Assembly (NCBI RefSeq): GCF_032854445.1
Contig: NC_088305.1
Coordinates: 24,215,400 to 24,279,399, forward strand
Direction of reading: 5' to 3'
Origin: Liolophura sinensis
Taxonomy: Eukaryota; Mollusca; Polyplacophora; Chitonida; Chitonidae
DNA: 64,000 bases
In this document: positions 1-64,000 of the stretch, piece after piece
How the letters are laid out: each line of letters begins with the position of its first letter
Numbering within the stretch: the first letter of the stretch is position 1
Translations under genes and position numbers: made by a program
Notes under the pieces: model-generated
Told to the model about the DNA's origin: nothing
The model's database searches: none
The model's input: the letters and a program-made list of their open reading frames with translations, nothing else

Positions 1-949
1 TAGATAATAGGTCTTCCCGATCACGTGCCCATTAGCAAAAATTTCGTCCAAAAAAAAATAGATTACATGGATTTTGAACCAGTCAGAAAGGTTTCTATTG
101 ATTAAAAACGTGTTAAAATCTGACACGTCACTTCAGGGATAAGGTTTCAGATTTTATCAAATAAGCTGTCAACGTCATTCACTATCCTTTTAATACTGAT
201 CGAACTTGGTCAGCTGGGGGTTTTGTCCGCTGTTTCTTTTTTTTTTCTTTTTTTTTGTCCGAGGGTGTTTTTGTTAGCGGGGGTGTTTGTTTGCCGATTT
301 TTTTTTTTTTTTTTTTTTTTGTCCGCAGGGGTTTTAGTCTGCGGGGGTTTTGTTCGGCGGGGATTTTGTCCAGCAGGGCTTGTGTCTGCCCCGTACACGT
401 ACATATCAGCGTATATTCAGACAACAGTGAACTAATTCAACTCTCTGCAGCAGTCGCGAATACATATCGAGCTTACCTAACCCGTCATACTTTTGGCATT
501 CTATTGTACTATAAGATTACAATGGTTGTAGAGCTGTAACCGTTGTAACACCTGCTATATCGATATGTGTTGTGGTGGATATAGGAGAAACAGAATTTTA
601 TCCACTCATCCACTCTTTCAAAACGACTGTGTATGAGTAGCGCACAATATAAACTTCCTTTAAATATGTTCATTGAGTGACGACGGATTGCATAATTAAC
701 GTATTAATCCGTTCCTAATATAAGCAATTAATCTTTAACAAAGAACGGATTAAATTAATGTCTTAGATCAACCGAAATGAATTCCCTTATAACTCGCGGA
801 ACGATTTAACGGAAGACTTTTTGCGGTATATACAGAATGTCGGCTGGACGAGTTATTATATCATTCTTTTTATTTCTCATACCCTATGTACAGCTATGTA
901 TATATACAGAAGGCATGACACATCTACTTGTAGGTTAAAGAATACATAC
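1..949. other. Non-coding upstream region with a G/T-rich repeat
   Basis: Apart from the repeat at 214-385 this is AT-rich unique sequence. The open frames at 182-539 are by-products of the low-complexity repeat; the one at 821-1006 runs into a SINE. Confidence 0.7.
214..385 (+). repeat. G/T-rich degenerate minisatellite with T runs
   Basis: A degenerate 18-20-bp unit close to GCGGGGGTTTTGTCCGC repeats here, split by T runs of up to about 25. At 327-380 four G runs of 3-5 occur about 15 bp apart on the plus strand. Confidence 0.8.
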
Positions 950-1158
950 GTGGCTTTGTTGGTTAGCACGCCAGCGCAGCGTAATGACCTAGAAGCCTCT
1001 CGCTAATGCGCTGTGAGTTCAAGCCCAGCTGGCTTCCTCTCCGGCCGTGCTTGAGAAGGTCTTTCAGCAACCTGGGGATGGTCGTGGGTTTCCCCCGGGC
1101 TCTGCCCGGTTTCCTCCCACCATAATGCTGGCCACTGTCTTATAAGTGAAATATTCTT
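950..1158 (+). repeat. SINE-A copy (tRNA-derived)
   Basis: Matches the family seen best at 10099: tRNA-like head, B box GTGAGTTCAAGCCC, the body block GGGCTCTGCCCGGTTTCCTC and ATAATGCTGG, then a GAAATATTCTTG end. It lacks the usual A-rich tail. Confidence 0.88.
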
Positions 1159-1628
1159 GAAATATTCAGGGTACTTAATCATTCAGACTGATCGCTGGGC
1201 GTTATGAAAATTGTAGTTTAAAGCCATCTTTACACCATCAAAAGAAAGCCTAAAAGCAGTTTCTGTACTTTTATGTTATAGACCACATCATATATTACAC
1301 GTTAATCAAAAATAACCAAATGTTTCATGACTATTAACATCTAGCTTATGCCCTTAACACTGATTTCAACCTGAAACACAAACCCAATAAATAACCCTGA
1401 CATATATATAGTAGGTCAATATCGTTATTTTATATACCAGCTACACATGAAAACTTGATCTGTTAAATTGACGGAGTAGGGAGCTACTTTGTTTTCTGAG
1501 TGATAGAAGAAAAGATTATGTCGTTGATATAGAGACTAGGACATATGATAAACCGCATTCATACACTCTAAAAACTGTAGTATGTTCAATTTAACATAAT
1601 ATAATGTGTCAGAGTGATATTATCATGG

Positions 1629-1630
<2 letters not shown>

Positions 1631-1659
<29 letters not shown>

Positions 1660-1892
1660 GATTGGTGTTTTACGCCGTACTCAAGAACATATCACTTATA
1701 CGACGGCGGTCAGTATATGGTAGGAGGAAACCGAGAAGAGCCCGGGGGAAATCCAAGACTATCCGCAGGTTGTGCCAGACCTTCCCACGTACGGCCGGAG
1801 AGGAAGCCAGCATGACCTGGACTTGAACTCACAACGACCGCATTCGTGAAAGGCTCCCGGGTTATTACGCTGCTCTAGCGCGCTAATCAACC
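1631..1892 (-). repeat. SINE-A copy, reverse, near full length
   Basis: Begins with a (TTTA)n tail, then ATTGGTGTTTTACGCCGTAC, and runs back through the body to TAGCGCGCTAATCAACC of the tRNA-like head. Confidence 0.92.
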
Positions 1893-2360
1893 ATAATGTT
1901 GGCCGTGAATGAGTGAACACGGCGTAACACTGCAATCAAATACATACGGTATATTGAACGCATTTATTTACCGTTAATCGTTGTTCTCAAAAACCGAGTC
2001 ACCGGTAAAGTTACTAGACTTTAATTTCTGTACCTGTGTTACGCCCAAACTTTCACGCCATGTGAGAGCAGAAATTCGCAGTAGAACACAGTAGGAAACC
2101 TTGAACTACTTGTACATACAGAGACTATTTACACGTAGACCTAGATGTACATATTTATCTATGTTTTTTCTTACACACATGTAGCTCAGGTCTAGACAGT
2201 AGATGTAGGCCTACGTCAGTATATTAAGTGACCTGTTCTCTCGAACATATGTGTCATTTGAAAATTAGTGTCTCCGTTAAAACGGTCTATTATTGCAAAC
2301 GTTATGCATGGCTACTGTCGAAGTGGCGTTTGGTCGTAAATACAGGCATTCATTCATATT

Positions 2361-3009
2361 CAGGCAGCGAAATTTGGCCTGCCGGCGAAACCCAGAAATC
2401 GGTTACGTCTTTTCCGCCTCGCCTAACCGATCATTCGGTTACGCCACGTATGTTTATCAACCCGATCGGTTACGCTAATTGTTTACGTGGTTTATGTTTC
2501 AGGCATCATTCTGGATCATTAATAAAAGTATTCAGCTCAATGTTATGTTTGTTTTTCTTTTCTATATCTAGCAGCTCATACCGTAAGGTTGGTGAACAAA
2601 AGAAAGAGAAATTTTACACTCACACGGTGTTTCAACGTTGTGTGTTGCCTGGTTGGTACTTGACTCCTGTGGCACATTTTTACGTAAAATTCCGTTATAC
2701 AGGCTTATATGTGAAAAGATAAGTCAAAATAAATAATTTGAGTATTATCTCAAAGCCTGTAAAGCATATATGAATGATTACATTTCCATGTGACCAGCAC
2801 AGGCAGCTGGCTGTGGCTGACCGCATACTGGCCGCGTTGTGATTATGAAAGCTGTTCAGTCCAGTTTATCTGTAGTTACCTAATGCACACTGACTCTAAG
2901 GACGTTCTCGTTGGACAGTTGGCCTAACCGATTTTCCGGTTAGCCAAATTGAACCGCACGTAACCGTTGCGCGACCGACGGTTTCGTTCGCGCCAAATTT
3001 CGCTGCCTG
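2361..3009. mobile_element. 649-bp non-autonomous DNA transposon (TIR element)
   Basis: Perfect 18-bp terminal inverted repeats, CAGGCAGCGAAATTTGGC at 2361-2378 and its complement at 2992-3009. A 5-bp target duplication ATATT flanks both sides (2356-2360, 3010-3014). The subterminal parts carry repeated, partly inverted CGGTTACG / CTAACCGA motifs. No transposase frame is present, and the open frame at 2228-2722 crosses the left end. The superfamily is not recognised; among families I know, a 5-bp duplication is used by Transib, but the ends do not clearly match. Confidence 0.88.
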
Positions 3010-3475
3010 ATATTGCAAATCTTGAATAAATGGGAGACAACTCTTGCATGCCGGTGCCGAATTTTTTACGACCATACATGACCAGACAGCCTTAAATCAT
3101 GAACCATGATGAGTCTGCTTATAGGACAAGACACAGCTTTCTAATTTGGGCTCCCTTTTCGTAAGCTAATTTAGGCTAAACTATTTTCGGACTTTAAGAA
3201 ACCTGAAATTAATGTTTTATAAATGCCATGGTGTCAAAATTAGTGATAAATCCTTGTTCAGTCAGTATGTATGCATTCTTTTTTTCAAACAATTAGTTTA
3301 AATTTATCAGCCAATATTTACTATATAAACTGGGTTTTTAGTGGGTACCAGTATGCTGTAAGTTGGGCATCTCTAAAACGTATCCTTGCCTTGTTCTGGC
3401 TTGCCTCGAGATATAGGCCTACAAGTTTGTCGATGTGTTCGATTACCGGGTACTTTTATTTCTTCAGAGGAGGTG

Positions 3476-3703
3476 GTTAGCTGGCCAGCGCGGCGTAATA
3501 ACCCAGAAGTCTCTCACCGTGAGTTCAAGTCCAGCTCATGTTGGCTTCCTCTTCGGACGTACCTGGGGAAGGTCTTCCAGCAACCTGCGGATAGTTTAAT
3601 TCCCCCCATCACAATGAGACACCCCCCCCCCCAACCCCCAACCCCCCGTCGTATAAGTGAACTAAATATTCTTCAGTACGGGGTAAAACACCAATCAAAT
3701 AAA
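3476..3703 (+). repeat. SINE-A copy with a C-rich expansion
   Basis: Head GTTAGCTGGCCAGCG, B box GTGAGTTCAAGTCC, tail GGGGTAAAACACCAATCAAA. The middle is replaced by C runs at about 3625-3650. Confidence 0.88.
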
Positions 3704-4165
3704 AAAACTACAGCTGTGCAGAACAAAAATCAAAAAGGGTAATTTTCTAAGAGGGTAATTCCCATGCCTCGCTAGCATGGGTTATTTATGGGCCAACGTG
3801 TCATAGCTTTTACACTAAATAGTTTGGACTATAGAGCCTGAGCCTACATGGCTATTCCAGAAATGAGTTCAAATCTACTGGAATGTCATCGTTTCATATT
3901 TTTTCCGAAAGTAAACTGTTAATTTTAAAGAAAAGTCTGCTGTCGGAGTGATGCTAGATTGTGTTCTGTTATGATAACATAATACAACACGTGTCATATT
4001 CTACATAACATACTGTTAGTCTAATAGAATCCGTATAGTGAAGTGATGCAATATGTGTGTTATAGGCCTATTTAACGGATTAATCTGCTGCAATTACAGA
4101 ATGCATTCTGGCATCATTCAAACAACAGACTTTTTGTTAAAATTAACAGATTAATTTTTTTTAGT

Positions 4166-4276
4166 TAGGCCCTATTCCTGGGCTCTGCCCGGCTTTCTCC
4201 CACCTTATACTGCTGATCGTCGTCGTATAAATGAAATAGTCTTGAGTACTGCGTAAAACACCAACACAATATATAC
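4166..4276 (+). repeat. SINE-A 3' fragment
   Basis: Starts within the body (GGGCTCTGCCCGGC) and ends GTAAAACACCAACACAATA. It lies just upstream of a second fragment. Confidence 0.85.
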
Positions 4277-4303
4277 TTTTAAATCATTTGAATCGATCGG
4301 GTA

Positions 4304-4446
4304 CGTGGGAAGGTTAGTCAGCAACCTGCGGATGGTCGTGGGTTCCCCCGGGCTGTGCCCGGTTTCCACCCACCATAATGCTGACCGCCGTCGTATAAGT
4401 GAAATATTCTTGAGTGCGGCGTAAAATACCAATCAAATAAATAAAT
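4304..4446 (+). repeat. SINE-A 3' half
   Basis: From GGAAGGTTAGTCAGCAACCT to a CAAATAAATAAA tail. It lies about 430 bp upstream of the ARPC2 start codon. Confidence 0.9.
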
Positions 4447-4735
4447 TTGAATCGATCGGTGGTTAACGTTTCTCAGGCAAAGGGGTTGCGAGATCAGTCC
4501 CGACAGAGGCCTATGTTTCGTCTTGCCGGTTGAGTATGTACATGTATGTATGTACGACTGGTGGGCATGAACCTTACTGCGATCATTAAATTGGCGTAAA
4601 TAAAGACAAATATAAATGCGTGACACTCTTAAACATAGTTAGAAAGGCGTCTCAAAGACGTACGAAGAAACAAACAGTTTTGTTGTGATGAACAGTTTCA
4701 CACAGAGCTCCTCTCTCATCGACAACGTACGAGTG

Positions 4736-4870
4736 TATCATGTGCGTGCTCTTCACCAATGAAATGGCGTCAATGGTCCGCCATCTTGTTAAGAGCACTT
4801 CCTCACACTCACACACACCCTCTCGAAATCGGCACGAGTTCTGGGCTTCTAAACTTGTGTCTTCTTCAAA
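4736..4870 (+). promoter_or_regulatory. ARPC2: ARPC2 promoter/5' UTR region with CCAAT and YY1-like motifs
   Basis: A CCAAT box lies at 4756-4760. CCGCCATCTTG at 4778-4788 is the reverse complement of the CAAGATGGCGG core bound by YY1, a common element near starts of housekeeping genes. No TATA box is evident. A CA-rich pyrimidine stretch follows at about 4801-4822, and the ATG at 4871 has an A at -3. The transcription start is inferred to lie between about 4780 and 4850. Confidence 0.45.
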
Positions 4871-4944
4871 ATGATTCTGTTGGAGATCAACAACCGCATC
4901 GTGGAAGAGGTGCTGACGCTACGGTTTAAGAACGCTTCTAACGG
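4871..4944 (+). CDS. ARPC2: ARPC2 coding exon 1
   Basis: Residues 1-24 plus two bases of codon 25. It begins at the ATG (context TCAAAATGA) and reads [19 protein letters not shown], the usual ARPC2 N-terminus. The donor GTGAGT starts at 4945 and leaves GG, completed by the A of exon 2 to a glycine codon. Confidence 0.96.
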
Positions 4945-7900
4945 GTGAGTTAACTAAACCCAGTGCAGTGCGAGGTGATCGGTGGCCGGTGACGGCACGC
5001 CGGGTAGAATGGGTGAGGCCGCCTGACTCACTATATTTACTTCCTACTTTGGATCGGACCCCGGTTTCGTGACAAATAATGATTTTATCGGAATCATTGC
5101 CGAATTTTTCGTAGCCAGGCATGCATGCCATTACGAAATATACACCCACTCTCGTCGACTACGTGTTTAGTTGCCCGCATGGCAGTAAGGGATTATTGTG
5201 ACAGTCACATTGGTCATCGATGTCTTGTCACCCTGCCCCTGGCTTTGAAGTTTGAAAGATGACACAAATGATAACTCGAGGAAACGTAGGGGGTGGGGTG
5301 GGAAGGGGTGGAAGGTTGATGAAAGGTCGTAAGGGGTAGGGGCGGGGTAGGGGCACTAAGGCACTCGTTCAGTGGGTCATGTGTAGATCTGATCTGTAGA
5401 TCTGTTTTCAACAAATACATTTTCGTGAAAAATTAATAACTTGTACACTCACAGCAGGCCTATTTCAAATGTACTAAATTACATGTTATGCAGTGAACAG
5501 GTTGGTCTTGTGTGAACACAGTACATCGTCAACACTTTGCGACATGTCTCCTTATTTTTCAAGAAAACTATGCAACTTTCTAATTCTCTTGTGTATTTTT
5601 TGTGGGCCTAGCCTGATTATTACCCTGTCCAGCCTATTTCACCGGGCGATTTTGAGCTTTAGCCTTAAATTATGGGCCATGATATAAGCTCTTAAATATT
5701 TGCATCGAATCAATAAAATGTTGAAATTCTTCAGTTAAGTTTGAGCGTGCAGCATCAGATATTTTGTATGAAGTTTAAGGTGTTTTAAGTAAATCCCAAA
5801 CAGGTTTTGTGAAACGGATCCTAGATTTGATGAGTAAAAGCCAATTCCACAAAATTTCATAAGCGATGTTTCTCATAACTTTTTCGTAAATGACATTGAT
5901 TGTAGGGTAAAAGGGACCTCAGTGGCCTATGGGGTTAGCACACCAGGACCTCCCATAAATGCAGTCACTGTTAGTTCAAATCCAGCTCATGCTGGCTTCC
6001 TCTCCGGCCGTAAGTGGAAAGATCTGCCAGCAACCTGCGGATGGTCATAGGTTTCCACTAGGGCTCAACCCGGTTTCCTCCAACCATAAATTTGGTTGCT
6101 GTGGTATAAGTGAAATATTGTACACTACAGTGTGAAACACCAATCAAATAAATCAGGTGTAGGGTGTAGAGCTAGAATGGAAGGTTTTTGTAAAAAAGGA
6201 TGATTTAACTCGGTTTGCACACTTTTTTGTATGTGGCCGGGCTTGACTACATAGACGTACATAAAACACATTGTTTAATGCAGGATCTGAGCATAAGAAG
6301 ACATTGACTTCTTGCTGAATGGCTCCGCTATTTTGAATTTGCCTAGGTTTGTTGAGGATTCAGAAGTTACTGCTGTTGAGTGCATTGCATAAGTTTTCAA
6401 GTCTTTCAGTGAATCTATTTTGCTATGTCTTCACTTTCATTGTAGTGGATGGGCTTAAGTGACAATAATCATTGGACTTGGACTGCTCACGTGCAGCAGT
6501 TTGCTCAGCTTAACATGTGTAGAAAATCACTTGTCCTCCAACCGGCCCGGATAGTTGATAGAGCGTCTGCTGAGGGATCGGTAGATCCAGGATCAATCCT
6601 TGATCGAGTCACACCTAAGACTTTAAAAGAGGAAGTTATAACTTCCTCGCTTGGCGTTCAGCATGAAGGGGATAGTGCAATGACTGGTTGACCCGTATCA
6701 GTATAATGGTTCGGGCAGGGCGGCTTACTTGCCTTCGGTAAGTCCTCTCAGTGAAGCAGCACTAGATAAAAGAGCGGTGGAAATCCGTCCTGCTACAGGG
6801 AGGCACATTACACGTACATGCACCCTAAGGATTCCTTCGTCGTCATGTGACTGAAAAATTGTTGAGTACGACGTTAAACCCCAAGCACGCACTCATTCAC
6901 TTGTCTTCCATCAATAATATATGGTTTGCCAGTCTGTTAATGACAAATCATTAAAAAATTTATCAGTGTTTGGAGGTTTTGAGGCTCTGATCCCAAATTG
7001 ATCACACTGTGATTGCAAAAAGGCATTTTATAAAATGCATGTCAAAATGATGATTTCTTGGATCTTTGATGATCTTGTTGATGAGAGAGATACCATAAAT
7101 GGCCTAAAATTCCATCCACAAAAGTGTATTTTACAGGCAAATACAAATGTCGCAAGATATTACTGTTGGTCTTGAAACTTACAATTTTCCAGTAGAATAT
7201 CATTTCATGTTCCAAGTAAACCTCAAAACACCTTCACAACATCAGTAGATCTCTCAGAATCAGGGAAAAATGAGCACGTTAGTTATGGCTGAAATTTGTG
7301 GTCCGTTATGATATGTATGAGAGCTTTTTATGGTAAACATCATTTTTGTTCACATTCTGGAACTAATATAACACTAGGTATGTATCTGATTGTCCTTATG
7401 TCCAGAATTTTTTGTTCTGTCCTTACATGTGTGTGATTTTGAAGAAAATGGTGGTCAATTTACAGAAGACAACAGTTAGGTTGGAGTTTAATGTCAAGTT
7501 TGGCAACGTGACAGCATAGCCCAAAAAAACCAAAAAAACTGATGTCCAAACGGATCAATTTGTAAGCACTCATTGGTAAAATTTGCTAATGTTAATTTTT
7601 TGGAGGAGTGAGTTTGGGTTTACAGTGCCCATAGTGAGTGCTAGTACTATCTAACACTGTAGACATATTCTTCAAGATTCTGTTCTGCCACCCTGATATT
7701 CTCATCTGTCATGAAAGAGAGACAAGCATGCCATCAACATCTGCTGTCTGTTGTGGCCTGAAAGAAAACCTCCTAGTAGCCTGGGACAAAAAAAAAAACT
7801 GGCAGGGGAAATTTGAAGCGACAGTTAACATGTGTTGGAGCCTCAGTGACTCATGGATGGCAACTCAGAGCAGTCATTGGTCGGAGTTCCTGTTTACCAT

Positions 7901-10674
7901 TTGGAAAATGTCTAACAGAGAACTATGTAAAACAAATGTTGTAGCTACATGTACATATGTCACTGTAGTTTGTGGAGACTAGAGATCTCAAAACACACCT
8001 GACAATTCCTGCATGTTGGGAGAGCATGTGTATATTCTGTATCTAATGCTACATGACGGTTGTGACAGTGGTATTCATTTGGTACTATCTTTAAGCCAAG
8101 CCAAGTTACAATTATATATATATAGAACATTGTAATATGCAGTTTTTAAAATAGAACACCAGAGTGACATTCCAGTACAAAACAGTGTTGCCACTTCACA
8201 ACACAGTAGGGCTACTTGCCTATCCTTTTACCCAGGCGGTGATCGGTGATCGCGTTTAGATCACAGCAGAAAGTACCAAAGTACCAGCAGAACATGATCA
8301 TTTTGGCAGTATTGGGAACTCAAACTCACCCAAGAACATGATTCAAGTCAAAGACAACACTAACATGCAGTATGTCAGAATAAGTCCAGTGAACACTGTC
8401 TAGGATTTTATTTTATTTATTTATTTCATTGGTGTTTTACGTCGTACTCAAGAATATTTCACTTATAAGACGACGGCCAGCATTATGGTAGGTGGAAACA
8501 GGGCACGGTCGGGGGGCAAACCCACAACCATCCGCAGGTTGCTGCAGACCTTCCCATGTACGGCCAGAGAGGAAGTCAGCATGAGCTGGATTTGAACTCA
8601 CAGCGACCGCATTGGTGAGAGGCTCGGCGGGGGGGGGGGGGGGGGGAGTGGGGGCCATTACGCTGCGCTGGCGTGCTAAACCAACTGAGCCACGGAGGCT
8701 CCTCACTGTCTAGGAAAGTAGTTCGATTTATTTTTTAGTATTTTTTTGATCTTGTAAATTGACACGTAAACTTTGGATTCTATAATGGCCTTTTCTGAAC
8801 ATAATGGGGCCAGTGACGTCACATCAGGCTTTGACAGTTGACACACACTGACATGCTAGATATAATCAATCAAAATGCATACACATACAGAAATACAATT
8901 GCATTCACCCAATGGACGTTAAGACGAACTATTTCATGCAAAAGTGTGGATGTGACATCACAGATATCTTCTAGGTCCCAACAGATCACCGTTGAATCGG
9001 GTATTTTATAGACATTTAACTTGGAAAAAAATTTTAAAAACATTAATTGAATTATTTTTCTTCACAGTTTTTAATGGTATTTCATCTAAAAGGAGATATA
9101 CTTCCTTTTTAGTGTGTTCTTTGTTTTTCAGAAGATCTAAGCCTGTTTAATTCTTAACACCCAGTGTTAAGATCGGCCCTAGACTCATATAAAGCGATGA
9201 TGTCCCATCAGAAAGGTACATCGTACTGCAGCTAAAATATCGTACCGTGAAACTTCACAGTTTGATATTGCAGTAAATGACAAATAATCGCCATTCACTA
9301 ATAAAAAAAAATGTCGTTAAATTTGTTACTTTAAAGATTTACACTTTTTTGTATTTTTTTTTTTCAGAGGCAAAGCTGAAAATGTGGACATCACAATAGC
9401 AGGTAAGTGTGTACATGTAGTTTATGTTTTAGTATTCATAAATCCAGGAAGAGTCCCTCATACATTATTTGTTTTTTTATGATAATGAAGTGAAGTCAGT
9501 AACAGTGTCCATGCTCATTACAAGCTCCTTTATTTTTCCATGAGGATCACATTTATTATGCCTCCAGTCTGGACAGTCAGGTCCTCTGTCATAAGTGCTG
9601 TGGAATTTAACCTTTGTTTATTTTTAACTTTTTAATCGCCCGTTTTTTTTTTTCAATTAAGTCACTGTGAGTTCAAGTCTAGCTCTTGTTAGCTTCCTCT
9701 CTGTCCATATGTGGGAAGGTTTCCAGCAGCCTTCCAGTTGATTGTGGGTTTCCCCACAGGTTGCTAGGAGACCTTCCCACATACGGCCAGAGACACAGCC
9801 AACATGAGCTGCCATATCAGTATAAAACACTCTTTAACACCAGTTGACTGCAGATAGACGATCTGTACTGCCAGAATTAAAGACTGATAAAGAGTAATTC
9901 TAGTGTCCAAACAGAATAGCTATTAATGGAGGTGCAGTGGATCTGTTAATTAAAGGTGATTGATCATTTATGATCTGTGTTTAGTTGATCGAGCTGTGAA
10001 ATTTGGAATCTGCATCTGCGTGCTATAATGCATAATGTTAAACATACTTGTACATATATGTAGCCTTGTTTACATTCAGAATGCAAATATATAATTACGG
10101 GGCCTCCGTGGCTCAGTCGGTTGGCGCGCTAGCGCAGCGTAATGACCCAGGAGCCTCTCACCAATGCGGTCGCTCTGAGTTCAAGCCCAGCTCATGCTGG
10201 CTTCCTCTCCGGCCGTAAGTGGGAAGGTCTGCAAGCAACCTGCGGATGGTTGTGGGTTTCCCCAGGGCTGTGCCCGATTTCCACCCACCATAATGCTGGC
10301 CGCCGTCGTATAAGCGAAATATTCTTGAGTATGGCGTAAAACACCAATCCAATAAATAAATAAACAAATGTATAATTACTTCCCGACATTTTTAAAAATG
10401 TAAAGTGTCTAACGTTTTGTGAGATGAACTATTTCTAAAAGTGTTAAAATGTCGCCTCGTTCTTCCAGCCATTCTAATGGGCCATGGAACCAAATAATAT
10501 ATCACAAATGAATATACACAGAACATGTAATATCAAAGAAATTACCCAATTTTGATGGTTTCTTTTTCTTTGTCTTTTCAGATTTTGATGGTGTCCTGTT
10601 TCATATATCGAACCCTGATGGCGATAAAAACAAGATTAGAGTGAGTACTATTTTGTAACAGGCCAAATTATAAT

Positions 10675-10708
<34 letters not shown>

Positions 10709-13700
10709 GACGTACATGCATAATATATGTGAAAAATTCTACAATGTGGCATTGAGTAACAATCAAATACACATTAATAAAGAAAGCATTTTGTTTTTCA
10801 ACAGGTTAGCATTTCTCTGAAGTTTTACAGTGATCTACAGAAACATGGAGCCGATGCTGTAAGTACATGAATTTCTTTTTCCATGCATCTAAAGTACAAT
10901 CATTAATTCCCCCCCCCCCACCCTCTTGCCAGTATCAATGAAAGAAGAGTTGATTATTCATTAACACTTAATCTTTTAATCGGATATTTGTTGTTTAATT
11001 CTTAAAGTTGCAGATCTTTTAAAACACAAATTTTCCTCAACTCCTATCCATGACCTAAACAGGTGAGTAGATCCACTTATGTGAGTGTGATGATGATCTC
11101 AGTGTAATTCGCTAGAGGTTCAGGTTAGATAGTGCAAGGGGGGAGGGGGGTTGAATGATTAAAGTGCTTACCTTTTAATCCCTAAGACATAAGAGTTGTC
11201 GGTTCAAATCCAGCCTTGGACAGTTCGTTAATATTTTCTCCTGCACTCTCTGTGTGTGGGACCTTGATGACATAGGTTTAGCCAGAGGGGTGTCTCAGTG
11301 TCTTTCAGGTGCCGTATTCTGACAAAATTATCAGAATACAATAGGGAAGATGGGAGAGACGGGGAAAATGGGAGAAAATTGGAAATGAGAGCGCCTGATT
11401 TCAAATCGTGGCCAAATCTATGCCTGGTGACGAAAAGCAGTCAACAGTGCTCATGTCATACTTTTAATGAAGAGCACTTGTTCTTCACTAGTATGATATG
11501 AGGATCTGTATGTCACATTTTAAAGTTCGTTGTAACATACCAACGGTTAGTTGTTTACGCCAGACACTCAGGCTTCCTCTACTCCTAAACCTCATAGCAA
11601 TGAAATAAATAAAAATGGATTGAGTATACCATTAAACAACCATCAAATTCAGTTTGCCATTGGGCCGGTTTCCTCCCACCATAATGCTGGCCGCCATCGT
11701 ATAAATGAAATATTTTTGAGTGCGGCGTAAAACATCAATCAGATAAATAAATAAACAAACTTGCCATAGATGTAATTACAAGTGTCAAAAGAGAAGTCAG
11801 CCGTAAATCTTATCACCTGTCGCAGAACAGGTTTAGCCAGTTGTCCAGATCAAAGCTCGTGCCAAGCTTAGCTGAATTTTAGGTGGTCTGTTCAAAAAGC
11901 TGAAAGTGTTAAAATGTAATTACAACCATCGTTTGTTTTCTCTTTTCAGCTTATACAAAGAGAATATGGAGACAGTTTAACACAAGCAGAATCAGGTATG
12001 TCATGGAAGGGGGGTAACTCTAGACAGTAGTGTGACTGTTGGAAACCCCTGTGATAATATTTAGGTTTGTCCTTCTTTCACAAGTGGTTATATGTACATG
12101 GTTATTATATCTCAAACAAGTACAGCTATGTAAGCCTTCTGTGGCTGTCTTTCTAAATGGTTTTTGTGAGTAGTAATAAATGAATGAGTAAACTGGTAAA
12201 TGTTTAGACTTGGTGAATGGATTTAATCTTGTAAAATTACATGAGCAGACCATGGTGGGCAGTCAGCACACAAGGTGGGGCTCTCACTGTGCACGGGGCC
12301 GTTGTGATCTCAAGCAGTTGACTTGTGCGACCAGTGTTACAGTGTAACGTTCGTTGTAGACCTCTTGTGGTCCACCAGTATGGTGTGGGAAAGGTTTTTT
12401 CAGTTGCTTGTAAAACGTCTTTGGTTTACACTGGGCACTCCAGTTTCCTCACCCATAAAATTATGACCCCTCCCTCCCTTGGATTTTTAGAAGTGAAAAA
12501 TTGTTGAGAATGGCATTAAGTAATAGTAAAATAAATAAGCAATTGTCATGTTTTCTTTTCCACAGGATACAGCGTATCCTTACTCTATGACCTTACCAAC
12601 ATTCCAGCCAAATTTGAAGACATTGTGAAAAAGGCCGGCCTTCTTAAAAGAAATTGTTTTGCATCTGTGTTCGAAAAATATTTTGACTTTCAAGCGGAGG
12701 GAAAGGATGGGCAGCAAAGAGCTGTAATCCACTATAGAGACGATGAAACAATGTAAGTTTTTGGGCCGCCGCCGCAGATGGGTTTTTTTTTTTTCAAGAA
12801 TTATTAGGACTGTATCAGGCAATCATTAAAAACATATGTCCTTTAGGAGTACCCCATCCACACTTCCAAAAAAGGCTGCTGTGGTTTTTATTGAGATTTT
12901 GATAAAAAAAAATTTTTTTCATTTTTCTCTTGATGTTAATTTCTTTTACAGTGTACAATGTTATTTGTGACAGGGTGGAGTTACAGTGTACAATGTTATT
13001 TCTGACCAGGTGGAGTTACAGTATACAATGTTATTTGTGACAGGGTGGAGTTACAGTGTACAATGTTATTTCTGACCAGGTGGAGTTACAGTGTACAATG
13101 TTATTTCTGACCAGGTGGAGTGACAGTGTACAATGTTATTTGTGACAGGGTGGACTTACAGTGTACAATGTTATTTCTGACATGGTGGAGTTACAGTATT
13201 CAATGTTATTTCTGACCAGGTGGAGTTACAGTGTACAATGTTATTTCTAACATGGTGGAGTTACAGTATACAATGTTATTTCTGACCAGGTGGAGTTACA
13301 GTATACAATGTTATTTCTGACCAGGTGGAGTTACAGTGTACAATGTTATTTCTGACAGAGTGAAGATACAGTATACAATGTGATTTCTGACAGAGTGAAG
13401 ATACAGTATACAATGTTATTTCTGACCAGGTGGAGTTACAGTATACAATGTTATTTCTGATAGCGTGAAGATACAGTGTACAATGTTATTTCTGTCAGGG
13501 TGGAGTTACAGTATACTATGATATTTCTGACAGAGTGGAGTTACAGTATACAATGTTATTTCTGACCAGGTGGAGTTACAGTGTACAATGTTATTTCTGA
13601 CCAGGTGGAGTGACAGTGTACAATGTTATTTGTGACAGGGTGGACTTACAGTGTACAATGTTATTTGTGACAGGGTGGACTTACAGTATACAATGTGATT

Positions 13701-16700
13701 TCTGACAGAGTGAAGATACAGTATACAATGTTATTTCTGACAGGGTGGAGTTACAGTATACTATGTTATTTCTGACAGGGTGGAGTTACAGTATACAATG
13801 TTATTTGTGACAGGGTGGAATTACAGTATACAATGTTATTTCTGACCAGGTGGAGTTACAGTATACAGTGTTATTTGTGACAGGGTGGAGTTACAGTGTA
13901 CAATGTTATTTCTGACCAGGTGGAGTTACAGTATACAATGTTATTTGTGACAGAGTGGAGTTACAGTATACAATGTTATTTCTGACCAGGTGGAGTTACA
14001 GTATACAGTGTTATTTGTGACAGGGTGGAGTTACAGTGTACAATGTTATTTGTGACAGGGTGGACTTACAGTGTACAATGTCATTTCTGACATGGTGGAG
14101 TTACAGTATACAATGTTATTTCTGACCAGGTGGAGTTACAGTATACAGTGTTATTTCTGACCAGGTGGAGTTACAGTGTACAATGTTATTTCTGACAGAG
14201 TGAAGATACAGTATACAATGTGATTTCTGACAGAGTGAAGATACAGTATACAATGTTATTTCTGACAGGGTGGAGTTACAGTATACTATGTTATTTCTGA
14301 CAGGGTGGAGTTACAGTATACAATGTTATTTCTGACAGGGTGGAATTACAGTATACAATGTTATTTCTGACCAGGTGGAGTTACAGTATACAGTGTTATT
14401 TGTGACAGGGTGGAGTTACAGTGTACAATGTTATTTGTGACAGGGTGGAGTTACAGTATACAATGTTATTTCTGACCAGGTGGAGTTACAGTATACAATG
14501 TTGTTTCTGACAGAGTGAAGTTACAGTATACAATGTTATTTCTGACAGGGTGAAGTTACAGTGTACAATGTTATTTCTGATAGAGTGAAGATACAGTGTA
14601 CAATGTTATTTCTGTCAGGGTGGAGTTACAGTATACTATGTTATTTCTGACAGAGTGGAGTTACAGTATACAATGTTATTTCTGACCAGGTGGAGTTACA
14701 GTGTACAATGTTATTTCTGACCAGGTGGAGTTACAGTATACAGTGTTATTTGTGACAGGGTGGAGTTACAGTGTACAATGTTATTTGTGACAGGGTGGAG
14801 TTACAGTGTACAGTGTTTTTTGTGACATGGTGGAGTTACAGTGTACAATGTTATTTCTGACCAGGTGGAGTTACAGTATACAATGTTGTTTCTGACAGAG
14901 TGAAGTTACAGTGTACAATGTTATTTGTGACAGGGTGGAGTTACAGTGTACAATGTTATTTTCTGACAGAGGGAAGTTACAGTGTACAGTGCTATTTTTG
15001 ACAGGATGGAGTTACAGTATACAATGTTATTTCTGACCAGGTGGAGTTACAGTGTACAATGTTATTTCTGACCAGGTGGAGTTACAGTATACAATGTTAT
15101 TTCTCACCAGGTGGAGTTACAGTGTACAATGTTATTTCTGACCAGGTGGAGTTACAGTATACAGTGTTATTTGTGACAGGGTGGAGTTACAGTGTACAAT
15201 GTTATTTGTGACAGGGTGGAGTTACAGTGTACAGTGTTTTTTGTGACATGGTGGAGTTACAGTGTACAATGTTATTTCTGACCAGGTGGAGTTACAGTGT
15301 ACAATGTTATTTCTGACCAGGTGCAGTAACAGTGTACAATGTTATTTCTGACCAGGTGGAGTTACAGTGTACAATGTTATTTCTGACCAGGTGGAGTTAC
15401 AGTATACAGTGTTATTTGTGACAGGGTGGAGTTACAGTGTACAATGTTATTTGTGACAGGGTGGAGTTACAGTGTACAGTGTTTTTTGTGACATGGTGGA
15501 GTTACAGTGTACAATGTTATTTCTGACCAGGTGGAGTTACAGTATACAATGTTGTTTCTGACAGAGTGAAGTTACAGTGTACAATGTTATTTCTGACAGA
15601 GTGGAGTTACAGTGTACAATGTTATTTTCTGACAGAGGGAAGTTACAGTGTACAGTGTTATTTTTGACAGGATGGAGTTACAGTATACAATGTTATTTCT
15701 GACAGAGTGAAGTTACAGTGTACAATGTTATTTCTGACAGAGTGAAGTTACAATGTACAATGTTATTTCTGACCAGGTGGAGTTACAGTGTACAATGTTA
15801 TTTCTGACCAGGTGGAGTAACAGTGTACCATGTTATTTCTGACCAGGTGGAAATACAGCGTACAGTGTTATTTCTGACAGAGTGGAGTTACAGTGTACAA
15901 TGTTATTTTCTGACAGAGGGAAGTTACAGTGTACAATGTTATTTCTGACAGAGTGAAGTTACAGTGTACAATGTTATATCTGAATGAGTGAAGTTACAGT
16001 GTACAGTGTTATTTGTGACAGGGTTGAGTTACAGTGTACAATGTTATTTCTGACAGAGTGAAGTTACAGTGTACAATGTTATTTCTGACAGAGTGAAGTT
16101 ACAGTGTACAATGTTATTTCTGACCAGGTGGAAATACACCGTACAGTGTTATTTCTGACAGAGTGAAGTTAAGTTATCTGAGAATATCTAGCTCTAATGG
16201 ACATCTTTCACAAACTTGGTTTAGAAAATATCGAAAAAAAGAAAAGAGAAATAGATGGTTGAAGCTCTATCTGGCTCAGTGAATGGACATGGCCATCTGG
16301 TTTGCTGACGGGAGACCTTTGATCCATGAATCGCTGTGAGTCAGTCCAGATCTTGGTGGTTAGGCTGCTGGGAGAGTTGTCATGGTTTTCAGCGGTCTCT
16401 TCTTGGTTCCACCCAGCACTTTTTTCTGGCCACTGTAATGTAGGTGGCATGATTCAGTGATCTCCCTTTGGTGCTCTCTAGTCCCTGACCTCTGTAAAGG
16501 TCATTCCTACAAGTAACCGTGGAAGCAACAACAAATCATATATTTATCCTTTTCACAAGGTATTTTATTATCTTTGTTTCAGGTATGTGGAAGCTAAGAA
16601 AGACCGAGTGACAGTGATTTTTAGCACAATATTTAGAGATGATGATGACATCATTATTGGAAAAGTCTTCATGCAGGTAAGAATGGAATCCTGCGGGATG

Positions 16701-19700
16701 GTTTTGAAATAATACAGAAACAAAAACAGTTTCAGGAGGTGTATTATGGAACTGTATGGGAGTTAATTTATTTATTTATTTGATTGGTGTTTTACGCTGT
16801 ACTCAATAATATTTCACTTATACGACAGCGGCTAGCATTATGGTGGGTGGAAACCGGGGAAGTTAATTTAAGTAACAGGGTTGTGTGGCATTACAGGAAT
16901 TCAGTGAACTGTGTTGTATGGCCGTTCGGGAATAATAGGAACTTCTATGGCCGTATATTCCCACAATAATGCTGGCCGCCGGTGTAAAAATGAAATATTC
17001 TTATCATAAAACATCAATCAAGTAGTGGAAATGTTTTACGTGACGTATATAGTACATAAAAGGGATCAGCGCTGGCCGTTGAAAACTCGCTTGCGCTCAC
17101 CTTGTTCTCGCCTAACATCAGGTTTAGGTTAATGATCTGCTACTTGCCACAAAATATATTTTTTTAAACTCCAGTGTATAAATAACGTCTAGCTCATGTG
17201 CCTAAAATGACATGAAGAAGGGGGTACGTGTAAATTGCTCACAGCCTATTTTCTCACACCCTGGCCAGTGTCTCTTTCTCTGTATACAGATGTAAGTGTT
17301 GCATTAGTGTAGGAACTAAAGGAAATGTTTCGTTTGCACAGGAATTCAAGGAAGGGCGTAGGAAATACCAGCAGGCCCCACAGGTGCTGTTCAGCCATAA
17401 GGACCCTCCTCTAGAGCTGCAGAGTACAGACGCACGCACGGGAGATAACATAGGCTATATTACATTTGGTGAGTACAAATGTTTCCGTGGAAGACAACAT
17501 AGGCTATATTACATTTGGTTTGTGAGACACAAATGGGAGACATTATAGACTATATTACATTTGGTGAGTACAGACACCCATCCAGGAGACAACTTAGGCT
17601 ATATTACATTTGATATACTCCTGGGAGACAACATAGGCTATATTACGTTTGGTTTGTGAGACACACAATGGAAAACAACATAGACTATATTACATGTGAT
17701 GTACTCATGGGAGACAACATAGTCTGTATGACATTTGGTTTGTGAGACACACATGGGAAAAAGACATAGGTTATATTAGATTTGATGCCCACATGGGAGA
17801 CAACATAAGCTATATTATGTTTGGTGAGTGCAGATGTACTCATGGGAGACAACATGGTCTGTGTTACAATTGTTGAGTTCTGATGCCTGCAAGGGAGACA
17901 ACATAGGCTATATTACATGTGGTGAGTACTGATCCCTTCATTGGGGACAACATAAAATGTTTTCTAAAGGGTTTCTTTAATGGAGATTAACGACTGAAAG
18001 TCAAATTACAAAAAACAATTGGTCTGTCCTTTTTTCATCCACTTGTGATATTCACTTGTCAGGGATTTTTGTACACACATCCTTTTTTTTATTTATGATT
18101 CACACTTGGTTGTTACTGTTGTCTTCTTTGAGTGTCACAATATACATTGTCATGTTTTTTTGTTGTTTTTTTTTCAAGTGTTGTTTTCCCCGTCACACGA
18201 GCCCGAGCGCGAGAGACAACACAATCAACCTGATCCACACTCTGAGAGATTACCTACATTACCACATCAAGTGTTCAAAGGTATCTATTATAGGAGCAGG
18301 TTTGACGCTCAGCCAATATCTGAATGTGTGAAATATAAATAAATAAATATATATATTATAGGAGAAGTTAAAATTCTGCCTTTCAGAGTGAAATGGGGGT
18401 TGAGTTTCAAGTCTGGTCATACCTCAAACTTGTCACTTTCATAAGGTTACCATAACACTTCAGGTGGAATTTTGTCATGTATTTAACACCTTAATCTCCA
18501 GTGTAGTAGATGAGAGGTTTATATAGCATCTGCCAAACCTGTGACAGATTAACGTTCAGTCCAAAGTCTGGCCATACCTAAAACTTGTCACTTTCATAAG
18601 GTTACCATAACACTTCAGGTGGAGTTTTGTCATGTATTTAATACCTTAATACCAGTGTAGTAGATGAGAGGTTTATATAGCGTCTGCCAAACCTGTGACA
18701 GATTAACGTTCAGTCCAAAGTCTGGTCATACCTAAAACTTGTAACTTTCATAAGGTTACCATAACACTTCAGGTGGAGTTTTGTCATGTATTTAATACCT
18801 TAATCTCCAGTGTAGTAGATGAGAGGTTTATATAGCATCTGCCAAACCTGTGACAGATTAACGTTCAGTCCAAAGTCTGGTCATACCTAAAACTTGTAAC
18901 TTGCTCTCTCGCGGCTCAGTATATAAGGATTATCCTTGTACTGGTCAGACTAGTTAATACATGGGGATTCTACAGGGTGTCATAACTGCTATTAGCAGCA
19001 TGACTGTCCACTGAGGCAGCACCGATAATGTTTCAGCTATGAGTGGAGCATGTTACAAGGAGGCACAGTGGAGATATCACTGACATAACCCTTGAAAGTT
19101 TATTAATACCAGATTGGACACACAAGGTGCAGGTTCAAACCTGGATTTGGGCAAGGAACCTGTAGATTTTGTGCTCTCACTGCCCAAGGAGGCGTTTGTA
19201 ACAACAAGCAGTCAACAAAGGTTTTGTGCATTGTTTAACATTCATAAAAGACCATTTGTCTTCCTCCATTAAAATCGGCATGTCTGTACATCACATGTGA
19301 AAATGTTGGTCAGGAACCTGCCAAAGGTCAATTAAATTTCTTTAATTATGGCTTTAAACAACAATCAAATAAATAAATCTCAAACAAATGAATGAAGTAA
19401 TGTTTTTCTGCTGGGACATATGCATGTAAACTGGTATACTTATATGCAAAACAAAGAAGATAAAGAAATTTTTAATTCAGGTAAAGAAAAATATTGACAC
19501 CAAGATAATATTTATGAATGGTAAGGATGTATTCTGGTCAGAAAATTTTCTTCCATGGTTGATGACGACTTCCATGACGACTGATGAACCAGTTTTCCTT
19601 TAATAGTAATACACACCTTTCAGTTCCACTGGTTGGTTGTCTGTTACGGGTTTTCAAAGTGTTGAATATCCTTAGATATTTTCGTTTATGTATGAAAATA

Positions 19701-22048
19701 TGTATCCTTACATATTTTCACCTGGTTGTTTAAAACTTGTTTAAGTCTGAGTATCAGATTTAACATTAAGCCAAGCCTTCAATTTGTAATTAGCCTTAAA
19801 AAATTATACTGCTGCTAAGCATAAGTATAATTCTATAAATATCTGTTTATTTTAGTAATAAACACCTTTCACTTTCAGTGGTTGTTTGTCAGTTATGTGT
19901 TTTCAAAGTGATGAGGATATTTATGCAGTATTTGTCTTTTAAAATGTACTTTTCACTTAAGTGTACATTTAACTGAGTTTGCCGAGATGATGCTTGTCAT
20001 TATTCATCCAATCATATGTCACATTTCATGTTCACAGGCATATATACACTCTCGGATGCGAGCAAAGACGTCAGACTTCCTCAAAGTGTTGAATAGAGCG
20101 AGACCAGAGGTGAAAAATGCAGAGAAGAAGACAATAACGTGAGTGGCCTCCCTTTAGGGATTAAATCTCTCCTTTCATTTCATCCCTGGCTATCATTATT
20201 ATTAAGGTCTTGGTAGCCATAAGTAGTCAGCGTATTTGGTGTCATCTTACATGAATTGTGATATTTAACACTTGCCTACCACCGATATGGTATACTAGTA
20301 TGTCTAACAAGGGAGAGTTGGCCAGTAACTCACCAAAAGTCAGTGGTTTACTTTGGCACTCTGGTTGGTCAAATCTGCTTTTGTGGAAATGAAAAATGAA
20401 ATATTCGAGACTGCGGACATCCGGGCATTTCACTCATAGGAGGCAGCAGTAAGCCGATGACACGGTGAAAGATAACATGGGAGGGTATAGGGAAATGAAC
20501 AACATTGGACGATATTCAGAGAAGTACTGTTGATAATAACTGGAAATTGTAGGATGTAAGGCAACTGAACAATGTGCACAGCATATATAAATTGTCAAAA
20601 CCTGGAGTTTTGTATTAACTCCCATGTATACGACAATGTTTTCACCACCATGTGTGGACGAGTAAGTGTGTGGGCACGAGTAAAACGACAAAAGCCCGAA
20701 AGTCTGTGGTCTCGAATGGTGTTACTGAAAAAAGCAGTGAAGTAAATGGATCTCAGTGCTAGGAATTGTTCATGACTTGTGAGGTTTTTAACTGGGGGAT
20801 TAAAGCAGGAGATTTGTCAGTTACCTGAATAAAGCTACTCCGGGGAGTTCTCTTCTCCGTAATTCTCAAGACATGTGACGTCACGAGAATTTATTGCATT
20901 ACAATGTGTTGTCTTTCTCTTTTTTGCCATTATCACTTTCCTCACACCTTTTTTTTTTTTTCTTTTCATATTTAAAATGTAAATGTAAAAGATGTAAGTT
21001 CTAAAATATTGTCGTAAATCAGCTTTAATGGATGCGTTTGAATATAAACCACAATTGTACACTCAATCAAATTTATTTTTACATGCATTTTGTCCTCATT
21101 TGGAACATCATTATGTGAAGAGGAAACCTACCAAGAGGTGTCAGCAATCTGTGGATGGTTGTGGGTTTCCCCCCGAGCTGTGCCCGGTTTCCTCCCACCA
21201 TAATGCTGGCTGCTGTTGTATAAGTGAAATATTCTTGAGTACGGCGTAAAACACCAATCAAATAAATTCATAAAACACCAAGAGGTGATCTCAGTTACCC
21301 ACCATTTATACATTTATTTCTTATGTCCCTGTCTTCTTGAAGAGAAATCGAAAGAAAAAAGGTAAAATAACCTAAAATTTCAACCGCAAAAGTGCATTTT
21401 TAGAGGCAAATAAATGTCCCAAAATACTACCACAAAAGTGCATTTTTAGAGGCAAATAAATGTCCCAAAATACTATTTCGGGGCTGAAATTTACAATTCC
21501 CCAGCAGGATATCATTCCATGTTCCAAGCAAACCTCAGTACACCTTTCTAAAATCAATAGTAGGGGCCTCTGTGTCTCAGTCGGTTAATGCGTTAGTGCA
21601 GCGTAATGACCCAGAAGCCTCTCACCAATGCGGTCGCTGTGAGTTCAAGTCCAAATCATGCTGACTTCCTGTCCAGCCGTAAGTTGGAAAGTCTGCTTGC
21701 AGTTTAGTTTAGAACCTATTTCTCCCTAAAATCAATAGAACTGTCACAGTCAGGAGAAATGAGCAAGTTAGGCAGGGACGACATTTATGGTCATTTATGG
21801 AATATCTGTTGAAAACCATATTTACAGATAACTTTTCACATCCGTTTCTGCAAAGTTTACATCATTTGTATGTATGTTTTCTGTCCACTTAATTAATAGC
21901 CTCACACCCTATAACCGATCAGGCTATGAGTCATTACAGCATTCCTGTTGGTTTTATTTCTCATCTCATTTGCCTTACAAACTTGCATGTTTATTACATA
22001 TTACCTCTCCCTTTTCTCCGCAGGGGTCGAACTTTCAAGATGAATTAG
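4871..22048 (+). CDS. ARPC2: ARPC2, Arp2/3 complex subunit 2 (p34-Arc), whole locus
   Basis: This gene encodes the p34 subunit, which with ARPC4 forms the structural core of the seven-protein Arp2/3 complex that nucleates branched actin filaments and contacts the mother filament. Eleven coding exons: 4871-4944, 9368-9402, 10582-10640, 10805-10858, 11950-11995, 12566-12752, 16583-16676, 17342-17468, 18179-18280, 20038-20138, 22024-22048. All introns are GT-AG and phases agree except at exon 9. The product starts [13 protein letters not shown] and carries family blocks such as [59 protein letters not shown] and [16 protein letters not shown]. The exons total 904 nt. Dropping one base from exon 9 gives 300 residues plus stop, the same length as human ARPC2. 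The next gene downstream on the same strand is RACGAP1. Identity is very secure; whether the reading frame is intact in vivo depends on the exon 9 base. Confidence 0.97.
5913..6154 (+). repeat. SINE-A copy in ARPC2 intron 1
   Basis: Near full length but diverged: head CCTCAGTGGCCTATGGGGTT, B box TTAGTTCAAATCC, tail AACACCAATCAAATAAATC. Confidence 0.9.
6541..6895 (+). repeat. Second tRNA-derived SINE family (SINE-B)
   Basis: A tRNA-like head has an A box around GGATAGTTGATAGAGCG and a B box around GGATCAATCC. A central block contains GTGAAGCAGCACTAGATAAA and CTACAGGGAGGCAC, and the 3' end GTTGAGTACGACGTTAAACC resembles the SINE-A end. Partial relatives are at 18990-19110 and 23850-23940. It may be a core-domain SINE of the mollusc type, but I cannot name it. 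Confidence 0.75.
7085..7312 (+). repeat. Dispersed repeat C, copy 1
   Basis: Shares order and motifs (CATAAATGGCCTAAAATTCC, ATCATTTCATGTTCCAAGTA, AGTAGATCTCTCAGAATCAG) with the copies at 21362-21850 and, reversed, 53075-53305. No ends or coding capacity are seen. Confidence 0.7.
8410..8701 (-). repeat. SINE-A copy, reverse, with a poly-G insertion
   Basis: Full from the (TTTA)n tail to GAGCCACGGAGGCTCC. A run of about 18 G at 8629-8646 interrupts the anticodon-side region. Confidence 0.92.
9368..9402 (+). CDS. ARPC2: ARPC2 coding exon 2
   Basis: A 35-nt exon encoding [12 protein letters not shown], the end of the first strand region. The acceptor is a long T tract ending TTTTCAG; the donor is GTAAGT at 9403. 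It leaves one base (G), completed by AT of exon 3 to the Asp of DFDG. Confidence 0.93.
9660..9815. repeat. Head-to-head SINE-A fragments
   Basis: 9660-9761 reads forward from the B box (GTGAGTTCAAGTCTAGCTC) to GGGTTTCCCC. 9762-9815 reads in reverse (GGTTGCTAGGAGACCTTCCC to CAACATGAGCTG). The two halves form an imperfect palindrome. Confidence 0.8.
10099..10370 (+). repeat. SINE-A reference copy with target duplication
   Basis: The most complete copy: head GGGGCCTCCGTGGCTCAGTC (A box), B box GTTCAAGCCC, body with CTGGCTTCCTCTCCGGCC and CACCATAATGCTGGCCGCC, end GAGTATGGCGTAAAACACC and an A/T-rich tail. The direct repeat TATAATTAC flanks it (10090-10098, 10371-10379). Located in ARPC2 intron 2. 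Confidence 0.95.
10582..10640 (+). CDS. ARPC2: ARPC2 coding exon 3
   Basis: Encodes [20 protein letters not shown] (Asp codon split with exon 2), one of the most conserved blocks of the family. Acceptor TCTTTTCAG, donor GTGAGT at 10641, ends in phase 0. Confidence 0.96.
10673..10708. repeat. (AT)n microsatellite in ARPC2 intron 3
   Basis: An interrupted TA dinucleotide run in the short intron between exons 3 and 4. Confidence 0.85.
10805..10858 (+). CDS. ARPC2: ARPC2 coding exon 4
   Basis: Eighteen codons, [18 protein letters not shown], equivalent to the human [18 protein letters not shown] block. Acceptor TTCAACAG, donor GTAAGT at 10859, phase 0 at both ends. Confidence 0.95.
10859..11949 (+). 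other. ARPC2 intron 4
   Basis: About 1.1 kb. A SINE-A 3' fragment lies at 11662-11757. Around 11180-11300 there is a diverged tRNA-like stretch with a B-box-like GGTTCAAATCC at 11201-11211, probably an old SINE. Nothing else is recognised. Confidence 0.7.
11662..11757 (+). repeat. SINE-A 3' fragment
   Basis: From GGGCCGGTTTCCTCCCACC to the AGATAAATAAATAAAC tail, in ARPC2 intron 4. Confidence 0.9.
11950..11995 (+). CDS. ARPC2: ARPC2 coding exon 5
   Basis: Encodes [15 protein letters not shown] plus the first base of a glycine codon. It aligns to human LLKRVYGSFLVNPESG and is less conserved than its neighbours. Acceptor CTTTTCAG, donor GTATGT at 11996. Confidence 0.92.
11996..12565 (+). other. 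ARPC2 intron 5
   Basis: 570 bp. The segment 12250-12535 resembles an old, diverged SINE: its 3' end carries GAAAAATTGTTGAGAATGGC and an A-rich AAATAAATAAG tail, like the other SINEs here. No other signal is seen. Confidence 0.55.
12566..12752 (+). CDS. ARPC2: ARPC2 coding exon 6
   Basis: The largest exon (187 nt), residues about 90-151. It includes [26 protein letters not shown] and [11 protein letters not shown], all near-identical to vertebrate ARPC2. Acceptor TTTTCCACAG, donor GTAAGT at 12753; the Met codon is split (AT|G) with exon 7. Confidence 0.97.
12946..16172 (+). repeat. 35-bp minisatellite, about 92 copies, in ARPC2 intron 6
   Basis: A 3.2-kb tandem array. A typical unit contains TGTACAATGTTATTTCTGAC followed by a variable CAGGTGGAG / AGGGTGGAG / AGAGTGAAG block and TTACAG. 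Variant types are interspersed and longer runs recur, which suggests higher-order amplification. It starts after a TTTCTTTTACAG stretch about 190 bp downstream of exon 6 and makes up most of the 3.8-kb intron. Confidence 0.97.
16173..16582 (+). other. ARPC2 intron 6, unique 3' end
   Basis: 410 bp between the minisatellite and the exon 7 acceptor. It has no repeat that I recognise. A reverse open frame (16208-16450) has no family resemblance. Confidence 0.6.
16583..16676 (+). CDS. ARPC2: ARPC2 coding exon 7
   Basis: Encodes (M)[19 protein letters not shown] and [12 protein letters not shown], matching human YVESKKDRVTVVFSTVFKD. Acceptor TTGTTTCAG, donor GTAAGA at 16677, ends in phase 0. Confidence 0.96.
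16765..16861 (-). repeat. SINE-A 3' fragment, reverse
   Basis: (TTTA)n followed by GATTGGTGTTTTACGCTGTA and the body to GGTGGGTGGAAACCGGGG. Confidence 0.9.
16945..17022 (+). repeat. SINE-A fragment, degraded
   Basis: Contains CACAATAATGCTGGCCGCC and AAACATCAATCAAG but has lost the intervening GAGTACGGC block. Confidence 0.7.
17342..17468 (+). CDS. ARPC2: ARPC2 coding exon 8
   Basis: Encodes [20 protein letters not shown], then DPPLELQ and [10 protein letters not shown], plus the first base of a Val codon. Acceptor GTTTGCACAG, donor GTGAGT at 17469. The last ~30 bp of the exon and the donor are the parent of the minisatellite in the next intron. Confidence 0.95.
17469..17957 (+). repeat. Minisatellite built from the exon 8 end plus its splice donor (ARPC2 intron 8)
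   Basis: Directly after exon 8 the intron has about eleven degenerate copies of its last ~30 bp (GGAGACAACATAGGCTATAT then TACATTTGGT), separated by 10-20-bp spacers. Unit length is about 40-49 bp. Copies at about 17563, 17823 and 17922 keep a GTGAGT donor, two of them after TTTG as in the exon; others have decayed to GGTTTGTGAG or GATGTACTC. Confidence 0.95.
18179..18280 (+). CDS. ARPC2: ARPC2 coding exon 9, with an apparent +1 base
   Basis: Encodes [20 protein letters not shown] and [12 protein letters not shown], matching human [20 protein letters not shown]. The acceptor TTTTTTTTTCAAG ends at 18178 and no alternative AG fits. Joined to the phase-1 end of exon 8, the exon reads one base out of frame. 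A single extra T in TTGTTTTCCCC (18181-18191) explains it; without that T the junction reads FVLFPRH as in the family. Donor GTATCT at 18281 is weak. Confidence 0.9.
18281..20037 (+). other. ARPC2 intron 9
   Basis: 1.76 kb. Holds a 155-bp tandem repeat (18402-18905), a stretch at 18990-19110 resembling the central part of the 6.5-kb SINE (AGGCAGCACC, GTTACAAGGAGGCA), and an old SINE-like segment at about 19130-19380 ending AACAACAATCAAATAAATAA. The T-rich DNA from 19500 has two related copies of an ACACCTTTCA..CAGTGGTTG segment (19614, 19861). Confidence 0.7.
18402..18905 (+). repeat. 155-bp tandem repeat, 3.2 copies
   Basis: The marker GTCTGG recurs at 18411, 18566, 18720 and 18875, giving periods of 155, 154 and 155 bp. 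Copies differ at only a few positions, so the duplication is fairly recent. It lies in ARPC2 intron 9. Confidence 0.95.
20038..20138 (+). CDS. ARPC2: ARPC2 coding exon 10
   Basis: Encodes [20 protein letters not shown] followed by [14 protein letters not shown], the C-terminal helix of the family. Acceptor ATGTTCACAG, donor GTGAGT at 20139; the final Thr codon is split AC|G. Confidence 0.96.
21131..21272 (+). repeat. SINE-A 3' half in ARPC2 intron 10
   Basis: Starts AAGAGGTGTCAGCAATC and ends GTACGGCGTAAAACACCAAT with an AAATAAATTC tail; close to consensus. Confidence 0.92.
21362..21850 (+). repeat. Dispersed repeat C, copy 2, interrupted by a SINE
   Basis: Related to 7085-7312 (ATCATTCCATGTTCCAAGCA is shared with small changes). 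A ~47-bp internal segment (AAGTGCATTTTTAGAGGCAA) is duplicated at about 21390 and 21437. The element is split at 21560 by a SINE-A insertion and resumes at 21726. Confidence 0.75.
21561..21725 (+). repeat. SINE-A 5' fragment nested in repeat C
   Basis: Full head (GGGGCCTCTGTGTCTCAGTC) and B box but no normal 3' body; it ends in an unrelated CTTGCAGTTTAGTTTAGAAC stretch. The 13-bp duplication CTAAAATCAATAG flanks it (21548-21560, 21726-21738). Confidence 0.9.
22024..22048 (+). CDS. ARPC2: ARPC2 terminal coding exon 11
   Basis: Encodes (T)GRTFKMN and TAG at 22046-22048, equivalent to human ITGKTFSSR-stop. Acceptor CCTTTTCTCCGCAG ends at 22023. Confidence 0.93.
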
Positions 22049-24660
22049 AATATATCCCATTTTTGCAATCTTCACGCCTTGTACATTTTACCAAATTTCA
22101 TCCACCAATCAGTGAAGAGAAGACAGAGGACATCACAACTGCCCAATCAGAAGACACCTTACAAAGAGACATGGACCACAAAGACCTCAGGCCTTAGAAC
22201 ATGCTACAATGTACATGTACTTTATGACGAAATATAAATGTCTTTTTTTTTTTCTTTTTTCAAACATCTTGACTAGCTTCACTAAGTTTGGTTGCAAATT
22301 TTGTTTTGGGGGGAAGATTCTTGTGAAGATAATGATGATATGATGACAGTATATATAAAGATGTCACTGAGAGCAAAACACCTTTCAACATGGAATTACC
22401 CTTTTCCAAGCCTAGGTTGCTATGGTAATGGATTCTGCCAGTTTGATAATGGGGTAATTTTCTGGGTTTATTCTGGCTCTGTTAATTTCTATAATAAATG
22501 TATATATACACATGAATATACTTTACCTTGCCCTTAAAATAATACCTTTTATTAATTATGATGCAATTAGTGTGCTTATTATGAATGCTTGGCAAGTGAA
22601 CGTTGCTTTGCTGTCACAGTTCTTGTATTATTGTTTGAATTATATGTGTTACTGGATGTGTATACTAAAATGATACTATTATATTTTTATTACTTAGTGT
22701 TTAGCTACCACAGTTCAAAAAGAAATTTGTGTATATTTGTTTTAATGATAGAAGACACATAGTAAGTATGAAGGAACTTGGATCACTCATAGACTGTTCC
22801 ATTGAGGGAAGAAATTGATTTGGTACTTGGCCTCCTTTAGACTTTAGGCAAAGTCTTTAGCTTTATGAATGTGTGAATTATTTGGTCTCCACAATCACAG
22901 CTATTAGGAAATTCATCATGTGTTGATTTTCACTATGAAGTATTTCGTTTGCACTCTTCAACAGTGTTATATAGGATGTAAATTTACCCAGTAAGATACG
23001 ACAGCTGTACAGGCAGGTATTTTAGCTACTGTTCTCTTCTTTTGCACAGGATTTTTTTACTTTTTGTGATGTAAACCTGGTCAACTTTAGTCTCATTGTT
23101 TTGAAAGTTAAGTTGGTATCAAAAAACTAAAATGAATGAAAAATCAGGCGATGTATAGTAAGGTAACTCAAGGTTTAAGAGTTTAATTTACCATAATTCG
23201 CCAGCCAATTGGCAGAAGAAAGAACAAGTTTATTAGTTAAACTAGTTGCTCAGTTTCTCCCTAGTATGACGTAAAAAACACCATGTTAAGATGCAAAAAG
23301 TTTGGAACATTTCCGTAGTTATGGGATTTTGTCTCACTCACGACATACAAATTTTGCCAAATTTGAAACCTGGTTATGTATATTTAATGAGAGCTATAAA
23401 AGCATGTGTAGGTGATATTTGTTTTGCTTTGCAAAATTGCAAAGAAACCTATGCGAAAAGGTGTTCTTGAGTTATGCCATGTAGCAAGGTGCATTTTTGA
23501 GAAAGTAGGGTTGTTGCCACATGAATAAAGCAACAGGTGTTTTACACAATGTAGTTATAAATGGTGTTGCTAAATAGCAAGACTCTTCAAAAAAAAAAAA
23601 TTTGAACTGCAGTTCTTGGTAGATGTTATTTAATTTTGAAAGCATTCGGAATGTTTCTTGCATGTGAAACAGTGACCGTGTTAATAGCCTTGTTCATCTG
23701 TGTCTATACAGTTGCTTATAGGCACAGCCTATACCAATTCGCATGTTTCAGGTTGAAATGTAACTGACTCCTCTCAAAGACTAAAAGAAAAGAAAAAAGT
23801 AACAAATCAAGTCAAAATTCATGGCAGTATATTGAAGGTCAGGCATTTGTCATTGTGTCCCAGTGAGGCAGCACCATAAAGAAAGCCATCATTGGGACTG
23901 GCATACTACAAGCTGTCCCCATCGTCATATAACCTATATGACAGTAATGATGAAAGCGAAGTTAAAAAAAAAGAGAGAGAGAAAAAGCAAATTCATGTGC
24001 TGATCCTTTAAGCTTTCAAGCTCTTCATGGCTGTTGTTTAACACCATACTAGTAATTCGTTTGGACGAAAAGAGGCTTGGGGGACAAACAGCCAGTCTGT
24101 GTGAAGAGCTGTAGGCCTATCTTTCTAACTTGAATTTGCAGTAACCTTGAAACATGCATATTACACTACCGATATGTACATGTATGTGTTGTATGTTGGC
24201 AGCAACCGCTTCAGCTTTCACACCTGTCCTTATAACATGTAGCTTGATGCCAAACTGTTTTAAGTTTTTGAATGAAGAGAGAATACGCAATGGAAGGAGT
24301 ATTTTTGTACAACAGATCTTAATAAACAGGATTTTATGATTTATGGTATTACCGGCAATGAATACCGGTACCTATGACCATACAACCTGCTCCATCACCC
24401 ACCCCACCGCTTAGACCCTCTCACTTGACCTATATTTGTTTAATTTATGAGTTTCAAGCCTTCTCATATGTAATTTATAACATCTTCGGGCAGGATATTA
24501 TAAAAATTATTTTATGAAATACGTTTTTTTCTGCAAACTCACTCAGTCTGTAATAAGTGGTCGAACAGGTGGCGCCCCCATGTGCATTGCACTGTTCAGG
24601 GGGAAACAACTGGAGGTGGGAAAGCTTTCAGCAGGTCAATAAATATCATCCTGTGATAAA
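22049..24660 (+). other. ARPC2: Probable ARPC2 3' UTR and downstream flank
   Basis: No coding signal follows the stop. AATAAA occurs at 22493-22498, 24321-24326 and 24638-24643; the last is followed by an A run at about 24657-24667. Which is used cannot be told. A short segment at 23850-23940 (AGTGAGGCAGCACCATAAA) resembles the SINE family of 6541-6895. Confidence 0.5.
22493..22498 (+). terminator. ARPC2: Candidate poly(A) signal of ARPC2
   Basis: First AATAAA after the stop codon, 445 bp downstream. Later AATAAA copies at 24321 and 24638 are alternatives giving a long 3' UTR. Confidence 0.35.
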
Positions 24661-25680
24661 AAAAAAAGTTTGGGCTGTTTTGTTGTTTTTCCCACATGAC
24701 TTTATTGAACTAAATTGTTGGTAACTGCTTGCGGGCTTGTCAACCCACTACGGTGACAAAAGGGCCTGTCAAGGAGTGTCTGGCTCAAAAAAATTAACCT
24801 TCAATTCGGTGTCCGACCCTGCCCAAGTCCTGGTTGTTACTGGATTTGTATTCGACATAAGAATGCGAAAGGCGGGTTTAAACTTGGACAGAAAATTTGT
24901 TGACGGCGCTTGTTTGGCTTTCATCACAGTCCACCTGGCTCATTGAAAACTACTTGTCTGCCAACAATATGGTTTGCTATACCTGTAGGCTAGACGTGGG
25001 AAAGTTAATCAGTGACTTGTCAAAGGTTGGTGGTTTATTCCGGTTTCCTCCACGCACGAAACCAGTATGGAATGAGAGTCAAATTCATATGTATAGCATT
25101 AAACAACAATCAAATAGTCCAAAGAATTCAACCTCAGAGGATTTTGCCAATTGTATTGGGCGGACATCAGTACTTTGTGGTGGTGTAAGTGTTGGTTGTT
25201 TTCTATACCAGTGATGTCTCTTATATTGCCATTAACATTACTGAATTTTTTTAAACTAATTCTACCATGGTGCTAGGATACCTAAATTGCTGATATTTAA
25301 GCACTTACATGTGTACGATAACAGAACGAATGAAACAGCAGCAGGGGCAAAAAGACTAGACGCCGGATTTGACCGTGTGACTTTTTGTCAGCTGTAACTC
25401 TGTCATTACCCCTCTTATTTTACTACTCTCTGTGCTGAAGTCGTTTATACGACATGACTTAAAAGAGACTTTGAACCTCAAACAACCAACAGACAAATCT
25501 GGTAATCCACCCACTGGTGTTTCTTTCGGTCAGTTTGACCTTCCTCCTTAAGACAACTACTGTCCACCTCTCCATGCTCTGTTCATCAGCCTAAAGCAAA
25601 CTTTTGGTGCACAATGTGACAGCTATCATCCTCTGTAAAGGTTTAGATTTTACAGTTGCTATTTTTCGGATGTGGTGTCC
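24661..25680. other. Intergenic, old SINE-like segment
   Basis: The part at about 24715-25120 has GTGACTTGTCAAAGGTTGGT, a CGGTTTCCTCCACGCACG block and a TAGCATTAAACAACAATC end. These blocks recur at 20300 and 58665 and suggest an older tRNA-derived SINE family with the same 3' end style. The open frames here (24737-25214) follow that repeat. Confidence 0.5.
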
Positions 25681-28600
25681 AAATAAGTTATACCATCCCG
25701 CCGGATAGCAGAACCATGGCTGGGCAGGACAAGAAACGCCATCCTTAGATGCCCCGCTGGTTAGCAAAATCATGGCAGGTCAGGATAACAAATACCACCT
25801 GCTGGTTAGCAAAATCATGGCTGGGCAGGATAAGAAATACCATCCTTAGATGCCCCCGCTGGGTAGCAGGATCTTGGCTGGGCAGAATAAGAAGTACCAT
25901 CTTTAGATGCCCCGCTGGTTAGCAGAACTATGGCTGGACAGGATAAGAAATACCACCCTTAGATGCCCCGCTGGTTAGCAGAACCATGGCTGGGCAGGAT
26001 AAGAAATACCATCCTTAGATGCCCCGCTGGTTAACAGAATCATGGCTGGGCAGGATAAGAAATACCATCCTTAGATGCCCCGCTGGTTAGCAGAAACATG
26101 GCTGGACATGATAAGAAGTACCATCCTTAGATGCCCCGCTGGTTAGCAAAATCATGGCTGGGCAGGATAAGAAATACCACCCTTAGATGCCCCGCTGGTT
26201 AACAGAATCATGGCTGGGCAGGATAAGAAATACCATCCTTAGATGCCTCGCTGGTTAGTAGAATCATGGCTGGGCAGGATAAGAAATACCATCCTTAGAT
26301 GTTCTTCCGTTGGTCAGCAGAATCTTGGCTGGGCAGGATAAGAAATTTTCACCCTTAGATGCCCCACCGGTTAGCAGAACCATGGCTGGACAGGATAAGA
26401 AATACCACCCTTAGATGCCCTGCTGGTTAGTAGAATCATGGCTGGACAGGATAAGAAATACCACCCTTAGATGCCCCGCTGGTTAGCAGAACCATGGCTG
26501 GGCAGGATAAGAAATACCATCCTTAGATGCCTCGCTGGTTAACAGAATCATGGCTGGGCAGGATAAGAAATACCATCCTTAGATGCCCCGCTGGTTAGCA
26601 AAATCATGGCTGGGCAGGATAAGAAATACCACCCTTAGATGCCCCGCTGGTTAACAGAATCATGGCTGGGCAGGATAAGAAATACCATCCTTAGATGCCT
26701 CGCTGGTTAACAGAATCATGGCTGGGCAGGATAAGAAATACCATCCTTAGATGCCCCGCCGGTTAGCAGAATCATGGCTGGGCAGGATAAGAAATACCAT
26801 CCTTAGATGTTCTTCCGTTGGTCAGCAGAATCTTGGCTGGGCAGGATAAGAAATTTTCACCCTTAGATGCCCCGCTGGTTAGCAGAACCATGGCTGGGCA
26901 GGATAAGAAATACCATCCTTAGATGCCCCGCTGGTTAGCCGAACCATGGCTGGGCAGGATAAGAAATACCATCCTTAGATGCCCCGCCGGTTAGCAGAAC
27001 CATGGCTGGGCAGGATAAGAAATACCATCCTTAGATGCCCCGCTGGTTAGCAGAACAATGGCTGGGCAGGATAAGAAATACCATCCTTAGATGCCCCGCT
27101 GGTTAGCAGAACCATGGCTGGGTAGGATAAGAAATACCATCCTTAGATGCCCCGCTGGTTAGCCGAACCATGGCTGGGCAGGATAAGAAATACCATCCTT
27201 AGATGCCCCACTGGTTAGCAGAACTATGGCTGGACAGGATAAGAAATACCACCCTTAGATGCCTCGCTGGTTAACAGAATCATGGCTAGACAGGATAAGA
27301 AATACCATCCTTAGATGCCCCGCTGGTTAGCAGAACAATAGCTGGGCAGGATAAGAAATACCATCCTTAGATGCCCTGTGGTTAGCAGAACCATGGCTGG
27401 GCAGGATAAGAAATACCATCCTTAGATGCCCCGCCGGTTAGCAGAACCATGGCTGGGCAGGATAAGAAATACCATCCTTAGATGCCCCACCGGTTGGCAG
27501 AACCATGGCTGGACAGAATAAGAAATACCATCCTTAGATGCCCCGCTGGTTAGCAGAACAATGGCTGGGCAAGATAAGAAATACCATCCTTAGATGCCCC
27601 ACCGGTTAGCAGAACCATGGCTGGACAGGATAAGAAATACCACCCTTAGATGCCCTGCTGGTTAGTAGAATCATGGCTGGACAGGATAAGAAATACCATC
27701 CTTAGATGCTTCGCCGGTTAGCAGAACTATGGCTGGACAGGATAAGAAATACCATCCTTAGATGCCCCACTGGTTAGCAGAATCATGGCTGGACAGGATA
27801 AAAAATACCATCCTTAGATGCCCCGCTTGTTAGCAGAATCATGGCTGGGTAGGATAAGAAATATCACCCTTAGATGCCCCACTGGTTAGCAAAATCATGG
27901 CTGGGCAGGATAAGAAATACCATCCTTAGATGCCCCGCCGGTTAACAGAATAATGGCTGGACAGGATAAGAAATACCATCCTTAGATGACCCGCTGGTTA
28001 GCAGAACCATAGCTGGACAGGATAATAAATACCATCCTTAGATGCCCCGCTTGTTAGCAGAATCATGGCTGGACAGGTTAGAAATACCACCCTTAGATGC
28101 CCCGCTGGTTAGCAGGATCTTGGATGGACAGGATAAGAAATACCATCCTTAGATGCCCCGCTGGCTAGCAGAATCATGGCTGGGCAGGATAAGAAATACC
28201 ATCCTTAGATGCCCCACTGGTTAGCAGGATCTTGGCTGGACAGGATAAAAAATACCATCCTTAGATGCTCCGCTGGTTAGCAGAATCATGGCTGGGCAGG
28301 ATAAGAAATACCACCCTTAGATGCCCCTCTGGTTAGCAGAATCATGGCTAGACAGGATAAGAAATACCACCCTTAAATGCCCCGCTGGTTAGCAGGATCT
28401 TGGCTGGGCAGGATAAGAAATACCATCCTTAGATGCCCCACCGGTTAGCAGAATCATGGCTGGGCAGGATAAGAAATACCATCCTTAGATGCCTCGCTGG
28501 TTAGCAGGATCATGGCTGGGCAGGATAAGAAATACCATCCTTAGATGCCCCGCTGGTTAGCAGAACCATGGCTGGGTAGGATAAGAAATACCATCCTTAG

Positions 28601-31475
28601 ATGCCCCACTGGTTAGTAGAATCATGGCTGGACAGGATAAGAAATACCATCCTTAGATGCCCCGCTGGTTAGTAGAATCATGGCTGGACAGGATAAGAAA
28701 TACCACCTGTTGGTTAGCATGATCTTGGCTGGACAGGATAAGAAATACCATCCTTAGATGCCCCGCTGGTTAGCAGAATCATGGCTGGACAGGATAAGAA
28801 ATACCACCTGTTGGTTACCAGGATCTTGACTTAGCAGGATAAGAAATACCATCCTTAGATGCCCCACTGGTTAGCAAAATCATGGCTGGGCAGGATAAGA
28901 AATACCACCCTTAGATGCCCCGCCGGTTAGCAGAATCATGGCTGGGCAAGATAAGAAATACCATCCTTAGATGCCCCACTGGTTAGCAGAACTATGGCTG
29001 GACAGGATAAGAAATACCATCCTTAGATGCCCCACTGGTTAGCAGAACTATGGCTGGACAGGATAAGAAATACCATCTTTAGATGCCCCGCTGGTTAGCC
29101 GAATCATGGCTGGATAGGATAAGAAATACCATCCTTAGATGCCCCGCTTGTTAGCAGAATCCTGGCTGGACAGGATAACAAAATACCATCCTTAGATGTT
29201 CTTCCGCTGGTTAACAGAATCATGGCTGGACAGGATAAGAAATACCATCCTTAGATGCCCCGCTGGTTAGCAGAATCATGGCTGGACAGGATAGGAAATA
29301 CCACCCTTAGATGCCCCGCTTGTTAGCAGAATCATGGCTGGGCAGGATAAGAAATACCACCCTTAGATGCTCCGCTGGTTAGCCGAATCATGGCTGGATA
29401 GGATAAGAAATACCATCCTTAGATGCCCCGCCGGTTAGCAGAATCATGGCTGGGCAAGATAAGAAATACCATCCTTAGATGCCCCGCTGGTTAGCAGAAC
29501 CATGGCTGGGTAGGATAAGAAATACCATCCTTAGATGCCCCACTGGGTAGTAGAATCATGGCTGGGCAGGATAAGAAATACCACCCTTAGATGCCCCGCT
29601 GGTTAGCCGAATCATGGCTGGATAGGATAAGAAATACCATCCTTAGATGCCCCGCCGGTTAGCAGAATCATGGCTGGGCAAGATAAGAAATACCATCCTT
29701 AGATGCCCCGCTGGTTAGCAGGATCATGGCTGGGCAGGATAAGAAATACCATCCTTAGATGCCCCGCTGGTTAGCAGAACCATGGCTGGACAGGATAAGA
29801 AATACCATCCTTAGATGCCTCGCTGGCTAGCAGGATCATGGCTGGGTAGGATAAGAAATACCATCCTTAGATGCCCCGCTGGTTAGCAGAACCATGGCTG
29901 GACAGGATAAGAAATACCATCCTTAGATGCCCCGCTGGTTAGTAGAATCATGGCTGGACAGGATAAGAAATACCACGTGTTGGTTAGCAGGATCTTGGCT
30001 GGACAGGATAAGAAATACCATCCTTAGATGCCCCGCCGGTTAGCAGAACCATGGCTGGGCAGGATAAGAAATACCATCCTTAGATGCCCGCTGGTTAGCA
30101 GAACAATGGCTGCGCAAGATAAGAAATACCATCCTTAGATGCCCCACCCGTTGGCAGAACCATGGCTGGACAGGATAAGAAATACCACCCTTAGATGCCC
30201 CGCTGGTTAGCAGAACCATGGCTGGGCAGGATAAGAAATACCATCCTTAGATGCCCCACTGGTTAGCAGAACTATGGCTGGACAGGATAAGAAATACCAC
30301 CCTTAGATGCCCCGCCGGTTAGCAAAATCATGGCTAGACAGGATAAGAAATACCATCGTTAGATGCCCCGCTGGTTAGTAGAATCATGGCTGGACAGGAT
30401 AAGAAATACCATCCTTAGATGCCTCACTGGTTAGCAGAACCATGGCTGGACAGGATAAGAAATACCATCCTTAGATGCCCCTCTGGTTAGCAGGATCTTG
30501 GCTGGAGAGGATAAGAAATACCACCTGTTGGTTACCAGGATCTTGACTTAGCAGGATAAGAAATACCATCCTTAGATACCTCGCTGGTTAGCAAAATCAT
30601 GGCTGGGCAGGATAAGAAATACCATCCTTAGATGCCCCGCCGGTTAGCAGAATCATGGCTGGGCAAGATAAGAAATACCATCCTTAGATGCCCCGCTGGT
30701 TAGCAGAACTATGGCTGGACAGGATAAGAAATACCACCCTTAGATGCCCCGCTGGTTAGCAGAACCATGGCTGGGCAGGATAAGAAATACCATCCTTAGA
30801 TGCCCCGCTGGTTAGCAGAACTATGGCTGGACAGGATAAGAAATACCATCCTTAGATGCCCCACTGGTTAGCAGAATCTTGGCTGGACAGGATAAAAAAT
30901 ACCATCCTTAGATGCCCCGCTGGTTAGCAGAATCATGGCTGGACAGGATAAGAAATACCACCCTTAGATGCCCCGCTGGTTAGTAGAATCATGGCTGGAC
31001 AGGTTAGAAATACCACCCTTAGATGCCCCACTGGTTAGCAGGATCTTGGCTGGGCAGGATAAGAAATACCATCCTTAGATGCCTCACTGGTTAGCAGAAC
31101 CATGGCTGGACAGGATAAGAAATACCATCCTTAGATGCCCCGCTGGTTAGTAGAATCATGGCTGGACAGGTTAGAAATACCACCCTTAGATGCCCCGCTG
31201 GTTAGCAGAATCATGGCTGGACAGGATAAGAAATACCATCCTTAGATGCCCCGCTGGTTAGCAGGATCTTGGCTGGGCAGGATAAGAAATACCATCCTTA
31301 GATGCCCCACTGGTTAGTAGAATCATGGCTGGACAGGATAAGAAATACAACCCTTAGATGCCCCGCTGGTTAACAGGTTCATGGCTGGGTAGGATAAGAA
31401 ATGCCATCCTTATATGTTCTCCCACTAATTAACAAAATCATAGCAGGGCAACATAATAAATACCACCCTTAGATG
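25681..31475. repeat. 56-bp satellite, about 100 copies, between ARPC2 and RACGAP1
   Basis: A 5.8-kb tandem array. Each unit contains CCTTAGATGCCCCGCTGG, then TTAGCAGAATCATGGCTGG and GCAGGATAAGAAATACC. Most units differ at a handful of diagnostic sites (GGGCAGG/GGACAGG, CATCC/CACCC, GCTGG/GCCGG). Some units are shortened to ACCTGTTGGTTAGC, and rare units carry GTTCTTCCGTTGG. Edge units are the most diverged. No long open frame runs through it. Confidence 0.97.
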
Positions 31476-31691
31476 TTGCCCTGGTGGTTGGCAGAATCGT
31501 GGCTGGGCCGACCCAATGCCGACAAAGAAATGCCGACCTCGTCGATTATCAGGATTGTGCATGGTTGGACAATATAAGAAATTTCAGTAGGCCTATCAAG
31601 ACATCCCCAATTTCACCATTCAATCTTATGATTATGGTTGTACAGCATAAAAAATACCATCCTTAGATGTAGTGTTACTGGTCAGCAGCAT

Positions 31692-31693
<2 letters not shown>
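31476..31693. repeat. Decayed edge of the 56-bp satellite
   Basis: Recognisable but strongly diverged units (GGTTGGCAGAATCGTGGCTG; AAAAAATACCATCCTTAGAT at about 31650) mixed with unrelated sequence, as expected at an old array boundary. Confidence 0.7.

Positions 31694-31768
<75 letters not shown>
31694..31768. repeat. (AT)n microsatellite
   Basis: About 37 perfect AT units, directly abutting the left arm of the inverted repeat at 31769. Confidence 0.97.
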
Positions 31769-31771
<3 letters not shown>

Positions 31772-31808
31772 GTGTAAACACTACTTAAGAATGGATGCTG
31801 AAGTTTAC

Positions 31809-31885
<77 letters not shown>

Positions 31886-32411
31886 GGCCAGCTGCAGAAT
31901 GTATCGTCAAAGTAAGCATATGGCTCAACAAGCCATTGGTGTCTCTTAATGAATATGCCAGCGTTATATTTCATCTTAACGAAGATAGACGGGATTGTTG
32001 ACGCGTCCCCTCTTCCAGACACCCAAACGTCAACTGGCGCCCCCTAATCGCTGGAGTGAAAATGGTTCCGCGGGCGGAACTCGGCAGATAACAAGAGTGG
32101 CAGTTGAGATCAAGTGTCACTTGGAAGACAAGATAACAACACTTAATTGGTACAGTGACATATATATGCCCATGGATATGCGTGCCTCTCGGATATATTC
32201 CCACCAGCCCTCCACACCCTCACCCAAATCCTCAACCCCCAACCGAGATGGAATAGACAATTAGCGAGACTGTCTGACGCTCAGCGTGTCCATCAGGGGA
32301 AGGCCTTTCTGCATGATTTACAAAACTCACAATAATTAGTGACTCACACAGGCCCACAAGTACATGTACATGTAAACATCAGCATCCATTCTTAAGTAGT
32401 GTTTACGCGCC
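31769..32411. mobile_element. 643-bp element with ~42-bp inverted ends flanked by (AT)n
   Basis: The left arm (31769-31812) and the complement of the right arm (about 32369-32411) share GTAAACACTACTTAAGAATG and GATGCTGA with about three mismatches. Both arms are bordered on the outside by TA runs (31694-31768 and 32412-32433), as for an element inserted at TA. Inside, a second (AT)n run (31813-31882) is followed by about 490 bp of unique sequence with no transposase. Open frames reading IYIYIY come from the AT runs. Confidence 0.75.
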
Positions 32412-32433
32412 ATATATATATATATATATATAA
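32412..32433. repeat. (AT)n microsatellite, short
   Basis: Eleven units abutting the right arm of the inverted-repeat element. Confidence 0.9.
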
Positions 32434-32524
32434 AATTCTGTGTCTACGCGTCGATATGATTAACACTGATAAATCGATAACCAATTCTGATTATGCAAAT
32501 CACGTAGATAGGATTAAATTTAAT

Positions 32525-32527
<3 letters not shown>

Positions 32528-32603
<76 letters not shown>
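32528..32603. repeat. (AT)n microsatellite
   Basis: About 38 TA units, about 120 bp outside the inverted-repeat element. Confidence 0.95.
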
Positions 32604-32606
<3 letters not shown>

Positions 32607-32764
32607 GTTTATTATACTCTCCGCAAATCTTAATATTCTCTTGTGTATTCAAGTGTTGCACTGCTTTATACAACAGCGTATCCTTTAAGGATGTCAACAG
32701 CTCTGCATGAGTCGGAATGAGGACCGCAGTTGAATATAAGAGGATATTTTAAGATCTTATTCTG

Positions 32765-32949
32765 GAAGCCGGATAAGTCCACCATCTTACCATCGTACCT
32801 GTCATTCCATGGCCCAGCGATGGCACGAGGCGGTGACACGATGACAGGAGGCGATGGTACGATCACCGTGTCATGCCATCATAGTGCCATAGCTTCGTGC
32901 CGTTGCAGGGCGATGGAACGATGTTACGATGATGGCTTTATCCGGCTTC
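32765..32949. mobile_element. 185-bp fold-back element
   Basis: The ends are inverted copies (GAAGCCGGATAA at 32765-32776; TTATCCGGCTTC at 32938-32949). Pairing continues inward with mismatches through CCATCATC / CATCGT / CCATGGCC blocks. The centre is itself partly palindromic (GGCACGAGG against CTTCGTGCC; GGTGACACGATG against ATCACCGTGTCAT), so almost the whole element could fold into one hairpin. No target duplication is clear. Confidence 0.7.
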
Positions 32950-35042
32950 AACATGCCTTAGAGTTATATGTATTATAATGGTAATTAAGCAAAAATGATA
33001 TACATGTAAAAAAACGAAAAAAATAAAAATAAAATAAAATAATGCGTATAAATGGATCTATGGACTTTTGTATTTATCCTTTACTTAATTTTTCAGAAGA
33101 ATTAACTTCATATAAAGTTAGACATCTTTAGAACAAATATATAGGCCAACTGAAGTTTGTTGTTCTGTTGACTTATAAGTTTACCTGAAAAACAAAAGAC
33201 AACGCCTTTTATCTTGAAGATATGCAAATATATGAAAATATGGAGAAAAGATGAAACGTTTTCTCTCGTTTTCCAAGTCAACGCTACTCGTGTTCTATGC
33301 GGTCACGCAATGACATATACTTGAAAATATGTAAACATCATGCACTTTCTTGCAGTCGATTTTTTACTTGTCAACAGTACAAAAACCATTAAAAGAGATA
33401 GTATTTTATCTCTACCCACGTTCAAAACTTCATTTGATTTCTTAAATATAATTTTTGAGTAGTTTGATGTAGTCAGAAGAGTCTAAAAACCTGTCAACCC
33501 TGACATATGTATACATTTATTTGTATAGCCTATATATGTAGATAGGAATTATATAAGCATCTATATATAAGGTCGTCGATCTGCGAATATACACATGCCC
33601 ATGGATGCACGCATGCGCAGGCATTCCATCACGCATATATATATAAACATTTTGTCTTTCCTCTTTCCGTTACTACACTAATCGATTATATACTGCGTGC
33701 ATATAATAATTAATATTATTAATATTATTTTATGGGATACCAGTCATGCATGCACTTTATTGTATATTCGGGCATAAGAAAATATATGCATACATGGGTG
33801 TAAAACGATATTGACTTACTTTCCCATGTAATTAGTTATTTATAAATAACATGCCTGGCGTTCGTGTAGACATAGTACATGTGTGTTTTTATTGTAAACC
33901 TGTGCTGCATGGTAAAACGTCGTCCATTTTCACGAAGACCTGATGTCGACCTATACTGAAGCAATGCAAGATTCAGTTGAGAACGAATAAATTGCAGTCG
34001 ACTTCGCCCTTTTTATATAAGAGACTTGGAATGGGATTATATGCATAGTTTGCTACACGGTACTGCTGGCAATGACGGTATATTGTCAATCCACGATCCG
34101 TGTTTAAAAATTCAGTACATCATAGGAAATAGATGGTCACTCACTGACATGAAAAGCGTACATGTAGCCTAGCCTACTGTATATCTTTACCGATTTGGCC
34201 ATTTTTTTCTCAAAGTATTTATTAAAAATCATTTTAAAAGTTTAAAATTTAAACTCATTTTAAAATGATTTTAAAAAGGTTTCAAAATGAGTATCAAAAT
34301 CTTGAAAATACATTCAAAACTTTAAAAATAAAGAATAAATACAGGGCAACGTATTTGCAAATGTATCACTAGGGGCTTATACATATACATTCGATCAGTA
34401 ATACACATTAATACCTAGGGCGTGTGGATATATGCTCGCCGCAAAGTGCAGACGGTGATCGAAATATTGCCGACGTGGCGTTGAGCCATAACCATTTGTT
34501 AATTTTATATAAACTGGTCATGCACTTGATTTTACGTAGGAATACATATATAGACAATACGATATCACATATAAACGCACGTGACCGAGATAAGGCCTAG
34601 CTGTCATCTCACCTGTGTTGATAAACCCATCTGTGTGACGTGACAGGATTTTGTTTGCGCATGGAGATAAGGCCCCGGAACCCTACTCCAAGGCGAGTGG
34701 TGCTTATCGAGAAAAATCCGAAATTTGTCAAAATTTCTTATCATGTGTCTGTATTGGTCCACGTTTGAAGACCGTTGTCCTAGCTGAAAAGCACATTTTG
34801 AATTTTAAAAAGAGAAAAAGTAATATCACCACTGTTTTTGTACTAACTTGTAATATATGCTTTGTTTCCGGTAATATTATACGTTTCTATTGATTATTAC
34901 TCTTATTTAGGAATTTTTTTATTCAAATATTGCGGCACGAAGTATGTACCATCGACCATATGTTTGTCATGGAGGTTTGTCGAGAGTTATAGCCCTTATC
35001 TCTTATCTGTAAATCACGACAGAGGGATACAAAATTGCGCTC
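32950..35042. other. AT-rich intergenic DNA upstream of RACGAP1
   Basis: No coding signal. It contains a perfect-armed AT-rich palindrome at about 34227-34275 and short TA runs. The open frames at 34651-35047 match no family. Confidence 0.7.
34227..34275. repeat. AT-rich palindrome
   Basis: Arms AAATCATTTTAAAA and TTTTAAAATGATTT surround AGTTTAAAATTTAAACTC, itself palindromic, giving a ~48-bp near-perfect inverted repeat. Degenerate related motifs continue to about 34330. Confidence 0.85.
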
Positions 35043-35098
35043 TCTGATTGGTCAATCGGATCTCCGTTCAAAATCCAGCCGCGATTCTTCTGAAAGAA
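35043..35098 (+). promoter_or_regulatory. RACGAP1: RACGAP1 core promoter candidate (inverted CCAAT, CHR-like)
   Basis: ATTGG (an inverted CCAAT box) at 35047-35051 lies in TGATTGGTCAATCGG. TTCAAA at 35067-35072 is the reverse complement of the CHR element TTTGAA. CCAAT boxes with a CHR are typical of G2/M-expressed genes in animals, which fits a cytokinesis gene. No TATA box is seen. Inferred from motif and position only. Confidence 0.4.
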
Positions 35099-35147
35099 GG
35101 AAAGCAAATTTCTCGGCAATCATTCGAAATTTCGCTTTTGTTCCAAG
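35099..35147 (+). other. RACGAP1: RACGAP1 non-coding exon 1 (5' UTR), 3' end
   Basis: A strong donor AAG|GTAAGT lies at 35148. The first coding exon has its acceptor directly before the ATG at 37326, so an upstream untranslated exon is required. This is the best donor downstream of the candidate promoter. The 5' limit is unknown. Confidence 0.55.
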
Positions 35148-35864
35148 GTAAGTAATGGTTTAAATTGTCGTTTCATGCACATTCGAGGAAGTCAGATGTT
35201 TCATTCGATTGGAAAAGATAACGAGCACTTTATCAGTCTTTTCTGGAGATGAATTAAATTCCAAAGTTCAATTTTGAAGTGCACGCAGGTCAAAAGTCTC
35301 GGGCGGCTCTACGAAAATTATTTGTTTTGTTTTTTTTTCATCTTCACGATTCTCGATTTTCTGACCATCTTATCGCACATATGTCGATTCTTCGGCCGTA
35401 ATAGTGCACGGTATACGTAAGCTTATTGTCGGCTTTGTACTGAACAGTGAACTTGTGAGACAGATGTTCGCTACTCTTTTGTGACATAGTTTCAGATTAA
35501 CAACAACAGCAGCGCGAGTGTACTTGTCGTAACACATGAATATTTCGACGTGGTTCAGTGTTACCGTTATTAAATATGTTAGAAAATACCTGCTAAAATG
35601 GGTGTTGAGTTGTTAGTTGTGGTAAAACAACTTAACAACTACTCCAGTGATCAGAACTAGCTGAATAAAAGGGAAAAGATGATTATGACCATATCATTTT
35701 CGACAGGCAAGATGGATATGACTGTGAGTTAGGAGGAGGCGTTCAAAAGTACATGTATAGGGGACAAAATATGGTCTTGTTTGTGTCGAGGTAGTTTTTG
35801 ATTAATTTATCTAAACTGACTTCCATTGTAACATTATTAAATAGATCTAAATGTGATTGTATAT

Positions 35865-36237
35865 AGGCCTCTGTGGCCTAGTGGTTAGGCTACTAGCGCA
35901 GCATAATGACCTAGTTCAATTAAATTAAATGTTAAGGTATGTTTTTAACTATTTCTAATATTTAGTGAGGCAGGTAAATCTTGAAAATTGTTGAAAATAG
36001 ACCTCAAGGTTTAATTTCATTTAATTAAACTAAATAAAATGACCCAGGAGTCTCTCACTAATGTGATTGCTGTGAGTTCAACCCCACCTCTGGTTGAAAG
36101 TGGGAAAGTCTGCCTGTAATCTGCAGATGGTCCTGGGTTTCCTCTGAACTCTGCCAAGTTTTCTCTCACCAAAATGCTGGTCGTGAAATGTTGAAATGTC
36201 CTTGAGTACGACGTAAAACTCGAATCAAATAATTAAA
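35865..36237 (+). repeat. SINE-A copy split by a nested insertion
   Basis: The head (GGCCTCTGTGGCCTAGTGG) runs to AATGACC at 35911 and resumes with AATGACC at 36038. The B box GTGAGTTCAACCCC, body and GACGTAAAACTCGAATC end follow. Diverged from the consensus. Confidence 0.9.
35912..36037. mobile_element. 126-bp TIR element nested in a SINE
   Basis: Imperfect inverted ends (AGTTCAATTAAATTAAAT near 35913; ATTTAATTAAACT near 36019-36031) and a 7-bp duplication AATGACC on both sides (35905-35911, 36038-36044). The duplicated bases are part of the SINE consensus, which shows the order of insertion. Too short to encode protein. Confidence 0.85.
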
Positions 36238-36239
36238 TA

Positions 36240-36434
36240 GGGCCTATGAGAGACACAAGTTAATGGGAGTTCTAAGTGGGGGCGCTCGTGCATGTACCAA
36301 AAGTTGGGGTTAGAAACCTGGCGGTACATGGCCTTCGTGCATGAGCTTTGGGCAGTGGAGCGTTTTTTAACCCCAACTTCCAGCAGATGCGCGAGTGCCC
36401 CTGTGCGGAACTCTGGTGGACTCTTATAGGCGCT
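36240..36434. mobile_element. 195-bp fold-back element
   Basis: Outer arms GGCCTATGAGAG (36241) and CTCTTATAGGCGC (36421-36433), then GGAGTTCT against GGAACTCT, GGGGGCGCTCGTGCAT against ATGCGCGAGTGCCCC, and AAGTTGGGGTTA against TAACCCCAACTT. Pairing covers about 85 bp on each side, with a short loop around CATGGCCTTCGTGCATGAG. Confidence 0.8.
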
Positions 36435-37325
36435 ATGAATGTATCAGATATTAATTAATAATTATTCACTTCTCCCCTTTACTGCAAATTACATGTTTTA
36501 ACTCTGATACTGTTCTGTGGAGGGCTAGATAATTTGCTCTCCATCCAGATGAACTCTGTGTTATTTCGCAATTCTAACATTCCTTGTCACACTTCCCTTT
36601 CCCTCAAGAGACATGGCAAATATTACATAGGCTCACCGCCTTTCAAATTCAGGCAGTCAAACTCTCGTCCTTTGCCCATTTTCAGGTTTGTTCTCAAATA
36701 CAGGTCTTTTAATTTACTGTTGAAGGTATATTAATCACTGTCTAGTGGTCATGTCAGTTTGAACATTGAAGGTCTTGTGACCTACATGTACCTGTGGGTC
36801 TGAAATCTAGCTGATCAAAGGGAGTTCTGACATTTAATTTGTACTGAAAACTAGAATATTTTGGTTAAAACAAGAATCCATAAATAATATCTTCTTATTG
36901 AACCCCAATCCTTATGACATCTACCAGATTTTGTACACATTCTGCCTCCAAAGAAGCAGTATTGACACATACATGTACATGTGACTTGTTTTTAATTCTT
37001 CTAATGTTTAGTTATTTTATTTAGAAATTTTTTTATTTGGAATTATTGTGTTTGGATTAAAATGACAATAAATTTTATTTCATTTGGTTTACATCTGATT
37101 TTACCAGTTTAATTTTTGGACGAGACAGCTTCATATGAATGAGACGACAAGAAATGAATCATTTTGTTGAGACTGATTACCACTGAAGAGTGATTTTTAG
37201 TTTTGTAAATACATGTACATACAGTTATTTGCGTAAAATGTTAGGGGACGGCGTCTTATAATCTACATATAAATTGAGACCACTTAAACCAGAGTTTTCT
37301 TACAAACAGTTTCTTCGATTTCCAG

Positions 37326-37410
37326 ATGGACAGAAACAGGCTGTCAATTGTGGCAGCTTTTGACGATCTCATTCGAAACACAAGGGTCTTAACACAAAGT
37401 GTCGAACCAG
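37326..37410 (+). CDS. RACGAP1: RACGAP1 coding exon 2 (start codon)
   Basis: The ATG is the first base triplet of the exon (acceptor TTTCCAG). It encodes MDRNRLSIVAAFDDLIRNTR then VLTQSVEP, plus one base. This aligns without gaps to the human N-terminus ending at the same intron. Donor GTGAGT at 37411. Confidence 0.92.
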
Positions 37411-40400
37411 GTGAGTATATCTACTGTGAACGAGGAATCATAGTTAGTTTTGTGTTCTGGAAAAAAAGAAAACAGTTGAAGCCATGTGTACTTGTATATC
37501 CAAAACAATTCAGGATAAAATAGGGGATGATGTTTAGACATGAAACTTCTGACTTGAGCTACATCATGTATCATGTGGAAGATAGAAAATTTGGATGGGG
37601 TGGGATGAAGTGAATGTAGACATGGCCTCCGTGCTGATGTGACTTTGTCATATCCATTTGTTCTAAAGCTGGTTTCCGATAATGCCACTTTGTGTAAAAC
37701 AGTAGGAATACATGTAAGTATGCTTTTGTACAGAGCTTCAGTCAGAATATAACAGAGATATAAAACCTTTGCCAGATTGTGTTCAGGGCCAGTTCATCAG
37801 TTTATTTAGAGCAGCTTTTGGATAGTTTGGATAAGCTACCAACACCCAAGCTGTTGAAGGATTCACTATCCACATACACAAGTGACCATCTGGATGTACA
37901 TGTACCTTCCTACTTCTCAACAGACTGGTATTTCCAACAGACCACACATCAGTCCCTGACCAAAGAGGTCGTCATTTCAAATCCACAGCAGTCCGTGTCT
38001 TTGCTCTGTATGTTTGTTGGCAGGTTTGTGATACACCTGGCTGTGTATTGGGTTCCTTAGGTTCACTTATCTTAGATTTAGCCATATTTTTTGAAATCAG
38101 GTTGTCTATAGTATTTTTCTGTCTCTTTCTCTTTCTCTGCCATAGTGGTAAATTGACTTCCTCGATGATACTTCACTGATCAACCCTGATTGTTGTAACA
38201 CCAGCAGGGCTTGAGAAGTAAACTATTCTGATGTACTACCGGTACAGTGTGAAAAGGCATGAATATGAAGTTTAAATAGTTTGACTGTTTTCTGAAATGT
38301 TTGAGAATATTTTGGGTCCGTGGGTTTCCCCAGGGCTCTGCTCTGTTTTCTCCTACCCTGGCGTTTGTCATATGAGTGAAATGTTCTTGAGTATATTGTG
38401 AAAATTATTTATTAATTATACATTGAATTTTTATTGGCAGTCAGTATGAGAGGTCGTAGGCCCGAATATATTGATACATGTACATGAAGTGATGGCATAT
38501 AATTAGTTATAACATGTGCTTATTAATACGTCGTGTCTATTACTGCGGAGTACAGACTATGGGTTGCTTTTACCACATATATGTATACCACAGCTTTTGC
38601 TACACATTGTTTAGCTTTGCCACATCTTGTTCAATTTTTGCCACACATTAACCCTTTTTTGTTTTTGCCACACCTTAATCTTTCTTTTTTTTTAGCCAGA
38701 CATTAATCCCTTTTTTTTGTCACATTAATCTCTCTTTTTTTTGCCACACATTAATCTTTTTTTGACACACATTGTTCTGCATTTGCTACACATTGTTCTG
38801 CATTTGTCACTCATTATCCCTTTTTTGACACACATTGTTTAGTTGCACTGGCCGTTCCACAGGGTGGATCATAAAGCCCAAGTCTGTGAAACTTTGACCA
38901 TGAGGTGACTGTTTTGCTCCTGTGTTAGAGCTGCCTGCACATGGCTGCAGGCTTGTATCTGTTTTCTCTCTCTGCTGTCTCCCCCCTGTACAGTGGATGG
39001 TTGTATGGCTTGGTATAAACACCTTGTAGTAGACTGGAGGCCGTAACACAAGCTCGGTAATTACCACTGAAGGAGAGGATTTGGGGGGCTGTTGTTTTTG
39101 TGCAAGTCTGTAAGTTTGGGGTTCACGCTCTCTGCAACACCTGTGTAACCCATTGCTGTTAGGGTAATTTACCTGGTTAACCGGAGCCGTCAAGTCTGCA
39201 GCCAAATGATCTTAACGACTTAAGGGGCCTTCTCAGTTGATAAATGGCTCTACTTCAGTCAAACTTTCTAGTCTTTCCAATCTTGAGGTTCGCATAGGGC
39301 GAAATAAAAATAAACCCATCATTTTTAATTATGATGAAGTCTTGGGATTTGACCTTAAATTCCTCATAAATTATCTTTCATAAGGGTCAAAAACCCACGG
39401 CTGGTCTTAGAAGTTATAGATCAGAGGCCACCAGGCTGTATCTTTGCTTGCATTCTTTAGTGGTTACACTTTGAGGTTCTGGAATGTTTCTCCACAGAAT
39501 TGTAATTCCGGAGATTCCTGCTAACAAATACATTATAGGCTGGGCAAATTGCATTTTTACTGTTAGAAGAATACACGTGGAAACTCTAAACGATCCACAG
39601 GTGAAAATGGTTATATACACACTATATCTGTATATCTAATGGTCAAAAAAAACATACAAGTGTGTGGCTATATATATGTAAACAAGACAGTATTATTCAA
39701 TTGGAAGAAAGTATAACAGAAAGGAAAAATACTTAAACTAAGATATAATTAGATAAATTTATATTAAATGTATTAACCCGATTTCCTCCCACCATAATGC
39801 TGGCTGTTGTCGTATAACTGAAATGTTCTTGATTCCAGCATAAAAAGCCAATCATATAAATAAACACTGAACATGTATTACTAGTGTGATAGATTGAAAG
39901 ACAAACAGGTAAGATTCCACATGTCCTGCCTTACATGTACAAGGATGGATTATTTAACATACAAGTTTTCTTGTAGATAGTTTGTCTTTACAAATGCACT
40001 GATTGCCTTCCCAAGAGGACAGTTGCTCCACCCCTTGATTGACATCATGCCCAACCTTGATTGACAGTAGAAGGCTTCCTGATTGACATCCCTCCTGCCC
40101 TGCTTTGCTCTTGCACAGATCCATTTCAGGATGGCTTGAAATCTGTTTTGCCTAATAATCTGACATGGTTGGGTGTAAAAATCAGAACAGTGGGCTCCCA
40201 CTCTTTAATTCATATCTAAAAAAAAATTACATTATTATACTACATGTATGACAATTGGATGGGCAGTGTTAAAATTTGGTAAGTTGATTGAGATACGAGT
40301 GGTGTAATGCTATTAGAATCTTTCCAACGAGCCTGCATAAATATGACATGGAAAACAATTAGGGAATCGCATCACCAGACAGCCCTCTTGACTACAGATG

Positions 40401-43400
40401 GGTTTTTTTCTTAGTGTCTACTGTTTTTTGCATTAATCTGTCACTTTGCCCTTGGCACGTATGAACTCTACTAACTCGTGTGTGAATCTTTCACCTTTCA
40501 AGTGATGTGGATTTATGTCAGGTAAAAGAAATTTTTTTTTCTTTAATAGTGTTTTATGTATGTGATTGACTGCCTCTCTGTTAGCTATATCCAAATATTG
40601 ACTGACTTGAAAGGATGCTCTTTGCGCAGCCTCTATAAAAATGTGATAAATTCTGTACATTGGCAAGCCATCTTCATATAGGTTAGTTTGAGCTTTTGTT
40701 AATTGATTTAATGCAAACTGTGGACAGTAATGTTTTTGCTTTTTTCTGTCTTTTTTTTTGCAATCTTAACTTTCAAAAAGTAGCTAGAAGTAAAAAAAAA
40801 AGTATTTACCACTGTCTTACTGACCTTATTTTGGCCATCTAACAAGGGTGGCCTGAAGGGAAACGAGAAACTTGTACATGTACATGGAAGACAAATTCAG
40901 TAAAAGAACAAGCCAACACACAACTGAATAACTTTGTTCAGTCAGATGGCACAGTATGTCTTATACATGTGCAGCATAATCGTTCAGTCAGATGGCACAG
41001 TATGTGATTTAGATTTACACTGTAAGTGTAGGCAGATCACTCAGGTCACTAATGAGGTCAGAGGTCACACACAACCTCCCAATCTCCAGATTCCAAGTCT
41101 GTCTTTTGCCTTCTATCTTCTACAAGCCAAAATTTTCTTTTGGAAAATAGATGCATAATGTTTGTAGCCAAAAAACTTCATGGTATTTGTTGTTTACTGG
41201 TGATGTTTTTTTTTTTTAAATATCTTGTGTTTTGCATTAATAGTAGATTAAATGCACAAAATGCCAGTTAGAATCTATTATGCTACTTTAGTTTAAGTGC
41301 TGCCTACATTTGAAGCATTTCTGTAGAGAAAACTCAGCAAGTGTTTTCTTTTAAAGGAAGTGAAATTCTCATCCTTCTTAAAATGTATTTCAATCTGCCC
41401 TTTTTCTAAAAGATTAAGTCAGCTGTGCCTACATATTTCCTTGCTTCCTATCCTTGCCTCATCATCACCCCTACAGCCCACGAATGGACTCTACTCGCTG
41501 TAGTGGAAGAGTCCACTTTCTAACCTTGTTCACATGGGCTGAGTATTTTTCTGCACTTAGTTGCATCTCGGTTAATCCGAGAGAAATGACTTAGCTAAAC
41601 TGTCTTTCGTTTTCGAGTCGAGGGTATTGGTTATGTTCAACCCATGGAAATTATGGAAGAAAGGTATGTAGAAACCTCTGAATTTTGAAGCTGAATTACA
41701 GTGTATATGAATACATAGTTTTTTTTTCTAAGTGTTTTTGATGTATTGCAGACTGGACATTTTTTGATTTTGTGAGTTAGATGTAACAGGTGAGATACAT
41801 GTATACACAAAATTTTCTTTTAAAACCTTTTGTTTGCTATAAGTTTCTTTCAAGTAAATTTGTTGTTGATTCGTCTTGATTGGTGACTATAACATCAGTA
41901 TTTAGTTAGCTCCATGTGGATTCTTGGTTTTTACCCCAGTGAGATATGTGTACATTTCAACCAAATTTGCTAGTATCTTATTCATGTACTCTGTTTCCTG
42001 TAATTGTATTTACTTTTCAACTTTAAATTCTTAAGGTGCTTAATTGACGGTGAATACTTCGTCACATTTCATTTATTTCACGAAGTAACCCAATATACAT
42101 CGGTGTAGCATCACTCTATACTAAAACACTCTGGAGGTTACAGAAACCCACCAGGATTTAAATACAAGTGAGTTTAAAAGTTTATATAATTTGGTAGGAC
42201 TTGGACTAATATAGGATAGTACTTGACTTTAGTTAATTTGCCTGGGTTAATACATCTACTGCCAGGATGATGTCACGTAGGATGGGTTGGGTGACATTGT
42301 GGGCTCTTCAGGATGTGAATGAAATTAACTCTTGCTGTTTTATCTGGAGACATTTTCAGTCCTGTGCACTTAGTTAAACAACACCTATTATTCACAGATT
42401 TACATACATAAGTTAACGAGGAAATAAAATTTGAGTCGTGAAAGAGAAAAATTAAATTTGTGTTCATATTAATTTAACTAGGTGCACTGGTATTGTCAGT
42501 TTTAATAGCATCTTCTTTTCTTGATTATTTACCCATGAAAGAACATCACTGGAAATACACAGCAGTTTGAAATATTTTGTTTCTATTTATTGTATTTTTT
42601 ATATTTTTTGTTTCTGGAACTGAAAACATTTTCACTGAGGTGCCTGAAAAATTGTGTGGAGCACATTGAGGTTTGTATTCTCAGAAGGGAAATTATTTAG
42701 GATGTGCGTGTATGTGGGAAAACGAGACCAAGGAAAAGACCTCACGGAGCACACGCCTGACTATGAACTGGTTGAGAGAAAGACGAGTAAAAAACAAAAT
42801 AAAGACATTCTCAAATGTTACCTAGAATGTTTAGGAAAACTATGGTAACAACTGGTATTTGCAAAACAACCACATGGATGACAAGCGCGCACGAAATTGA
42901 GCGTACAGGGTGAACGGGGAAGCAATATCCGCAAAGGACCTGATACTTCCAGCACATTAGCCTTGGAGAGGATAATAGCAAAAACAGGTTTCTGAAGGAA
43001 GCTTACATGTGTTGTGTTGTTCTTCGGCAAAAACTCCATCTGTGAATATATACTCATAACAGTAGGTCGATTTGATTACTCTAACACGATCTCGTCAGAT
43101 TTCATGCTCATAACCTAGAGGCTGCTGAGGAAAACATAACTCTGATTAATTGGTGATGACAGGTGTGTCATTTCTGGCATTTCAAACAAAGTCACAGGGA
43201 ACACCTTTTCGTTAAGGGCATGTAATCCATACACAGGTACATGTGCAAGGTGTTGTTTACAATCACTCTCATATTTTATTTAGTCAAATTTTGCTGAACA
43301 AAGGTGTAAGTAATTTAACAAGACTTCATTTAAAAAAAAAAATGAATTTGTGTGCGAGTCTTCAACATCTCTGTGATAGATGTAAAATACCAATGAAATA

Positions 43401-46400
43401 CTTAAATAAATAAATATTGCATGTTACCTAAAATTTCATCTGTGATAGTTACTTATTTTGCCTGATTCTGAGAGTTAGGTTGATCTTAGCCCACTTCCAA
43501 AAAGCATCGTAAATCAATTGTTAGTAACTTTTCTTGTAAATGACATCAGCTTATTAGGGTTAACTTTCCTGACTGCCCTAGTATTGTATTTTTGTCCAGA
43601 ATCTAGAAAGGAAATTCAGAATTCCTTTAAGCTGCATATATACATGTTGTAAATAAACATAATGCAAAAGCCTGCTCGCGGATACCCCAACTAAGCTGAG
43701 GTCTGCGCAATCATGGCAGTGTTTTGTATTGTTAACAACTGATTATATATAACTGAGTATGGATCCATGCATGTGAATAATCCAAAGCTCATTGATGGAT
43801 CAGTGAGATTGTATTCTTTACGTGTTGGCTACAGGTACGTGTATTCTTTACTTGTTTGCTACGGGTACATGTATTCTTTACCTGTTGGCTACAGGTACGT
43901 GTATTTTTTCCTGTTGGCTACAGGTACATGTATTCTTTACGTGTTGGCTACAGGTACGTGTATTCTTTACGTGTTGGCTACAGGTACGTGTATTCTTTAC
44001 GTGTTTGCTACGGGTACGTGTATTTTTTCCTGTTGGCTACAGGCACGTGTATTCTTTCCTGTTGGCTACAGGCACGTGTATTCTTTCCTGTTGGCTACAG
44101 GTACATGTATTCTTTACGTGTTGGCTACAGGTACATGTATTCTTTCCGTGTTTGCTACAGGTACGTGTATACTTTGATTTATTCGAGACATTGGAAGTGA
44201 GTTGTACTTGTACTTACTGTGCAGTACCCATTCTTCTGGAGGAGACTAAATTCTCCTACCATGGCTGACACATTCAGAAGGGTACATGTATATATAAAGT
44301 ATGCCTCAGCAATCAAAAAACAGTTTTGGGTGAAGATCATCTGGTGTGGAAGATACCCAGGAGATAGCTGGACACTCTGGCTTACATAACAGTAGCCCTG
44401 ACACAGCCAAGAACTTTCAGTTGATAGATTCCACAGTTTTTTGGCGGGTGGTGGGGGGAGGAGATGGAAGGGAGGTGGGGTGGGGGGGGGGGGGGGGTAT
44501 GCCATGCCTGTAATCAATGTCTTCAAGATGTTCCTGTTTATGGGGTCATCACATGTAGGCTACTATAAGGCTCCTAGAGCAGGCTTACTACCCTTCCTCT
44601 CTGATTTTCCCACGCTACCCTGGTACTACTGCAGCATACTTAACATAGTAGCAGGAGGCACTTCATACATTAGTTCTCCTAATCACTTCTCTGTGGACTT
44701 GTCTGGAGACCAAGGATGGGAGTCGTTTCATAACACTGTGTATTCTGGAAGAAACTGCTTTGTACATGTAGTAGATGAGAAGTCCTTAATGTTGATTTGT
44801 AAGTGGTAAAAGTTCTAAAATCTTGTCTCTGAAAAGTTAAAAGTATATATTTTTTTTTTTGTAAGATACGAATATTCAGAAATTTTTTTGTTTTTTTAAA
44901 GAATGGAAAATTCTAAAAGTTGCCCTGCAAAAGGAGAAGTTGTGTTAAAAGTGAATAGTTTTTAAAGTTGTCTAGCAAACGGTGAAAGTTTTGTAAAAAG
45001 TGGATAGTTCTAAAAGTTGTCCTGGAAAAGGTGTAAATTGGGTAAAAAGTGGAAAGTTATGAAAGCTGTCTCGCAAAAGATAAAAATTGTGTAAAAAGTG
45101 GATAGTTCTCAAAAAAAAATTGTAATAGACTTATAAATGCCATTAAAGTATGTGGGTAGCTCTAAGCAGTTGTTTTGTATTGGGTGAACGTCCTTTTGTA
45201 AAAAGTGGAACACTATAAAGTTACCTTGTAATAGGTGAAAACTATGAAAACAAAGTTTTTTTGACATGTATACATGTCTCAATGCCAAGGAGTACAAAAA
45301 TTGTAATGATTGTAAAAATCTGTAACTAGAGTGAATGCACTCTGGCACAAGTGTCGTTTTTTGAAGGAGTCTGCATTGCTAAATGTGCCATTTCTTTTAG
45401 CTTTGAATTTTGTTGGTTCTGTGCCCTGCATATCTGTATATAGCTCTTTCAAATTTACAAAGCTGTTAATTATTTATAAAGGATGACTCATAAAACACAT
45501 GTTTTTACTTTCTGTATACATTTAGTAAGCAATTATATGTTTTATTGTAGAGGCAATTTTCCACAGGCTTACCAATGACTAATAATATTTTACTCCCCTG
45601 TTATTAGTCAGCTTCCACGTGTCACCATGGAAAACCTTTGTCATTTCCTGATTTATCTGGTGACTAGTTTCACAGTACACTATGTGCAGAAGGAAGTCTC
45701 CACTTAATGTTAACTGGTTACTTTTTCTCATTTCCACTTTCATCCATATATGTAGATGCACATGTAGTAAACAACCATGTAGCTACAAGTGTTATTATAA
45801 AACTTGTAAGGTTTCTTCGGGTCCCTGTATTTCACTTTTGACTAATCTGCCATTAAAGTTATATTGTAGTCTTTTTGTTTCAGCTATGGGCATTCCTCAT
45901 ACTTTACAAATGTCAAGGTGTTTTTACAAATAAATACAATGTACATTTCAAACATGCATTTGTTTGGAAGCCCTTTTTGATGTTCGGTTAATCCCGTCAG
46001 TGTCAGTTTGTCTCTCTTAAAGTTAAGACGCAGTTCTTATTTTAATGATTTGAAAACACAATCTTTTGATGTAGTAGTCTGATTCGTCAGATTTTAAGTT
46101 GTAGCAAAATGGTTTTCATGTGATAAGCTGAATAGATTTTAAAATGTGTACAGTTTTCCTTCTTGTATGATGGACAGCTTTTTTTCCATATACATGTAAA
46201 CTCTCATTATATAGCAAAATAAAAATATTTAAAAAGTTTTCTAATATTCTTTTGATCTGCATTTTGCACTTTTGAACACCGGCATAACCTGACCTTATGG
46301 CAGTGCATGGGCTGGATGGTGTGGACAAACTAGGAGCACATGTGGCCTGACTGTCAGGACCACATGTCCCAGCAAATTGACCCAAAACTACTACATGTAT

Positions 46401-49400
46401 TATGGGAGAGGCGGGGAGGGGGCAAGCAACAGCTTCTTCTGGAAGCCATATGGTCTTTTGATGTTTACAACTCCAAATTTTGATGGAGAGATGAACTTTA
46501 GCAATTGCAGATCTGCTACATCTGTTGCATGTGTTGTTTTTTTTTTGTTGTTTTTTTTTTTGGGGGGGGGTTAACCTTTGACCATATAAATGCTGGCTGC
46601 TGTCGTGTGTAATCCTTGACAGGGCCATATCTAGAACCGTTTTAGTTCTGATAAAGCTTTGGACTCCCACACTAATGAAGCTGTATTGAAACTAGGTTTA
46701 GTTTTCGTACAAATTGTTATATTTTCTGTGTTCACGTAAGGAGCAAATGATTCTGCGACTTACCTATGCATATATACTTCATAACGTGTCCAAAAATAGC
46801 AAAAGAGTTTTTAAGGTGTTCTGAAAATTTCGCAATCTTTGTCAACGAAGGCTTAAAGTTTTGATGCGCGTGTAATTTACAGCACCTTTGAAATCAATAG
46901 TGAAAATTCATATGGGTTTAAGGGAGACTTATGGAAGGTAAAAGGGCGTGACTTTTTCCATGCGCTCTTAAATGGGCTGTGACGTCATATGGCTGATATG
47001 CTACTTGTACATATTGGCTAGATACTGTACATGTATGTATATATACATATGTATGTATCTTGTGCGTTTAATCTTTTGGACCAGGAGCCAGGGTTTTCTG
47101 GATACGTTATTCACTTTTAGTTGTGCAGCACCGAAATTGTATACACTCAGAAAGATTGACGTAGTTGCAGTGGAGGGTGATAAAGATCTGCTGATATTGT
47201 TTATCACCATAATTAAGCAGTTGCATGAGTTAGGTTGTTACCATGACCTAAAACACAAACCTGAAGGAAAAAAAAAAAGAGTATGGTTTTGAAGTCTGTG
47301 AACATGTTAGAAAATACAATTCGGTTCTACAAAGGCCCGGGAGATTTTTTTTTTTTTTTTTTCCTGAAATGTTGGAACTTGATTGAAATTAGGGCACAAT
47401 TCGTTTTTTTTTTTAACCTATGAGTGTTGTAATCATGATGCACATCTTCGTATGTCTCTGACGTCAGCAGGTATGGTTTGTACATAGACAAAGGTATGGT
47501 TTGTGCCTGATATACACATGTATAATGAGTATTTCATGAAGTGTGTAAACCTAGGCCCAATATGTAAGTGTGCATTGTGAACGGGCCGCAAAGTGAAGTC
47601 AATTTTTTTCACCTGCATATGATTTATATTTTGGCAGAGTTTGTGAAATTTGTGCGCAGTGAAGAAGAATGCCGGAGAAAATGGCATGATGCGGAGATCC
47701 AGTGCGACAAACTACGACGGCGGGTAAAGGAAATTGATCAGGAGAAACTGGCACTGGACACACAGCTACGTCATGCCAGGTAAACCTGAATCAAACAAAT
47801 GTCACTCATGCCAGGTAAACCTGAATCAAACAAATGTCACTCATGCCAGGTAAACCTGAATCAAACAAATGTCACTCATGCCAGGTAAACCTGAATCAAA
47901 CAAATGTCACTCATGCCAGGTAAACATGAATCAAACAAATGTCACTCATGCCAGGTAAACATGGATCAAACAAATGTCAGTCATGCCAGGTAAACATGAA
48001 TCACAGATGTCAATCATGCCAGGTAAACATGAATCTAACAGATGTCAGTCATGCCAGGTAAACATGAATCAAATGTCATGCCAGGTAAACATGAATCAAA
48101 CAAATGTCACTCATGCCAGGTAAACATGAATCAAACAGATGTCAGTCATGCCAGGTAAACATGAATCAAACAGATGTCAGTCATGCCAGGTAAACATGAA
48201 TCAAACAGATGTCACTCATGCCAGGTAAACATGAATCAAACAGATGTCAGTCATGCCAGGTAAACATGAATCAAACAAATGTCACTCATGCCAGGTAAAC
48301 ATGGATCAAACAAATGTCAGTCATGCCAGGTAAACATGAATCACAGATGTCAATCATGCCAGGTAAACATGAATCAAACAGATGTCAGTCATGCCAGGTA
48401 AACATGAATCAAATGTCATGCCAGGTAAACATGAATCAAACAAATGTCACTCATGCCAGGTAAACATGAATCAAACAGATGTCAGTCATGCCAGGTAAAC
48501 ATGAATCAAACAGATGTCAGTCATGCCAGGTAAACATGAATCAAACAGATGTCACTCATGCCAGGTAAACATGAATCAAACAGATGTCAGTCATGCCAGG
48601 TAAACATGAATCAAACAGATGTCACTCATGCCAGGTAAACATGAATCAAACAGATGTCACGCATGCCAGGTAAACATGAATCAAACAGATGTCACGCATG
48701 CCAGGTAAACATGAATCAAACAAATGTCACTCATGCCAGGTAAGCATCAATCAAACAGATGTCAGTCATGCCAGGTAAACATGAATCAAACAGATGTCAC
48801 GCATGCCAGGTAAACATGAATCAAACAAATGTCACTCATGCCAGGTAAACATGAATCAAACAAATGTCACTCATGCCAGGTAAACATGAATCAAACAGAT
48901 GTCACTCATGCCAGGTAAACATGAATCAAACAAATGTCAGTCATGCCAGGTAAACATGAATCAAACAAATGTCACTCATGCCAGGTAAACATGAATCAAA
49001 CAAATGTCACGCATGCCAGGTAAACATGAATCAAACAGACGTCACTCATGCCAGGTAAACATGAATCAAACAGACGTCACTCATGCCAGGTAAACATGAA
49101 TCAAACAGATGTCACTCATGCCAGGTAAACATCAGTCAAATGTTTTGCCAGGTATACACCACTCAGACAATCAAATGTCATGCCAGGTATACACCACTCA
49201 GACAATCAAATGTCATGCCAGGTATACACCATACAAATGTCATGCCAGGTATACACCACTCATACAAATGTCATGCCAGGTATACACCACTCAGACAGTC
49301 AAATGTCAAGCCAGGTATACACCACTCAGACAATCAAATGTCAATCAGGTGTACACCACTCAGGCAATCAAATGTCAAGCCAGGTATACACCACTCAGAC

Positions 49401-52400
49401 AAACAAATATCAAGCCGGGTATACACCACTCAGACAATCAAATGTTAAGCCAGGTATACACCACTCATACAAATGCCATGCCAGGTATACAACACTCATC
49501 CAGTCAAATGTCATGCCAAGTATACACCGCTCAACCAATGTCATGACAGCAATGCACTACGCATACATTCAAATGACATGCCAGGTATACACCACTCAGA
49601 CAACCAAATGCCATGCCAGGTATACACCACTCATGTCATTGGTCTATTTGAACCATTATTGTTTTGTTCAGAAATAAAGGAGTACTTATTTCAGATAATG
49701 TTCTCCAAAAAATTGTCTATGTGGTTTGTTTTCCAAGCACAGCATATTCTGAATTTTATTACTTTTATTGTTTCCATGGTAACAGATTTGGCTTATATTT
49801 TGCAGTCTCTGAATGCTGTGTTTTGTTTTTCTGCTATCTAGAAAACAGATTGCCCTGGAAGTTGACAAACGTATGGCCACAGAACGGGAACTGGACAGTG
49901 CGGTACGTCTCTGGTATTCCTTGTGTTCAGGCTCTTGCTTTGTCTCTGTAAGCAACAAGTGTATGGCATATGTTTGTTTTTCAGAGAAAATTGTGGACTT
50001 CTGATTGGTCGGTTGGCCTTGGTTAATCTACCCCATTTTATCACCATTCGGAGAAAACTGTGGACTTCTGATGGGTCGGTTCGCCTTGGTTAAGCTACCC
50101 CATTTGATGAAGAGACAAGGAATACAGCCTGATGCATATTTTCCTTTTTTCCCTGTTTCCTTTTTTTTTTCTTTATACCTAAGTTTCTAAGTCAAGAAAA
50201 GTTGTGCTTAATGCTCTTCATTGTGATTCATGTAAACTGGCGTCAGGTGGATGTTCATTCCGTAATCAGATCATGCTTTTTTTTTTTTCTTAAATTTTCC
50301 TGAACGAAGGATTCTCTGTCTTTATTTCAAGGCCACACTTCTAGGGTCATAAATTACTGGTACTCAGACAGGTGAGACATGCATGTAAACCATGGGTAGA
50401 TGGCAAACTGTGTAAAACCTGTCTGTCTTGTCTTCTCAGGAGAGGCAACTTTGTCTGATCCGGGAACTTTTGAATGACCGGAATCACCGCACCACAATCA
50501 ATGAAGAAGACATGGAGAAGCTCTACGGCCTTGTCAAAGGCAGAGAACGACGCAATATGCATGAGGCACAGTCTCCTTATGGGTTAGTCATGATTGGCAA
50601 AAGAATAAGAGAGTCCAGAGAGCTGATACTGGTTCTTCATTTAGGTCCCATAATGAAAATAATGACTCTACAAAAATGTCGTTATAATGATAATGAGAAC
50701 TCCTCAAAGCAGTGAATATCTGGAGCCTCCTTTGTACAGTAGAAAATAACTAAATCACACTTTACGCTCTTTATGTCAGCTCCTTTTCCTGTTACATTTT
50801 CCGTGCTCTTGCTTTCCCCAGTGGGCTGGAGTCGTCCGCCTCCATCTTGTCTGACATTTACGACCAGACGGACGATGATTTAGAGCGTTCACGACGCTGT
50901 AGCGGGCTACGCTACAAGAAACGCCCCAGTGCCCCACCCCTAGACGAGGATGAAGATGAGTGCCCAACGCCCCCCAAAATGGGCAAAAATGCAGAAGATG
51001 TGAGTATATTATATAATCCATTTACCAGATCGGGTGTATCCCTTAATAAAGATGTAATACCTGCGATGCTAGGAATTGTTTTACTGACAGATATCAGCCA
51101 ATATCTGTTGTTACTGGTTCGTTTGTGCGTTGATTTCCTGGGTCATCAGATTAATACCAAGAAAGTAATAAAAACTGAAGACTTCTACCTGCTAAAGCCA
51201 AAACCCCTGAGGTAAAATTTTACGTTCTTGTTAAAAGTATGTCAAAGGAAGAAAAAACGATGATAACCTTTGGGTTTTTTTTTCAATTTCAGGCTGACAA
51301 CTCTTTCATTACTACAACCACAATAACAGTGGATCGTCAAGGCAACCCGGTGACAGCAAAAACAGAGGTCACCGTGCCGAAGCTGAATAAAAGTTTAAGT
51401 GAACCTGCCCTCGACATTTACCGTGAAGAGCCAGACCGAGACACTGGTAATTCTGGGTTATCTCCCATTGTGAAACTCTTGCTGATTTGAGTGCCACGGA
51501 TCTTGTCGTGTTTATTGAAAAAGATTTTCACTTGTTCCTACCTGGACAGATTTATTTTTTGCCACTTTCACAAAACTTTATTTGTCATAATTCCTGGAGC
51601 TTTTTTTTTTTTTTTTTGTAAATGGTGTTTAGCGACGTGATTTATGAGAAAAACTGGTTTATGAAATTTTTGTCAAAGCGAAACATATACTGTGTAAAGG
51701 AAGAAACACTTTAAATTTAAACTCTCAAATCTTGATTATGTCAGAGAGTGACCCAGAGTCAGAAGACTACTTGTGGACCCCCAACCGCAACAACAATGCC
51801 ATGCGTTACCCCCGAGGAATTCTGAAGCGAACCCCCTCAGAGCCTGAGTAAGTTATATCCTCGTCTGTGGCAATAGAACATATAAAAGCCCACGACAAAA
51901 AGTATCTTCTCTAAAGGTCACCTCGGCAGATAATCTTTAACATGTTTTTGCCACAATACGGCTGAATTATTTGCTGATGTGGTGTTTACGCCGCAATCAT
52001 TCATTCATGCATTCATTTTCTCATTGATAAGCCCACTTCAGTTTTCTCCACACATAAACATTGCCACTGCAAAACTTTGATGAGCAGCATATCAAACACC
52101 ATGCCATTAAATAGTTTTAAATAGTGTTTTTCACCTAAAGTGCAACCTGTAAAATTGCGCTTGAGAAGCACATATCGGTCTGAAAATCTTACTTTTGATG
52201 CCAACTCTTGAAATTCATCAAAATGTTTGAGGTGGATGAAGCAGTAAGAATCAAAACAATGCACAAAGTTTCTAGGTTAGAAGATTAGCTTCATTTGATT
52301 TATTTATTTATTTGATTGGTGTTTTTCACTGTACTCAAGAGTATTTCAGTATTTCACTTATACAATGGCGTACAGCATTATGATGAGTGGAAACCGGGCA

Positions 52401-55400
52401 CAGCCCCATGGGAAACCCACTACCATCTGCAGGTTGCTGGCAGACCTTCCCACGTACATCAGGAGAGGAAGCCAGCATGAGCTGGACTTGAACTCACGGC
52501 AAAGCTGCAGTTGAGCTTTCATCTTTAATTAATGTTATCCAGGTTTAAATACATGTTTTTCTGTTTTATGTTCAGAACGCCAGTTTTAAGAAAAGCAACT
52601 TCAGCCAGCAAAGGTCTGAACAGAGGCCACGTGTTTGACACTAGGAACATCTTCAAACCAGAGACATGTGTGCCAGTAAGTACTCAACACATAACCCCAA
52701 ATTAGCAGTTTGACAAAGTTTGCGATAGGATCACGTCCTCATTCATGCACGGGGACCCACGAGGGCACATGTTTGAGTTCACGATTCGCTCACATTGGTT
52801 TGGCTGTGGCTTTTAGGGGCTCGTCTGGTATGTTACAAAGTGTACTTTCGTCAACTTTAAGCTTTTCGTTTTCCTCCATCCATAGGTTTCGGTGCTGTTG
52901 TAATAGTGAAAAAAACTATTCTTAAACAGCGTGAAACACCAGGTAAGAAAAAAATTGAGTAGGTGATCTTCCTGATTCTTTGATGGAGTGAGAAATGGAG
53001 GTGTTACAGGCAGATGTGCACTTAATTACACTGAATAGCAGAAGTGCAAATTTCCAAAACCAGATTCAACAAATTATTTGAACTTACCCTAAATGACCTA
53101 AATTTCATCCATGACTAAGTTGCCCATTTTTCCAGAATCTTGGAGTTCTATTGATTTTAGAAAGGCATTTTGAGGTGTGTTTGGACGGTAGGGTGGTATA
53201 TTACTGGGAAACGTAAATTTCAGCACCAGAAGAAAAGTTTCATGAAATTTATTTGCCTCCAAAAATACTCTTTTTGAGGTCGAATTCTAAGGTCATTAGG
53301 GTAATTCTACCCCGCATGCATTAACAGAGTATGATTGTACGTACACCTCAGATATAATATTGTAGATTTCAAAATCTCTTAAAATGGGACATTGTGTTGT
53401 TTTTGTGGATATGTGTAGATTTTCCTTTTCATTGTGACTGGATTTTTTATAGAATACTCAACAGGAGCTTTGGTGTGGGACATGTTAAAAATTTGCTCAT
53501 TTCTCTTTTTAGTGTGGAAAGAAGATTGGATTTGGAAGGTTTGCTGTAAAATGCAAAGGTACGCATAATTTTCACATCTGTTCAATCATTGATATTTTCT
53601 GCTTGACCTGAAAGCCAATTTTGATTGCCCAGCAGTAGGGTTTACATTTCCTTAAACTTGAAAATAAAAAAATAATTTTTTTAAATAAGCCTAAGGAATT
53701 GTTTTCACTTAATGGATTGAGGATAGTAAAGTATGCTGACCATGAAATGAATGCATCAACTTGTTAGCTAAGCTTGTGTGCTTGTACTTCCAGACTGCCG
53801 TGCGACGTGTCACCCTGACTGTAAAGATTTACTCCCCTTGCCATGCGTGCCCAATGCTCCCAGTACGCCAGCCACCACAACAAGAAACTTTGTGGTTAGT
53901 ATATCAAGGGCTAATCCTGGCAACAACTCCAACATATATGTGCTTTGTAAAGGTGACAATTTGAAGAGTGGATACGCTCTAAAGGGACAAATAGTAAATC
54001 ACCACAGATTGTCGAATTAAGAAGCTAACTTTAAAAGTTGATTGAGGGGCCCTCCATAGCCAAGGTGGTTAGCAGGCCAGAGGAATGCAATGACTCTCCC
54101 CCGGGCTCCGCCCAGTTTCCTCCCGCCATAATGCTGACCGCCATCGTATAAGTGAAATATTCTTGAGCACAGCTTAAAACACCAAACAAATAATATAAAT
54201 AAATAAGAAGTAGATTGAAAAATGAATTGAAATAGTGTAAAATTTGTTGCATTTGACCTTGGATTTCTTGGTTTTGTTTGAGTGATTGTGTAAGTAACAT
54301 TGCTTTCATCAGACCCACTAGCTTTCAGTCCACTCCCTTTCACCATACAAGATCAGGGCCCAGTCGTCCAAAACTGGTTTAAGACTTAATACCAGATTTA
54401 AGCCAAGTCTTCTGTATTGTACTCACACATGTGGCCTAAAAAAAATTGTTTAACGTTATAATGTGAACTGAAACTGCTGCTGTTATACTTAGACTTTGGA
54501 AAATTGCAGTATCTGCTGAGTTTGGCTAAAATTTAATTATAAAATATGACCTAATACCAGTATTAGCTAATACACTTTCGAACAATTGGGCCCTGGTGTT
54601 CAAACCCAGTCCTTTCTGAACACGTTATATGATTGGTTCTCCAGAAAGTGGATTAGCTCTCAACCAGTTTTAGGCTCATGTACATGTTTTTGAAAGCAGG
54701 TCTCTCTGGCTCAGCTAGGCATTTAAATTTATATATTTATTTATTTATCTATTTATTTTCTTTTGGCGTCTTCCTCAGAGCTCTCCTTTGCTTCTTGGCC
54801 ACTTTTTGATTTTGTAGTGATAAATACTCGTAATACATTAACCATTTATGAAAAGTGAATTATCATCATCGTTATTTTTATTCTTGACAGGGCGTGATCT
54901 CTGACTATGTGTCAAACAGCTCTCCCATGATTCCAGCACTTGTGGTGAGTTTTGCATTTGTACCTGCGCACCCTGCCCCTTAAATATCCCACACAAGGTG
55001 TATCACAAAAATAAACACCAAACTAATACATCATCACAAATTCCCTTTGATCCCCAAGATCTAAAAATACAAAACGTTTCCCCAATCATTCACCCGAGGC
55101 AAAATTTGAGATAACAGTGCAACCCTCACTTTATTGGTTCTTTTTTTCCCCACAGGTACATTGTATTCGGGAGATAGAGAAGAGGGGCATGCATGAAGTA
55201 GGAATATACAGAGTGCCGGGGTAAGCACAAATCAGCTACAAGTAGAGTGTGTGGCAGAAGCTGAGCCACAAGGACAGTGTGGCGGAAGCTGAGCCACAAG
55301 GACAGTGTGGCGGAAGCTGAGTCACAAGTACAGTGTGGCAGAAGCTGAGCCACAAGTACAGTGTGGCGGAAGCTGAGCCACAAGTACAGTGTGGCAGAAG

Positions 55401-58400
55401 CTGAGTCACAAGGACAGTGTGGCGGAAGCTGAGCCACAAGTACAGTGTGGCAGAAGCTGAGCCACAAGTACAGTGTGGCAGAAGCTGAGCCACAAGTACA
55501 GTGTGGCAGAAGCTGGCCCACAAGTACAGTGTGGCAGAAGCTGAGCCCCGAGTACAGTGTGGCAGAAGCTGAGCCCCGAGTACAGTGTGGCGGAAGCTGA
55601 GCCACGAGCGCATTGTGGCAGAAGCTGAGCCACAAGGACAGTGTGGCGGAAGCTGAGCCACAAGTACAGTGTGGCAGAAGCTGAGCCACGAGTACAGTGT
55701 GGCAGAAGCTGAGCCACGAGTACAGTGTGGCAGAAGCTGAGCCACAAGTACAGTGTGGCGGAAGCTGAGCCACAAGTACAGTGTGGCGGAAGCTGAGCCA
55801 CGAGCGCAGTGTGGCGGAAGCTGAGCCACAAGGACAGTGTGGCAGAAGCTGAGCCCCGAGTGCAGTGTGGCGGAAGCTGATTCACAAGTACAGTGTGGCA
55901 GAAGCTGAGTCACAAGTACAGTGTGGCAGAAGCTGAGCCACAAGTACAGTGTGGCAGAAGCTGAGCCACAAGTACAGTGTGGCAGAAGCTGACCCACAAG
56001 TACAGCGTGGCAGAAGCTGAGCCACAAGTACAGCGTGGCAGAAGCTGAGCCACAAGTACAGTGTGGCAGAAGCTGACCCACAAGTACAGCGTGGCAGAAG
56101 CTGAGCCCCGAGTACAGTGTGGCGGAAGCTGAGTCACAAGTGCAGTGTGGCAGAAGCTGGCCCACAAGTACAGTGTGGCGGAAGCTGAGTCACAAGGGAC
56201 AGTGTGGCAGAAGCTGAGTCACAAGGACAGTGTGGCGGAAGCTGAGCCACAAGTACAGTGTGGCAGAAGCTGAGCCACAAGTACAGTGTGGCAGAAGCTG
56301 AGCCACAAGTACAGTGTGGCAGAAGCTGAGCCACAAGTACAGTGTGGCGGAAGCTGAGTCACAAGGACAGTGTGGCAGAAGCTGAGTCACAAGTACAGTG
56401 TGGCAGAAGCTGAGTCACAAGTACAGTGTGGCAGAAGCTGAGCCACAAGGGACAGTGCGGCAGAAGCTGAGCCACAAGTACAGTGTGGCAGAAGCTGGCC
56501 CACAAGTACAGTGTGGCAGAAGCTGAACCCCGAGTACAGTGTGGCGGAAGCTGAGCCACAAGTACAGTGTGGCAGAAGCTGAGCCACAAGTACAGTGTGG
56601 CGGAAGCTGAGCCACAAGGACAGTGTGGCAGAAGCTGGCCCACAAGTACAGTGTGGCAGAAGCTGAGCCACAAGTACAGTGTGGCAGAAGCTGAGCCACA
56701 AGGACAGTGTGGCGGAAGCTGAGTCACAAGTACAGTGTGGCAGAAGCTGAGGTCACAAGTACAGTGTTGCAGAAGCTGAGCCACAAGGACAGTGTGGCAG
56801 AAGCTGAGCCCCGAGTACAGTGTGGCAGAAGCTGAGTCACAAGGACAGTGTGGCAGAAGCTGAGCCACAAGGACAGTGTGGCAGAAGCTGGCCCACAAGT
56901 ACAGTGTGGCAGAAGCTGAGCCCCGAGTACAGTGTGGCGGAAGCTGAGCCACAAGTACAGTGTGGCAGAAGCTGAGCCACAAGTACAGTGTGGCGGAAGC
57001 TGAGCCACAAGGACAGTGTGGCGGAAGGCTGAGTCACAAGTACAGTGTGGCAGAAGCTGAGTCACAAGTACAGTGTGGCAGAAGCTGAGTCACAAGGACA
57101 GTGCGGCAGAAGCTGAGTCACAAGTACAGTGTGGCAGAAGCTGGCCCACAAGTACAGTGTGGCAGAAGCTGAGCCCCGAGTACAGTGTGGCGGAAGCTGA
57201 GTCACAAGTACAGTGTGGCAGAAGCTGAGCCACAAGTACAGTGTGGCAGAAGCTGAGCCACAAGTACAGTGTGGCAGAAGCTGGCCCACAAGTACAGTGT
57301 GGCGGAAGCTGAGCCACGAGCGCAGTGTGGCGGAAGCTGAGCCACGAGTACAGTGTGGCAGAAGCTGAGCCACAAGGACAGTGTGGCAGAAGCTGAGCCC
57401 CGAGTGCAGTGTGGCGGAAGCTGAGCCACTAGCGCAGTGCGGCGGAAGCTGAGCCACGAGCCCAGTGCGGCAGGAGCTGAGCCACGAGCTAAAACACCAA
57501 TCAAATAAATAAATCTTAAAACCATTAGACTTTTGTTAACATCAAGTAGAAAACAGTTTGTTGAAAAATTTGTCCAAATAGGGGATGTCTTTAATGACAT
57601 CTATTCCAGGTGAAAATGCATGGTTACATCTCATGTCATAGAAAAGATTAAAATAGGTTGATATCATTTGAAATTGGAAATTTTGTACAGATTTCCTGAA
57701 GAAGTTCACAGTGAGAATCTTGTGTTTCTTTTGCAGCTCCACCAAGCAAGTGAGAGAATTGAAAGAGAAATTCTTAAAGGGCAAAGTTCCAAATCTGGTA
57801 AGTTACCCAATGGCTGCATGGAATCAAGTTGTTTCACTTTGGAAATAGTAAAGATAAGCTCATGGTTCTAGCGTTGATAAATTCTGAGCATATACTGCAC
57901 CAAAATTTCGCAGAAGAAAAGATTTTTTGACACACCAGTAATGTTAAGACACAATTTAGTATTTACTATCAAGCATTCATGAAGAAATATTATCATTCGT
58001 AATGTCTGGAACAATCAGCTACATCTTACAAATTATGGAAAACGCTTAGGGAAATCAGGGTGAGTACGGTGGGAAGGAGAGGGACATTTTGCCCTTGATA
58101 ACAGATCACCTGGCATTCTAACTGTGAGGTTGGGAGTTTAACTCTGCTCCGAGGGTCATGAACTTAACGTGGAAGATTTTTGTTTGTTTAACATTCCATC
58201 TACATGTATAAACTTGAATTCTTCTGATTCCATGAACAAGTGCCAATTCACTGTAGCTGTGATATCTCTAATTTCATGTGGTCTTGCACCCAGGACCCTT
58301 GTTAAATGAATGGCCCATGTTAAAAGATAAGAGCCCTGTGCTGAAGGACACCATATCGAAAAATATTGTTCTGTGTTTCAGTCCCATGTGGATGACATCA

Positions 58401-61400
58401 ACGTAGTGTGTGGTTGTGTCAAGGACTTTCTTCTGAAGCTCAAGGAACCCCTCATCACTTACAGGATGTGGCAGGAGTTTGTCGATGCAGCCAGTAAGTT
58501 GTCATGGAAAGACTCTGACAGAACATAAAGTTAATTGTACCCAGCAAGATTCTTCAGAGCCTTGGTGGCTGTAAGTCATTGAAGATTCTCTTAATTCTGT
58601 GGAAGTTCTTTAGCTGGAGACCACATGCCTTCTGACATATGACATTTTGTGGAGAAGTTCTCAAGTAAGTCACCAAAGGTTGGTGGTTCAGTCTGTGCAC
58701 CTGGACGTCCTCCACACATAACCACCTGGTCCTCCACAGCCATGTGCAAATTCTGTGCGATTTAGGAGAAATGAACTGCAAAACAATTGTTACACTAAGG
58801 GTTTGCTGTGTTTGAATCTAGCCGGGGTTGGACTCATGGTAAAAGAGCAGATCAGCTAATGACATACATTGTTGTATAAAATGCAGGAGTTTTGTCCCTG
58901 TTTGTCTGTCTGTCTGTCCATGTGAAACAGTAAGAGATTAATCGTTTTGATCTATTGCAGCTGAGTGGAATGAGTTGAGAGGTGAAACATCTTTATATTC
59001 AAGTCCCTCTTTGTTCGTGGTGTCGTTTTTCACTAGTTGTAACTAAACAGTCTGAGGGACCCAAGTTAGGGGTGGGGAAGCCTGCTTTACACAGGTGCAC
59101 TGTTTAATAGGCTGGGCCCTGTTCCCTAAAGTATTTCATTGTAATCGCCATGACTGCAAAGGTCCTATGTTTCCTTGGTAGTTACCATCATCTTACTTTA
59201 AGATAAGTTTGTGGAATGGATACCTGAGCATGTCACAGAAATGTTTTAACCAACTGAAGAGAATCAGAAATACCAGTCATTCTCTCTTACATGTATCTGA
59301 TACCCCAGCCTTGCAACACAGCCAGTAAAATTTTCAACGGTACCCCCATTTCTTGCAATTTTTAGGGCATATTTCTAGTGCTGAAAGTAAAAAATTACAT
59401 TTATTGCCCCATTTTTTTGAACAGTAAAGATATGAATATGTTGTTGGACTATGTGAAAAAAAAAACATATAGCTAAAGAGAGCAGAGCGAGCGTCCCAAA
59501 AATTAGAAGAATTAGGATTCACAAAAATTAATGGTTCAGAATTCATTAGCACCACATGATTTTTGCGGAAAAAATAAATTTTGTTTTTTTTCCCCTCTTT
59601 TGATCTTGGGTGTTTTTACCCTTTATGTTGTCAGGCTGCCCTGTTTCTATTCACTGGACTTCTAACCAGCTCATTATCCTGTTTCCTGAAATAATTGTTC
59701 ATCACAACTTGCACAACATTTACTCTGTTGCATTTGTTATCAACTAACAGAGGTCTGTCAGCAACGTGCTGATGGTTGTGGTTTCCCGCTTTCCTCCTAC
59801 CATAATGCAGGCCACTGTTGTATCAGTGAAATATTCTTGAGTACGGGGTAATACGCCAATCAAATAAATAAATATTAAAATAACAGGTTAATCAGTTTTC
59901 CCTGGTACACGTACACTGTAATAATGACCTCGGTGTGTGTCATGGCTTTTTGTCCTGGTTGTGGGGAGTGCTTATTACCAGTGCTAGATTTTTGGGGCTA
60001 ATGTTTGGGTCACATACCAGTCCCTGCTGCTGTTTTTGCAGGAACCTTGCACATTTTTCCCTAACCATACAACTGGATTTGTCCAATGGAAAATAGTGTA
60101 AGAATTACTGTGTACCGTACTGGAATTAACAAGTTTTTAACTTTGTTTGCGTCCAGCAATAAGCAGTGGTTGTTTTCATCTCTAATTTCTGAGCCAAAAT
60201 TTGTTCTGCTTATCTTCTTGTCCAGCTTATTGTATATTTCGGTGGGGCCTCCGTGGCTGAGAGGCTAGTAGGCCTGCATAGCACAATGACCAAGGGGCCT
60301 CTCAGCAATGCGGTCGCTGTCAGCTGAAGTCCAGTTCATGCTGGCTTCCTCTTCGTTGGTAAGTGGGAAGATCTTCCAGCAACCAGCGGATGGCCATGGG
60401 TTTCCTCCGGACTCTGCTTGGTTTCCTCCCACGATAATGCTGGTCATTGTCGCACAAGTGAAATATTCTATAGTATGGTGTAAAACACAAGTGAAATAAA
60501 AAAATAAATGTTGTAATTGTCCACGTTTACATGCAAATGGAGAATAAATGTAGACTTTTCTCACATTCTCCTTCAGCTGACCCTCATTTTGAGCACGACA
60601 GAAGTCGATTGTGTATCGCGGTGAAGAATCTGCCACCAGCTAACAAGGACACATTGGCCTTCTTAATCGTACATCTGCAGAAGTAAGTCACAACAAGTTG
60701 GAGTCGTTGTAGTTGTGTCACTTCCTCTCCAAATGCCTGCCTATGCTTTTCTACACAAGATGTTTTGAAGTCTTAACCGGAGTTACAGCCCTTGATGCGC
60801 TTCAGGCCTGCTTTCAGTTTAATTGTTTCAGCATACTTTATTTCTTCAGAAGTTGAAATGAGTTTTGGGAATTTGTGATGCTTATTCATGTAGCCAAATG
60901 ACCACATAATCATTACAGATTGTAGTCATCAAGGGGCGTCTGCTGTATTATTTTATATTAATTACCGCATGACCACATCATCATTACAGATTGTAGTCAT
61001 CAAGGGGCGTCTGCTGTATTATTTTATATTAATTACCGCATGACCACATCATCATTACAGATTATAGTCATCAAGGGGCGTCTGCTGTATTATTTTATAC
61101 TAATTACCGCATGACCACATCACCATTACAGATTATAGTCATCAAGGGGTCAAAAAAAAAAACCCATTCTACCCATTTCTTTGGTCATTGTGCTTAACTG
61201 TTTGATAAGATATATTAAAACAGTACTTTTTACATCAATTACATAAAATCTGATAGGTGGAGTACCTAGTGCAAAGTGTGAATGATGTATCAGTCATGTT
61301 GTAGAGTTCAAGACCAGCTCATGCTGGCTTACGTGCTGGCTTACGTGCGAAGGTCTGCCAGCAATCTACGGATGGTCGTGGGTTTCCTCTGGGCTCGCCC

Positions 61401-63917
61401 GGTTTCCACCCACCATAATGCTGGCTGCCATCGTACAAGTGAAATAATCTTGAGTATGACATAAAACACTGATTAAATAAGTAAATAAATAAATTCGTGT
61501 TGTAGAGTGTCAAAGAGAGTAGAGTGTCGTATGCCAGCCTCTAACTTGGCCACAGTGTTTGGGCCGTCTGTGGTTGGCAACTCCTGCCCGGATCCCAGCT
61601 CACAGCAGATGATCACTGAGTCTACCATACAGTCACAGGTGAGCAGTTTTTCAATATCAGTGATGCAGCATGGCAGTTTATTTACCCTAATTCTTTAATC
61701 TTTTCAGTCAACTCTGCAACCAATATTTTGAAACATTTTGAGAAAACTATGGGTGTACAGAAATAAATTGCACAGTTTTAGGAAGCCTGTATCTTGAGCG
61801 ACGGAAGGAAATCATTTTCATTATAACCGTATGCATAAATTTCACTGAAAAAATTGCTTTAGGGTGAAAGGGTTGAAGATTTACAGTAATATGACTGGTA
61901 GGTAACAGCCACTCGGCATTGCTGTTCCACGATGGATCTGTGAAGAAATGAAACCCTTACTTCAAAAAAAGTGGCAAAGCTCTCGATAAGTTAATTCTTC
62001 AAACTTTTCACATGTTTACAAGGTGTTTATTCAGGCATACTCTGAAGGCATTTTCTGTGTAGTCTGATAAAATCACACTTTCTGTGTGAGCCCTGAAATT
62101 GGCCAATCCAGCAAATGTAGTTTTGTCTCCAAAGTCAACTTTAAAATGTGGATAAATTGTACTGAAAGTTGTTCTTTCATACATGAAAAGGTTGAGGAAT
62201 TAGGGTACACTAAATAACCTAAAATGTCACATTTTGACGGTTAAGGTTTGTTTGGAATGTAAGATGGCTTCACCACTGAAACCTACACATTCCTTTGTAT
62301 TGAAGAAGGCAAAGCTTGTTATACACATTTTATGTGGGTGCTGTCACTTAAGATGTCACCATGCCTGCAGCTTTCAGGAATGTTGGGTCATTGGACTTGT
62401 TAGAAATTCTTATGTTCGATTTCTTTTTCTTCAGGTTGTCCAGGCACTCATGTCCATCCCCTCAGACTATTGGATGAGCTTCACGGAAGACGATCAGGAG
62501 AATTTCTACTCGAACCCCAATACGCCGGGAACGCCTGATGGTGAGTTGTCTCCCTGGTCAGCTGGTCGGCTGCGAAGGCCTGTCTAGAGTTGGTGGTGTC
62601 TGGAAATATCAGTGGTCAATTCCACAGAAGTGTTTTAATGTGTTTACATGGACCTTTAGCACAGGCACAGGCGATGTACTCTTAACCAGTGAGGTTGCAT
62701 GTTTGCAGCAAGCTAACACCAATTTCACGGTGGTGTCTCCAAGTTTTTTGTCAGCTACGGGTACCTAGTGAAGGGTGACCAGTGGTTACCTTTAAGTATG
62801 AAAATGTTTTTGACTACAGCATTTAAACCAGATCTAATAAATTAATAACAAAAATGAATATAGGTATCTTTAACGAATAAGTTAATATTTAGGATATTTT
62901 CCTTTTCTTTCCCTAAATCAATATTGTAGATTAACTTTTGTGTCTGTCATTCAAAACCATTGAATATGACATATTAGAAAAACAGTCATGTTCAGATGGC
63001 ATCGGTGAAGCGGGAATAATACAAGAGCACTCAAGGGGAGATAACCACAGGTGTTGAAAAGGACAGATAATCACAATTACTGGAAAGGATGGATAACCAC
63101 AATTACTGGAAAGGACAGATAACCACAATTACTGGAATGGACAGATACTCACTATAAGTGGAAAGGGCAGATAACCACAATCACTGGAAAGGACAGATAA
63201 CCACAATTACTGGAAAGGACAGATAACCACAATTACTGGAATGGACAGATAGTCACAATAAGTGAAAAGGACAGATAACCGCAATCACTGGAAATGACAG
63301 ATAACCACAATTACTGGAATGGACAGATAGTCACAATAAGTGAAAAGGGCAGATAACCACAATCACTGGAAAGGACAGATAACCACAGTTACTGGAATGG
63401 ACAGATAACCACAATTACTGGAATGGATAGATAGTCACAATCACTGGAATGGACAGATAACCACAATTACTGGAAAGGGCAGATAACCACAATTACTGGA
63501 ATGGACAGATAGTCAGAATAACTGGAAAGCCATAGCAGAAACAAGTGCCCTAGTCTGATTTGGGTAGCTGTTACACATACATGTAGATAATTCTTGCTTG
63601 AAGACATTTGAATTTGCTGAATTCTGATTTTTGGGCCAAATCTGTCCGTTCTTGTTGTAACAACAACAGGGTTGATAGAAACACTTTGTGGTAGCTTTAA
63701 CATAGCAAAAAAGTCTGAATTGATTTTTTGACTTTTTTGATTTCTTGACATGATCTTATCCCTTTATTCATATTCAGTTGTGTTGACAGTTGCACTGTGC
63801 TATTAAATTATCTTTGCTGTGCACGGTTTTAGGTGTCCACAGTGTGCTGGGCTCGGTGTTCACACCCAGCACGTACTCTAGGAAACGCAGCGGGATAAAA
63901 ACCAGCTACACTCCAAG
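37326..63917 (+). CDS. RACGAP1: RACGAP1 (MgcRacGAP/CYK4), Rho-family GTPase-activating protein; 3' end outside window
   Basis: With the kinesin KIF23/MKLP1, the product forms centralspindlin, which bundles midzone microtubules and recruits ECT2 to drive cytokinesis. It also stimulates GTP hydrolysis by Rac/Cdc42-type GTPases. Eighteen coding exons: 37326-37410, 47638-47779, 49842-49902, 50440-50582, 50822-50999, 51293-51446, 51745-51847, 52576-52675, 53513-53558, 53794-53894, 54891-54944, 55156-55220, 57737-57797, 58382-58493, 60577-60682, 61506-61638, 62435-62540, 63833-63917. All are GT-AG, and the phases join without a break through 611 codons. Order: N-terminal coiled coil (about 1-110); linker with SILSDI; C1 zinc domain (H307 to C355); RhoGAP domain (about 372-545) with arginine finger R408 in GIYRVPG, KLKEPLIT and N517 in ASNLATVFGP; Ser/Thr-rich tail. 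The human protein has 632 residues, so perhaps 20-30 residues and the stop lie beyond the window. Confidence 0.96.
38316..38400 (+). repeat. SINE-A 3' fragment, degraded
   Basis: CCGTGGGTTTCCCCAGGGCT to GAGTGAAATGTTCTTGAGTA; the last part of the tail is altered. Confidence 0.8.
38600..38840. repeat. T-rich degenerate repeat
   Basis: Irregular 25-35-bp units made of TTTTTT followed by GCCACACATTAATC or GACACACATTG. Confidence 0.8.
39777..39866 (+). repeat. SINE-A 3' fragment
   Basis: CCGATTTCCTCCCACCATAA to AGCCAATCATATAAATAAAC, with a diverged GATTCCAGCATAAA block. Confidence 0.85.
43811..44171 (+). repeat. 30-bp minisatellite with fused acceptor/donor-like motif
   Basis: About twelve copies. 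Each has TATTCTTTACGTGTTGGC or TATTCTTTCCTGTTGGC, then TACAG|GTACGTG. Differences are few (CTTTACGT versus CTTTCCT; GGTACGTG versus GGCACGTG). The 30-bp period leaves open frames in all three forward frames (43767-44268), which I regard as an artefact. Confidence 0.95.
44885..45215 (+). repeat. ~57-bp degenerate tandem repeat
   Basis: About five diverged units with GTAAAAAGTGGATAGTTC, TAAAAGTTGTCCTG and CAAAAGGTG blocks. Confidence 0.75.
47638..47779 (+). CDS. RACGAP1: RACGAP1 coding exon 3
   Basis: Residues 29-75: EFVKFVRSEEECRRKWHDAE, then CDKLRRRVKEIDQEKLALD and LRHAR. This is the start of the coiled coil, matching human FRKKW and ALDVKLKHAR. Acceptor ATATTTTGGCAG. The donor GTAAAC at 47780, with the preceding TCATGCCAG, is the parent sequence of the following array. 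Confidence 0.96.
47771..49141 (+). repeat. 35-bp minisatellite carrying the exon 3 splice donor, about 39 copies
   Basis: Unit: TCATGCCAG|GTAAACATGA followed by ATCAAACAGATGTCAC. The first copy is the real exon 3 end (nine exon bases plus donor). Every later copy keeps CATGCCAGGTAA almost unchanged. Early units have GTAAACCTG, later ones GTAAACATG. A few are shortened to ATCAAATGTCATGCC. Confidence 0.97.
49142..49640 (+). repeat. Derived 35-bp minisatellite, about 14 copies
   Basis: Continues the preceding array in the same register with an altered unit: ATGCCAGGTATACACCACTC, then AGACAATCAAATGTC. It looks like a second amplification wave from one mutated copy. Open frames rich in VYTTQT arise from it. 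Confidence 0.95.
49842..49902 (+). CDS. RACGAP1: RACGAP1 coding exon 4
   Basis: Encodes KQIALEVDKRMATERELDSA after completing Arg76, continuing the coiled coil (human [20 protein letters not shown]). Acceptor TTTTTCTGCTATCTAG, donor GTACGT at 49903. Confidence 0.94.
49903..50439 (+). other. RACGAP1 intron 4
   Basis: 537 bp. A ~66-bp segment (GAAAATTGTGGACTTCTGAT) is tandemly duplicated at about 49985 and 50053. Nothing else is seen. Confidence 0.7.
50440..50582 (+). CDS. RACGAP1: RACGAP1 coding exon 5
   Basis: Residues 97-143: ERQLCLIRELLNDRNHRTTI and further to EAQSPY. Matches human ERQIQLIREMLMCD, the end of the coiled coil. Acceptor TCTTCTCAG, donor GTTAGT at 50583; a Gly codon is split GG|T. 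Confidence 0.95.
50822..50999 (+). CDS. RACGAP1: RACGAP1 coding exon 6
   Basis: Encodes GLESSASILSDIYDQTDDDL and a basic then acidic linker to GKNAED. The SILSDI block is shared with human (GSILSDISFDKTD), in the segment whose Plk1 phosphorylation promotes ECT2 binding. Acceptor TTTCCCCAG, donor GTGAGT at 51000. Confidence 0.95.
51293..51446 (+). CDS. RACGAP1: RACGAP1 coding exon 7
   Basis: Encodes ADNSFITTTTITVDRQGNPV, TAKTEVTVPKLNKSLSEPAL and on to DRDT: a Ser/Thr-rich linker related to human IVAKTTVTVPNDGGP. Donor GTAATT at 51447. Confidence 0.93.
51745..51847 (+). CDS. RACGAP1: RACGAP1 coding exon 8
   Basis: Linker region ESDPESEDYLWTPNRNNN, then a Pro/Arg-rich stretch ending KRTPSEPE with minimal SP/TP-type kinase motifs. 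Acceptor GATTATGTCAG, donor GTAAGT at 51848. Little outside similarity; accepted because both phases fit. Confidence 0.85.
51848..52575 (+). other. RACGAP1 intron 8
   Basis: 728 bp with a reverse SINE-A copy (52297-52501). No other feature. Confidence 0.8.
52297..52501 (-). repeat. SINE-A copy, reverse
   Basis: (TTTA)n, GATTGGTGTTTTTCACTGTA, body, and GGACTTGAACTCACGGC, stopping at the B box. Confidence 0.9.
52576..52675 (+). CDS. RACGAP1: RACGAP1 coding exon 9 (C1 domain start)
   Basis: Encodes ETPVLRKATSASKGLNRG and HVFDTRNIFKPETCVP. H307 and C320 are the first zinc ligands of the C1 domain (human HDFVSKTVIKPESCVP). Acceptor TATGTTCAG, donor GTAAGT at 52676. Confidence 0.95.
52676..53512 (+). 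other. RACGAP1 intron 9
   Basis: 837 bp. Holds an old SINE-like stretch (about 52715-52940) and a reverse copy of dispersed repeat C (53075-53305). Confidence 0.65.
53075..53305 (-). repeat. Dispersed repeat C, copy 3, reverse
   Basis: TTCTATTGATTTTAGAAAGG and TTATTTGCCTCCAAAAATAC are complements of motifs at 21420-21560, in the same relative order. Confidence 0.7.
53513..53558 (+). CDS. RACGAP1: RACGAP1 coding exon 10 (C1 domain)
   Basis: CGKKIGFGRFAVKCK plus one base, equal to human CGKRIKFGKLSLKCR. It carries zinc ligands C323 and C336. Donor GTACGC at 53559. Confidence 0.95.
53794..53894 (+). CDS. RACGAP1: RACGAP1 coding exon 11 (C1 domain end)
   Basis: DCRATCHPDCKDLLPLPCVP followed by a Thr-rich linker to RNFV. 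C339, H344, C347 and C355 complete the C1 pattern CX2CX4HX2CX7C. Acceptor TTGTACTTCCAG, donor GTTAGT at 53895. Confidence 0.96.
53895..54890 (+). other. RACGAP1 intron 11
   Basis: 996 bp with an internally deleted SINE-A copy (54043-54212) and a TTTA-type run at about 54725-54760. The reverse open frames 54017-54346 follow the SINE. Confidence 0.8.
54043..54212 (+). repeat. SINE-A copy, internally deleted
   Basis: Head GGGGCCCTCCATAGCCAAGG is joined directly to CCCCGGGCTCCGCCCAGTTT; the B box and the middle of the body are missing. Tail AACACCAAACAAATAATATA. Confidence 0.88.
54891..54944 (+). CDS. RACGAP1: RACGAP1 coding exon 12 (RhoGAP start)
   Basis: GVISDYVSNSSPMIPALV, phase 0 at both ends, matching human MLADFVSQTSPMIPSIV. 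First helix of the RhoGAP domain. Confidence 0.95.
55156..55220 (+). CDS. RACGAP1: RACGAP1 coding exon 13 (arginine finger)
   Basis: VHCIREIEKRGMHEVGIYRV then P and a split Gly. R408 in GIYRVPG is the catalytic arginine finger of RhoGAP domains (human GLYRISG). Acceptor TTTTTCCCCACAG, donor GTAAGC at 55221. Confidence 0.96.
55232..57487 (+). repeat. 28-bp minisatellite, about 80 copies, in RACGAP1 intron 13
   Basis: Unit: GTGTGGCAGAAGCTGAGCC then ACAAGTACA, with GGC/GGA, GAGCC/GAGTC and AAGTA/AAGGA/GAGTA variants. It starts about 12 bp after the exon 13 donor and fills almost all of the 2.5-kb intron. The minus strand is open in several frames for up to 309 codons because the unit has no stop in them. 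The array ends directly in a SINE-A tail. Confidence 0.97.
57488..57514 (+). repeat. SINE-A tail fused to the end of the 28-bp array
   Basis: After the last unit (GAGCCACGAG) the sequence reads CTAAAACACCAATCAAATAA ATAAATC, the 3' terminus of SINE-A without its body. Confidence 0.85.
57737..57797 (+). CDS. RACGAP1: RACGAP1 coding exon 14
   Basis: (G)STKQVRELKEKFLKGKVPNL, matching human [20 protein letters not shown]. Acceptor TTTCTTTTGCAG, donor GTAAGT at 57798. Confidence 0.95.
57798..58381 (+). other. RACGAP1 intron 14
   Basis: 584 bp of unique-looking sequence with nothing recognised. Confidence 0.6.
58382..58493 (+). CDS. RACGAP1: RACGAP1 coding exon 15 (RhoGAP core)
   Basis: SHVDDINVVCGCVKDFLLKL then KEPLITYRMWQEFVDAA. 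The KDFLxxLKEPLxT motif is the RhoGAP signature. Donor GTAAGT at 58494. Confidence 0.97.
59752..59873 (+). repeat. SINE-A 3' half
   Basis: GGTCTGTCAGCAACGTGCTG to GTACGGGGTAATACGCCAAT and a CAAATAAATAAATA tail. Confidence 0.9.
60243..60509 (+). repeat. SINE-A copy, full length
   Basis: Head GGGGCCTCCGTGGCTGAGAG, diverged B box GTCAGCTGAAGTCC, body, and a TAAAACACAAGTGAAATAAA tail. Confidence 0.92.
60577..60682 (+). CDS. RACGAP1: RACGAP1 coding exon 16
   Basis: (T)DPHFEHDRSRLCIAVKNLP then PANKDTLAFLIVHLQ and AA of a Lys codon. Matches human [20 protein letters not shown]. Acceptor CATTCTCCTTCAG, donor GTAAGT at 60683. Confidence 0.96.
60890..61150 (+). repeat. 71-bp tandem repeat, 3.6 copies
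   Basis: GACCAC recurs at 60900, 60971, 61042 and 61113. The unit includes CATCATTACAG|ATTGTAG and GGGGCGTCTGCTGTATT. Copies are nearly identical. Confidence 0.95.
61308..61497 (+). repeat. SINE-A inserted at the exon 17 splice acceptor
   Basis: 5'-truncated SINE from the B box (TTCAAGACCAGCTCATGC) to the AAATAAGTAAATAAATAAA tail. The 11-bp duplication TGTTGTAGAGT flanks it (61297-61307, 61498-61508), and each copy carries the TAG acceptor of exon 17. GCTGGCTTACGT is duplicated inside. Confidence 0.9.
61506..61638 (+). CDS. RACGAP1: RACGAP1 coding exon 17 (RhoGAP)
   Basis: KVSKRVECRMPASNLATVFG then PSVVGNSCPDPSSQ to IQSQ. N517 in ASNLATVFGP is the conserved RhoGAP Asn region (human VANLAKVFGPTIV). 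The acceptor is TTCGTGTTGTAG|A, only about 12 bp after the SINE tail and with a poor pyrimidine tract. Donor GTGAGC at 61639. Confidence 0.94.
61639..62434 (+). other. RACGAP1 intron 17
   Basis: 796 bp. The 62195-62270 part shares AACCTAAAATGTCAC-type motifs with dispersed repeat C. The remainder is unremarkable. Confidence 0.6.
62435..62540 (+). CDS. RACGAP1: RACGAP1 coding exon 18
   Basis: VVQALMSIPSDYWMSFTEDD then QENFYSNPNTPGTPD: the last RhoGAP helix (human VVERLLSLPLEYWSQF) and the start of the TP-rich tail. Acceptor TTTTTCTTCAG, donor GTGAGT at 62541. Confidence 0.95.
62541..63832 (+). other. RACGAP1 intron 18
   Basis: 1.3 kb including a 26-bp minisatellite (63035-63530). No other feature. 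Confidence 0.8.
63035..63530 (+). repeat. 26-bp minisatellite, about 19 copies
   Basis: Unit GGACAGATAACCACAATTAC then TGGAAA, alternating with variants AATGGACAGATAGTCACAAT and AAGGGCAG. It lies in RACGAP1 intron 18, about 500 bp after exon 18. Confidence 0.95.
63833..63917 (+). CDS. RACGAP1: RACGAP1 coding exon 19 (gene continues past window)
   Basis: (G)VHSVLGSVFTPSTYSRKRSG then IKTSYTPR, with two bases carried into the next exon. Comparable to human VSLLGPVTTPEH..NTPRFGSKSK. Acceptor GGTTTTAG, donor GTAATG at 63918. The final exon and stop are not in the window. Confidence 0.9.
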
Positions 63918-64000
63918 GTAATGTCCATCTCACAAGCTTTGAATAACTGTACTTGATGTAAAGTTTTAAACATAACTCAGTTTGTCTGGTGGTGAGAACT

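Follow-up and report, generated by a model that had tools for sequence, protein, structure and literature searches.

The junction-seeded minisatellites called mirages have been reported from lancelets in Adh3, in the globin genes BflGb6 and BflGb9 and in troponin C, with similar repeats in PGBD5; their units measure 10-160 bp, and BflGb6 carries 3 and 6 units in two haplotypes (PMC3902484). The data published on them suggest that regular splicing is undisturbed (PMC3087553; PMC3902484). In human IFI6, a minisatellite is described at an exon end, where the units carry donors and two downstream units are used (PMC4526556). In the polyubiquitin gene UBC, AGGT sites of dual specificity are reported to form a tandem array, together with an 8.4-fold enrichment of introns so spliced in tandem repeat genes (PMC10809524). 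Intron gain via tandem AGGT duplication (Rogers 1989) has been described with reference to fission yeast and potato, the fission yeast example having several 24 bp copies (PMC4974935).

The array analyzed here, in intron 3 of the cell-division gene RACGAP1 of the chiton Liolophura sinensis, belongs to this known kind, i.e. that of the lancelet mirages and the IFI6 multi-donor minisatellite. It differs from the lancelet mirages in occurring in a mollusc, in its 55 units of mostly 35 bp and in its position on the donor side, and also in that several genes of a single genome were found to carry such arrays, with control words for comparison. A tandem repeat at an exon end and donor-bearing units are shared with IFI6, but while the later units of IFI6 lead to other protein isoforms, those of RACGAP1 lead to an immediate stop, and the open frame of IFI6-type extensions was not found at RACGAP1, where the first junction reads AGG TAA. 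Similarly, a tandem AGGT array is shared with UBC, whose sites bound coding monomers, whereas the RACGAP1 sites are intronic and, as judged by eye, without a pyrimidine tract. The tandem duplication of AGGT-bearing segments also recalls the above mode of intron gain, in which, however, a new intron arises within an exon, while in RACGAP1 an existing intron was lengthened. To our knowledge, mirages have so far been known from lancelets alone, with one human gene as a case similar in kind. Literature searches gave no report of such arrays for molluscs or at genome-wide scale.

All positions refer to the window, i.e. the whole stretch of 64,000 nucleotides that was analyzed. The gene product matches Rac GTPase-activating protein 1 in PDB (E 4.8e-31) and carries RhoGAP and C1 domains, confirming the identity proposed in the first-pass annotation, while its N-terminal part was without a usable relative in PDB (best E 0.053, to another protein). 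Exon and intron numbers follow the partial RACGAP1 model of the present analysis, which runs from exon 2 to exon 15, has canonical borders and is free of stops, and in which exon 3 ends at 47779, just where the annotation had placed the exon 3/intron 3 junction. This exon has a single match in the 609 Mb genome, and human RACGAP1 presumably has HAR at the corresponding exon-end place. The features are as follows, a slash marking the splice border.

47638..47779, + strand: RACGAP1 exon 3 (...TQLRHA/R), 142 nt, acceptor TTTTGGCAG, its open frame running on into later exons
GT at 47780, + strand: true donor of exon 3, CAG/GTAAAC
47771..47779, + strand: exon-derived part of unit 1, i.e. the last 9 exon bases TCATGCCAG (10 bases, from 47770, when compared with some later units)
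47771..49142, + strand: A array, comprising the homogeneous units 1-40, most of them 35 bp long (TRF and unit list), with 39 CCAG/GTAAAC and one CCAG/GTAAGC
47911..48590, + strand: block duplication, units 5-14 (47911-48250) recurring as units 15-24 (48251-48590) with 1 difference in 340
48737..48745, + strand: top-scoring array donor, CAG/GTAAGC in unit 29 (GT at 48740), exceeding the true donor in score by a weight table
49143..49633, + strand: B array, units 41-55, more diverged (TRF and unit list), with 11 CCAG/GTATAC
49842..49902, + strand: RACGAP1 exon 4 of the partial gene model, intron 3 acceptor CTGCTATCTAG/AAAACAG
55234..57485, + strand: second RACGAP1 intronic minisatellite, 28 bp (TRF start 55249), not exon-derived

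By employing TRF, a 35 bp period was found in 47771-49140 (39.7 copies, 93% match) and in 49136-49633 (14.9 copies, 81% match). When the whole array (47771-49633) is cut at the donor core, it gives 55 units, mostly of 35 bp but varying in length, of which 1-40 are of A type and 41-55 of B type, the last being incomplete with 23 bases. The earlier estimate of about 39 junction units, followed by about 14 with an altered donor, is thus close to the 40 A and 15 B units found. AGGT occurs 52 times in 47761-49660, namely 39 times as CCAGGTAAAC, 11 times as CCAGGTATAC and once each as CCAGGTAAGC and TCAGGTGTAC. The 340-bp block with its single difference suggests recent turnover of the array in the one haplotype examined. 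CCAGGT had also been described as the best-kept part of the unit, which holds weakly for the A units (0 changes in 240 cells, with 7 of 30 six-base windows, CCAGGT included, equally low) and does not hold for the B units (6 changes in 90, with 16 of 30 windows, CCAGGT included, as low or lower). Just beyond the array end, AATAAA is found at 49673, and the window is rich in other minisatellites (TRF).

The array is not the only one of its kind. Genome-wide, the donor word forms 2506 tandem triples, and a control word that is about as frequent forms 827; per 100 single matches the donor word reaches 4.18 (59,903 singles), and three control words reach 1.45, 2.29 and 2.37. Out of 34 donor arrays examined, seven begin on a Pfam-supported exon and six more on an open frame only, while no exon was found for 21. 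Four of the exons lie above Pfam's cut-off (SNF2-helicase, SID-1, gelsolin and ankyrin) and three below (NUDIX, 7tm_1 and 7tm_2). With the weaker matches included, a Pfam-supported exon stands at the start of 7/32 donor arrays versus 0/17 control arrays (p = 0.039), the donor peptides having been partly picked by eye and trimmed at the donor, the control arrays having had no second try, and one donor array (L067) having matched only when tried again with a longer peptide; by Pfam's own cut-offs the figures are 4/32 and 0/17 (p = 0.17). At the SNF2-helicase exon (L054), 21 exon bases, encoding CDLSPLQ, are common to later units, and this exon aligns through its last residue with the solved 'Helicase-like protein' 7zb5 (E 1.6e-17), which we take to be Mot1/BTAF1. 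Several of the seven have few exon bases in common with later units, namely L060 (6), L066 (7) and L077 (9, with one mismatch). Of the 14 cases or candidates that abut an exon, among them RACGAP1, 13 meet a stop within 1-26 codons past the first donor. In the SID-1-like L077, the frame is open through all the sequence examined, placing it nearer to IFI6 than RACGAP1 is. A special preference for donors in seeding was considered but is not shown, as the donor word exceeds its reversed control 1.8-fold per single match, and an acceptor word exceeds the reversed control made for it by about as much (1.7-fold).

Translated past the first donor, the sequence reads H-A-R-stop (AGG TAA), and every later donor gives the identical stop, so that translation bears out the immediate stop predicted for use of the second donor. 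By the weight table, donor-like sites scoring at least 3.5 amount to 21.4/kb in the array and 1.0/kb elsewhere on the + strand of the window; on the same weights the first (true) donor is moderate (3.55), one later donor reaches 7.35, and the 11 CAG/GTATAC donors of the B units are weak. The picture of about 50 competing donors cannot be kept as fact: 39 have the same core, 11 are weak and one scores above the true donor.

We consider the array to be probably a neutral junction-seeded minisatellite ('mirage'), tolerated as the first donor remains available to the exon. A short segment, made up of 9-10 bases from the end of exon 3 and roughly 26 bases from the start of intron 3, would have been tandemly duplicated and then expanded, probably in two or more waves, the order of which is suggested by the pattern: the B units are likely older because they are diverged, and the A units, adjoining the exon, are homogeneous and would include one recent duplication, that of the 340-bp block. 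Tolerance would follow from the added copies all being intronic, with the first copy keeping the original exon end and donor. Most likely the spliceosome keeps to this first donor, which exon definition across the 142 nt would specify, and use of a later donor, adding the observed AGG TAA, would expose the mRNA to nonsense-mediated decay. Since comparable arrays occur at other genes of this chiton genome, no function specific to RACGAP1 is needed.

That the array was seeded from the exon 3/intron 3 junction, and that the last nine exon bases with the donor are its first copy, had been proposed earlier, and both proposals agree with the 9-10 exon bases and GTAAAC present within the array units. 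An intronic array might instead have matched the exon end by chance, or converted it, and the many other minisatellites of the window, as well as an array in intron 13 that begins near a donor without exon bases, fit such an origin. We regard it as highly improbable, as the 9-10 base match in donor register is not chance: the last 9 bases of exon 3 equal the unit start with a score reached in 0 of 1000 shuffles, and 12 other RACGAP1 exon ends score 8-13 against 18 for that of exon 3. The direction from exon to array, which we infer for RACGAP1, is better demonstrated at the helicase exon, where the exon-derived bases of the unit code for residues that align with a solved, distant helicase, so that the exon must have come first there.

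Other readings grant the array a function. Each AG/GT could serve as both acceptor and donor, with stepwise or variable removal of the intron, as reported for the tandem dual-specific AGGT array of UBC (PMC10809524); the 52 AGGT at mostly 35-bp steps are in line with this, and splicing to a unit's AG would remake a donor, so that the mRNA need not change. Such a working splice element is unlikely given that AAATGTCACTCATGCCAG, the bases ahead of CCAG, has no pyrimidine tract (by eye), that unit length is variable and that the B donors are weak. About as doubtful is a tuning of RACGAP1 output, in which some transcripts would take later donors, carry AGG TAA and be degraded, array length setting expression. 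The same stop from all later donors and the one later donor outscoring the first by the weight table would suit this, as would the two downstream repeat units employed as donors in human IFI6 (PMC4526556), but the published lancelet mirage data suggest that regular splicing goes undisturbed (PMC3087553; PMC3902484). More speculatively, and in our view very unlikely, many introns of the chiton genome, perhaps hundreds when extrapolated from match counts, may begin with tandem arrays of real donors that are kept not by neglect alone: such donors, near-identical and set close together, may bind many U1 particles, guard long introns from early polyadenylation (cf. AATAAA at 49673) and permit splicing of a recursive or dual-specific type. 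One example would be RACGAP1 intron 3 with its approximately 50 sites.

How one splice site is selected from numerous near-identical donors is usually investigated with engineered duplicates, while here a natural series places identical donors, spaced mostly 35 bp apart, after one exon, with a built-in stop to mark any error. Together with the cases found at other genes in this animal, it offers a natural test of correct splice-site choice. Public RNA reads of the chiton could tell to what extent use of the first donor is secured by exon definition alone. Mirages are furthermore carried over to a mollusc, and nearer to the scale of a whole genome, bearing on intron lengthening and on errors in gene annotation.

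Lastly, the second array of the gene and other occurrences of the core were analyzed. In the intron-13 array, the first recognizable unit bases lie 13 bases into the intron, and an exon origin was rejected, as the end of exon 13 plus 8 bases reaches its score in 249/1000 shuffles. CATGCCAGGTAAAC is found at five genomic places outside the window. Two of these are within one 71-bp minisatellite on C1, in copies with CATGCCAGGTAAACATGG; this was discarded as a relative of the array, the core alone being clearly common to both. The remaining three places (L001, L004 and L005) look single in the 240 bases read at each.

The tandem array in intron 3 of RACGAP1 was most probably seeded from the exon 3/intron 3 junction, places a stop codon behind its donors, and has counterparts at other genes of the chiton genome. 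Its host gene was modelled as 13 exons with canonical borders and a single open frame from 47638 to 58493, a partial model to which a candidate upstream exon was added; exon numbers follow this partial model from 37326 to 58493. The translation contains a RhoGAP domain (3.6e-22) and a C1 domain (1.1e-08), and in PDB it is closest to Rac GTPase-activating protein 1 (4.8e-31). Exon 3, searched together with one further base, matched a single place, itself, in the 609 Mb genome (609,464,459 bases searched; 609,495,693 printed in PMC11068029). The features concerned are as follows.

37326-37410, candidate start-codon exon, fitting upstream of the 13-exon series; top-scoring candidate of the scan
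47771-49140, A-type array (TRF), period 35, 39.7 copies, 93% matches
49136-49633, B-type array (TRF), period 35, 14.9 copies, 81%

An array at 47771..49640, as the first-pass annotation had it, is thus present, both by TRF and when the units are cut at the donor core. The latter procedure yields 55 units, 40 of type A and 15 of type B, mostly of 35 bp but with some of 27, 31, 33, 34 and 38 bp and a final unit cut at 23. AGGT occurs 52 times in 47761-49660, namely as CCAGGTAAAC (39), CCAGGTATAC (11), CCAGGTAAGC (1) and TCAGGTGTAC (1). The A units are almost uniform; units 1-4 are identical and have a base in common (CCTGAATC) that is absent from the other A units, while units 15-24 are a second copy of units 5-14, with one difference in 340 bases. 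Divergence is higher in the B units, distal to exon 3, and an old array with a later, younger expansion on the exon side is the likely history. Its further point, that no other part is as well preserved as CCAGGT, held up weakly: none of 240 cells is changed in the A units, but 7 of the 30 six-base windows, CCAGGT included, are equally low, and in the B units, with 6 of 90 cells changed, 16 of 30 windows (again including CCAGGT) are equal or lower. Collapse or invention of the array by the assembly is unlikely, since the mean HiFi read, 8,347 bp in PMC11068029, exceeds the array length. The same paper gives 632 scaffolds, the longest of 96,433,062, an N50 of 37,343,639 and a scaffold_7 of 32,819,725; the species of the published assembly was later corrected by its authors to Liolophura sinensis (PMC12441733).

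Unit 1 begins with the final 9 bases of exon 3, and the same bases stand in register upstream of the donors in later units, the exon-end match reaching 10 bases against some units. The end of exon 3 scores 18 in this comparison, a score attained by none of 1000 shuffled exon ends, and twelve other RACGAP1 exon ends score 8-13. The stop expected beyond the first donor was confirmed: read-through translates as HA-R-stop, and the same stop consequently applies to every later donor. Scored with a donor weight table, the true donor reaches 3.55, as do the other 38 CAG|GTAAAC copies, the 11 CAG|GTATAC donors 0.57 each, and the donor of unit 29 (GT at 48740) 7.35; sites scoring at least 3.5 number 21.4 per kb in the array versus 1.0 in the rest of the window.

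The simplest account of the array is a neutral one. Short tandem duplications spanning the donor would place all added copies within the intron; the first copy would retain the exon end and donor, so that splicing could continue unchanged, and erroneous use of later donors would lead into TAA. We infer that the first donor is chosen by exon definition, that extended transcripts are decayed and that the array is neutral. Alternatively, the AG|GT units might be in dual-specific use, as reported for UBC (PMC10809524), or the array might tune RACGAP1 output. For lancelets, PMC3087553 and PMC3902484 describe mirages, i.e. tandem duplications of exon-intron borders, whose copy number differs between haplotypes and which the data suggest leave splicing undisturbed. 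In human IFI6, two downstream repeat units serve as donors (PMC4526556).

The upstream side was taken for 34 donor arrays, all on one chromosome and not a random sample (14 of 18 distinct CAGGTRAG and 20 of 25 new AAGGTRAG arrays, first places listed). In seven, the reading frame was open up to the first donor and had Pfam support.

L054, SNF2, at or above Pfam cut-off
L059, ankyrin, at or above Pfam cut-off
L066, gelsolin, at or above Pfam cut-off
L077, SID-1, at or above Pfam cut-off
L060, NUDIX, below Pfam cut-off
L067, 7tm_1, below Pfam cut-off (second try, longer peptide)
L065, 7tm_2, below Pfam cut-off

The L054 exon, whose product we take to be Mot1/BTAF1, aligns through its final residue with a solved 'Helicase-like protein' (1.6e-17), and its final 21 bases (CDLSPLQ) are found exactly in later units; on these sequence grounds the exon must be the source of the array. 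Exon bases common to later units number 6 at L060, 7 at L066, 9 at L077 and 11 at L067, the last two with one mismatch each. Six candidates showed just a frame that stays open up to the first donor (L044, L049, L052, L069, L071 and L075); the five other than L044 gave no Pfam match, and few exon bases are shared at L049 (2) and L071 (6). At the remaining 21 of the 34, open-frame and Pfam tests identified no exon. As controls, 19 of 21 distinct CAGTGRAG arrays were taken, 17 with testable peptides, and a Pfam search (E 0.01) of 20 of their 27 listed peptides gave no match. A Pfam-supported exon thus occurs at 7 of 32 tested donor arrays (L044 and L046 left out) against 0 of 17 controls (p = 0.039), or 4 of 32 against 0 of 17 at Pfam's own cut-offs (p = 0.17), with the two sides not quite equally treated, because donor peptides were partly picked by eye and ended at the donor, control peptides continued past the array start for about 90 bases, and one donor-array run used an E-value limit of 0.1.

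RACGAP1, the seven and the six make up 14 arrays that abut an exon or are candidates for doing so, and in 13 of them translation past the first donor reaches a stop within 1-26 codons. The exception is L077 (C1:95188150-95189850, minus strand), with 21- and 42-bp periods and a frame open over all sequence examined: a SID-1-like exon is followed by 21-bp units with VSPSVMK-like and later EGKSLSH-like repeats. Judged by this frame, later donors would add in-frame repeats. Its open frame through the repeat units resembles that of human IFI6.

Genome-wide, a triple was three copies of a word at 18-48 base steps. CAGGTRAG gave 2506 triples (59,903 single hits) and its reverse 541, the similarly frequent control CAGTGRAG 827 (57,154 single hits) and its reverse 662, and AAGGTRAG 977 versus 384. 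Per 100 singles this amounts to 4.18 triples for the donor word, 2.29 for its own reverse and 1.45 and 2.37 for the controls. All these figures count hits rather than arrays, with big arrays counted repeatedly, array-proneness differing between words and repeat counts being lower bounds. The acceptor word TTYTTCAG gave 608 triples in 125,104 singles (0.49) and its reverse 156 in 54,970 (0.28). As the excess over the own reverse is similar for donor (1.8-fold) and acceptor (about 1.7-fold), donors are not claimed as hot spots. Acceptor-like units also occur in tandem arrays among the C1-C3 matches, e.g. TTCTTCAGGCAATGTGG at C2:18137188, and acceptor-side mirages may also be present.

A search of titles and abstract beginnings, mostly outside the subscription literature, turned up neither a description of arrays of this kind from a chiton or another mollusc nor a genome-wide count of them, and a term search of the main text of a comparative chiton genome paper (PMC12005716) found neither 'tandem repeat' nor 'minisatellite'. 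Simple repeats and the like are put at 0.08% in the assembly paper (PMC11068029). Loci L010, L023-L028 and L039 (C1 0.16-0.54 Mb) are nearly all minisatellite, the loci being centred on arrays and thereby biased. At L040, a 71-bp minisatellite (6468-9091; C1 around 92441088) holds CATGCCAGGTAAACATGG in two copies, and these two have a core of 14-17 bases in common with the RACGAP1 unit.

RACGAP1 itself has a second array, a 28-bp minisatellite of 79.8 copies (TRF) at 55234-57485, whose earliest recognisable bases lie 13 bases into intron 13, so that it adjoins the donor without exon bases. Another, of 30 bp (43810-44175), falls in intron 2 by the model, 6.4 kb from the preceding exon and 3.5 kb from the next, with GGCTACAG|GTACG in its unit. 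Finally, an AATAAA is found at 49673, 40 bases beyond the end of the intron 3 array; being one of 74 on the window's plus strand, it carries little weight alone.
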